Positions 1 through 37,496 of a stretch of 37,496 bases of DNA are shown here, one piece after another. The position numbers were made by a program, and so were the translations under genes. Where the stretch lies: positions 1-37,496 of the IMG/VR virus record IMGVR_UViG_3300025577_000031, one strand, 5' to 3'. The DNA comes from a virus. How positions within the stretch are numbered: position 1 is the first letter of the stretch; the number at the start of each line of letters is the position of its first letter. Below the pieces are notes generated by a model. That model did no database searches. It had not been told where the DNA came from and saw only the letters and a list, made by a program, of their open reading frames with translations.

Positions 1-88
1 TGCCACTTGGAGTATCCCATTCAATAATGTATGTCTCTGTCATCTCTCTTACCGCATCGCTTTGCTTTGTTAGCTTAATCTTCTTCAT
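1..88 (-). CDS. Hypothetical protein, N-terminal part only
   Basis: The ORF begins with ATG at 88 and runs off the left edge, so only about 29 residues are visible (start MKKIKLTKQ, later YIIEWDTPSG). Its ATG overlaps the stop of the preceding gene in an ATGA arrangement, which indicates translational coupling. It is the last visible gene of the replication operon. No family can be named from this fragment. Confidence 0.55.
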   Translation of the reverse strand, partial: MKKIKLTKQSDAVREMTETYIIEWDTPSG

Positions 89-333
89 ATTGTTGTTTTT
101 TTCTTTAGTTCAGTTTTTTTTATTTCGTCTTGGTGATAACCCATAAGATCTTTGATCGTATTGACATTATTTTGAAATGAAGTTATTTGTGAATTCAATA
201 TTTTGATTCCCTTCATTATCCCTGCGGTTTTAGTAGCAGAGATTGTCATATCTTGAATCATCCGATACCTATCACTTCTTTTCTTTATAGCCTCCTGTAG
301 TTGCTCTTCAGCTTTTTTAAGTTCATCAATCAT
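85..333 (-). CDS. Small coiled-coil hypothetical protein (82 aa)
   Basis: I do not recognise this protein. The N-terminal half is rich in Glu, Lys and Gln with heptad-like spacing (residues about 2-25), suggesting a coiled coil; the C-terminus is very basic (KKTELKKKT). It overlaps the upstream gene by 8 bases and the downstream partial gene by 4 (ATGA), so it belongs to the minus-strand replication operon and is probably co-translated with it. There is no signal peptide or membrane segment. Function unknown. Confidence 0.6.
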   Translation of the reverse strand: MIDELKKAEEQLQEAIKKRSDRYRMIQDMTISATKTAGIMKGIKILNSQITSFQNNVNTIKDLMGYHQDEIKKTELKKKTTI

Positions 334-694
334 CTAGTTCTTCGGTCCATATGGTGGAGATCTCTTTGCCTTCATGGACATACATATATCTATTCCCTTT
401 ATTTAAGTATGTCGTGATGTACTCGTTTGATGCGTAACCATCTTTTTGACAACCTTCAGGGATGTCTTTCTTGTTTATGATTATTTCACAACGATCATTG
501 GTGATTGGATTAGTACCATACACTGGTCTCCAGTAATTATCAGGTTCAACCTTGATAGGTCTCATTTCGAAATCTATGAATTGATCGTTAGTATAAAGCA
601 GCTTCTTAGGCTTACTATCGTGTACGCTCGTGCGGAGTAGTACATACTCATTATTGTTGGGTTTCGCTTCTTTGATTTTTATATAGTTTTCCAT
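326..694 (-). CDS. Hypothetical protein (122 aa)
   Basis: Unrecognised soluble protein with a mixed composition and many aromatic residues (YWRPVYG near residue 55, TTYLNKGNRYMYVHEG near 95). No metal-binding or nucleotide-binding motif is visible. It follows the exonuclease gene with a 1-base gap and overlaps the next gene by 8 bases, so it is translated as part of the replication operon. The start ATG at 694 lies directly after the exonuclease stop and no competing in-frame start is nearby. Confidence 0.65.
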   Translation of the reverse strand: MENYIKIKEAKPNNNEYVLLRTSVHDSKPKKLLYTNDQFIDFEMRPIKVEPDNYWRPVYGTNPITNDRCEIIINKKDIPEGCQKDGYASNEYITTYLNKGNRYMYVHEGKEISTIWTEELDD

Positions 695-695
695 G

Positions 696-1466
696 TTAGC
701 TTTGAGTTAGTGATTTAGTTTTATCTGAGGCTCTAAGGGTGTAATGGGATTTACAGTCCTTACATTTATACTGTTGTTTTAGAATACCTGATTTAGTTCT
801 TCTTCTATTTCTCTTATCTTTTCTATAAGAACCACAACTAGGACAATTAACCCTATCAGCATCTGTGCTGAGATTTGGATGGTTTGACATGAATGGCCTT
901 AATCGCAAATATATTTTTTCTAATATGACGACATCGACCTCGCAGTATTTCGCCATCTTTTGAAGTGCGCTCTTGTTTCCTTTTGACACCTGCTCCCACA
1001 GAAAAAGACCACCAGTTTCTAGTTTTGCTCCCACTTTTAGGTACTGAGCAATGTAATCCAGTTTGTTGCTAGTGAACTTGAATGCTTTACGAGCCTCTTT
1101 TAAGGTGTCAACAGAAAGAATTGGTGGTAACGGATTTATGTTATGATAAACCCAACGAGCCATTATCTTTTTAAAATCAAACTTATCCGCATTATGCCCT
1201 ACGATTAAATCTGCCTCCTTGAATACCTTCCTAATACCCTTACATATGTCATAGTCATCGGTAGTACTTTTATCGAAGTCCAAGGATAATGTGTGGACTT
1301 TCTTTTCGTGGAGCCACTTGTATGAGATGCATATGATGTGCCATTCGTTCTGAATCGATCTAGTCTGAATATTTTGATTATACAGTGCCCAGTGATTAGA
1401 TGTTAGTTGACTGGTTTCGATGTCGTAGAATAATATTTTTGGTTGTTTATTCATTTCTATAATCAT
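696..1466 (-). CDS. DEDD-type 3'-5' exonuclease with C-terminal zinc ribbon
   Basis: An RNase H-fold exonuclease of the DnaQ/polymerase proofreading class. The expected motifs are visible: Exo I as DIET (residues 15-18), Exo II as HNADKFD (91-97), and a YCEVDV stretch (174-179) that fits a DEDDy Exo III. After the nuclease domain there are CPSC (208-211) and CKDC (235-238) pairs separated by a basic stretch, which looks like a zinc ribbon for nucleic-acid binding. No polymerase domain follows, so it is a stand-alone exonuclease for replication or recombination. It overlaps the upstream nuclease gene by 20 bases; the internal MNKQ at residue 5 could be the real start. Confidence 0.8.
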   Translation of the reverse strand: MIIEMNKQPKILFYDIETSQLTSNHWALYNQNIQTRSIQNEWHIICISYKWLHEKKVHTLSLDFDKSTTDDYDICKGIRKVFKEADLIVGHNADKFDFKKIMARWVYHNINPLPPILSVDTLKEARKAFKFTSNKLDYIAQYLKVGAKLETGGLFLWEQVSKGNKSALQKMAKYCEVDVVILEKIYLRLRPFMSNHPNLSTDADRVNCPSCGSYRKDKRNRRRTKSGILKQQYKCKDCKSHYTLRASDKTKSLTQS

Positions 1467-1839
1467 TTAATATTTTTTCAACTACTAGTTTTGTAGTATT
1501 TTCCAGCCAATCATCAAACCACATAGTAGCTATAGGTCGGTAGCCTTTCTTTTTATGAACTAAAACGGGAATATCTCCCTTTTCTAAGATCATTTCACTT
1601 AAAATCTTTTGAGGATTTACCCCTCTTTCTACGGCCTTTAATTGAAATGCGAAGGGATATGTGTGTGTAAGATCAATACCTCGATCATCTAACATTTTGC
1701 TCTCGTATCGACTTGTTTGACACTTAGGATATATTGAAAGTAATTTTTTACGAATTAACCTCTCAAAATTGTGTCCCTTACGTCTTGCCTTTGCACCGCT
1801 ATTAGGTGATAGATTTCCTCGTGGTCGTTTTTTAATCAT
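1447..1839 (-). CDS. Putative PD-(D/E)XK nuclease, Holliday-resolvase-like
   Basis: A 130-residue basic protein with the layout of small phage resolvase/endonuclease proteins: GHNFERLIRKKL (about 22-33, supplying the Glu of motif I), RGIDLTH (about 53-59, catalytic Asp) and FQLKAVERG (Q-x-K in place of E-x-K), followed by an IPVLVHKKKG strand and a WFDDW end. By analogy with RecU/archaeal Hjc-type nucleases it would cut branched DNA during replication or packaging. The family assignment comes from motif spacing only. It starts 5 bases after the small ORF upstream and overlaps the exonuclease gene. Confidence 0.6.
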   Translation of the reverse strand: MIKKRPRGNLSPNSGAKARRKGHNFERLIRKKLLSIYPKCQTSRYESKMLDDRGIDLTHTYPFAFQLKAVERGVNPQKILSEMILEKGDIPVLVHKKKGYRPIATMWFDDWLENTTKLVVEKILNDYRNE

Positions 1840-1843
1840 AGTT

Positions 1844-2005
1844 TTATTCTAATTCCCATTCATACTCTGGCTCCTTATCTCTTTCTTGAAGCCATTCTAA
1901 CCAAAGATTAAACCAATCAATACCACTTGTATTTTTAGATTTAATGTACTTATCAAAAGCTATTTTTTCTTTAGCCGAAATATGAATTATATCTTTATAT
2001 AACAT
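1844..2005 (-). CDS. Small hypothetical protein (53 aa)
   Basis: A complete short ORF (MLYKDIIHIS to EPEYEWELE) in the gap between the helicase and nuclease genes. It contains a Trp/Leu-rich stretch (WFNLWLEWLQ, about residues 31-40) and an acidic tail. It stops 5 bases before the nuclease ATG, which supports an operon gene. No family recognised; the tryptophan-rich helix may be a protein-binding segment, but that is speculation. Confidence 0.55.
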   Translation of the reverse strand: MLYKDIIHISAKEKIAFDKYIKSKNTSGIDWFNLWLEWLQERDKEPEYEWELE

Positions 2006-2069
2006 TATCAAATTTAAACAATAAGGTTATGAATTACACACAATCTGCGTCTTATTAGTTATTTTTTAA

Positions 2070-4088
2070 TTAAAAAGGAATATTTATATCAACCATAGTA
2101 TCATTTTTACCCTCGTCTACTGGTAATGAGTAATTCTTACCCTCGTTAAAATTTTTATCTTTATTTTTAATTTTATTAATCAAGTCTTCAGATTCATTAA
2201 CATAAAATCTATTGTTTATGTATCGTAACTTCATTGGATCATTACTTGAATTCAACATACCACCACTACTAAGGTCTCTATCTTTATCAAGATATAATTC
2301 GGTAGTATACCTCACAGTAGGGTCTTCATGATTGATAAGCCGATGAATAACTAATACTTGATCTGGTCGGTTGCTGAATGTAGCACCACCACTACCTGAG
2401 TCTAAGTTGGGCCTGATCATATTTCCTTCAGTATCCTTCTCCCTCCGTGCGGATGTTACAGTGTGTATACTTAAAATAACGGATATACCTGTTTTCTCAG
2501 TAAAATCTAATAACTCAGAGTTAAATCTAATATCCATTTCATGAGCAGTTTCACCAGGCTTTTTTGCTTGATCAAATCCCGAATAAGGGTCAAGAAATAC
2601 TAATTGATAATCTCCTGTATCAGACATTGAATAAAGCAAGTCAATAGCATCGCTCATAGTCCTAACTATACCCCCCCTTCCTTTAACAAATGAATAATGT
2701 TTTCTGATCCATTTATTAGCCTCTTCAAATTCTTTATCAGTACTATCTTGTAGTGGTTTTTGAAGATAGAATTCGGCAAGCTTACGTTTAAAGTCGTGAG
2801 ATCCGTTTTCTTTAGCTATAATAATAATCTTCCAGTCATGATTAAGAGCAGCAAGCATGGTGAGCCATAGTATAGTTAAACTTTTTCCCACATTGGTATG
2901 ACCGATTGCTACGATATAACTTGCAGGTTTAAATAAAAAGTACTTATCCATGTAATCGCTTCCTGTAGATAATCCCATAGCTACAGTGCCATTTCTTACG
3001 CTTTGCAGGTACTCATAATCACTTTCATAGTCAGCTAAATACTCTACTACATCTAGTTTTTTTTCTTCTTGTTTTATTGGTTTTTCACTGTGCCTTATTT
3101 CAGAATATTGAAGTGAAGTTTCTTGTTTTTTCTCTAGCCTTTCACCAAAATTTTGATCGTACAGTGCTCTCCATGCTGATTTACGATCACCATTATGAAC
3201 AAGAAATACATATAACTCAGAGGGGCCGTAAGTTTTATCAGGATCTAACTCTGTACTAGTGGAGAATGTTTTAAAACAATTGTCACTTAATAAAATATTT
3301 CCACTATGCTTGGCAGTTGTATCACCTGGTCTTTTCCAAAAAGATCGTAGATTATCTTCGCTAACATACGACCAACCCTGATCTATAAGTATAGTGCTTA
3401 TATCTGTTTTATCATTATAGTCTTTCCAAACAGTCTCTACCTTAGAATCACTGCTTATATTAAATGCATTATTAATTTCTGTATGATCTTTTTTAGTCAT
3501 ACTTGAGGCTATTTTTTCTATCTCATCAAACTCTCTAGCACAACTAAATAATATCTCACGCTCTTCAGGTGTAATGGTTTCAATTTCACTATATTTTTTT
3601 TGAACTATGTCATAATTCAATGTAGGCCAACTACATATATATCCTCCTTCACCCCTCGTTTCAAGCAATACCTTTACTTTTTCATTACCATCACTATTTT
3701 CTAACTCTTGCTTAGTTGTAGGCCTTTGAGCTAGTTTTTTATTTCCCTCAATTTTCGAACATCGATATATCCAATGATATCCTTTTTTTGGTGTACTAAT
3801 AATCATGAGCTTTTTTATTAATTTATCATCTTGCTCATTTACTTTAGCTTTATACCTCTCGTATAAATCTCCGCTTAAATCATACTTGAGGTCAATGTCA
3901 ACACACTCTAAATTGGAACTTATAGCACCGCAGATTATAGCGAGTCCATAAGAATTAATGTCCTTTGGTTCTCGCATCTCTGTTTTATATTTCTTCCATG
4001 AACCTTCAGCAGGGTTTTTGGTTTTAGAAACACCAATAACATTTAAGTTGTTATTTATAAATCCTTGGACTATTTTTTTTGATATCAT
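2070..4088 (-). CDS. Bifunctional prim-pol primase / RecA-fold replicative helicase
   Basis: A 672-residue replication protein. Residues 1 to about 165 resemble an archaeo-eukaryotic primase (prim-pol) domain, with the VDIDLK acidic motif (63-68), STPKKGYHW (98-106) and RGEGGYICSWP (145-155). Residues about 230-315 look like the linker domain found in other phage primase-helicases (FWKRPGDTT, then FLVHNGDRKSAWRAL). The C-terminal half is an ATPase with Walker A GHTNVGKS (396-403) and Walker B QLVFLDPY (495-502), then SVILSIHTV and a GSGGATFSNRPDQ segment, as in DnaB/RecA-type helicases. It would prime and unwind phage DNA. The last residues, DTMVDINIPF, resemble the acidic SSB tip. It is preceded by a terminator-like hairpin. 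Confidence 0.82.
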   Translation of the reverse strand: MISKKIVQGFINNNLNVIGVSKTKNPAEGSWKKYKTEMREPKDINSYGLAIICGAISSNLECVDIDLKYDLSGDLYERYKAKVNEQDDKLIKKLMIISTPKKGYHWIYRCSKIEGNKKLAQRPTTKQELENSDGNEKVKVLLETRGEGGYICSWPTLNYDIVQKKYSEIETITPEEREILFSCAREFDEIEKIASSMTKKDHTEINNAFNISSDSKVETVWKDYNDKTDISTILIDQGWSYVSEDNLRSFWKRPGDTTAKHSGNILLSDNCFKTFSTSTELDPDKTYGPSELYVFLVHNGDRKSAWRALYDQNFGERLEKKQETSLQYSEIRHSEKPIKQEEKKLDVVEYLADYESDYEYLQSVRNGTVAMGLSTGSDYMDKYFLFKPASYIVAIGHTNVGKSLTILWLTMLAALNHDWKIIIIAKENGSHDFKRKLAEFYLQKPLQDSTDKEFEEANKWIRKHYSFVKGRGGIVRTMSDAIDLLYSMSDTGDYQLVFLDPYSGFDQAKKPGETAHEMDIRFNSELLDFTEKTGISVILSIHTVTSARREKDTEGNMIRPNLDSGSGGATFSNRPDQVLVIHRLINHEDPTVRYTTELYLDKDRDLSSGGMLNSSNDPMKLRYINNRFYVNESEDLINKIKNKDKNFNEGKNYSLPVDEGKNDTMVDINIPF

Positions 4089-4103
4089 TTGGGTAGGGGG
4101 TTA

Positions 4104-4129
4104 AAAAAGGGGACATAAGCCCCCTTTTT
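4104..4129 (-). terminator. Rho-independent terminator, probably bidirectional
   Basis: AAAAAGGGG (4104-4112) pairs with CCCCTTTTT (4121-4129) around an 8-base loop, giving a GC stem flanked by A and T runs on both sides. It lies between the SSB-like gene and the helicase gene, both read leftward, so it could attenuate helicase expression relative to the abundant SSB. Confidence 0.65.
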
Positions 4130-4167
4130 GAAATTAAACTAAATAAAAAAAGAAAAAAATTGGTTGT

Positions 4168-4902
4168 TTAAAAGGGTAGCTCTACCTCTTCTTCTTGAGG
4201 TGTTACTACTTTTACTACTCCTGAAAAAGATTTTTGTCTATCAAGCTTCTCCATAAATTCTTTTAATATTTTATCTTGAAACTCACCTACTTTACTCCAA
4301 TCCCACACGATTTTTTGTCCAACCTTATGATCTGTAGCCATAGGTTTATCACCCTTATCTTTGGTGTAAGCACTCTCAACCTTTTTGTCATCTTGATATA
4401 ATGTTATTCCTCTTTTCTTTTTACCACCATCTTCAAAGCTATACGGAACAATGCTTAATGGTTTATTTATATCAAAATTGGGTATTCTGTCTATGAATGA
4501 TGCCGAAAAAGGTTTAGTAAATTCACCATCAAAATACCCCATTGTTATATACACTTGGGGTGAATCAGGAGCATTTATATTCTTGCATACCAATACTAAA
4601 CTATTGTATTGGGGTTCTATGTAGCACTTTATAAGTTGGATATTATCAATCCGATCAAATAATTGTTCAGCAATCTTCCTACCTGCATTTGGTCCACCTG
4701 CAAGAGTTCTTATTCTAATTCCATCATGACTAATTTGAGTTGTTCTATCTACAATAAAAGTACCCTCTTTTTCAAGTTGAAATATTTCTTCTGCATCTTT
4801 AGGCATTAATCTCTTAACAAACTTGCCATCTGCATTAATGGTTACATATATTTTACTTGGCTCTACGCTCGACTCATATACTAAGCCTGAATTATTACTC
4901 AT
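4168..4902 (-). CDS. SSB-like single-stranded DNA binding protein
   Basis: A 244-residue protein with beta-rich content and an acidic, hydrophobic-tipped C-terminus, PQEEEVELPF, matching the DDDIPF-type tip through which bacterial and phage SSBs recruit partners. The body (GGPNAGRKIAEQLFDRID near residue 70, then a KPLSIVPYSFEDGGKKKRG stretch) would be the DNA-binding part, but I cannot confirm an OB fold by eye. It is larger than E. coli SSB (about 178 residues). The place between helicase and recombination exonuclease and the terminator behind it fit a highly expressed replication protein. Confidence 0.55.
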   Translation of the reverse strand: MSNNSGLVYESSVEPSKIYVTINADGKFVKRLMPKDAEEIFQLEKEGTFIVDRTTQISHDGIRIRTLAGGPNAGRKIAEQLFDRIDNIQLIKCYIEPQYNSLVLVCKNINAPDSPQVYITMGYFDGEFTKPFSASFIDRIPNFDINKPLSIVPYSFEDGGKKKRGITLYQDDKKVESAYTKDKGDKPMATDHKVGQKIVWDWSKVGEFQDKILKEFMEKLDRQKSFSGVVKVVTPQEEEVELPF

Positions 4903-4918
4903 ATTTATTTATATTTAG

Positions 4919-5287
4919 TTATACATTATTCTTGTCTTCGTAGGGATATCCCAATTGCTCATGTATCATGTAATTAGCAATCAATTGAAACCTAGTGTTT
5001 GCCCTATCGTCTTCTCCTCCACCTTTAATGATGTTAGATAAATTTTTTTGGATATTTTTTAGAGTTGTATCTGTACAACCAGTTTCATCTTTTATTTGCT
5101 CATCGTTATACTCTAAGATCTTCATCATGTAGTAATAACATAAGATAGCACCGTATCCCCCTTCAGGGAGATTAAAAGACCTTCCTGGACTCTTTCTTAT
5201 ATTTACTTGCTTTTTTAAAGCATTGTATAAGCTTTGAGGAGGATTAGGCAGTTCTCTGTACCTCTTTACTTGTTCTGTATTTAGCAT
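4919..5287 (-). CDS. Hypothetical protein (122 aa), possible helix-turn-helix
   Basis: Unrecognised. The middle (YNDEQIKDETGCTDTTLKNI, about residues 59-78) has the helix-turn-helix spacing seen in small DNA-binding proteins, but no family can be named. It lies directly between the YqaJ exonuclease (adjacent, start next to that gene's stop) and the SSB-like gene, so a recombination or replication accessory role is plausible from context only. Confidence 0.6.
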   Translation of the reverse strand: MLNTEQVKRYRELPNPPQSLYNALKKQVNIRKSPGRSFNLPEGGYGAILCYYYMMKILEYNDEQIKDETGCTDTTLKNIQKNLSNIIKGGGEDDRANTRFQLIANYMIHEQLGYPYEDKNNV

Positions 5288-6361
5288 TTACTTTATTGAA
5301 TTCGTTAATCTTTTACCATAGGATAATTTTCCACGCTTTCCACAATCAATCACTTTTGATTTTTCCTTGACAAGCTTTGCTTTGATTTGATTTGATATGG
5401 TGGCCTTTTCTTTCTCTAATTCTTTCTTCTCTTTATTTATTTGATTCATCCTAAGACCCAATGCGATATCTTCATCACTACCTTTAAAAGTTTGATTCTT
5501 CGCTATGTATTCTTTTTGAAGAAAACGCTCAGATAAGAACTTACCATAGCTACTTACACTAGTTTTAGGCTCAGGATGTATTTGACTTAGATTCTGATCA
5601 ATTTCATCTTCACTAAGCTTTGATTTATATCCTTCACTTATTATTTTTTTACCCTGATCGATCAGTACATCAAACTTTTTAGAGGCTTCAAGAATGCTTA
5701 CTATATCATTTTGCTCTAATGGGATATGATGTGCGGTCAATGTTTTATCAAAGCAGAACGCATAAATCATTCCATATATGTCACTATTTAAATCAAGAAA
5801 CGCGGTGCAGTATGTTTTCACTTGAATAGGGTACGAGGGATTTAGACCAGTCTTATACTTATCTCTTGCAAAGGCATCCATAGTCTTAATTTCTACTATG
5901 TAATCAGGTACTGGCATTTCACCTCGCTCTACTTGATTTATAACATCTTGCTCAGTAATTGACTTATCCTTGAATCCCAATCCATCCACGTTACTTATAA
6001 TCCATGGGAATTTCTTATTTACAACCATGTAGGGGAATGGCACATGAGAGGTTAATTTTTTACCATCATCATAGTTTTTTATATGATTGTTTTCAGGGCC
6101 ATTTGGATTTAAGTACTGAGAATCTTCAAGTATTATATCCTCAAAACGAGTACCATAATAAATTGCAGCGTTTTCAGATAAGTTTTTTGGTTCAGTTCTG
6201 CCTAGCTTTTCATAAAATAGTTCGGTACTTGAATACCACTCATTCATGTTAAATAAAACAGCCATATCAGACCCACCAATTCCCTTAGATCGTTGTTCTA
6301 GCCAGTCTTTCTTGCTTTGTCCTTTGGTTGGTATTAATAAGTAATCGCCTATCTCTATCAT
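5288..6361 (-). CDS. YqaJ-type phage recombination exonuclease
   Basis: A 357-residue lambda-exonuclease-fold (PD-(D/E)XK) protein. The family's N-terminal signature is visible as WLEQRSKGIGGSDMA (20-34). The catalytic set fits ISNVDG (Asp126) and VEIKT (Glu157, Lys159), and GTRFEDI (70-76) fits the conserved Glu after the first helix. Such enzymes resect double-stranded ends so an annealing protein can pair the single strands. The annealing-like gene at 6680-7093 and the SSB-like gene beside it complete a recombination module. The C-terminus has a coiled-coil segment rich in Lys and Glu (about residues 305-335). Confidence 0.8.
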   Translation of the reverse strand: MIEIGDYLLIPTKGQSKKDWLEQRSKGIGGSDMAVLFNMNEWYSSTELFYEKLGRTEPKNLSENAAIYYGTRFEDIILEDSQYLNPNGPENNHIKNYDDGKKLTSHVPFPYMVVNKKFPWIISNVDGLGFKDKSITEQDVINQVERGEMPVPDYIVEIKTMDAFARDKYKTGLNPSYPIQVKTYCTAFLDLNSDIYGMIYAFCFDKTLTAHHIPLEQNDIVSILEASKKFDVLIDQGKKIISEGYKSKLSEDEIDQNLSQIHPEPKTSVSSYGKFLSERFLQKEYIAKNQTFKGSDEDIALGLRMNQINKEKKELEKEKATISNQIKAKLVKEKSKVIDCGKRGKLSYGKRLTNSIK

Positions 6362-6418
6362 AATTACAGATGCAATATAATATAAATGTTTGTAAAATAC
6401 GTAGAATCTATATTCTAA

Positions 6419-6679
6419 TTAATATTTATTTTTGAGGAGGTCGTAAAGCCTTTTCTTTAAACTAAATTTTATTAGGCTTCTGTTGCCATATTCCCAATCA
6501 TTGTGGCAATTCATACAAATTAGAATAATATTATCCTTGTTATGCTTGTATTTTGGGAATGCGCCTTTACTGAGGATGTGAGAAAAGAAATGAGCAAGTG
6601 GTATTTCACCAAGCTCCTTATGGCAACACTCACAGTAGTGAGGTCTTTCAATCCATATCTCCCTAAAGAGTTCTTTCAA
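6419..6679 (-). CDS. HNH endonuclease (86 aa)
   Basis: A small HNH nuclease with a zinc frame: CECC near residue 16, an FSHILSKGAFP histidine motif, then KDNIILICMNCHNDWE, which supplies the Asn, the second CxxC and the last His. This matches the short HNH proteins found in many phage recombination clusters. It ends 57 bases before the YqaJ gene and abuts the annealing-like gene. It may nick DNA during recombination or act against foreign DNA; it lacks the extra DNA-recognition domain expected of a homing enzyme. Confidence 0.75.
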   Translation of the reverse strand: MKELFREIWIERPHYCECCHKELGEIPLAHFFSHILSKGAFPKYKHNKDNIILICMNCHNDWEYGNRSLIKFSLKKRLYDLLKNKY

Positions 6680-7093
6680 TTATAGCTTTGGAATTGATAA
6701 TGGTTTTTCTTGTGCGGAGAATTCATCTGCTCCCTTGTATTTATCGTAAATACCAACAAGCATTAATACTGCTCTTCCTATGGCTCTCTTTTCTGCCATT
6801 TCTACTACATAGTGTGAGGGGGTTGTGTTTGGCGATGCAGATGCGAAGGTTTCAATCTCACCAGTTTTATTTCTTGCCGTACACTTGACAATTATATGCG
6901 TAGATTCTTTTCCTTTACTCGTCATCGGCTTAATATCTTCTAACGATAGGGTATAGGTTATTACTTCCTTTTTTATGATCTTTCTAATTCCACTCATTAG
7001 AATTAGATTGACTTTATCTCCAGTGGTCTCTTCTATATAAGTGTCGTAATCTTTAGGATCTAAGTATTTCATTATCAAAGTATTGTTTGTCAT
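6680..7093 (-). CDS. Putative single-strand annealing / recombination protein
   Basis: A 137-residue protein with a Rad52/Erf-like signature: a strand-rich first half (ITYTLSLEDI, HIIVKCTARNKTGEIETFASA) followed by YVVEMAEKRAIGRAVLMLVG (about residues 95-114), resembling the AxTKAxGRALxxLG helix of phage annealing proteins. It is shorter than typical Erf or RecT (about 200-300 residues), so it would be a minimal version. It sits next to YqaJ and HNH nucleases, which is the usual setting for such a protein. An internal start at MKYLDPKD (7072) would reduce the overlap with the upstream ORF. Confidence 0.45.
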   Translation of the reverse strand: MTNNTLIMKYLDPKDYDTYIEETTGDKVNLILMSGIRKIIKKEVITYTLSLEDIKPMTSKGKESTHIIVKCTARNKTGEIETFASASPNTTPSHYVVEMAEKRAIGRAVLMLVGIYDKYKGADEFSAQEKPLSIPKL

Positions 7094-7313
7094 GCATTTC
7101 AGCTACGATACTAGTCCAATTAACTATTCTCCTTACTGAGCAATCTTTCTTTAGGATGTTTTTTAAAATATGTTTTTTATACAAATCAGGGTAGTGAATT
7201 TTAACAAGTTCTTTAAAACGACTCCATCGATTGTACCATAAGTTATCTTTTAGAATACAGTCCTTGCTTTCTGATACTATAATGGTCTTTATCGTTTGAG
7301 ATCCTCTTCTCAT
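7053..7313 (-). CDS. Hypothetical basic protein, overlapping frames on both sides
   Basis: The ATG at 7313 gives 86 residues; the ORF stays open to an upstream TTG at 7334. The segment from CILKDNLWYNRW onward reads like a genuine basic, helical protein (FKELVKIHYPDLYKKHI), whereas the first 20 residues do not. It overlaps the annealing-like gene by 41 bases and another small ORF (7243-7407) by 71 bases in a different frame. The two small ORFs may be one gene joined by a frameshift. Function unknown. Confidence 0.4.
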   Translation of the reverse strand: MRRGSQTIKTIIVSESKDCILKDNLWYNRWSRFKELVKIHYPDLYKKHILKNILKKDCSVRRIVNWTSIVAEMHDKQYFDNEILRS

Positions 7314-7407
7314 CCTCCTCTGCGAGAATTTCAATTAGACAAATTGCCTTATTATACTTTTCCTCTTTTACTGCTTTAATTATTAAATGTAATATATGAT
7401 CATGCAT
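7243..7407 (-). CDS. Small hypothetical protein (54 aa), first ORF after the promoter
   Basis: Begins with MHDHILHLIIKAV and continues through an acidic helix (LIEILAEEDEK) before ending in KQGLYSKR. It is the first ORF downstream of the TACCTTTG promoter box at 7443-7450. Its second half overlaps the ORF at 7053-7313 in another frame, so either it is a short gene or the N-terminal part of a frameshifted longer one. No family recognised. Confidence 0.4.
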   Translation of the reverse strand: MHDHILHLIIKAVKEEKYNKAICLIEILAEEDEKRISNDKDHYSIRKQGLYSKR

Positions 7408-7442
7408 AGATTATATGGATTATTCGCATATATTACACAATA

Positions 7443-7450
7443 CAAAGGTA
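7443..7450 (-). promoter_or_regulatory. Promoter -7 box (TACCTTTG) of the replication operon
   Basis: On the minus strand the sequence TACCTTTG matches the Bacteroidota -7 element TAnnTTTG exactly. It lies in the 100-base gap between the regulator gene and the first replication ORF and would start transcription about 30 bases upstream of that ORF's ATG. A clear TTTG upstream box is not present (TTTAC lies at about the right distance), which suggests a weak or activated promoter. Confidence 0.55.
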
Positions 7451-7507
7451 GTTAAGATACTTGTATTATATTGTAAATACGAGGTTATCAGTTGGTTTTT
7501 ATAAAAT

Positions 7508-8224
7508 TTATAGATCTATTAATTTAGATATCATTCTCTGAAGACTAGAGTTATTTCTCTCTAATTCCTCGCAACGCTCTCTAAGTTTATAAAGCTCTGA
7601 TTGGTCACCTTTATCGTAACTTAGTTTCATGTGTCCCTCACCTGAGATTACCCACCAAGGGTCAACTCTACATCTCCGCTTTAATAAAATCAGAAAATGT
7701 ATTGTGGGATTCTGTCTCGCTCCTTCAATTGAGGATATAACATACCTCTCAACACCTAGCTTGTCAGCAAAAGACCCTTGAGTATCGTCAAGCTGCAAAC
7801 GAATTGATTTAATTCTGTAGCACATATCACGATCTATGCCAGTTGTTGATCTTGCTTTTTTAGGTTTAAACTTATCCCTATCCTCTTTTGTTAGAGTTCT
7901 AGTAAAGGGATCAATAGGCTCACCATTATCTTTCTCAGATCCAAACATGATGAAATCTCTATTTAAGAAATCGATGACCTTTTCAAGCTTATCTATATGC
8001 TCTAAGGTCATCTTGGTTGGTTTATGCTCACTAATCAGGTTATTGAAAGTTCCAACACTGCTTCCAGTTAAATTACTTAGAACTCTGGTCATTTGAGATA
8101 AATCTATCTCTTCACTAGGTTTGAGTAAATTTAATATCTCTATAAACCTAAGATTCTCTTCATACGCACCTTGCCTAAGTCGGCTCAGTGGTGTATCGTT
8201 TTCTAGTTTTTTTTCGGTAGTCAT
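7508..8224 (-). CDS. XRE-family phage repressor-like regulator
   Basis: A 238-residue protein with a helix-turn-helix of the Cro/CI (XRE) type at about residues 133-190 (RIKSIRLQLDDTQGSFADKLGV, then SSIEGARQNPTIHFLILL). The segment ends with DPWWVISGEG, a typical ending of this domain in the phylum. An N-terminal helical region and a C-terminal coiled coil (about 208-238) suggest it oligomerises. No peptidase domain is seen, so induction would not be LexA-like. It sits between the integrase and the replication promoter, the usual place for a lysogeny repressor. A one-mismatch promoter box (AACATTTG) lies upstream. Confidence 0.65.
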   Translation of the reverse strand: MTTEKKLENDTPLSRLRQGAYEENLRFIEILNLLKPSEEIDLSQMTRVLSNLTGSSVGTFNNLISEHKPTKMTLEHIDKLEKVIDFLNRDFIMFGSEKDNGEPIDPFTRTLTKEDRDKFKPKKARSTTGIDRDMCYRIKSIRLQLDDTQGSFADKLGVERYVISSIEGARQNPTIHFLILLKRRCRVDPWWVISGEGHMKLSYDKGDQSELYKLRERCEELERNNSSLQRMISKLIDL

Positions 8225-8302
8225 TATTTGGGGTTTAATATCTCTTGTACAAATGTTAAGTTATAAAAGTACTACTAGTAAAATAATAATACAAATAAAT
8301 CA

Positions 8303-9601
8303 TTAATTATTGTTATTTTGTGTACTTATAATTCTACTTTCTGCATCAATAAAAATTTGTTTCTGCTCTAATATAGTGTTATCAGTATTTAAATCAGCAT
8401 AATTATTAAGTACTGTTTCAACACTATCACCCATCATTTTAGCTACGATATGTACTTGCATTTTCAAGTCATTCATACAATGCATTCCGAAAGTATGCCT
8501 GAGTCTATGAGATGTTAGTGGCTCATCATCTTCAAATTCAATTTCTTTTTCTAACCTTTTTAAGAAATTATTATAATTCATAATATTCCTTTGTTTGATT
8601 TTATTTATATACTTACTATTTAATACATAGGGCTCAAATAAAATAGGCTTCAACTCATCTACTAGTTCCTTAACTTCTTGAGTTAAAAAGATACAGTAAT
8701 CTCCATATTTTTTATCTCCTTCTCCCTTTTGCCGAGTTCCAATCAGTGCAGGACCATTTATTGTTTGTGATACATCTAAACAATCCTCCTTCCCGAATTC
8801 AATAAATGATAACCCAGTATTAGCCTGAATAAGAGCCATGAGTTGATGCATTTTATCTTTAGTATCACTATAATCTAATTTTTTTATCTTAGCTACATAC
8901 TTCCAATCAATAGACTTAGCCAATGCTTTCTTTTTTCTTTCTTTTTTACCTTTTTGTTTTATTATGTCTTTAAACGGATTATTTATTAAATCAGGGATCT
9001 GGTCTAAATGATTCTTTGAGAATAAGTTAAATAAGCTTTTAAGTACTTGAATATATTGATAAATACTAGAATGTTTTAAACCAGAATCCTTTAAGTAGTC
9101 GGCATAATCAGTTACATGAGTTCTAAACATTTGCCTTGGCGCGTTTTTTATAACTGAAAAATTGCTATAAATCGTAGGTTTAGATTTTATAAAATTTGAG
9201 AAAGTCCCAGTAACTATTCTCTTGCCGTATAATGTGTGTTCAGACAAGTTTTTACTATGCTCCAGTGAGTAGTCAAAGACTTCTAAAATAGTGCTTGTGT
9301 ACTGGACAATATCTCCACCATAATAATAATCTAATACCTGATCAATATCATTGAATAAATGACCATCATAGTCCTCTAATTTTCTCTTCATTTCAATGAG
9401 CTTAATATTCTGCTCATGGTATTCATAACCAATCAATCCACCTCTTTGAAAATGGTCAGGATGATTAGCATAAATCTTGGTGGCTATTTGTCTTTGAGTA
9501 CTCCTAAATGTAATGTTAGCATAGATGCCTCTACGGTCAGAATTCTTAGAGGTTTTCTTTAAATAAAATGTTACGTTGATGTTTGTATTTGGTCTTTTCA
9601 T
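8303..9601 (-). CDS. int: Tyrosine-type integrase/recombinase
   Basis: A 432-residue integrase with a SAM-like core-binding domain (about 130-215) and a C-terminal catalytic domain. Visible catalytic residues are HRLRH (365-369) and the nucleophile Tyr401 in NNYADL. The first Arg position reads TGLSFIEF, with Ser instead of Arg, as in many integrases of this phylum, where an Arg a little further on (TRQKG) may serve; the His before the Tyr is replaced by Asp (MMGD, about 392). It would insert phage DNA at an attachment site, probably lying in the repeat-rich 300 bases upstream. It shows that the phage is or was temperate. Confidence 0.85.
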   Translation of the reverse strand: MKRPNTNINVTFYLKKTSKNSDRRGIYANITFRSTQRQIATKIYANHPDHFQRGGLIGYEYHEQNIKLIEMKRKLEDYDGHLFNDIDQVLDYYYGGDIVQYTSTILEVFDYSLEHSKNLSEHTLYGKRIVTGTFSNFIKSKPTIYSNFSVIKNAPRQMFRTHVTDYADYLKDSGLKHSSIYQYIQVLKSLFNLFSKNHLDQIPDLINNPFKDIIKQKGKKERKKKALAKSIDWKYVAKIKKLDYSDTKDKMHQLMALIQANTGLSFIEFGKEDCLDVSQTINGPALIGTRQKGEGDKKYGDYCIFLTQEVKELVDELKPILFEPYVLNSKYINKIKQRNIMNYNNFLKRLEKEIEFEDDEPLTSHRLRHTFGMHCMNDLKMQVHIVAKMMGDSVETVLNNYADLNTDNTILEQKQIFIDAESRIISTQNNNN

Positions 9602-9632
9602 ATTCCTTTTTTATAAGTTTATTTTAGATAAT

Positions 9633-9902
9633 GGACTTCCATACTTCCAGTAGAATTCCATTTAAATACTCGTCTTTTACAAACAAATTGTTAGATTAAG
9701 ACGAGTATTTTGTAAAATTAATTATAATAAAGGATATTATTGAGTAAATAGTACGAAATATTTTGTAATTTATTTCTTATTTGAATAAATTCTACTAAAT
9801 AAATCCTTCATTATTCACTCTAAAGTAGCTTTTTTTACACGAAAAACAAAGAAAGTAAGTGGACTTCCATATTCACGAAAGTAAGTAGAATTCCATATCC
9901 AC
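9633..9902. repeat. Short direct repeats upstream of integrase, candidate attP / arm sites
   Basis: GGACTTCCATA occurs at 9633-9643 and 9861-9871, and GTAGAATTCCAT at 9650-9661 and 9885-9896. On the right side they form a tandem pair of 26-base units (9851-9876 and 9877-9902, 22 of 26 bases alike, each starting GAAAGTAAGT). The two clusters flank about 190 bases of AT-rich DNA with an inverted repeat. This is the arrangement expected for integrase arm-binding sites or regulator operators around an attachment core. The 300-base gap holds no gene. Confidence 0.5.
9664..9710. other. Perfect 13-bp inverted repeat (possible att core or terminator)
   Basis: AAATACTCGTCTT (9664-9676) and AAGACGAGTATTT (9698-9710) are perfectly complementary around 21 bases. 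It lies between the HNH gene and the integrase, inside the direct-repeat region. It could be the integrase core site or a terminator of the operon ending at 9902; the lack of a pure T run directly after the stem slightly favours the first. Confidence 0.45.
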
Positions 9903-10570
9903 TAAATATCCGAGTATGAAACCCCTTGTTTGATGTATGTAACTCTTGATGGACTGCACCCAACCTGCTGTGCGATCTCCCACTGCCGAAGCTTTCCTTC
10001 TGCTAGTAACTTTTTTACTAAAAGTACCTTTTCCTTTGTCATGGTTGTGTTGTAATGATCTAAGCCACTAGTGCTTTTTTTCATAGGCTTTAACACCCAT
10101 TTAAGGTTGTCCATTCTTAGGTCGTGAGGATCTCCATTTATGTGTTCAACATAGTCATAATTTTGAGGATTAGGAACAAAGAGTTGTGCTATTATTGTGT
10201 TTACTCTAAATCTCTGTTTGTCTATCATTATAGTCTCCTTATTAGAGATAAAAGTATACTTCAGTTTGCGACCTTTTATATTGTAGGCATTGCCCATTTT
10301 ATCAAAATAAAATCCAAGAAATTCTTTGATGTCACCAACCTCAGTAATTCTTCTTAATAGCTTTTCGCTACCTTTAGGGATTTTATCTTCACCATCCTTG
10401 AACATTCGTACCACAAGCTTTATATAATCTTCTGATGCTTTGGGACCAGAACGCATGGACTCCATAAACTTCTGCCTCTCTTCTTCGTTTTTCTTCATGA
10501 CATAGAAGAGCGAACTTTCTTCCTCGTTTTTCATTGCGTTCAAATTTAAATCAACTTTTTTAGTTCTCAT
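9902..10570 (-). CDS. HNH homing-type endonuclease with C-terminal HTH
   Basis: A 222-residue protein with three parts: an N-terminal helical region; a NUMOD4/HNH_3-like domain (NAYNIKGRKLKYT, then IIAQLFVPNPQNYDYVEHINGDPHDLRMDNLKWV, about residues 125-160) with the HNH residues in EHINGD and DNLKW; and a C-terminal helix-turn-helix (LRQWEIAQQVGCSPSRVTYI). This is the layout of free-standing phage HNH enzymes that bind DNA through the C-terminal part. It ends at the repeat region beside the integrase. The N-terminal extension, about 80 residues, is not a domain I recognise. Confidence 0.7.
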   Translation of the reverse strand: MRTKKVDLNLNAMKNEEESSLFYVMKKNEEERQKFMESMRSGPKASEDYIKLVVRMFKDGEDKIPKGSEKLLRRITEVGDIKEFLGFYFDKMGNAYNIKGRKLKYTFISNKETIMIDKQRFRVNTIIAQLFVPNPQNYDYVEHINGDPHDLRMDNLKWVLKPMKKSTSGLDHYNTTMTKEKVLLVKKLLAEGKLRQWEIAQQVGCSPSRVTYIKQGVSYSDI

Positions 10571-10769
10571 CTTCCTTTATCTTAAATTTCAAATACTGTT
10601 CAAGTAGTTTGTGAAAATCTCTCTCTTTCAGTTGCTCTATTTCATAATATCCATCACTAGTTCTACTAATCATCTGCCGAAAGTAATTGTAGTGTAACCT
10701 CTCTGCTCTTTCCATTTGATCCTCTAATGTTGTACTGTATCCTAATGCTGATTTAATTAATTCTATCAT
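10560..10769 (-). CDS. Small hypothetical protein (69 aa)
   Basis: Helical, with both charged and aromatic residues (MERAERLHYNYFRQM, about 19-33; LLEQYLKFKIKEDEN at the end). It overlaps the HNH gene by 11 bases and the ribbon-helix-helix candidate upstream by 17, so it lies inside a tightly packed operon. No family recognised. Confidence 0.55.
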   Translation of the reverse strand: MIELIKSALGYSTTLEDQMERAERLHYNYFRQMISRTSDGYYEIEQLKERDFHKLLEQYLKFKIKEDEN

Positions 10770-10911
10770 GATTTTTAGTTTTAGTTAAAAAATTAGTAAG
10801 TGCAGTCATTACTGCATCTTTCATTTGTATCTTATTTGCTTTACAAATTCTTTTTAATTCAGAATGAACAATAAGGTCAATCCCAATAGTCTTTTCGTCT
10901 ACTCTTCTCAT
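10753..10911 (-). CDS. Small ribbon-helix-helix-like DNA-binding protein (52 aa)
   Basis: The ORF overlaps the upstream gene's stop in an ATGA arrangement and the next gene by 17 bases. The sequence RRVDEKTIGIDLIVHSELKR followed by KANKIQMKDAVMTALTNFL has the strand, helix, turn, helix pattern of Arc/MetJ-type proteins, with a basic N-terminus. Such proteins often act as phage excisionases or operators' repressors; beside the integrase block either role would fit. The family call rests on pattern only. Confidence 0.55.
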   Translation of the reverse strand: MRRVDEKTIGIDLIVHSELKRICKANKIQMKDAVMTALTNFLTKTKNHDRIN

Positions 10912-11210
10912 GACCGTGCTATTTTGTTTCTGATTTCTTTTTCCCTAGCTTTTCTATTTATGTAGCTATTCCCTCTGAGGCTTGGGTCTGTCTCTTGTAA
11001 CTTTCTCCTTGCCCTCGTTATGGTGTCTGAGGTAGTGAGATCGAGACTGATGTAAAGTTTACAAAACTCCATAGCTTTTTCTCTGCTCACACCAAACTGA
11101 CATAACTCGTCAATCCAAATATTGGCGGTTAACTTCTTATCATCATCCTTACAATGATTGGCCACCTCTAGGATGGTTTTTACTTTATCTTGAATAGGTA
11201 TCTTTTTCAT
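10908..11210 (-). CDS. Conserved-looking phage hypothetical protein (100 aa)
   Basis: The protein has a helical first half (VKTILEVANHC, IWIDELCQFG) and a basic end with TITRARRKLQETDPSLRGNSY (about 60-80), a pattern I associate with uncharacterised proteins in phages of this phylum. The basic Arg/Lys run suggests nucleic-acid binding. Coupled at both ends by ATGA overlaps (11207-11210 and 10908-10911). Confidence 0.6.
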   Translation of the reverse strand: MKKIPIQDKVKTILEVANHCKDDDKKLTANIWIDELCQFGVSREKAMEFCKLYISLDLTTSDTITRARRKLQETDPSLRGNSYINRKAREKEIRNKIARS

Positions 11211-11413
11211 AGTCTATATCTTGAGATTCTTACTTTTTTTTCTTTTTTGTACAAGGGGCCAAGGTCTAAGTAGGGTTGACCTTCACCAGTTTTCAAGTAC
11301 CATAGCGAGATGCCATATTCCTTTATTAGGGTTCTCATCTCACGGTTATCTAAGACTGGTCTTTCCCTTAATTCTTTTACTTTATTAAGGGGTAACTTTT
11401 TACGTTCACTCAT
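11207..11413 (-). CDS. Small basic hypothetical protein (68 aa)
   Basis: Contains an apparent helix-turn-helix-like core (PLNKVKELRERPVLDNREMR, then EYGISLWYLKTGEGQP). The GISLWYLKTGEG segment resembles the end of XRE-type domains (WLLTGEG), so this may be a truncated regulator. It is the first gene of the block that ends at 9902 and follows a structured element at 11450-11491. Function unknown. Confidence 0.5.
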   Translation of the reverse strand: MSERKKLPLNKVKELRERPVLDNREMRTLIKEYGISLWYLKTGEGQPYLDLGPLYKKEKKVRISRYRL

Positions 11414-11449
11414 ATTTGATTGTTTTAAACTCTGCCAACATTGGCATTG

Positions 11450-11491
11450 GTTCTACTGAGGATCAAACCTCCACGCTCTAGGCGGTAGAAC
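11450..11491 (-). ncRNA. Three-way-junction RNA element, copy 1
   Basis: Read on the minus strand: outer stem GTTCTAC/GTAGAAC (7 bp), hairpin CGC-CTAGA-GCG, linker TG, hairpin GAGG-TTTGAT-CCTC. The outer stem differs in sequence from the other copies but pairs perfectly, which is evidence for a conserved fold. It precedes the gene at 11207-11413. The TTTGAT loop resembles a tRNA T-loop. Confidence 0.5.
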
Positions 11492-11533
11492 TATTAATAC
11501 GGATATTCCATATTATTATTTACTATTAGAGAT

Positions 11534-11557
11534 AAAAAAAAGACTGTATTTGTCTTT
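11534..11557 (-). terminator. Rho-independent terminator of the cassette operon
   Basis: On the minus strand AAAGAC pairs with GTCTTT around a 7-base loop and is followed by a run of T (plus-strand A run 11534-11541). It lies just after the gene at 11562-11846 and would end the leftward accessory operon. Confidence 0.6.
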
Positions 11558-11561
11558 CTTC

Positions 11562-11846
11562 TTAAGCATTGGCTAATACCTCCTTTCTGACTATTTTTAT
11601 ACTCTCCCACTTAGAGGTGTCTCTCACCACCCAACCATCATCATTTATCTTTAGCTGATATACGCTACAGAAAATATCTGACTCATCTGTAATCCAAATA
11701 TTAATGTCGAATTCATCTCCTCTTGGGTTCTTTCTTGTGAACCAATGATCATCTAAATCATACTCTTTTAATTCTAGGATATATTTCATTCCTTGATAGG
11801 TCAGAATCATCTCATCTAAACCATCTATTATTGTTAGTTTATTCAT
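11562..11846 (-). CDS. Hypothetical protein (94 aa)
   Basis: Unrecognised, acidic, strand-rich protein (LTYQGMKYILELKEYDLDD, FCSVYQLKINDDGWVV). It ends with RKEVLANA, related to the KEVSHx ends of neighbouring cassette genes, and its last codons carry a degenerate version of the SD/ATG junction (AAAGAGGTATTAGCCAATG) leading only into a 17-codon ORF. It is the last cassette gene before the terminator at 11534-11557. Confidence 0.55.
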   Translation of the reverse strand: MNKLTIIDGLDEMILTYQGMKYILELKEYDLDDHWFTRKNPRGDEFDINIWITDESDIFCSVYQLKINDDGWVVRDTSKWESIKIVRKEVLANA

Positions 11847-11869
11847 TGTATTTTTAATTTAATTGTCTT

Positions 11870-12190
11870 TTATGTAATGTTTTTCAATTTTGATTTTAAA
11901 TTCCTCAGTATTCCTAGCCTTGGCTTAAGTTGAACCCAATCAAAATCAATACTATCTAATTTTTCTATTTGATCTTTGCTTAATCTGCCCTCTTTATAGG
12001 CAATCCTGTGCTCTTCTTGCCATTGCAATACTGAGATTGTTTCATGTATATCTTGATAAGCCTCTTCTACATCATTGTTTTTTTCTACATTGTTGTATTT
12101 ATTGTACTCTATAGTGAGTTCTATTGCGAATTTTATCAATTCAGCACGGCTATTATTTAACCTTAGATTTATTATTACTTCATTATCCAT
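11870..12190 (-). CDS. Hypothetical protein (106 aa)
   Basis: I place the start at ATG 12190 (MDNEVIINLRL). An upstream in-frame ATG at 12217 would add MNVKLKNRN, but those codons are the repeated leader sequence found before several genes here, so they are more likely a leader. The protein is helical with a short acidic region and QWQEEHRIAYKEGRLSKDQ near the middle. Function unknown; nothing suggests a membrane location. Confidence 0.5.
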   Translation of the reverse strand: MDNEVIINLRLNNSRAELIKFAIELTIEYNKYNNVEKNNDVEEAYQDIHETISVLQWQEEHRIAYKEGRLSKDQIEKLDSIDFDWVQLKPRLGILRNLKSKLKNIT

Positions 12191-12213
12191 ATTTCTATTT
12201 TTTAGTTTAACAT

Positions 12214-12555
12214 TCATTTATTTAGGCAGTCATTTTCATTTGCCAAATCTGTCCACTCAGGCATGAGATCGTAGAAAAAGTCAGTGCAATCATTGGGAGT
12301 TACCTCAGAACCACATCCCCAACAAATGACACCTTCATCTTCTTCATCAAGACAACTAATATCTAGCGATCTGTGAATAAATGTTGTGCCACAAGTACAA
12401 CATTCTACTAGGTTTAGGTTATGGCTTTGCATTTCTTGCTGAAGATCAATCTGCTCCTCCAAGGCCTTTAATTTTAGGCTTACTTCTTGAGCATATGTTT
12501 TCTCAAGCTCTTTTACTTCCTCTTTTAAGCGATGCAATTTCTCTTTATTATCCAT
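12214..12555 (-). CDS. Zinc-ribbon protein with N-terminal coiled coil (113 aa)
   Basis: Residues 1 to about 45 are heptad-like (LHRLKEEVKELEKTYAQE, LKALEEQIDLQQEM); the second half has CCTCG (about 52-56) and CWGCG (about 77-81), forming a likely four-cysteine zinc ribbon, followed by an acidic tail. It would bind nucleic acid or protein. It is the second gene of its cassette and is preceded by a perfect SD, AAGGAGGTGA, seven bases of which overlap the previous gene. It ends with NDCLNK, exactly like the gene at 15632-15814, because both stops merge into the leader repeat. Confidence 0.65.
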   Translation of the reverse strand: MDNKEKLHRLKEEVKELEKTYAQEVSLKLKALEEQIDLQQEMQSHNLNLVECCTCGTTFIHRSLDISCLDEEDEGVICWGCGSEVTPNDCTDFFYDLMPEWTDLANENDCLNK

Positions 12556-12838
12556 TGCTCACCTCCTTATCTATTCGTTTAAGATCATAATTTTCCTCTG
12601 CGAAATGGTTTATACTAAACCATACCTGATCCATCGTACATTCATTTGTCAAAGAACTATATAGTATGTCCCTTGCGGTTTCATCATTGCAATCATACTG
12701 CTCTTGAACATCAGGTAAAGACCAATAAAGATCAACATATGCATCCTCTTTAATCTTTGGTAAATCTTCACCACTTGATTCAATTAACTTTACTAGTTTT
12801 TTAAATTGCTCTTCTGAGCCTTCAATTAACTTTCTCAT
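12548..12838 (-). CDS. Hypothetical acidic protein (96 aa)
   Basis: Unrecognised helical protein (EEQFKKLVKLIESSGEDLP; VQEQYDCNDETARDILYSSL; VWFSINHFAEENYDLKRI). First gene of a cassette: a three-way-junction element and the GTTAAACTAAA leader precede it. Its end, DKEVSNG, is encoded by the perfect SD (12559-12568) and start of the next gene. Acidic and small, like several anti-defence proteins, but there is no direct evidence for that role. Confidence 0.55.
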   Translation of the reverse strand: MRKLIEGSEEQFKKLVKLIESSGEDLPKIKEDAYVDLYWSLPDVQEQYDCNDETARDILYSSLTNECTMDQVWFSINHFAEENYDLKRIDKEVSNG

Positions 12839-12873
12839 TATTCATTTATTTAGTTTAACATTCATTTTAATTG

Positions 12874-12916
12874 CTCCCATTGAGGATCAAACCTCTACGA
12901 TCTCAGTCGATGGGAG
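12874..12916 (-). ncRNA. Three-way-junction RNA element, copy 2
   Basis: Minus strand: outer stem CTCCCAT/ATGGGAG (7 bp), hairpin CGA-CTGAGA-TCG, linker TA, hairpin GAGG-TTTGAT-CCTC. It sits between the operator-rich region at 12959-13057 and the leader of the gene at 12548-12838. Same fold as the copies at 14274, 15283, 16037 and 16738 with changed but compensating pairs. Confidence 0.55.
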
Positions 12917-12958
12917 TATCATGTATTACTTAAATTAGCCTAATACGTTTGTTTTAAT

Positions 12959-13057
12959 AATTGCGCTCATTTTTTATTAATTGCGCCTATTTCTTGTAAC
13001 AAATACACATTCAAATATGTTACAAGATTGGTTTGAAATAGTGCATAGAATTGCACT
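12959..13057 (-). promoter_or_regulatory. Operator-rich control region of the left cassette operon
   Basis: Within about 100 bases there are: two AATTGCGC copies 20 bases apart (12959-12966 and 12979-12986), a 9-bp inverted repeat CTTGTAACA/TGTTACAAG (12993-13001 and 13018-13026), and AGTGCA/TGCACT (13040-13045 and 13052-13057). Two one-mismatch -7 boxes (CATATTTG, TGTATTTG) lie inside the larger inverted repeat, so a protein bound there would cover the promoter. The surrounding 12917-13201 holds no substantial gene. Confidence 0.5.
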
Positions 13058-13086
13058 TTGAGTATAACAATAGGATAAATAATAAA

Positions 13087-13222
13087 CTATTTTATTGTAA
13101 TGTGTATTATAAAGCACTCATTAATGTCTTTTTGATACCTTAATGACTCATTATTCATGCGAACCCCCTTCAAATTCCATTGTCTTTAACTCCTATATTG
13201 ATCATCCATGGCTCACCTCCTT
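13087..13222 (-). other. Collapsed cassette: tiny ORFs behind a perfect SD
   Basis: The perfect SD at 13213-13222 leads into an ORF of only 7 codons (MDDQYRS, from 13209). Then follow a 9-codon ORF (MEFEGGSHE, from 13180), whose end mimics the KEVSHx/SD junction as GAAGGGGGTTCGCATG, and a 23-codon ORF (MNNESLRYQK start, 13158 to 13087). They look like the boundary pieces of cassettes whose genes were lost, or leader peptides. Confidence 0.35.
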
Positions 13223-13600
13223 TATGTTTGGTTTATTCTTCTTTATAATTTCCAGAATTTCAGAATAAGTCTTCTCTCCTTCAATAGGCATTTTATATTT
13301 TGGTTTTTCATCCTCGTAACCGACAATTTGATTTTGTATTAGTTTGTATTTTGTCGACCATTCTTCCATTAACTCTTTATTTTCATCTCTTAATTTCTCT
13401 ACTAGTTCGTTATGTTCCTTAACAACTGCTGACAAGTTGGATTTGTTGACTTCTATTTTTCTAGGGATATCCAATACTTGACGTTGATTCCACCAAAGTT
13501 TAAATCTATCATCGAGTTCACTTTCGAGTTCTTTAGCCATTTTAGGATGTTTTCTGATTAGTAAATCAGCTATTTGCAATCTTGCATTTATATCATTCAT
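13202..13600 (-). CDS. Coiled-coil hypothetical protein (132 aa)
   Basis: A long helical protein with a predicted coiled coil at about residues 55-95 (VNKSNLSAVVKEHNELVEKL, RDENKELMEEW) and a WWNQRQ segment before it. It ends with NIKEVSHG, the shared cassette terminus. The ATG at 13600 overlaps the previous gene's TGA (ATGA). It may mediate oligomerisation; function unknown. Confidence 0.6.
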   Translation of the reverse strand: MNDINARLQIADLLIRKHPKMAKELESELDDRFKLWWNQRQVLDIPRKIEVNKSNLSAVVKEHNELVEKLRDENKELMEEWSTKYKLIQNQIVGYEDEKPKYKMPIEGEKTYSEILEIIKKNKPNIKEVSHG

Positions 13601-13842
13601 TGTTTTAATTGTTTAGGTTTGTTATAATATTCTTTTGTCTTTAATTCCTCTTTAGTCTCATTGATAATTGCTTGAGTTTTAGGATTATTCTTATGAGTTT
13701 CATCCTCATATAAAACCTCAAGGTTATGTATATTAATCTTAGCTATCACCTTGCTTTTCTCATTATTGTCTTCTGTTTCCCAATAATCGACATAGAGTAA
13801 ACCTTCATCTTCATCTATATATCCTATACAATATTCAGACAT
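13597..13842 (-). CDS. Hypothetical acidic protein (81 aa)
   Basis: Strand-rich N-terminal half (EYCIGYIDEDEGLLYVDYWE, KSKVIAKINIHNLEVLYED) and a charged helical end. Its start ATG at 13842 is preceded by the perfect SD at 13846-13855, which lies inside the 3' end of the upstream gene. It is thus the second gene of its cassette. Function unknown. Confidence 0.6.
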   Translation of the reverse strand: MSEYCIGYIDEDEGLLYVDYWETEDNNEKSKVIAKINIHNLEVLYEDETHKNNPKTQAIINETKEELKTKEYYNKPKQLKQ

Positions 13843-14239
13843 GGCTCACCTCCTTCTTTAAATACATAGCATCTAAATCTATATCAGTCAGCGTTTCACC
13901 ATGAATAAACCTTGAGATATCAACTACTACATGGTCATCGCTATACTCTTCAGCATCCTCCTCTGATCCAAAAACAATATTCTTGTAAATACCATCTTCA
14001 TCTACTAGTCCATAATAATCAGTGATGTTGGTTGACACATAAGAATCCAACTCATCTTCTTGGTCATCTGTAGTACCATCCTCATGTTCGATTACTGGGA
14101 ATTTATTGTAGATAAAACTCATGCCATCAGACCAATCTTTAAACTCGTGATCTGTGAAATAATGTATTCCATCATAGTATCCTTCAATGATGAACTTGTG
14201 CTTCACGTTTTCGTGAAATCTTAATTTTTCAAAATCCAT
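13835..14239 (-). CDS. Strongly acidic hypothetical protein (134 aa)
   Basis: Rich in Asp and Glu, with few basic residues after the first 15 (GTTDDQEDELDSY, SEEDAEEYSDDHVVVDI). That composition is seen in DNA-mimic anti-restriction proteins, but no family is recognised, so this is only a suggestion. It is the first gene of a cassette, preceded by a structured element (14274-14315) and the leader repeat, and ends with KKEVSHV through the SD of the next gene. Confidence 0.6.
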   Translation of the reverse strand: MDFEKLRFHENVKHKFIIEGYYDGIHYFTDHEFKDWSDGMSFIYNKFPVIEHEDGTTDDQEDELDSYVSTNITDYYGLVDEDGIYKNIVFGSEEDAEEYSDDHVVVDISRFIHGETLTDIDLDAMYLKKEVSHV

Positions 14240-14273
14240 ATTTATTTATTTAGTTTAACCATTTATTTAATTG

Positions 14274-14315
14274 CCCTTACTAGCTATTAAAAGCTCACGA
14301 TCTAGTCGGTAAGGG
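14274..14315 (-). ncRNA. Three-way-junction RNA element, copy 3
   Basis: Minus strand: outer stem CCCTTAC/GTAAGGG (7 bp), hairpin CGA-CTAGA-TCG, linker TG, hairpin AGCT-TTTAAT-AGCT. The outer and third stems have sequences unlike any other copy yet pair perfectly, the best compensation evidence in the set. It begins 6 bases after the stop of the 51-aa gene and ends 35 bases before the next start. Confidence 0.6.
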
Positions 14316-14321
14316 TATCTA

Positions 14322-14477
14322 TTAGGCTGACTCCAGGATAAGCTGTATAAGCTCATCTATGGTACCTCCGCTTTCTATCCATTCTTTTTGATCTGTCACG
14401 GATAGCGTTTCTATGATAGGGACATAATTGCCTTCAAACTCAAAGGTTCCTATTTGGATCTTGATAGCTTTATGCAT
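14322..14477 (-). CDS. Small hypothetical protein (51 aa)
   Basis: A complete ORF, from MHKAIKIQIG to ELIQLILESA. It is preceded by AAGGAGGTGC (14481-14490), a nine-of-ten match to the strong cassette SD, placed inside the 3' end of the upstream gene (NKEVQNA). The overlap and SD strongly support translation. The sequence is strand-rich at the start and ends in a helix (GTIDELIQLILE). Function unknown. Confidence 0.65.
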   Translation of the reverse strand: MHKAIKIQIGTFEFEGNYVPIIETLSVTDQKEWIESGGTIDELIQLILESA

Positions 14478-14790
14478 TTTGCACCTCCTTATTTATGTGT
14501 TTTAGAATGTAGCTATACTCTATGGGGTTGTACTTTTTAATGATCTCTAATGCCTTTATATGATATGGCTTATTCCCATTCCACACGATATCCCATGCAT
14601 CTTCTTCGTTCTGTAAATGGACTTCACAGTCATCTTCATTATCGTATTTGCCGATTTGTAAAAATCCATTATCAGAGCCGTAGCATTCCCATATAGTCCA
14701 ACCTTCTTTCCATGCGGAATTATTGTTAGATTCGCTCCAATCATAATCTTTGACTTCCTTGAAGGGGTCTACTTTCTTTTGATCAAGCAT
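14470..14790 (-). CDS. Hypothetical acidic, Trp-rich protein (106 aa)
   Basis: Rich in Trp, Asp and Asn (YDWSESNNNSAWKEGWTIWE; EDAWDIVWNGNKPYH). No motif recognised. The perfect SD at 14794-14803 sits 4 bases before the ATG (counting from its end) and within the upstream gene. It ends with NKEVQNA, a cassette terminus carrying the next SD. Confidence 0.6.
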   Translation of the reverse strand: MLDQKKVDPFKEVKDYDWSESNNNSAWKEGWTIWECYGSDNGFLQIGKYDNEDDCEVHLQNEEDAWDIVWNGNKPYHIKALEIIKKYNPIEYSYILKHINKEVQNA

Positions 14791-15247
14791 GGCTCACCTC
14801 CTTCTCTCTATGACTTCCACACACAAGACATTTATCTTCAAAATAGTCCGCAGATGGGGTATCTGCCTCGCATGGTTTGCAATAAGCATATTTATAGCCT
14901 AGTTTATTTCCTAGTTCATAGATAAAACTAGTGCCATGGGTGTCTTCTAAATAATCGCATAATCTGTAAACTTCATCTTCGCAAAGATGTTCTTTACAAT
15001 AGTCTACCATCTCATTAAATGATAGACTCAGGAAGCCCTCTTTCCAATTCAGATTAGGTGGTATAATAAATTTATCAGCATGACTCGTCTCCTTATTTTC
15101 TATTACTTCATACATATCCACTTGATTATAATCATACTCTTCAAGGGCTATTTCAACTGCTAATTTTTCCGCATCTTTCTTATTGGTTGCCTCCACATAG
15201 TAGGAGGGATAAACGGTCTTTTTTAATACTACTTTAAACTCTTTCAT
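14783..15247 (-). CDS. DpnD/PcfM-like domain protein with zinc knuckles (154 aa)
   Basis: I start it at MKEFKVVLKK (15247); the longer ORF up to 15295 only adds the leader repeat and part of the structured element. Residues 1-50 (MKEFKVVLKKTVYPSYYVEA, then a DAEKLAVEIALEE helix and MYEVIE) match the fold pattern of the small DpnD/PcfM family and are paralogous to the gene at 15807-16001. The rest has a helical segment and a Cys-rich end (CKPCEAD, CLVCGSH), a likely zinc site. It ends with KEVSHA. Function of the family is unknown. Confidence 0.6.
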   Translation of the reverse strand: MKEFKVVLKKTVYPSYYVEATNKKDAEKLAVEIALEEYDYNQVDMYEVIENKETSHADKFIIPPNLNWKEGFLSLSFNEMVDYCKEHLCEDEVYRLCDYLEDTHGTSFIYELGNKLGYKYAYCKPCEADTPSADYFEDKCLVCGSHREKEVSHA

Positions 15248-15282
15248 TATTTCTACTTTTAGTTTAACATTCATTTTAATTG

Positions 15283-15323
15283 CTCCCATTCGCAATCAAA
15301 TGCCACGCTCAGGGCGATGGGAG
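15283..15323 (-). ncRNA. Three-way-junction RNA element, copy 4
   Basis: Minus strand: outer stem CTCCCAT/ATGGGAG, hairpin CGC-CCTGA-GCG, linker TG, hairpin GCA-TTTGAT-TGC followed by GA. The third stem differs from copies 2 and 5 by paired changes. It precedes the leader of the gene at 14783-15247. Confidence 0.55.
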
Positions 15324-15347
15324 TATTGCATCATGTTGTGTATGGCA

Positions 15348-15602
15348 TTATTTTATTTCAAAATACATTTTTCCATCAATTGCAAATCTATTTTGGACAC
15401 TTGCAAGACTCATAACCGTTCCTTCGGTTTCAAACTCAACTGATTTGAATAATTCTTCAGAACTTCTTCCGATATCTATTGGTGTAGTATATTTAAATTC
15501 TTTAATCCCTCTTTTAGCACAATCACTTGCCATATAAATTATGTTTTGAACGTGTTTTCGGAAATTAAGTTCTTGTTGATTTTTATTTATTTCTATCCTC
15601 AT
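15348..15602 (-). CDS. Hypothetical protein (84 aa)
   Basis: Unrecognised; a helical first half (NFRKHVQNIIYMASDCAKRG) followed by strands (FKYTTPIDIG, VEFETEGTVM, DGKMYFEIK). The ATG at 15602 overlaps the stop of a 10-codon leader ORF (MVKLNKLKTK) in an ATGA arrangement, so this gene may be translated by re-initiation from the leader. Confidence 0.55.
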   Translation of the reverse strand: MRIEINKNQQELNFRKHVQNIIYMASDCAKRGIKEFKYTTPIDIGRSSEELFKSVEFETEGTVMSLASVQNRFAIDGKMYFEIK

Positions 15603-15631
15603 TTTGTTTTTAGTTTATTTAGTTTAACCAT

Positions 15632-15814
15632 TTATTTATTTAGGCAATCATTACAAGACACCATTTTACGTAAGTCCTCATCTTCTACCATCCAATGAGG
15701 ATTATCCTTGCTATCAAACCCAACATAGAATACCCCATCAGTAAACTGCTCACCCTCTTTGTAGTCCTTTGACATTCCGCAGTTATCACAAGTGATAGTT
15801 ACTAGATCACGCAT
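15632..15814 (-). CDS. Small four-cysteine zinc protein (60 aa)
   Basis: CDNCG (about residues 9-13) and CNDC (about 54-57) probably bind one zinc ion around a short strand-rich body. It is second in its cassette, with the perfect SD at 15818-15827 inside the upstream gene. It ends with NDCLNK, as does the unrelated zinc protein at 12214-12555, because the stop merges into the leader repeat. Function unknown. Confidence 0.65.
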   Translation of the reverse strand: MRDLVTITCDNCGMSKDYKEGEQFTDGVFYVGFDSKDNPHWMVEDEDLRKMVSCNDCLNK

Positions 15815-16001
15815 GGCTCACCTCCTTCATTTCTGTTACACTTTCCACTTCATACATCTCAGGATCATTATCTAATTCGTAACAATGTGGGTCTTCACAA
15901 GCCATATCTATTGCCTTTTCATTAGCATCATCCTCATCAATTGCATCTACACAAATAGTGAAATACGATGTCTTTTTTAATTCTACTTCAAACTCTTTCA
16001 T
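15807..16001 (-). CDS. DpnD/PcfM-like small protein (64 aa)
   Basis: Start taken as MKEFEVELKK (16001); the upstream extension is the leader repeat. It aligns with the first half of the protein at 14783-15247 (shared MKEF-V-LKKT-Y, V-A, DA, MYEV), so the two are paralogues: this one is the free-standing domain, the other a fusion to a Cys-rich part. It ends with MKEVSHA, encoded by the SD of the next gene. Confidence 0.6.
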   Translation of the reverse strand: MKEFEVELKKTSYFTICVDAIDEDDANEKAIDMACEDPHCYELDNDPEMYEVESVTEMKEVSHA

Positions 16002-16036
16002 TATTTCTATTTTTAGTTTAACATTCATTTTAATTG

Positions 16037-16078
16037 CTCCCATTGGTCATCAAAGACCCACGCTTTAAGCGATGGGAG
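16037..16078 (-). ncRNA. Three-way-junction RNA element, copy 5
   Basis: Minus strand: outer stem CTCCCAT/ATGGGAG, hairpin CGC-TTAAA-GCG, linker TG, hairpin GGTC-TTTGAT-GACC, one unpaired A. It begins 6 bases after the stop of the gene at 16085-16258 and precedes the leader of the gene at 15807-16001. Confidence 0.58.
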
Positions 16079-16084
16079 TGTAGT

Positions 16085-16258
16085 TTACCAAGATGTAATT
16101 GTGAACTCTAAGCCTTCTTCAGATGGATGTCCATAATAAAATATTTCATCATCATCGATTGGACATTCTTCTATGATGCCATCGTACATCAAATACCCTC
16201 TGAAAATGTCATTGGGGTCATCATTCCAATAACCGTTAACGGTGTATATCTTATCCAT
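16085..16258 (-). CDS. Hypothetical acidic protein (57 aa)
   Basis: Start at MDKIYTVNGYW (16258), chosen because a near-perfect SD (AAGGAGGTCA, 16262-16271) stands in front; an in-frame ATG at 16285 lies inside the upstream gene. The protein is acidic and aromatic (YWNDDPNDIFRGYLMYDG, CPIDDDEIFYYGHP). Function unknown. Confidence 0.6.
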   Translation of the reverse strand: MDKIYTVNGYWNDDPNDIFRGYLMYDGIIEECPIDDDEIFYYGHPSEEGLEFTITSW

Positions 16259-16703
16259 GGCTGACCTCCTTGTTATTAGGTACAAAATTCTCTCTCACAT
16301 AGTCTTCTCGTAGCATTGGTATGAAGCCATCAACATCCTTGACATTGTCATATATCTGACCTCTTAAACTGCACAACTCCTCATCATCAGGGATGTCGTA
16401 ACATCTTAGGAAATCATACCCCAAGGATTTTTCCATAGCCCTTAACTCCTCATTTGAAAGGTCTTCAAAATACGAACTGATCCATGTATTATAATAGTGA
16501 TCTATCTCAAGGATTCCAACCTCAGAATTCCCATCATCTGAAATCTCATTACCATCGCAATCACTGATTATTGCAATATCTGTCAGTGATCTAAAACATT
16601 GATCATCGTTGTGTACTAGTACATCTTGAAAGGTCATGTCATCGCTATAATGTTCTAGCTTTCTATCCGCATATCGGAAGGTATGTATTACTCTATTTTT
16701 CAT
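16251..16703 (-). CDS. Hypothetical acidic protein (150 aa)
   Basis: Unrecognised, acidic, with a strand-rich beginning (VIHTFRYADRKLEHYSDDM; SLTDIAIISDCDGNEI) that resembles the opening of ParB/antirestriction-associated small proteins only in a general way. LSNEELRAMEKSLGYDF near the middle is helical. Preceded by structured element copy 6 and the leader repeat; ends with NNKEVSHG. Confidence 0.55.
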   Translation of the reverse strand: MKNRVIHTFRYADRKLEHYSDDMTFQDVLVHNDDQCFRSLTDIAIISDCDGNEISDDGNSEVGILEIDHYYNTWISSYFEDLSNEELRAMEKSLGYDFLRCYDIPDDEELCSLRGQIYDNVKDVDGFIPMLREDYVRENFVPNNKEVSHG

Positions 16704-16737
16704 CTTTATTTATTTAGTTTAACCATTTATTTAGTTG

Positions 16738-16780
16738 CCCTCATTGGTCATCAAAGACCCACGCTCAAAGGCGAAGAGGG
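16738..16780 (-). ncRNA. Three-way-junction RNA element, copy 6
   Basis: Minus strand: outer stem CCCTCTT/ATGAGGG (one T-T mismatch), hairpin CGC-CTTTGA-GCG, linker TG, hairpin GGTC-TTTGAT-GACC. Located between the small membrane ORF (16786-16863) and the leader of the gene at 16251-16703. Confidence 0.55.
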
Positions 16781-16785
16781 TGCTA

Positions 16786-16863
16786 TTAGCTTTGTTCTCG
16801 CTCACGTTCAGCCAACCACTCAAGGGTTAGCATGAACATTGCGAATAAGACATAAAGTATCAC
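16786..16863 (-). CDS. Putative 25-aa single-span membrane micro-protein
   Basis: A GTG start overlaps the ardC stop (GTGA). The peptide is a hydrophobic helix (ILYVLFAMFMLTL) followed by a charged tail (EWLAEREREQS), the form of a phage membrane micro-protein. It stops 6 bases before structured element copy 6, the same spacing seen after the 51-aa gene and the 57-aa gene. That shared spacing and the coupled start support a real gene, though its size makes this uncertain. Confidence 0.45.
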   Translation of the reverse strand: MILYVLFAMFMLTLEWLAEREREQS

Positions 16864-17831
16864 GATTCTATGCTATTATTTACAAGTAGAGCAAAAGCCT
16901 TGGATGCTTGGGTCATAGCAGTAGCTATCTCTTGTGGCTTACTGGTCAGGTGCTTGATCCATCCATTGATGTATGCCTGAGAGTTGTTAGTGTTATCCTT
17001 TGGATCAAGACCTAGATAACCAACCATATACATGGAGGTAATCTCAGCTACTAACTCTTCTCTTGAATAGGTCTCAGTTCCAAATCCATTAGTCTCTACC
17101 AAGGTCTTTCTATTAAGCCTATCCTGATGACCAGTAGCATGAGCCATCTCATGAAAGAGGGTCTTATAGTAGCTATCAGCATCAACGAATAAGTCCATCA
17201 AAGGCATGTTAATGCTATCGGTCATTGGACGATAAAATGCACTACTATTATCTTTGTGGTCGATGACAAGCCTACCATCTTTATCGACATAACTTTTGAC
17301 CAGTTGATCAGCTACTTCGATAGGCTCAAAGGTCACTTCTTCGATCTCTTCCTCAACTTGTGGAATTTTTGAATCAAGACCTTCGCATTGGTCGATGTTG
17401 AATACCTTGTAGTTGCGGATATTGAATACCTTCATGTATCTATCTGAAGACTTGCCATCAAGAACTATTTTCTCTCTCAGGTTAAGAGATTTGGCATTCT
17501 GAATGGGTATGTACTTCTTTGTCTTTTTGTCGAAATAGGACAACTGCCAAAAGAATACATCAGTAGCTTTCATACCTTTGATGATCTTGCCGTTAGCATT
17601 TGAGCATTGCTTGAAGGTCAACCATTCGTTGGAATTGTATCCACCATCAATGATGGATGCATTCAGCATAAATACGTTGATGCCGTTGTAAGGCTTTCTA
17701 GTCACCCAGTTGACTGGATCATTTGAACTACTGCCATTTGAGGCTTTCCATGGCTTAAACCATTTTAAGCCTTTGGTCTTCAGACCTGATATCACTATTT
17801 CATTTATTTTGTCATGTGTTTTACTCATCAT
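16860..17831 (-). CDS. ardC: ArdC-family antirestriction protein
   Basis: The N-terminal part (KWFKPWKASNGSSSNDPVNW, then RKPYNGINVFML) is the ArdC ssDNA-binding domain, and the C-terminal part is a zincin metallopeptidase domain with HEMAHATGH (residues 227-235 from this start) and the third ligand in the EELVAEI helix (about Glu263). ArdC proteins protect incoming single-stranded or phage DNA from host restriction. I start at MMSKTHDK (17831) because the longer ORF to 17873 runs into the structured element at 17861-17904. Length of 323 residues is normal. It gives the island its likely anti-defence theme. Confidence 0.85.
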   Translation of the reverse strand: MMSKTHDKINEIVISGLKTKGLKWFKPWKASNGSSSNDPVNWVTRKPYNGINVFMLNASIIDGGYNSNEWLTFKQCSNANGKIIKGMKATDVFFWQLSYFDKKTKKYIPIQNAKSLNLREKIVLDGKSSDRYMKVFNIRNYKVFNIDQCEGLDSKIPQVEEEIEEVTFEPIEVADQLVKSYVDKDGRLVIDHKDNSSAFYRPMTDSINMPLMDLFVDADSYYKTLFHEMAHATGHQDRLNRKTLVETNGFGTETYSREELVAEITSMYMVGYLGLDPKDNTNNSQAYINGWIKHLTSKPQEIATAMTQASKAFALLVNNSIES

Positions 17832-17860
17832 TTTATAGGTTATTTGAATATTTATTTTAG

Positions 17861-17904
17861 ACCCATGTCGCAATCGAATGCCACATCTATTTCAATGCAT
17901 GGGT
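17861..17904 (-). ncRNA. Three-way-junction RNA element, copy 7 (variant)
   Basis: Minus strand: outer stem ACCCATG/CATGGGT, second hairpin CAT/ATG with an 8-base loop, linker TG, third hairpin GCA-TTCGAT-TGC. Outer stem and loop differ from the others but the order of parts is the same; TTCGAT fits the T-loop-like pattern TTYRAT. It lies directly before ardC. Confidence 0.5.
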
Positions 17905-17915
17905 TATGTGTTATA

Positions 17916-18284
17916 TTATCGAAATGGCTTAAAGACATCTGCTAATCGGTTTACAAACAATTCCGCAGTATTCTCAACTCTCCAACTTCCATGATTCTCT
18001 TTTCGATATGTCGAGATATTGTAGAAAGAGTCAAAGGTCAGACCAAGGTCTTGTACACTGTGATTCAATCCAACTGGCAAGGAGAAATCATGGTCTACTG
18101 GATCATCCTTTAATGCTATTTTGGTCATATTCCCCTTTCGTAAACCACTCGTTCCAAAAGTCATGATAATCTCATCGATCATGTCCAGTTGTTTAACATT
18201 CAGCCATGACATTGAATCTCTCAACTCTTGACGTTTCTGTTCGGTTAATTCGCTTTTTATTTTCATCGTTATTTGATATCTCAT
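17916..18284 (-). CDS. Hypothetical protein (122 aa)
   Basis: Unrecognised mixed protein (ELTEQKRQELRDSMSWLN, DEIIMTFGTSGLRKGNM, TFDSFYNISTYRKENHGSW). An internal start at MKIKSELTE (18266) is possible. It lies just upstream of the ardC element and would be co-transcribed with ardC. No sign of membrane segments. Confidence 0.55.
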   Translation of the reverse strand: MRYQITMKIKSELTEQKRQELRDSMSWLNVKQLDMIDEIIMTFGTSGLRKGNMTKIALKDDPVDHDFSLPVGLNHSVQDLGLTFDSFYNISTYRKENHGSWRVENTAELFVNRLADVFKPFR

Positions 18285-18295
18285 TTTATTTGGGT

Positions 18296-18514
18296 TTAAT
18301 TTATTTGGGTTTGCAGTATTTTCCTTACATTTTCTCGGTCAATCGAATCAAAATCGATATCCTTCAGACTTTTAGATTCAAGGAATTTATTAACTGCATT
18401 CAGAATTTCTTGATCATTGGCTATTGGGTATATCCCCTTCTGCTCGTTATAAAATTCCCATACATATTCGTAAAAATTCAAAATCTCTATATGATATGCT
18501 CTTGTTGTATTCAT
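18296..18514 (-). CDS. Hypothetical protein (72 aa)
   Basis: Start taken as MNTTRAYHIE (18514), whose ATG overlaps the TGA of the small ORF upstream (ATGA); the longer reading from 18544 lies inside that ORF. A helical, aromatic protein (LNFYEYVWEFYNEQKG; NAVNKFLESKSLKDIDF). Function unknown. Confidence 0.55.
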   Translation of the reverse strand: MNTTRAYHIEILNFYEYVWEFYNEQKGIYPIANDQEILNAVNKFLESKSLKDIDFDSIDRENVRKILQTQIN

Positions 18515-18660
18515 CTTACTTTTGGGGTTAAAATTGTTAAACATCCATTCTCATCAGTTACTACATAATGCCAATTGCCATTTGCAGTTTGCATTTGCTC
18601 CATTTTATCAGTATCCATTTCTTTGACGATACCATTTAAATTCACTCTTATTTTACTCAT
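18511..18660 (-). CDS. Small hypothetical protein (49 aa)
   Basis: An ORF coupled to the next gene by an ATGA overlap. The sequence (MSKIRVNLNG start, later GNWHYVVTDENGCLTILTP) looks like a small beta-strand protein. It is the first gene after the long non-coding stretch and follows an element resembling the three-way-junction family (18694-18750). Function unknown. Confidence 0.55.
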   Translation of the reverse strand: MSKIRVNLNGIVKEMDTDKMEQMQTANGNWHYVVTDENGCLTILTPKVR

Positions 18661-18693
18661 TTTTATTTGGGTTTTATTTAACATTTATTGTTG

Positions 18694-18750
18694 ATCCCAA
18701 ATGACATCATGAATGTCCGTAAATCAGCCTATCAGCCTTTATTTTGGGAT
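18694..18750 (-). ncRNA. Possible divergent copy 8 of the three-way-junction element
   Basis: Outer stem ATCCCAAA/TTTGGGAT (8 bp) encloses a GACAT-TCATG-ATGTC hairpin and a segment with a GGCTGAT direct repeat. Its place before a cassette-type gene and its layout match the family, but the T-loop-like loop is absent. Confidence is lower than for the other copies. Confidence 0.35.
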
Positions 18751-19727
18751 TTTGCTTTATACATCTGTATCTTTCACCTTTGCGTCTAAATCCGATTTTT
18801 ACTGATGCTGAAAGTAGGTCTATGACCATTCTTACGCTCCCTTTGGGTATTCCTCGATTATCTTAATTTTTGTAAAGAAATCTGGAATTACTATCCGACT
18901 TAGTTATGTTATTTTTGAGATGTGGTTTGACTGACGATCGAAGGATGAAATTTGCTAGATTTCTATTGGATTGGATACCTTGGTCAATTATGCTTTGCCT
19001 GCTCCCCTCACGCATTACTAGTAAATGATGAAGGCTTTAAGTACTGTCCGATACACGTTTGCATCGTATTGACATTGCAAGTATAAAGTACTCAAGATCA
19101 ATATTCCAAATTTATTGTAAAGTTTTTTTCATTTTTTGTTAAAATAAATTTCAGCATTGCATTATTATACCTTATATAGGGCTGAGATTTGAACTTTTTA
19201 TACTGGAGCGCAATAATTCATCGAAACCTTGCAGCCATGCTCAAGTGAATGGTCTAATAATATAGTAGGGGAAAGAGAATACTTTGGATGTTTTCCTCAA
19301 GAATACTTTTGAAATCTTTTTGCGTGGCGTGGGATGAGATGGTAAGTGAGATGGGAGGAAGGTCTATGGCGATAAGACAAAGAGGTGGAAAGATTTTGAA
19401 CCGCCATGTTGGGTGGATTGGTGGACATCTTTTTGAAAAGAAAAGTATTATCTGCTGTCAAGGTATCGTAAAGGCTATTTATTGGTGATGACTTCCATGA
19501 ATAGTCAAATCCCATTCCAATTAACCATCAAAGACCCACCCCATTCGAGATTCCGAATCCGCAGATCGGGCCGACACGTCACACACCACATAACCCCACT
19601 GTCTCACAGCTACAAATTATGAAATTCATAATGGGGTCTCGTAAAACCCCTGGATTATAAAGACACTAAAAAAAATATTATAATAAAAGATATTATATTT
19701 TAAAAATATTGCAATAAAAGAGGATAT
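18751..19727. other. About 1 kb without a convincing gene; possible structured RNA
   Basis: No ORF here has the composition of a protein gene; the two overlapping ORFs at 19288-19515 are on opposite strands and neither has a leader. A 40-codon minus-strand ORF (18707-18829, start MVIDLLSASV) has a GGGAG in front but runs into the element at 18694-18750. A minus-strand TAAATTTG box is at 19107-19114. The stretch 19517-19560 contains ATCAAAGACCCA, a decayed match to the three-way-junction elements, and 19540-19610 is richer in GC than its surroundings. It may be an untranslated RNA or control region. Confidence 0.4.
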
Positions 19728-20015
19728 CTAAGCAGTTTCAAATCCATTATCAGAGTCATCAGGACCCTCAAGAGCATACCATTCACAAATTAGCTTGTCG
19801 TATTGTTTCAGTTCTTCTATTAGCGTTTCAGCCTCAAGCTTATCTTTTTTTGTTGAAAGTGAGTTCAATAAAATATTGGGTACATCAAGTTTCAATAATA
19901 AGCGATTATCGTTAGTTATATATCCTAAAGTTTTTTTGAGCAGCACTCTGCATCTGTTAGTCAATATCAGGGCATTAGCGGTGTTATCAGAATATTGTGA
20001 TCTATCAATGCTCAT
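19728..20015 (-). CDS. Hypothetical protein (95 aa), paralogue of 20189-20719
   Basis: A helical protein. It aligns with the first part of the protein at 20189-20719: both have C-x-x-LL, a PNIL/PGIV step, an NSL/NSM-then-T/P motif, a helix with EA/NAR, and an I-C/L-x-WY end. The A-rich leader TAACTAAAAACTAAATAAATT precedes the ATG. The palindrome at 20121-20136 lies upstream and may control it. Function unknown. Confidence 0.6.
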   Translation of the reverse strand: MSIDRSQYSDNTANALILTNRCRVLLKKTLGYITNDNRLLLKLDVPNILLNSLSTKKDKLEAETLIEELKQYDKLICEWYALEGPDDSDNGFETA

Positions 20016-20120
20016 AATTTATTTAGTTTTTAGTTAAAAATAATGAACAATATAAATATAAATCACAAATAACGCAACAGTGTTTGATTTAAGTTTAAAT
20101 CGATTGCAATTACCCCCTAG

Positions 20121-20136
20121 GTATGTTTAAACATAC
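20121..20136. promoter_or_regulatory. Perfect 16-bp palindrome GTATGTTTAAACATAC
   Basis: A perfect dyad in the 173-base gap between two related genes read leftward. The size and symmetry suit a dimeric repressor such as the XRE protein of this phage. No other copy was noticed in the window. Confidence 0.45.
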
Positions 20137-20188
20137 TATATGAAAGATTACAGACTGTCTCTACCTCTACCTATAAGTGAGCCCTTAA

Positions 20189-20719
20189 TCATGGCTGCAA
20201 CCTTACCCACTCAGGTAGATAATTGGTGTTGCTATAGTATCCACTTTCAGGTTGCCAGGATACTTGATTTTCTAGATGTTTAATGTTGAGCTCCACAATT
20301 TTATCATGGTCATATGTTACTCTTTCACCAGCTCTCTTACCATCTTTAACTTTAAATGTAATTGTTTTGTTTAAACCAAGAAGATTTTTTCTTAGGAAGA
20401 AGTATCCGCTGAGTATTAGATCTGAGTTGTCCATAATTATATTTAAGTTTTTGTCTTCATAGAATCTACTATACCAAGATAGTAGTATTGTTTCCGCATC
20501 GCTGATCTCATGATACAAAGAGCGAGCGTTACGCTTCTCTTGCTGAGTGGGCATAGAGTTTTTAACAATACCAGGAAGCTGTTGTATTTCTTTGTAGTGG
20601 TCCTCACCACTAACATATTGAGTCACTCTGTTTAGTAAAGACTTACACTTGCTATACATGGATAAAACATCTGATAATCTATCTGTATCGATTACTTCAT
20701 TACTTATTGTTGTATTCAT
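20189..20719 (-). CDS. Hypothetical protein (176 aa), paralogue of 19728-20015
   Basis: Residues about 20-85 match the shorter neighbour (C-x-SLLNR, LPGIVKNSM, ARSLYHEI, ILLSWY); the second half (FFLRKNLLGLNKTITFKVKD, then a C-terminal LPEWVRLQP) is extra. No catalytic motif. It sits beside GroES and before the divergent late control region, so it is perhaps expressed early. Function unknown. Confidence 0.6.
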   Translation of the reverse strand: MNTTISNEVIDTDRLSDVLSMYSKCKSLLNRVTQYVSGEDHYKEIQQLPGIVKNSMPTQQEKRNARSLYHEISDAETILLSWYSRFYEDKNLNIIMDNSDLILSGYFFLRKNLLGLNKTITFKVKDGKRAGERVTYDHDKIVELNIKHLENQVSWQPESGYYSNTNYLPEWVRLQP

Positions 20720-20791
20720 GCAATTTTAATTTTTGGTGAATAACAAATATAAATATTACTAATAATATTAGCAAGAAAAAAGAGAATAAAT

Positions 20792-21058
20792 TTAGCCCTC
20801 TATTCCATATATTTCATCCACTCGCAATAGTGTGTATTCATTATCTTCTACATTAACAGATACACCAGCATTAGGATTAAAAAGAACAACATCATCTATG
20901 TATACTGGAGTAGAGTTGTTAGTCGCTATTACGGTTCCTTTATGATTTTGCTGAAGGTGGTCTACTCTATAGATACCATTAACCTGAGTCTCAAATGGGT
21001 GTACATCTACAAGTACTTTTTCTCCTATAGGGTTGAATTTTACTTTATTCTTTTTCAT
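20792..21058 (-). CDS. groES: GroES-like co-chaperonin
   Basis: An 88-residue protein with the GroES pattern: FNPIGEKVLVDVHPFE at the start, a mobile-loop-like segment (TQVNGIYRVDHLQQNHKG), then GTVIATNN, IDDVVLFNPNAG and a YTLLRVDEIYGIEG end. Length matches GroES (about 95). Phage co-chaperonins such as T4 gp31 replace host GroES to fold the large capsid protein. A TATCTTTG promoter box lies only 4 bases before its ATG, so the message may be nearly leaderless. Confidence 0.8.
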   Translation of the reverse strand: MKKNKVKFNPIGEKVLVDVHPFETQVNGIYRVDHLQQNHKGTVIATNNSTPVYIDDVVLFNPNAGVSVNVEDNEYTLLRVDEIYGIEG

Positions 21059-21062
21059 AAAA

Positions 21063-21070
21063 CAAAGATA
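21063..21070 (-). promoter_or_regulatory. Promoter -7 box (TATCTTTG) of groES
   Basis: An exact TAnnTTTG box 4 bases upstream of the groES ATG. Transcription from it would begin at or very near the start codon, giving a leaderless message. No good TTTG box at 19-21 bases upstream was found, so this is less secure than the plus-strand promoter. Confidence 0.4.
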
Positions 21071-21141
21071 TTGATTTTTTGTGTACTTTGGTTTACAATA
21101 ATAATGATTTAAGGTGATTTAGATAACATTTGTATAATTAC

Positions 21142-21171
21142 TTGCGTACTCCGTATTATTTATTACATTTG
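21142..21171 (+). promoter_or_regulatory. Strong Bacteroidota-type promoter of the late operon
   Basis: TTG (21142-21144), 19 bases, then TACATTTG (21164-21171): both boxes and the spacing match the TTTG/TTG-N19-TAnnTTTG consensus. The start site would be near 21178, so all structures from 21197 to 21722 would be in the leader of the morphogenesis transcript, about 570 bases before its first gene. Confidence 0.7.
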
Positions 21172-21196
21172 TAGAATAATTGTAAACATAATTATA

Positions 21197-21293
21197 AAAG
21201 TCTAGTGTTCGCTTGTTATTTGGGTAGTGGGCATTAGACTTTACTCACAGGATCTGCCATTCCTTTAAGGCTAAACTTGCACACTAGACACCA
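21197..21293 (+). ncRNA. Late leader RNA with two competing stems
   Basis: AAAGTCTAGTG (21197-21207) can pair with CATTAGACTTT (21232-21242; 11 bp, one G-U) to form a compact hairpin. The overlapping GTCTAGTGT (21200-21208) can instead pair with ACACTAGAC (21281-21289; 9 bp). The two pairings exclude each other. It starts about 20 bases after the predicted start site. This is the layout of an attenuator or antiterminator; no metabolite riboswitch class is recognised. Confidence 0.5.
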
Positions 21294-21352
21294 GTGCTTG
21301 GATCAGGTAAATGCTCTGTATGTGAGCGTGGAGTATTTCTTTTTTGGGAGTT

Positions 21353-21406
21353 TTTCTTTCTTTTCTTTTTTCTTTTTACGCTTTTTCTTTTTTCTTTTCT
21401 TTCTTT
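21353..21406. repeat. Perfect 25-base polypyrimidine mirror repeat
   Basis: On the plus strand both arms are only C and T. Outward from the ACGC spacer (21378-21381) each arm reads T5, C, T6, C, T4, C, T3, C, T3 with no mismatch. Mirror symmetry (not inverted) of a homopyrimidine tract is the sequence requirement for intramolecular triplex (H-DNA). It lies between the late promoter and the first late gene. Confidence 0.85.
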
Positions 21407-21447
21407 GGGATGGTGTAAAAAATAAGACGAGATATTCGCTTTTAATG

Positions 21448-21594
21448 TCTGCATCATGCTTTTCGGCTACTGGCACACCCCTAGTTTTATAGATACACTT
21501 CTAAACTCATCTAAACTTTTAACCTCTGCATCATGCTTTTCGGCTACTGGCACACCCCTAGTTTTATAGATACACTTCTAAACTCCTCTAAAAT
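21448..21594. repeat. Tandem 77-base repeat, two copies
   Basis: Copy 1 is 21448-21524 and copy 2 21525-21594; the first 60 or so bases are identical apart from one change (CTCAT/CTCCT). The core is GCATCATGCTTTTCGGCTAC and CACCCCTAGTTTTA. Upstream of the first late gene, in the leader. No protein-coding reading is convincing. Confidence 0.8.
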
Positions 21595-21620
21595 TTATTG
21601 ATAGGCAGTATGCAGTTGTT

Positions 21621-21663
21621 TCTAAAACTAGGGGTGCTAGAGTAGCCGAAAAGGATACTGCAT
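21621..21663. repeat. Inverted copy of the 77-base repeat core
   Basis: Its reverse complement contains CTTTTCGGCTACT and CACCCCTAGTTTTA, shared with copies 1 and 2. In RNA, copy 2 and this copy would form a long imperfect hairpin with about 13- and 14-base perfect segments. Confidence 0.75.
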
Positions 21664-21676
21664 AAAACTTTAAAAC

Positions 21677-21722
21677 TCTGCATCATGCTGTTCGGCTACT
21701 TTAACACTACGAGTTTAAAACT
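21677..21722. repeat. Partial third direct copy of the repeat
   Basis: TCTGCATCATGCTGTTCGGC then CTACTTT matches the repeat start with one substitution, after which it diverges (TTAACACTACGAGTTTAAAA). It ends about 30 bases before the first late gene. Confidence 0.7.
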
Positions 21723-21753
21723 ATATTTCTCTCTCCTCTTTAACTTTTTAACT

Positions 21754-22224
21754 ATGAATCCAGAACTACTAAATACCATCTCTATAATAGAAGCGAAGAA
21801 CGCTAAGAACTTTAATGATCCATTCTATAGCTACCTAATAGTACTTGATGAGATCTACAATGACTATCTAGCGAACTCCAGGATGTGTACTGAACAGGGA
21901 TATTACTTAGAGTTCTTATTCCATCTTGAGGACCTTTTAGAAACTATGGAGAAGGTTAGATCTATATACTTAAAAAGAGTAGCGGAGTACAGAAAATGGA
22001 GAATAAAAGGATTTGAGAAATCACTGTACCTAGTTCTCTCACAAGAGGCAGATGATGCAGCGAATAACATATCAGACTGTATATGCTTAATAACAGAGGT
22101 AGAGGAGAGTTTGATGAACTATGATACCTTTTGTGAGATACAAGGGTTATTTAAGCATACAATGAGTCATGTTTCTAGAACTAGCAAAAGCATAAGCGTA
22201 TACCACCTTGAAAATCTTTGGTAA
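21754..22224 (+). CDS. Helical hypothetical protein (156 aa)
   Basis: Start taken as MNPELLNTIS (21754), behind TAACTTTTTAACT; the longer reading from 21685 would translate through the repeat and add 23 mostly hydrophobic residues. The protein is almost all helix (LEFLFHLEDLLETMEKVRSI; DDAANNISDCICLITEVEE). It is the first gene of the late transcript; function unknown. Confidence 0.6.
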   Translation: MNPELLNTISIIEAKNAKNFNDPFYSYLIVLDEIYNDYLANSRMCTEQGYYLEFLFHLEDLLETMEKVRSIYLKRVAEYRKWRIKGFEKSLYLVLSQEADDAANNISDCICLITEVEESLMNYDTFCEIQGLFKHTMSHVSRTSKSISVYHLENLW

Positions 22225-22284
22225 TAGTGATATATAATACAGATTATTAGTGTTATTGTTATATAGCTTTATTATATTTAAAGC

Positions 22285-22923
22285 ATGAAAAAATCAGCTT
22301 CTCCTTACAACTACTTATCAATAAAAGTAGACTCATTGTTTAATGATGAGATTAAATCTTCGACTCTAGATTTAAAAATAAGAACTGATTTAAGACCTAC
22401 ACACCATACTAGAATATACGGTGAAGTTATAGCGTTACCCAGAAAATACAGAGATGATGTTTTACCAGATGGAGAGGTGTTATGGAGTTCAGAAGGAATT
22501 GAAAGCTTTTACTCTATAGGAGATAAGGTTTACTTCCATTATAACTGCGTTCTTGACGAGGGTAAAAAAATCAATGATAATACATTTTTAATACCAGCGA
22601 GAAGAATATTTCTAAAGGTACAATGCGACAACATTATCATGTCTCCAGGATTTAGTCTAGGTCATAAAAAGTACAATGATAACGTAGAAGAAATAGAGCT
22701 AGATGGTAAAAAAACAATGGCTGAAGTGAGTGCGGAAACAGGGATTATAATTAATATGTTTCCAAAGCCATTGCCAAGTATATTAGTAATAGACCACTCT
22801 AGTGAACACGACAAGTTAGGAGTAATGTGTCATATGCTTGATGACTCCAATATGGAGATAGAGGTAGAGGATAAGATTTATTACCTAATAGAGAATAGAG
22901 ACATTATTGGAATGTATAGATAA
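22285..22923 (+). CDS. Putative GroES-fold protein (212 aa)
   Basis: Two segments have the strand pattern of co-chaperonins: IYGEVIALPRKY then GDKVYFHYNCVL (about residues 45-95), and KLGVMCHMLDD then DKIYYLIENRDIIGMYR at the end, which reads like the GroES C-terminus. It may be a double-domain or degenerate co-chaperonin. It lies across the control region from the ordinary GroES. I am not sure of the fold; family search is needed. Confidence 0.4.
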   Translation: MKKSASPYNYLSIKVDSLFNDEIKSSTLDLKIRTDLRPTHHTRIYGEVIALPRKYRDDVLPDGEVLWSSEGIESFYSIGDKVYFHYNCVLDEGKKINDNTFLIPARRIFLKVQCDNIIMSPGFSLGHKKYNDNVEEIELDGKKTMAEVSAETGIIINMFPKPLPSILVIDHSSEHDKLGVMCHMLDDSNMEIEVEDKIYYLIENRDIIGMYR

Positions 22924-22943
22924 TTTAAATAAGGTTACAAGAT

Positions 22944-23300
22944 ATGATAGTTAAGGATTCAGGAAGATTAAGGATGATGGAGAAGCTCTGTAAAGATAAA
23001 GGTATCAATACAGTTTTGCTTGTGCTAGACAACGGTGAGGATGCATTCTTTTCCTCAGAGACTGCTGAGTTTACTGCAATAGAGATATTACTGTTTGAAA
23101 TGGCTTGCACCAAGGAGTCATGTCAACTAGGTACTATATACGTTAATACAGCCATCAGACCACTTGATGTAATTGATTTAGAAAGATTAAAAGTCTCTAG
23201 AATATTTAGAATAATTACAAATGAGAAGTCTGGTGATGGATTACTAGAATCCGCTAAAGAGTTAGAAATGGTTGTTGAATCAGAAAAAGATGCTCAATAG
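22944..23300 (+). CDS. Possible deaminase-fold protein lacking catalytic residues (118 aa)
   Basis: The order AE-x-x-AI helix (41-47), LGTIYVNTAIRPLDVIDL (62-79) and VSRIFRIIT (84-92) follows the cytidine/dCMP deaminase layout. However, the zinc ligands are missing: the HAE position is TAE and the PCxxC position is IRPLDVI. If the fold is right, it is an inactive member. The match is by eye and may be chance. Overlaps the next gene by 11 bases. Confidence 0.35.
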   Translation: MIVKDSGRLRMMEKLCKDKGINTVLLVLDNGEDAFFSSETAEFTAIEILLFEMACTKESCQLGTIYVNTAIRPLDVIDLERLKVSRIFRIITNEKSGDGLLESAKELEMVVESEKDAQ

Positions 23301-23535
23301 AATAGTGGAGATATACCCTGATGAAGATATATTAAAAGCTGATGGCTTTGATGATGCAATTATAGGTGTAGACTATCAGCACACAGAACCTAGACTAATC
23401 TATAGCGTAACCAAGTGTTTAGAGATATTAGAGAAGGATATGGACAGTGAAGAAGCAATGGAGTACTTTGATTACAACGTAAGAGGAGCATATGTGGGAG
23501 AGAAGACTCCTATATGGTGTTGGGACTTTTTATAG
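23290..23535 (+). CDS. Conserved phage hypothetical protein (81 aa)
   Basis: Start taken as MLNRIVEIYPDED (23290). The pattern, an AIIGVDY strand, IYSVTKCLEILEKDM, EEAMEYFDYNVRGAYVGEKTPIW, is one I associate with short conserved proteins in many tailed phages (EA-x-EYF-x-N-x-x-GAYVGE-x-TP). Its function is unknown. It overlaps the previous gene by 11 bases. Confidence 0.65.
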   Translation: MLNRIVEIYPDEDILKADGFDDAIIGVDYQHTEPRLIYSVTKCLEILEKDMDSEEAMEYFDYNVRGAYVGEKTPIWCWDFL

Positions 23536-23536
23536 T

Positions 23537-24079
23537 ATGAAGCTACTAATTATTGGCCATGCTAGACATGGTAAAACAGAAGCAGCAAAAATCCTAAAGC
23601 GAGAACGAGGTTTTCAGTTTAAAGACTCCTCTAAGGCAGCAGCAGAGATATTCTTATATGATAAACTAAAAGATAAATATGGATACAAAGACTTTGAAGA
23701 ATGCTTTAAAGACAGGATTAACCATCGTGAAGAGTGGTTTGATAATATCTGCCTATTCAATAAGGAGGACCCTGCTAGGCTGGCTAAAGAGATAATGAAG
23801 GATGCCGATATCTATTGTGGAATGAGAAGCAATAGAGAAATCCAAAAATGTATTGAAGATAAGGTATTCGATCATATAGTAGAAATATATAATCCACACC
23901 TACCAAAAGAATCACCAGAGAGTTTTGATATTGATTTCAATACCCTACCACAGCGATACACCATTTACAACGATAGTGATTTAGATACGCTTAAACGTAG
24001 ATTGATGGAATTGTATATGAAACTTAATATCATAGAGTTGCAAAAAGATTTAAAAGAAAGAATTGGAGCGGATATTTAA
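23537..24079 (+). CDS. Deoxynucleoside monophosphate kinase-like P-loop protein
   Basis: Start at MKLLIIGHARHGKTEAAKIL (23537), 1 base after the previous stop. The Walker A GHARHGKT (7-14) stands at the N-terminus, as in phage dNMP kinases; a later RSNREIQKC segment and IVEIYNPHLP strand fit the nucleotide kinase fold. It would convert dNMPs to dNDPs for phage DNA synthesis. Length about 180 residues is a little short of T4 gp1 (about 240). It is oddly placed beside packaging genes. Confidence 0.65.
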   Translation: MKLLIIGHARHGKTEAAKILKRERGFQFKDSSKAAAEIFLYDKLKDKYGYKDFEECFKDRINHREEWFDNICLFNKEDPARLAKEIMKDADIYCGMRSNREIQKCIEDKVFDHIVEIYNPHLPKESPESFDIDFNTLPQRYTIYNDSDLDTLKRRLMELYMKLNIIELQKDLKERIGADI

Positions 24080-24704
24080 GAAAGAGCAATTTGATGGGAT
24101 GATATTAAATCCTTTTGAATTAACTGACAATGAGTTAGATCTCCAAGTTAGAAGCGGTCTACTACTAGAAGCACTTGGGCCTGAAATATGGGTCTACCCC
24201 AACAAGTACAGACCTTACCTAGTTCGCTATATTCTTTATCTATATGATAAAGGCTCCGAATTAAGAAGATACTTTCCTGATATAGCGGAGCGAAAGAAGG
24301 TTTGTGCTGAGTTGGCTGGTTTTGATTTGACTAATAAAACTCAAAAAGATAAAGCAGAAGAGTTTTACATACTATCTCATAAGTCCTCAAGACTAGCGAT
24401 GATCACCTTTGTTAAATACCAAAACAACGTAATCTATGGATTGTATTGGTCTAACATAGAACACCTATGGAAACTCATTTCCGATGTATCAAAGAAATTC
24501 ACAGAATTTTCAAATGATAAGGCTTATCTGGAGGGACAGAAGATTAAGAGTCAAATGCTTGAGCTTGCCGAGGAGACTTTAGGTAGAATTAAAAAACATG
24601 AACTAGAGCTGTTTCAGGGTGATGATTTAGCAAAGGAGTTGACAGCAAAAACAAGACAGGGCAGCTTCCCTGAAGATGTAGCTAAACTAGGAGATGTTTA
24701 TTAA
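24063..24704 (+). CDS. Terminase-associated protein, possible small subunit (213 aa)
   Basis: The ORF can start at a TTG (24063) or at ATG 24099 (MILNPFELTD). It is helical, with a GSELRRYFPDIAERKKVCAE middle and a C-terminal DLAKELTAKTRQGSFPED. Position directly before and overlapping the large terminase (by 11 bases) is where small terminase or related packaging proteins lie, but no motif confirms this. The C-terminus could contact DNA or the large subunit. Confidence 0.4.
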   Translation: MERIFKKEQFDGMILNPFELTDNELDLQVRSGLLLEALGPEIWVYPNKYRPYLVRYILYLYDKGSELRRYFPDIAERKKVCAELAGFDLTNKTQKDKAEEFYILSHKSSRLAMITFVKYQNNVIYGLYWSNIEHLWKLISDVSKKFTEFSNDKAYLEGQKIKSQMLELAEETLGRIKKHELELFQGDDLAKELTAKTRQGSFPEDVAKLGDVY

Positions 24705-26718
24705 GCACGAGGAAGGAATAACAGAGCTAGTATATGAGGTAAAGGTAAACATACCACCAGTAGGTATGGTCTACGACTATGTTCAAAAGGAATGGATTAA
24801 GGTTCCAGTATTTAAAAAATCAAAGGTTAACGTAAATCAAAAGTGGTTTAGGCATATTCCAGGATTTGAATACGATGATGAGCGAGAGCGAGAAAAGGAA
24901 AAACAGAGATACGATAAGCTGTACTTTGATCCAAAGTTAGAGGGTTATAGAAACGAAGAATGGTTCAAGAGGCTTAATGGAGTTTGGTTTATGTGTAAAG
25001 GAAAGCCTACCTACATTACAGGACTCCACTATATGTATCTTAATTGGTGGAAGATTGACATAGGCTATCCAGACTATAGAGACAGCGACAGAAGAACTTG
25101 GTTGTACTGGCAGTGGTGTGTAGAGAACCCAGACTCTTATGGATTAATAGAATGTACTAGAAGACGAAGTGGCAAGACAGCTCGTGCTGCGTTAGCTGCC
25201 TTTGATCCACCAAGTAGGATGTTCAATGTACAATCTGGAATCCAATCAAAAACTAGAGATGATGCTAAGTCATTCTTTACAAAAGTTATTGGTAGTTTTA
25301 AATACTTACCTGATTTCTTCCAACCAGTATACGACTACAAGAAGATTCAATCTACTCTAGGATTTAGATTCCCAGCCAGTGCTCAAAAGCTTACTAAAGG
25401 AGCAAAAGAACTAAACTCTGATGTAACCTTCAAATCTAGCGATAACCTAGCCTATGACTCCCAAAAGCTTATTAGATACATAAGAGATGAGTTTGCAAAG
25501 ATTGATGTCAAGGACCCAAAGGCAAATATTGTAGAAGGATGGAGTATTGTCAAGCCTACTATGTCTCTGGGCTCCAAGAGTATAATAGGTAAGGCATACT
25601 TCACCTCCACAGTAGAAGAGGGAGGAAGTGCCCCAGCACAAGAACTATGGATGGGTAGTGGATGGCAAGAGCGAGACAAGGGTCTCAATAGAACGAAATC
25701 TGGCTTATGTAGACTATTCACTCCAGCCTATGAAAACGATGAAGATTTCATGGATGAGTATGGTATGTGCGATAGGTTTAAAGCCAAGCCCTACCAACAG
25801 CAAATCAGAGACTCCTTAAGCGGAAACCCAAGACAACTTGCCAGTTACATAAGAAAATTTCCTTGGACCATAGAGGAGGCATTCTATCGTGATGCTGATC
25901 TCTGTCCATTTAATGTACTCAAGCTAAATGAGCAATTATCCGTGATATCATTCATGTCAGAGCCGATGTACATTCAGGGCAATTTTGTGTGGGAGGATGA
26001 TGTGAAAGACACCCTAGTTAATTTTGTCGCAAGCAATAGTGGACGCTTCTTATTGCATAAAAACGTGGATTTAAGCCAAGACTGGAACCATGTTGAGGGT
26101 GATAAAAAGAAGAAGCCACTTAATAGTAACGTAGTTATTGGAGTCGATCCATTTGATCATAAAACGGTAGATATCGTAGATCAAAAAAGGATGAGTATGG
26201 GGGGCTGTTATGGCTTCCATAAGTATGATGGATTAGATAGTGATCTGAGTGAAACATTCTTATTTGAATACCTCGATAGACCTGATGATCCTGATGACTT
26301 TTATGAGGATTGCTTAATGGCAGCTTACTTTTTTGGATGTAAGGTGCTGGTAGAGAATAACAAGAGTGGGTTTTTAAACTACTTTGACAGAAGAGGATAC
26401 AGTCCTTGGTTGATTAGACCAAAGGGAGGAAGAAAGACACAACGAGGTATCTCAGCAGGAGTTGCCTCAAAAGAGCAGTTGGCTAGTGCGTTTGCTAGTT
26501 ACATAGAGAATAATACAGAGAAGATAATATTCCCTAGACTGCTAAACGACTTACTGGATTTTGATATCCAGAACAGTACAAAGAATGATGCTACTATGGC
26601 AGGTGGTTGGGCAATAGTGGCAGCTTATAGATTAAAGAGAACCAAAAAGATTGCAATAAATGAAGAGTCCGAAGAAAACTATAATGACTTTGATTTTAGT
26701 GACATATCAATGATATAA
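24694..26718 (+). CDS. terL: Terminase large subunit
   Basis: A 674-residue packaging motor. The ATPase has Walker A TRRRSGKT (155-162) and a Walker B-like LIRYIRDE (259-266). The nuclease domain shows VVIGVDPFD (Asp485), KVLVENNKS (Glu554) and a late Asp in NDATMAGGW (about 632), as in the RNase H-like terminase nucleases. It would pump and cut the genome at the portal. The N-terminal 100 residues (KWFRHIPGFEYDDE; TYITGLHYMYLNWW) are like those of other large phage terminases. Length normal. Confidence 0.9.
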   Translation: MFIKHEEGITELVYEVKVNIPPVGMVYDYVQKEWIKVPVFKKSKVNVNQKWFRHIPGFEYDDEREREKEKQRYDKLYFDPKLEGYRNEEWFKRLNGVWFMCKGKPTYITGLHYMYLNWWKIDIGYPDYRDSDRRTWLYWQWCVENPDSYGLIECTRRRSGKTARAALAAFDPPSRMFNVQSGIQSKTRDDAKSFFTKVIGSFKYLPDFFQPVYDYKKIQSTLGFRFPASAQKLTKGAKELNSDVTFKSSDNLAYDSQKLIRYIRDEFAKIDVKDPKANIVEGWSIVKPTMSLGSKSIIGKAYFTSTVEEGGSAPAQELWMGSGWQERDKGLNRTKSGLCRLFTPAYENDEDFMDEYGMCDRFKAKPYQQQIRDSLSGNPRQLASYIRKFPWTIEEAFYRDADLCPFNVLKLNEQLSVISFMSEPMYIQGNFVWEDDVKDTLVNFVASNSGRFLLHKNVDLSQDWNHVEGDKKKKPLNSNVVIGVDPFDHKTVDIVDQKRMSMGGCYGFHKYDGLDSDLSETFLFEYLDRPDDPDDFYEDCLMAAYFFGCKVLVENNKSGFLNYFDRRGYSPWLIRPKGGRKTQRGISAGVASKEQLASAFASYIENNTEKIIFPRLLNDLLDFDIQNSTKNDATMAGGWAIVAAYRLKRTKKIAINEESEENYNDFDFSDISMI

Positions 26719-26720
26719 AT

Positions 26721-28982
26721 ATGAATCAATCGTATATTAATGACTCGCATGATGTTTCCTTTTCTGATAAGAAGAAAAAGGATTGGATAGTAGGTCAAGT
26801 AAGAAAATTCTGGGATGTATACACCAGCACATCAAAAGCATTCTATAACGATAGACATAAAGCAGTGGAGCGAACACTTCATATGCTTGGTAGGCCAGAT
26901 ACAAATCAATTTAAAAAGATATTAGTGCCTAAAGAACTAGCGAATGGTGATGCTAGTCAAATGCGTATAGATTGGTCACCACTACCTATTGTATCAAAGG
27001 TATTTAAGATGATCCATTCGATTGTTGAGAAAGCTGGATATGATATAGATGTACAAGCTATTGATCCTGTAGCTCAAGATGATAAGGAGATGTATTACGC
27101 TGAGTTGCAATCAAAACTCATCATGGCAGCAGAACTTGCTGAAGCTGGTATTACACCTCAAGAAGTAGGGTTATCAAAGGAAGATCCACAAACATTAGAG
27201 GAGGCAGAATTGCATATGAAGTTTGGATATAAGCATCAGGCAGCCTATGAATGTGAATCTGCTCTTAATCTAATATTAACCGACAATAAGTACGATGAGA
27301 TCCGTAGCCAAGTAATTGATGATTTAATTACTCATGGTGCTGGTATTGTAATGGATGACATAGACTTTGATGGGGAGATTAAACCTAAGTATGTTCGTTA
27401 TGAAGACTTCTTCTGCGATCCTACCAATGATCCCTATCATAATGATATTACAATGTGCGGACATATTGAGGAGATGTCAATTGGACAAATCAAAAACTTC
27501 TCAAGTCCTGAAGAATACGAAACTGCTGAGTTTGAGGCAATGGCCCAATCAAGTACATCTAAACAGAGATACAATCATACTAGAACGCAACGAGCTACAC
27601 AGGAGAATAATATAATGAAGCACGTTGGTGTAATGCAGTTCGTTTCTCATTCTGAAATACCTTATGAGTCTATTAAGAAAGAGGATGGGAAGACTGTCTT
27701 TGGACATAAGACTAGAGGTAAAAAGAATAAGCAAATAATTAATGCTAACTACGATCTTGTTTATGAATGTAGATGGGTACTAGATACTGATTATTATTTT
27801 GGAGCCAAGCTGGTTACTAATATGAAAAGGGATGCCAATGATTTAAAGAAAGGACATCTAAATTATCATGTTGTCGCACCCAAGTTATACGAGAATAAAA
27901 CATTTGCATTTGGAGACCAGGTAATGGCAATAGACAAAGCCCTTCACATCGCTTGGTTTAAACTACAAAATGTAATTGCTCGTGCAAAGCCTAAGGGTAT
28001 TTTGATTGAGGCAAACAGTATGAATGATGTCACCGTTGGAGGACAGAAAATACCTTTTAAGGATAACCTAGCCATGTATGCCTTTAGTGGTAACCTAATG
28101 TATCGCAAAGTTGATGATGATGGCGAGGTCTCCGCAGATATTCCTATTCGTGAACTTGATAATGGTATCAAAGATGAAGCTGATAGATACTTCGGTATAA
28201 TCCAACAAGAGATGCAATTATTAAGAGACATCACTGGATTTAACGAGATCACTGATGGCTCGACACCAAACGCTAGAATGTTAAAATCCGTTGGACAAAT
28301 GGCTCAACAAAGCACCAACAATGCGATTAACTATTTAATGACTGCCGAACAAAAAGTAACAGAAAAGCTATGTAGATCATTAATGATGAGAATCCAAGAT
28401 GCAGCCGAGGATGGTACAATCATGGGCTATCAAAAAGCTTTAGGAAGTAACTCAATGGAGTTCTTTAAGTTATCCAAAGATGTAAGCTTTAGGAATCTGG
28501 GAATATACTTCAACAATCATCCCGATATGTATGAAAAAGAGTTAATGGTTCAACGACTTGAAACAGCATTACAAAGTGGTCAAATAACACTTAGCGATGT
28601 CATATGGATTGAGGGTATGACTAATCTCTACCAGCAAAAACTATATCTCGATTCAAGGATCAAAAAGAACGAGGAACGAAAGGCAATGCTTGAAAGGCAG
28701 AACATGGAGGTTAATGCACAATCACAACAGCAGTCTCTACAAATGAATCAGCAGGCCGAGCAGCAAAAAATACAAATGGAGCATCAATCTAAGATGGAGC
28801 AAATCAACGCACAGGGGCAGTGGAAAATGCAAATTGAGCAATTGAAAATGCAAGGATTGAATATCCAAGAACAAGAAAAATCTAGGGCAAGAGCGTATCA
28901 GACAGATAAAAATGCGGATGCAAAAATTGTATCTACTGAAATAAGTGCGAAGGGTAAAGTAACTGCCGTTGAGGAGGAGTAG
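26721..28982 (+). CDS. Portal protein
   Basis: A 753-residue protein directly after terL (2-base gap), the usual place for the portal. Segments such as KVFKMIHSIVEKAGYDIDVQ (about 95-115), DDIDFDGEIKPKYVRYEDFF (about 210-230) and DITGFNEITDGSTPNARM (about 505-523) follow the P22/Podoviridae-type portal layout; the C-terminus (about 640-750) is a Gln-rich coiled coil (QMNQQAEQQKIQMEHQ). It forms the ring through which DNA passes. Its size suggests a podovirus-like head. Confidence 0.82.
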   Translation: MNQSYINDSHDVSFSDKKKKDWIVGQVRKFWDVYTSTSKAFYNDRHKAVERTLHMLGRPDTNQFKKILVPKELANGDASQMRIDWSPLPIVSKVFKMIHSIVEKAGYDIDVQAIDPVAQDDKEMYYAELQSKLIMAAELAEAGITPQEVGLSKEDPQTLEEAELHMKFGYKHQAAYECESALNLILTDNKYDEIRSQVIDDLITHGAGIVMDDIDFDGEIKPKYVRYEDFFCDPTNDPYHNDITMCGHIEEMSIGQIKNFSSPEEYETAEFEAMAQSSTSKQRYNHTRTQRATQENNIMKHVGVMQFVSHSEIPYESIKKEDGKTVFGHKTRGKKNKQIINANYDLVYECRWVLDTDYYFGAKLVTNMKRDANDLKKGHLNYHVVAPKLYENKTFAFGDQVMAIDKALHIAWFKLQNVIARAKPKGILIEANSMNDVTVGGQKIPFKDNLAMYAFSGNLMYRKVDDDGEVSADIPIRELDNGIKDEADRYFGIIQQEMQLLRDITGFNEITDGSTPNARMLKSVGQMAQQSTNNAINYLMTAEQKVTEKLCRSLMMRIQDAAEDGTIMGYQKALGSNSMEFFKLSKDVSFRNLGIYFNNHPDMYEKELMVQRLETALQSGQITLSDVIWIEGMTNLYQQKLYLDSRIKKNEERKAMLERQNMEVNAQSQQQSLQMNQQAEQQKIQMEHQSKMEQINAQGQWKMQIEQLKMQGLNIQEQEKSRARAYQTDKNADAKIVSTEISAKGKVTAVEEE

Positions 28983-29373
28983 AAAAGTAGATTTTAAAAA
29001 AGGGATTAGCATATCCTGGTTTAACAAGTTCGATAAGAACGCAAAGAAAAGGAAGATTGAATTTGATATTTCAATTGAGGATGTCCTGAAGGTTTACTTA
29101 GATCAAGGTAAAGTTTGTAGCCTCTCAGGGATTCCAATTGGTTGGACAATGATGGGAAAATCACACAACATATCCATAGATAGAATAGATAGTAATAAGG
29201 GCTATTACATCGACAATATTCAATTGGTATATCCAAAAATCAATATGATGAAATTCACCTATTCTCAAGATGAATTCATTGATATGTGTAAGCTAGTATC
29301 AAATCACACGATGTCAATGGAGGATGAAGAGATGGGTTCGGATGTTTTAAGTTCAACTATTAACCAATCATAA
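28969..29373 (+). CDS. HNH endonuclease (134 aa)
   Basis: Contains CSLSGIPIG (about residues 44-52) and SIDRIDSNKGYYIDNIQLV (about 66-84), then NMMK: the Cys-x-x-SG, DRIDS-x-x-GY and N-x-x-K pattern of phage HNH enzymes near structural genes. It probably starts at TTG 28969, overlapping the portal gene by 14 bases, with GAGGAGG in front. Likely a mobile or packaging-associated nuclease between portal and scaffold. Confidence 0.65.
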   Translation: MRRSRKVDFKKGISISWFNKFDKNAKKRKIEFDISIEDVLKVYLDQGKVCSLSGIPIGWTMMGKSHNISIDRIDSNKGYYIDNIQLVYPKINMMKFTYSQDEFIDMCKLVSNHTMSMEDEEMGSDVLSSTINQS

Positions 29374-29375
29374 AT

Positions 29376-29435
29376 ATGAAAGCCAAAAAGAAGAAAAAAG
29401 CATACTCGTCAAAAAAGAAAATGGGTAAGTACTAA
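29376..29435 (+). CDS. Basic micro-protein (19 aa)
   Basis: MKAKKKKKAYSSKKKMGKY, nearly all Lys, coupled to the next ORF by a TAATG overlap. Supported by its place in the chain of short basic ORFs rather than by composition alone. Confidence 0.4.
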   Translation: MKAKKKKKAYSSKKKMGKY

Positions 29436-29560
29436 TGGCAAAGTTTACGCCACATATAATGTATAGCAAGTCTGGTAAGCCTGTAAAGGCTGCCACTTAC
29501 GCTAAACATCTAGAACTAAAGAAAAAAGGATATGGACACTCAAAACCCAAAAAGAAATAA
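29435..29560 (+). CDS. Basic micro-protein (41 aa)
   Basis: Starts MAKFTPHIMYSKSGKPVK and ends in KKKGYGHSKPKKK. The MYSKSGKPVKAATYAKHLEL pattern looks like a small conserved phage protein. TAATG overlaps at both ends tie it to its neighbours. Likely packaged or nucleic-acid binding, which is inference. Confidence 0.5.
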   Translation: MAKFTPHIMYSKSGKPVKAATYAKHLELKKKGYGHSKPKKK

Positions 29561-29622
29561 TGAGAAATAAAAGATGTACGAGATGTGGTCGTAAGAAATC
29601 AGCCTGTGGCTGTATGTACTAA
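29560..29622 (+). CDS. Cysteine-rich micro-protein (20 aa)
   Basis: MRNKRCTRCGRKKSACGCMY has four Cys in CxxC and CxC arrangement with many basic residues: a possible mini zinc knuckle. Joined by TAATG overlaps to the 41-aa and 35-aa ORFs. Very short, so confidence is moderate at best. Confidence 0.4.
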   Translation: MRNKRCTRCGRKKSACGCMY

Positions 29623-29729
29623 TGAATTTTTGGGATCCACTAGATAACGCACCAATCTCAAGTGAGAATAGTGTGTATTGGGTAGTCGGATTGATAACTC
29701 TTCTGTATGTAATCGTATTGAATTGGTGA
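29622..29729 (+). CDS. Small membrane protein (35 aa)
   Basis: After a short polar start (MNFWDPLDNAPISSENS) comes one hydrophobic helix (VYWVVGLITLLYVIVLNW), so a single membrane span is predicted. It may be a holin-like or inner-membrane micro-protein; there is no direct evidence. It overlaps the previous stop in TAATG. Confidence 0.5.
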   Translation: MNFWDPLDNAPISSENSVYWVVGLITLLYVIVLNW

Positions 29730-29772
29730 GAGAACAAAGGTTTCATAAACCCCTCAATAATTTTGTGAAACG

Positions 29773-29904
29773 ATGGCAGTAAGGCAAAAGAAAGATCCAT
29801 GTTGGAGTACACACAAAATGGTGGGTATGAAAAAGAAAGGTGGTAAAAAAGTACCCAACTGCGTACCTAAGAACAAAAAAACAAAAAGGAGTTACAGAAA
29901 GTAA
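29773..29904 (+). CDS. Phage micro-protein with VPNCVP motif (43 aa)
   Basis: DPCWSTHKMVGMKKKGGKKVPNCVPKN matches the CW-x(n)-VGxKKKxGKxVPNCVP motif I recall from short proteins or domains next to portal and capsid genes in marine phages. Extremely basic. The paired cysteines (10 and 30) may bind metal. Function is not known; place in the head cluster suggests a minor head or DNA-binding component. Confidence 0.6.
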   Translation: MAVRQKKDPCWSTHKMVGMKKKGGKKVPNCVPKNKKTKRSYRK

Positions 29905-29931
29905 TTCCAATAAACAACCAATTAGAATAAT

Positions 29932-31056
29932 ATGATAGATGAAATACAAGAGGGAGTCGGTTCTCAAACTATTGATTACGATAATCTTACTTTACCTGAT
30001 CCAGATGCTAAACAAGAAGAGTCAACGGATACGGAAGAAAACAATGAAGAGGTTACTAATGAGGCTGAAGAGGAGGTTACTGAAGATACTACTGATAGTG
30101 ATCAAACCGAGGACGAAGCAACAGAGGATACAAGCGAGGAAGTTGAGGAAGTTCAGAGTGAAACTGTTCAGGCAGATGAACCAACAGAAGAAGTTAAGGA
30201 ATCCACCCCAATATTCGATGTCGGTGCGGAAACCAACGGAGTAATACAAGATATAGACCAACTAAAAGAAGTTAGTAAAGTACTAAGTGATCCATTCTTT
30301 AAAAAGATGTACGATTACTACAAGCAAACTGGAGACATAAAACCCTTCCTACAAGCAAACAGTACTGACTATTCAAAGATGAGTGATATCGACATACTGA
30401 GAATCAAACATCAAGAAGACTATAAAGATCTTGATTTAAGTCAAGATGTAATGGATCACCTCTTTCAAGAGGAGGTTTTAGAAAAATTTAATGCTAGAGA
30501 CGATGATGGTCTTGAAGGCAAAGTTGCTCTAGCAAAATTGAAGAAGGAAGCAAATCAAGCACGATCAGCTTTCGTCAATACTCAGAATGAGTTCATGGCT
30601 CCAACCCTTGAAGGGCAGCCTAAAGTAGACGAAGCAGAAATGGTCAAGCAAAGAAATGAGCAGCGAAGATTTGCAGCCGATCAACTAAAGAGTGTCGTCA
30701 AAGACAATAAGCTCTCGGTTGAAATTGCTGAAGGTGTCGATGCCTTAAAACTAGATATCGATCCAAGCAAAATAATTGATGCTGCTTTGAGTCCAGTAGA
30801 ATGGCTTCAAAAAACAGTTGTCAAAGATGGACAAACTGATTGGAATAAATTATCTCAGCTAGTTGCATTCTCAAACAATCCTCAAGGGTTTAAGGAGAAT
30901 TTATACAAGCACGGAAATAATTTAGGTCAAAAAAAGTTTGTCGAAAAGAATTTAAAGAATAAGCCTAAAGCTACAGGAAGAAAGCCTACAAATGGTACGG
31001 CTGGATTAGATCCTTACTCTTTAGAAGCATTTAAGAATTCGGTAAAAATCAAATAA
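29932..31056 (+). CDS. Scaffolding protein (374 aa)
   Basis: Directly before the major capsid gene, with the typical composition: a long, low-complexity acidic stretch (residues about 20-95, Glu/Asp/Thr/Val rich) and then helical, charged segments (LKKEANQARSAFVNTQNEF) to a Lys-rich end. Scaffolds of podovirus-like phages are of this kind and guide capsid assembly before leaving. Call is based on position and composition. Confidence 0.7.
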   Translation: MIDEIQEGVGSQTIDYDNLTLPDPDAKQEESTDTEENNEEVTNEAEEEVTEDTTDSDQTEDEATEDTSEEVEEVQSETVQADEPTEEVKESTPIFDVGAETNGVIQDIDQLKEVSKVLSDPFFKKMYDYYKQTGDIKPFLQANSTDYSKMSDIDILRIKHQEDYKDLDLSQDVMDHLFQEEVLEKFNARDDDGLEGKVALAKLKKEANQARSAFVNTQNEFMAPTLEGQPKVDEAEMVKQRNEQRRFAADQLKSVVKDNKLSVEIAEGVDALKLDIDPSKIIDAALSPVEWLQKTVVKDGQTDWNKLSQLVAFSNNPQGFKENLYKHGNNLGQKKFVEKNLKNKPKATGRKPTNGTAGLDPYSLEAFKNSVKIK

Positions 31057-31080
31057 AAACATTTAAAAACATTTAATAAA

Positions 31081-32388
31081 ATGGCAAATTTAAGATTAAG
31101 TACAATTCCGTTTTACACGGACATACAAAAGCGAGAGATTCTCTCTAAGTATATTGACGTTCACGATGAATTCACAGGTATTGTGGACTTGTTAGAAATG
31201 ATGGGTCAGTACACTGCAACAGACAATAAGGAGTTTTTCAACTACACTCAAGATAAGGTGTTTCAATCAGCTAACGTAGGAGGTTCTTCAGGTAATGGAC
31301 TTGCAGCCATACCTGGTGCTGGTACTGGTACACTAACTCTTCAAACTGGACATGGTGTTAGAGCACAAGTTGGAGATTTCGTTGTCGGACCTGATGGGAG
31401 CGTTGGATTTGTTCAGGCGATTAGTGGTGATGCGTTGACTGTTCAAAACCCAAACGCTGGATTACTAACAATAGCTGACAATGCTGTTGTAACATTCCCT
31501 ACAAGTGGTGTTGCTGAAGGAAGCGTTGCAACTGAAATGGCTATTACTGGAACCACAAAAAGGTCAAATCAACTACAATACTTTGATACATATACTGAGG
31601 CAACAGACATCTCATTAGGATCAAAAGTTGAATTAGACTTCAATGGTGCCTCACATTATTTCCAATTGCAATCGCACCTTGCCTTCATGAAGCACCGTGC
31701 AAAAATAGGTAACGCTTTCCTTATGGGTAAGAAGGTTATCGCAGCAGATGCTGCTGGTGGTGCAGTTCCAATGACTAAGGGATTGAACAGCTATATATTA
31801 GAAGCTGGATCAATTCATGATGCATCAAACAACACTGGACCTGCATACTTGGATAAGGCTGATTGGAGAGCTTTTTCTAGAAAACTAGATGCTAAAAAAT
31901 CACCTGACGAAGGACACCTTTGGGTAGGTGGGGATATGAGCGCATCTATCGATGACGTTTTTGATGGATTACTTGCCTCTGGTGGAGTTAAGTATGATGC
32001 ATTCGGAAAAGGGTCTTCTAAAGCTAAAGCTGTAGATATGGGCATACAATCCTTCACTATTTATGATAGGACTTATCATAAGAAGAAGTTAGCTGCTTTT
32101 GAAAACTCAGGAACAACTTCTGCTGCTGGTAGTATATACCCAGATGTAGCATACTTTGTACCTAGTGGTCAAGTGGGAACTATGGATGGATCAAGCGTTC
32201 CTCGTATTCAAGGTAGATACTTAAATCTTCCTAATGGATTATCGGGAAGATACCACGAAATCGAAACTGGAGGCTTGGCAGAAACACCAACCGACAGAAC
32301 TTCTGTTCTTGGATATTCCCATAAAAGTTGGGAAGGACTAGAAATAACTGGAGCCGAAAATTTCGGTAGACTCAAGTTATCTGCATAA
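31081..32388 (+). CDS. Major capsid protein (435 aa)
   Basis: The first well-folded gene after the scaffold, in the position of the major capsid protein. It begins with LRLSTIPFYTDIQKREILSK and has LLEMMGQYTATDNKEFF at about residues 38-54 and a long beta-rich middle (GDFVVGPDGSVGFVQAISGD). It is Gly/Ala rich, as expected for an abundant head protein, and followed by a terminator. An HK97-type fold is probable but not visible directly. Confidence 0.72.
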   Translation: MANLRLSTIPFYTDIQKREILSKYIDVHDEFTGIVDLLEMMGQYTATDNKEFFNYTQDKVFQSANVGGSSGNGLAAIPGAGTGTLTLQTGHGVRAQVGDFVVGPDGSVGFVQAISGDALTVQNPNAGLLTIADNAVVTFPTSGVAEGSVATEMAITGTTKRSNQLQYFDTYTEATDISLGSKVELDFNGASHYFQLQSHLAFMKHRAKIGNAFLMGKKVIAADAAGGAVPMTKGLNSYILEAGSIHDASNNTGPAYLDKADWRAFSRKLDAKKSPDEGHLWVGGDMSASIDDVFDGLLASGGVKYDAFGKGSSKAKAVDMGIQSFTIYDRTYHKKKLAAFENSGTTSAAGSIYPDVAYFVPSGQVGTMDGSSVPRIQGRYLNLPNGLSGRYHEIETGGLAETPTDRTSVLGYSHKSWEGLEITGAENFGRLKLSA

Positions 32389-32400
32389 TAATTAATAATT

Positions 32401-32437
32401 AGGGAAGTCCTCATAGGGGGGCTCCCTTCTTTTTTTA
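32401..32437 (+). terminator. Rho-independent terminator after the capsid gene
   Basis: AGGGA pairs with TCCCT around an inner CC/GG hairpin, followed by CTTTTTTT. It lies 13 bases after the capsid gene stop. It would lower expression of the tail genes relative to the capsid. Confidence 0.6.
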
Positions 32438-32457
32438 AACAACAAGCAACTAATAAT

Positions 32458-33306
32458 ATGAAAAATTCAGATTACAATAATTACCCAGAGTGGATGAAGA
32501 AACCGTTTACTAAAACGGTAATATATACATATCACGATATAATAAAAGATCCAGACAATCCTGGTAGATATATAATACCAGCTTCTTATCAATTCAAACT
32601 TAGAGATCAAATAGTAGTTACCGATGAAGATGGAACTAATCCAAGACCAATTCATATAGCTTATTCAAAAGGAGCAAATGCAGATGGTTCAATAATTCTT
32701 GGTCAAGACTTGTTTTTTTCAAGTGATAATTTTGGTAGGATAGTTTTAGATCCAAAGAGAGCCTCAGACCATAACAAGTATATGTTTATGGAGTATTCAA
32801 ATATGAATGCAAGTAATCCTAATAGAGACCAGAGTATTCCAGCAATATGGAAAAAAGAAGATCTAGAAGTAAAGGCAAAGGTATCTAGAGTTGACCGTAA
32901 GGCAAGGAAAGAAGCAATGTTAGAAGCTTTGCAATTATCTCCACACATGATAGATGTATTAGTCTCAGTACTTGGCAGTAGGTCTGATAAAGACAAGAGC
33001 GAAGAAGAGAAAAGAGACATGATTGAGGATATAGCGGAAAAAAACCCAGCAAAGTTCTTAGCTGCTGTAAAGTCAAACTTGTCAAAAATAATCCAAACCA
33101 TTAAGGAAGCTAAAGAAATTGGCATCATTAGGAATGACATTAAAAAGCAACAATTTGTTTTTATGCCAGAGGAGGATTTGATACTCAGTACTAAGGGTTT
33201 TGATAAGAAGAAGATTTACGAATTGTTCGCAAAGTTTCTCCTTGAGAATCCGAAGATGCTAAAAACAATTGAGTCTAAAGTTCTAATGGAGAAAGATTTA
33301 GTCTAA
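32458..33306 (+). CDS. Hypothetical virion-associated protein (282 aa)
   Basis: Unrecognised. A strand-rich first half (TVIYTYHDIIKDP; RDQIVVTDEDGTN) and a helical second half (KAKVSRVDRKARKEAMLEAL, KIIQTIKEAKEIG). Placed between two terminators after the capsid gene, so a head-completion or tail-adaptor role is plausible from position. No motif to confirm. Confidence 0.55.
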   Translation: MKNSDYNNYPEWMKKPFTKTVIYTYHDIIKDPDNPGRYIIPASYQFKLRDQIVVTDEDGTNPRPIHIAYSKGANADGSIILGQDLFFSSDNFGRIVLDPKRASDHNKYMFMEYSNMNASNPNRDQSIPAIWKKEDLEVKAKVSRVDRKARKEAMLEALQLSPHMIDVLVSVLGSRSDKDKSEEEKRDMIEDIAEKNPAKFLAAVKSNLSKIIQTIKEAKEIGIIRNDIKKQQFVFMPEEDLILSTKGFDKKKIYELFAKFLLENPKMLKTIESKVLMEKDLV

Positions 33307-33337
33307 AGATTCCTTATTTGGTTGTTTGGAAGTTTGG

Positions 33338-33371
33338 GTAGGGGCAGCGATTTAGTTGTCCTTACTTTTTT
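33338..33371 (+). terminator. Rho-independent terminator before the fibre gene
   Basis: GTAGGGGCAGC (33338-33348) pairs with GTTGTCCTTAC (33355-33365), an 11-bp stem with three G-U pairs around GATTTA, then six T. Ends before the fibre gene at 33388, so that gene may have its own promoter or depend on antitermination. Confidence 0.65.
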
Positions 33372-33387
33372 GAAAATAAAGAATTAG

Positions 33388-36303
33388 ATGAGTGGTAACG
33401 TAGCATTAGTAACAAACAAGGGAAGTTGGAATGCATTATTAAATGCACCAGCGATTAGTAATTCAACTAGGAACAATAGCCCTGGGGATTACTATACGAC
33501 TTCTGTTGCTGGGACAAGCTCGTTTACTTCTAGAGGCAAGGGACAATACTTTGCTATTGGAGACATCATAGTCTACAATGGTGCGGTATGGACTAAGAAT
33601 GATCAATTCTCCGTAGAGTCTGGTTTTGGTACTCCAGCTAATTGGAAGGCTGCATATGACGATCATATCATTAGCGGATCATTTGCTAATAACACAATCA
33701 CGCTTAACCAAAAAGATGGAGGATCATTTACTATTGATCTCACAGGAGTTGGTGGTAGCAGTGTTCTGTATAGGAATACATTTGAAGTAACTAATGGTTC
33801 AGGACAAAACTCATTTACACTAAGTACTGCAATAGATCATGAGGATAAAACTCAAGTATTCATCGATGGAGTATACCAACAAAAAACAGGCTACAGTGTT
33901 AGCGGAACGACATTAACCTTTGATAATAGTGTTGTCGTACCACAAGGATCAACCGTTGAAATCATATCATTTAGTTCGGTAGCCTTAACGGAATCACTAG
34001 CCAATGCTAAGATATTTGTAGGAGATTCGAATGCTAACGCAATAGCTAGAACGGTAAGCGGAGATGCTACCCTAGCGAACACTGGTGCGTTAACATTAAA
34101 CACAGTACCAATAGCAAAAGGTGGTACAGGAGCAACATCAGCTTCGGCTGCAAGAACATCTTTAGGTTTAGGTTCTGTAGCTACTACAGCATCTACCGAT
34201 TATGCTACAGCAGCACAAGGAACTAAAGCAGATACCGCTCACGGTTGGGGAGATCATGGTAGTGGTGGATACATTACAGGAATAACTTTCGCTAATGTAT
34301 CTAGTAAACCAACTACATTAAGCGGATACGGCATAACTGATGCTGCTCCTATTGCTAGTCCAACATTTAGTGGTAGTGTAACGGCTGGTGGTGCAGTAAG
34401 AATAAATGCCACAACTACAAGTGGTTTAGTAATTGCTTCTTCATCAGGAGCTTCAAATGGTTTAAAATTATATAATAATTCTAGTACTGATAATGCTTAT
34501 ATATATAACCATTATAATGGAAATTTAGAAATAGGAACTAATAATGCTACTGTTCTTACAATGAATGGTACAAGTTCAACTTTTAGTGGAAATGTAAATG
34601 TAGGTTCTACTATATCGGTTCAAGCTAATTCTAGCATAGCTACGCTAGAATTAATTGGAAGAACAGGTAGTGGTTTTGGTGGAGGTCTTTTAGCTAAGTC
34701 AAGTATATATTCTGAGACATCTGGGTCTCAATATTCTGCTAATTTAGTTTTTAAAACCAATAATGGGAGTAATTCTTTAACCGAGCGATTAAGGTTAAAT
34801 TATAATGGAGATGCTATTTTTAGTGGGGAGATAGAGGCAAATGAAATGCTTAAAATCACTCAATCTAGTGCTGGGTCAGAAGCTAGAGGATTAAAGTTAG
34901 TAAACACCACAGGGTCTAGAAATTGGAATGTAACCGCTGGTAGATACAATCAAAACAATGATGATTTCACAATAAGATGTGCTGACACTAATGTTGATGC
35001 ATTATACCTATCTCCAACAGGTTTAGCTACTTTTAAATCAAGCTATATTGCTGCTAATCAGTATGGAGGAGAATTAACAGTTGGTGGAAGTTCTACTGCT
35101 TTTGGTATTGCAATGAAATATAATCAAGGTGGTGCAACTAGTGGAACAATTTACTGCTCACCTGCCTATACTAACGCAGCTACAACTTTAATGTTAGGTA
35201 CTGGAAGTAATACAAATCAATTAGTTCTAAAAGGTGATGGCAACGTGGGTATTGGAACTACTTCGCCAGTTGGTCTGGGTGGTAGTGCTAAAGCATTGGT
35301 TGTATCAGCCACATCAAACTATCCTGAAGTAATTGTTGAAAGATTAAGCACAGGTGCTGGAAAATGGGGTATGTTGATAGGCAATGATGGTACACTTCTT
35401 TTTAGAAATTATGTATCAGGTGGAAATGTGTTAAATATAAGCAACAGCGACAACGTGGGTATTGGAACTTCTTCGCCTTCATCAAAATTGCATATTAGAA
35501 CAAGTACTAATTTTAACTACGAATTTGAAGAAGTCTCTAGTAAATTAAGATTATCTGCTTTAAATGATGCGAGAGATGCCAATGTACCGCTTCAATTTGC
35601 GGCATCAGAGTTTAATTTTATTACGGGTGCTGCTACTTTTAGTGGTAGAGTAATTGCATCTAACAACGCAGCGGGTATTCCAACTATAAGTGCGCTTAAT
35701 TCAAATACTGCTGATGATGCGGGTGTATCAAATCTTGTTTTTTCGGGTAATGCATTGAGGTTAGGAGTTTCTCCTAATAATAGTAGTTATGGATGTATTG
35801 CATCAAGTGGTGCAAATTCGGGTTTAACTTTTGTAACGCACGACGGATTATGGACAGAACGTATGCGCATCTCATCGACTGGAGAAGTTTCGATGCCTTT
35901 TCAGCCTAGTGCTAGGGCACATAAAAATGGCACTCTTAATGAAGGCTATGGAAACAACTTTGTCACTGGTTGGTCTTTACAACATAATATAGGTGGTGAC
36001 TTAGCAACCACAGGTTCATTTACCTGTTCTAAGGCTGGTAGATATCTGTGTACCTTCTCACCAATGTCTGGTCAAACCTCTGGTGATGTGCAGTTTAGGA
36101 TTTATAAAAATTCCACAATGATGATGAATTCAAATTCTATGGCTCAAGGTGGTGGTCCTTGGAGACAAACAACCGTAACAGGAGTAATAGACTGTGCAGT
36201 AGGAGATGTATTGAAGCCAGCTGCATATTCTTCTGCTTCTTCTTCTACACCTCAAGTATACAGTGGGAACTATTCACAACTCAGCTTTCACTTTTTAGGA
36301 TAA
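33388..36303 (+). CDS. Tail fibre protein with C1q-like tip (971 aa)
   Basis: A long repetitive protein. The N-terminal part has NGSGQNSFTLSTAIDHEDKT and YQQKTGYSVSGTTLTFDNSV modules, then AKGGTGATSASAARTSLGLG, then [19 protein letters not shown], and further on GNVGIGTTSP and DNVGIGTSSP. These are modules of phage fibres. The C-terminal 140 residues (ATTGSFTCSKAGRYLCTFSP to YSQLSFHFLG) look like a C1q/TNF-type trimeric sandwich, the receptor-binding tip. It would be at the virion surface. Confidence 0.8.
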   Translation: MSGNVALVTNKGSWNALLNAPAISNSTRNNSPGDYYTTSVAGTSSFTSRGKGQYFAIGDIIVYNGAVWTKNDQFSVESGFGTPANWKAAYDDHIISGSFANNTITLNQKDGGSFTIDLTGVGGSSVLYRNTFEVTNGSGQNSFTLSTAIDHEDKTQVFIDGVYQQKTGYSVSGTTLTFDNSVVVPQGSTVEIISFSSVALTESLANAKIFVGDSNANAIARTVSGDATLANTGALTLNTVPIAKGGTGATSASAARTSLGLGSVATTASTDYATAAQGTKADTAHGWGDHGSGGYITGITFANVSSKPTTLSGYGITDAAPIASPTFSGSVTAGGAVRINATTTSGLVIASSSGASNGLKLYNNSSTDNAYIYNHYNGNLEIGTNNATVLTMNGTSSTFSGNVNVGSTISVQANSSIATLELIGRTGSGFGGGLLAKSSIYSETSGSQYSANLVFKTNNGSNSLTERLRLNYNGDAIFSGEIEANEMLKITQSSAGSEARGLKLVNTTGSRNWNVTAGRYNQNNDDFTIRCADTNVDALYLSPTGLATFKSSYIAANQYGGELTVGGSSTAFGIAMKYNQGGATSGTIYCSPAYTNAATTLMLGTGSNTNQLVLKGDGNVGIGTTSPVGLGGSAKALVVSATSNYPEVIVERLSTGAGKWGMLIGNDGTLLFRNYVSGGNVLNISNSDNVGIGTSSPSSKLHIRTSTNFNYEFEEVSSKLRLSALNDARDANVPLQFAASEFNFITGAATFSGRVIASNNAAGIPTISALNSNTADDAGVSNLVFSGNALRLGVSPNNSSYGCIASSGANSGLTFVTHDGLWTERMRISSTGEVSMPFQPSARAHKNGTLNEGYGNNFVTGWSLQHNIGGDLATTGSFTCSKAGRYLCTFSPMSGQTSGDVQFRIYKNSTMMMNSNSMAQGGGPWRQTTVTGVIDCAVGDVLKPAAYSSASSSTPQVYSGNYSQLSFHFLG

Positions 36304-36322
36304 CAATTAATATAAAATACAA

Positions 36323-36595
36323 ATGGCAGATTATACAATAACACTAAATGAAACACAATTAAAAGCACTGGACTTTGTAGGCATCGATGACGCTGAATCT
36401 CATGCTCAGAATTTTATGAGTAATAGAGCAAGGAAAGCAATTGACGAAATAGTATTAATATATACTACAGCGGCACTTGATGCTAATCATGCAATTCCTA
36501 GTACTAGAGAAGAGATAGTAACTGATGCTTTTGTTAAAGGATATGTTAAAACAGTTGCAGAACAAAATGCAGAAATGACTTCGGGAAGAGAATAG
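36323..36595 (+). CDS. Small fibre-associated protein (90 aa)
   Basis: A short protein between two fibre genes, starting MADYTITLNETQLKALDFVG. A first strand/helix segment and a central helix (FMSNRARKAIDEIVLIYTTA) are visible. Such small proteins often assist fibre assembly, which is inference here. It starts 19 bases after the previous stop. Confidence 0.6.
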   Translation: MADYTITLNETQLKALDFVGIDDAESHAQNFMSNRARKAIDEIVLIYTTAALDANHAIPSTREEIVTDAFVKGYVKTVAEQNAEMTSGRE

Positions 36596-36625
36596 CTCTT
36601 ACGCAGATAAAAAAAATTAAAAAAC

Positions 36626-37496
36626 ATGGCATTAACTAAAGTAACATCGCATTTCATTACAGGAACGATTACCAACGACACGAGTGGGAACGCTGCTACT
36701 GTTACTAATGGCATATACACGAATGAATCTCACAGTAATCCTAGTTGGATAACAGGCTTGGATTGGAGTAAGATAAGTAGTCCTCCAACCACATTAAGCG
36801 GATATGGTATTACCGATGCTGCTCCCATAGCTAGTCCAAGTTTTACTGGTGGGGTGACAGTAGGTGGAACGGTTGTTATAGATAGTTCTGGTGCTTGGGT
36901 AGGATCAAATAGTGGTCTTGTGGGTGCTACTGGACCCCAAGGTCCCCAAGGTGCGCAAGGTATTCAGGGATTAACAGGTTTAACTGGACCTACAGGTGCT
37001 GCTGGTGCTCAAGGTATTCAAGGATTAACAGGTTCGACTGGACCTCAAGGTATACAAGGAGCAACAGGTGCAGCAGGTCCTACTGGCTCAACTGGTCCCA
37101 CTGGTCCAGCTGGTTCGACATCCTACAATGCTGGTACACTAGATGGTGTTGATGGAACTAATTACTTCCGCTGTGATGGTTCTTACCCAAATACCAATAT
37201 GAACACTATTTCTCAGGGGTATTGGCACGTTGCTAGTAATGCGTCTAATCTTCCAATTGGCTATTACGGTCACCGTTGGGATTTCGACCATGTCAAGAAT
37301 GGTCAATGGGCATTCCAAATGTACTCTCCCACTAGCGGTACCGATGACTTATGGATTAGACAAACAAGAAATTATGTAGCTCAAACTTGGAAAAAAGTAT
37401 TAGATAGTGCCAACTACAGCTCTTACGCTCTACCACTCTCTGGTGGAACAATGACAGGAGCATTAAGTATTGTTCAAGGAGATTCTTCTTATACTT
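36626..37496 (+). CDS. Collagen-like tail fibre, 3' end missing
   Basis: Open from ATG 36626 to the window end (290 codons). It starts [18 protein letters not shown], contains [19 protein letters not shown] (also in the fibre gene upstream), then about 25 Gly-X-Y triplets ([20 protein letters not shown]; about residues 98-165) forming a collagen-like triple helix, and then [14 protein letters not shown] and GTLDGVDGT segments. This is a phage adhesin with a trimeric shaft; the tip lies beyond the window. Confidence 0.8.

Follow-up and report, generated by a model that had tools for sequence, protein, structure and literature searches.

A phage fragment carries, within one island of accessory genes, eight strong, extended Shine-Dalgarno (SD) sequences that all sit within the final codons of the gene upstream, the stop/start overlap being exactly 8 nt in 8 of 8 cases. 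We propose, with moderate confidence, that ribosomes finishing the first gene of such a pair (gene A) reinitiate at the next one (gene B) with the help of the SD. The anti-SD of Bacteroidota ribosomes is present but hidden in a pocket formed by bS21, bS18 and bS6. The presence of strong SDs only at overlaps, in this island and in two Bacteroides phages, suggests that the hidden anti-SD is usable once the ribosome is on the mRNA, and the island thus offers a natural test of when SD-blind ribosomes can still use SD sites.

Host phylum and gene content of the phage fragment

The window (the whole 37,496-nt stretch of DNA analysed here) is a phage fragment in which terminase and portal PHROGs were matched, the nearest being those of Bacteroidota phages. 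Relatives of the terminase were found in 87 phage records, namely phages of Flavobacterium, Cellulophaga, Tenacibaculum and Maribacter plus one unassigned Caudoviricetes, and the elemo phages share the gene order of the window. Since these relatives come from Flavobacteriia phages (with the one unassigned record), the assignment of the host to the phylum Bacteroidota, as proposed in the initial annotation, is sound, and the host is most likely a member of the Flavobacteriia. Most genes of the window start from A-rich leaders without an SD, as expected for a phage of Bacteroidota and as had been described, apart from a few weak SDs (e.g. 23492 at −8.6 kcal/mol). Searches for a prophage relative of the terminase in GTDB genomes, for the integrase in viral contigs and for tRNAs in the window found none.

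The island consists of small accessory genes, most of them acidic, arranged in short units. All of its SD-led genes lie on the minus strand, which corrects the initial annotation. When the island was compared with phages and plasmids by blastn, only a 70-nt piece (window ~13528-13597) was matched, at 80% identity, in a single phage and in a single record of a Bacteroides plasmid. The gene at 15632-15814 codes for a 60-aa product with a weak Lar-like zinc ribbon (Pfam PF14354, E 0.0048, below cut-off).

Table 1. Features located in the window, with pairing energies of SD sequences and scores of the leader model R1.
Feature	Position	Strand	Sequence	Energy (kcal/mol)	Context
Variant SD (eighth site)	11570-11588	minus	AGAAAGGAGGTATTAGCCA (AGAAAGGAGGTATTAGCCAATG)	−17.7	3′ end of gene 11562-11846, before 16-codon ORF; 8-nt overlap
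Extended SD	12556-12568	minus	AAGGAGGTGAGCA	−18.3	3′ end of gene 12548-12838, before start 12555; 8-nt stop/start overlap
Extended SD	13210-13222	minus	AAGGAGGTGAGCC	−17.9	3′ end of gene 13202-13600, before 7-codon ORF MDDQYRS*, start 13209
Extended SD	13843-13855	minus		−18.5	3′ end of gene 13835-14239, before gene 13597-13842
Near-perfect SD	14478-14490	minus	AAGGAGGTGCAAA	−14.8	3′ end of gene 14470-14790, before gene 14322-14477
Extended SD	14791-14803	minus		−18.6	3′ end of gene 14783-15274, before gene 14470-14790
Extended SD	15815-15827	minus		−18.3	3′ end of gene 15807-16028, before gene 15632-15814
Near-perfect SD	16259-16271	minus	AAGGAGGTCAGCC	−12.4	3′ end of gene 16251-16703, before 57-codon ORF 16085-16258
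Decayed junction	15079-15094	minus	AAGGAGACGAGTCATG	−8.9	inside gene 14783-15274; homologous to SD junction at 15814
First gene	12548-12838	minus			96 aa, pI 4.4
First gene	13835-14239	minus			134 aa, pI 4.2
First gene	14783-15274	minus			163 aa, apparent fusion of two genes
First gene	15807-16028	minus			73 aa, paralogue of N-terminal part of 14783-15274
First gene	16251-16703	minus			150 aa, A-rich leader without SD, pI 4.3
Leader element	11449-11492	minus			before gene 11207-11413; R1 E 6.8e-15
Leader element	12873-12917	minus			before gene 12548-12838; R1 E 1.7e-11, outside training set
Leader element	14273-14316	minus			before gene 13835-14239; R1 E 1.1e-14
Leader element	15282-15324	minus			before gene 14783-15274; R1 E 6.2e-14
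Leader element	16036-16079	minus			before gene 15807-16028; R1 E 3e-15; fold z −3.9
Leader element	16737-16781	minus			before gene 16251-16703; R1 E 3.5e-11, outside training set
Leader element	17861-17904	minus			before ArdC gene 16860-17831; R1 E 7.8e-4, outside training set

Extended SD sequences at stop/start overlaps

A pattern search found AAGGAGGTGANNNATG exactly at 12553-12568, 13207-13222, 13840-13855, 14788-14803 and 15812-15827, all on the minus strand and with no other copy in the window, together with near-perfect anti-SD complements at 14477 (AAGGAGGTGCAAAATG) and 16258 (AAGGAGGTCAGCCATG). Six bases separate GGAGG from ATG at all seven sites (starts 12555, 13209, 13842, 14477, 14790, 15814 and 16258). 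Both the sites and their spacing agree with the initial annotation, whose list nevertheless missed the eighth site, at ATG 11569, where nine bases lie between GGAGG and ATG. With one mismatch allowed, the pattern matched 13 times compared to 5.45 expected, a number reached in 0 of 100 shuffles. Across 296 genomes of the phylum (~1.1 Gb) it occurred 43 times, compared to 30 for the reversed control; these genomes predict ~0.0015 copies per 37.5 kb, whereas the window has five. Duplex energies, computed against an assumed Bacteroidota-type 16S tail, ranged from −17.9 to −18.6 kcal/mol at the five exact sites and were −14.8 at 14477 and −12.4 at 16258; outside these sites, every gene scored was weaker than −8.7 kcal/mol. 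The K-E-V residues at the junctions are encoded by AAG-GAG-GTG, which has a chance of ~0.017 per junction given the codon usage of the window and goes against its codon bias, GTG being 10% of its Val codons. Such a preference among synonymous codons favours selection acting on the RNA.

Strong SDs were found at 6 of 18 overlapping starts in the window but at none of the 48 others (Fisher p 2e-4), and at 0 of 18 when the scored region was shifted 20 nt upstream as a control. The same restriction was observed in the Bacteroides phages B124-14 (6/22 overlapping starts versus 0/49 others, p 5e-4) and B40-8 (3/15 versus 0/51), the latter count not being independent of the former because some sites are common to both. 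In these two phages the SDs are scattered over the genome and the overlap lengths vary, unlike in the island. The pattern was weaker in crAss001 (4/13 versus 1/39 at a cut-off of −10), and enrichment at overlaps was weak among host genomes that seldom use SDs (2/84 versus 2/1037, p 0.03). Among ten further records or pieces of Bacteroidota phages, an SD was present at only 1 of 134 overlaps, and a genome survey concluded that SD use is lacking in Bacteroidetes even for reinitiation (Huber et al. 2019, PMC6728339); coupling in the phylum therefore does not generally require an SD. AAGGAGGTGAGCCATG is carried by 77 viral contigs, mostly from SD-using phages. Five contigs (L007, L018, L031, L035 and L076) appear SD-poor with isolated overlap SDs but are not counted as evidence for the restriction, because they were chosen by motif.

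Proposed coupled reinitiation and competing explanations

From these positions, strengths and overlaps we infer a ribosomal mechanism in which B depends on A. In each unit, the first gene would be entered through an A-rich leader that lacks a strong SD and mostly follows a 44-nt folded element; the gene after it would start within the final codons of this first gene, behind the extended SD. A ribosome having translated A would stop 8 nt into B with the SD already beneath it, and pairing with the 16S tail would return it to the AUG of B, whose product would thus arise by coupled termination-reinitiation. We propose that a strong SD is required since the anti-SD of free Bacteroidota 30S subunits is hidden and such subunits, unaided, initiate poorly at these starts, so that B would be translated in proportion to A. 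Two hallmarks of SD-assisted termination-reinitiation are seen in the pairs: stop and start overlap, and an SD lies at a working distance within the 3′ end of A. Counting against coupling are the overlapping pairs of the window that have no SD (starts 13600, 11210, 10911 and 10769) and the two sites of eight that precede ORFs of 7 and 16 codons. Owing to these two minimal ORFs (starts 13209 and 11569), the claim that all sites lead "second genes" does not hold.

One junction appears to have been lost or gained. The paralogous first genes 15807-16028 and 14783-15274 (51% identical, BLASTP E 1e-15) align as ...MKEVSHA* versus ...NKETSHADKF, and in the nucleotide alignment the latter lacks one base at the stop/start overlap, fusing the two reading frames. 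Compared with the intact 15814 junction, its SD stretch has three substitutions (−8.9 versus −18.3 kcal/mol). Gene 14783-15274 thus appears to unite two genes that were once coupled, a change that may have run in either direction. A weak SD at a fused junction is also a sequence-level hint that B depends on A and on the SD.

Known systems offer partial parallels. In termination-reinitiation pairs studied in E. coli and Haloferax, the start codon likewise lies within the end of the upstream gene and the SD inside its coding sequence, and SDs at overlaps are needed to varying degrees (E. coli and H. volcanii); the phage overlaps, however, are of 8 nt rather than ATGA, and the phage SDs are near maximal length (PMC6728339). 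The prfB programmed frameshift site of Bacteroidia is also a strong SD-like sequence that acts on the translating ribosome from within a coding sequence, but its outcome is frameshifting, whereas the phage junctions would give a new start (PMC8710568). A further parallel is rpsU of Bacteroidota, which is autoregulated and has an extended SD (< −13 kcal/mol) better read by ribosomes without bS21 (McNutt et al. 2023, PMC9976891). Both rpsU and the phage sites show extended complementarity to the anti-SD although the phylum is otherwise SD-blind, but in F. johnsoniae rpsU is a single gene preceded by a short leader of its own, whereas the phage has several island genes, all at overlaps and none ribosomal (PMC9976891).

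The initial annotation suggested a switch that turns the second genes on together at bS21 shortage; in this reading, bS21-poor free 30S subunits with an open anti-SD would initiate directly, for example during infection. We consider this switch unlikely. The strength of the sites does fall in the range of rpsU, which was shown to respond to bS21 loss: six of the seven named sites pass a threshold of the rpsU type (~−13 kcal/mol) and 16258 reaches −12.4, on parameters and a tail that may differ from those of that study (PMC9976891). Strong-SD reporters rose 3-4 fold upon bS21 mutation or depletion (PMC9976891), and several strong sites lie within one island. The switch nevertheless leaves unexplained the constant 8-nt overlap, the two sites before minimal ORFs and the confinement of strong SDs to overlaps in the window, B124-14 and B40-8, which coupled reinitiation predicts and initiation by free 30S does not; moreover, a search for bS21 (PF01165, rpsU) in the window gave no match while control genomes did. 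As originally stated, the switch is thus not upheld and is not needed by the data, but it could possibly act on top of coupling. A two-input translational regulon, with the leader gating first genes and extended SDs readable only by ribosomes with an open anti-SD (post-termination, or bS21-poor during infection), seems to us quite unlikely; if true, the phage would read the state of the host ribosome. Two-gene reporters and the existing bS21 depletion strain make anti-SD accessibility in Bacteroidota testable.

Two further explanations concern the origin of the junctions. Pairs might come from, or also be used in, SD-using hosts, their SDs being passive in the present one, and unrelated SD-using phages do commonly have the same junction, AAGGAGGTGAGCC-ATG combined with K-E-V-S-H and an overlap of 8 nt. 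We hold such importation to be quite improbable: GC and GC3 of the second genes (0.36 and 0.35) are close to those of the first genes (0.35 and 0.31) and of the rest (0.34 and 0.30), the first genes of these units have Bacteroidota-type leaders, and the SD is strong where the junction is intact and weak where it is fused. It is more doubtful still that the stretch was merely copied as a duplication or recombination unit and owes its conservation to recent common ancestry, not to function. Repeats of ~25 nt, the paralogous first genes and a GCC before ATG, kept in most copies though pairing does not need it, are in keeping with copying; yet for most pairs the similarity ends at the junction, the paralogues have diverged to the identity given above, and the single copy released from the junction shows decay.

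A candidate structured leader element

First genes of island units are preceded by 44-nt three-way-junction elements, seven in all, in which 13 of 14 base pairs covary. No match at gathering score was found for the element when the window was searched against Rfam 15. Its patterns were absent from the viral contigs searched, and the leader model had no match in B124-14 or in 118 genomes of the phylum, the empty result from this last search showing little. ArdC relatives in viral contigs are mostly SD-poor and have neither the SD island nor the element. An integron attC site was rejected, as the hairpin is without paired flanking boxes, and so were an intrinsic terminator, there being no U-run after the stem, and a tRNA, the tRNA search having given no hit. 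The repeated element, which the initial annotation had missed, is a well-supported candidate for a new structured RNA and may provide a second, apparently new regulatory layer.

Strong SD sites at stop/start junctions

All seven sites that the initial annotation had placed before starts at 12555, 13209, 13842, 14477, 14790, 15814 and 16258 were recovered at these positions, five of them exact matches to AAGGAGGTGANNNATG and two near-perfect; they lie on the minus strand, in an island of small genes. Using ViennaRNA and an assumed Bacteroidota-type 16S tail, GAUCACCUCCUUUCU, from which the host's own tail may differ, we obtained anti-SD pairing energies of −17.9 to −18.6 for the exact sites and −14.8 and −12.4 for the near-perfect ones; pairing at each of the remaining genes scored was weaker than −8.7. 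Since the AAGGAGGTGANNNATG pattern occurs 43 times in 296 genomes of the phylum compared to 30 times for the reversed pattern, five occurrences within 37.5 kb are far from chance. An eighth SD site, missing from the initial list, precedes a start at 11569. In contrast to the initial annotation, not every site leads a second gene: 13209 opens only a 7-codon ORF and 11569 a 16-codon ORF, leaving two SDs without a substantial second gene. Very short ORFs of 7, 9 and about 23 codons follow in series downstream of the 13209 SD (13040-13209, minus strand) and may be what is left of a second gene.

At every site the gene ahead carries the SD in its final codons, read in frame as AAG GAG GTN (K-E-V), and the overlap between its stop and the SD-led start is precisely 8 nt in all cases. 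With simple longest-ORF calls rather than curated annotation, and starts picked without reference to the SD, strong SDs (below −12) were found at 6 of the 18 overlapping starts in the window compared to none of the 48 others; scoring the overlapping-start genes 20 nt further upstream as a control gave 0/18. The corresponding counts were 6/22 and 0/49 in Bacteroides phage B124-14, 3/15 and 0/51 in B40-8, which has sites in common with B124-14 and is not independent of it, and 4/13 and 1/39 in crAss001 at a milder cut-off of −10. Ten further Bacteroidota phage records or pieces had a strong SD at 1 of 134 overlaps, indicating a habit of some phages, not all. Across 97 genome stretches of the phylum (1.8 Mb), some from genomes that use SDs generally, strong SDs occurred at 6/125 overlapping starts compared to 5/1310 others (P = 1×10−4), and at 2/84 compared to 2/1037 once SD-using genomes were left out (P = 0.03). 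Isolated extended SDs, one or two each, also occur at overlapping starts of four SD-poor phage contigs, which were located via the motif and excluded from these counts.

Two paralogous first genes (the SD-less, A-rich-leader members of each pair), 15807-16028 and 14783-15274, share 51% identity over 73 residues. The former terminates at the SD junction AAGGAGGTGAGCCATGCGTGATC; the corresponding place in the latter reads AAGGAGACGAGTCATGC-TGATA, with one base missing in the overlap, and the frame continues into the would-be second gene. The SD stretch of the fused gene carries three substitutions (−8.9 compared to −18.3 at the split paralogue). This comparison indicates that the strong SD accompanies the stop/start junction. 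Given K-E-V, the chance of AAG-GAG-GTG by window codon usage, in which GTG makes up 10% of Val codons, is near 0.017 per junction (multiplying across junctions assumes independence, which shared origin may break), so that the RNA sequence, beyond the peptide alone, is likely under selection.

Probable coupled reinitiation and the bS21 alternative

In Bacteroidia, the anti-SD of free 30S subunits is hidden in a bS21, bS18 and bS6 pocket, and the extended SD of rpsU is better read without bS21 (PMC9976891). The initial annotation had proposed that bS21 shortage, for instance, may turn on the SD-led genes. The strong sites on which it drew are real, and its interpretation was borne out in part; such a switch seems improbable to us and leaves the restriction of strong SDs to overlaps unexplained. 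Even so, translating ribosomes of this class seem to use an internal SD, to judge by retention of the prfB frameshift site in 72% of the genomes examined (PMC8710568). With the anti-SD hidden on free subunits, the island SDs would thus mainly serve ribosomes fresh from translating the first gene: after termination, the SD would lie beneath the ribosome with the AUG of the next gene a few bases back, and the ribosome would reinitiate there with SD help. On balance, the best explanation is probably coupled reinitiation with SD help in an otherwise SD-blind phylum. E. coli and Haloferax offer a parallel, in which an SD assists termination-reinitiation, and Bacteroidetes were reported not to use SDs even for reinitiation (PMC6728339); if confirmed, this would be a phage-carried exception to that rule.

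A leader element ahead of first genes

In seven places a 44-nt three-way-junction element lies ahead of a first gene, ArdC among them, and always on the coding strand. Its stems P1, P2 and P3 have 7, 3 and 3-4 bp, and the loop mostly reads UUUGAU. When trained on four copies, a covariance model recovered the other three (E = 1.7e-11, 3.5e-11 and 7.8e-4) and no further copies in the window. Both sides changed in 13/14 pairs, 99% of cells pair and no one-sided changes occurred; the covariation score was 0.952 compared to 0.289 ± 0.057 for shuffles and at most 0.163 for slid structures, in an alignment fitted to the structure, which favours covariation, although a hand alignment gave the same picture. 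As none of the seven copies contains a G-U pair, which is unusual for RNA, a DNA-level role is conceivable. No match was found in Rfam, 45 related loci or 118 genomes; the element is possibly a new structured RNA (or DNA) family. Its placement points to a possible role in controlling first-gene initiation. Five copies end 8-11 nt upstream of a conserved ATG(AAT)GTTAAACTAAA, present in seven copies just ahead of gene starts, either as the in-frame start (MNVKLK..) or as a short upstream ORF (MVKLNK* or similar). Coding content is low over roughly 1 kb at about 18700-19700, where what looks like a decayed, partial leader-like repeat sits near 19545.

Feature coordinates (L007 to L076, SD-poor phage contigs)
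Feature	Position	Strand	Remark
Leader elements	11449-17904, seven places	minus	each upstream of a first gene
ATG(AAT)GTTAAACTAAA	12217, 12865, 14262, 15274, 15631, 16028, 16726	minus	
Promoter match	20744	minus	upstream of gene 20189-20719
Promoter match	21171	plus	upstream of rightward structural block
L007, extended SD	9337-9582	minus	overlapping start, −22.2 kcal/mol
L031, extended SDs	5189 and 5622	plus	overlapping starts
L035, extended SD	5062-5271	minus	overlapping start
L076, extended SDs	2065-2271 and 2739-2879	minus	overlapping starts

Phage host and island content

The window, a virus record of 37,496 bases, encodes a terminase, portal, SU10-like major capsid protein, primase, YqaJ exonuclease, integrase, ArdC and a GroES-like protein. 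Related terminases occur in 87 public phage records, of Flavobacterium, Cellulophaga, Tenacibaculum or Maribacter phages plus one unassigned Caudoviricetes, and the Cpn10, terminase and structural gene order of Flavobacterium phage elemo resembles the right half of the window. We strongly infer a Bacteroidota host. First and second proteins are mostly small and acidic (pI 4.1-4.9), their genes come after the ArdC antirestriction gene, and one has a zinc ribbon with weak similarity to Lar that scores below the cut-off of Pfam; an anti-defence or host-takeover block is a reasonable guess. Two Bacteroidota-type promoter matches (TTG-N18-21-TAnnTTTG) were also noted.
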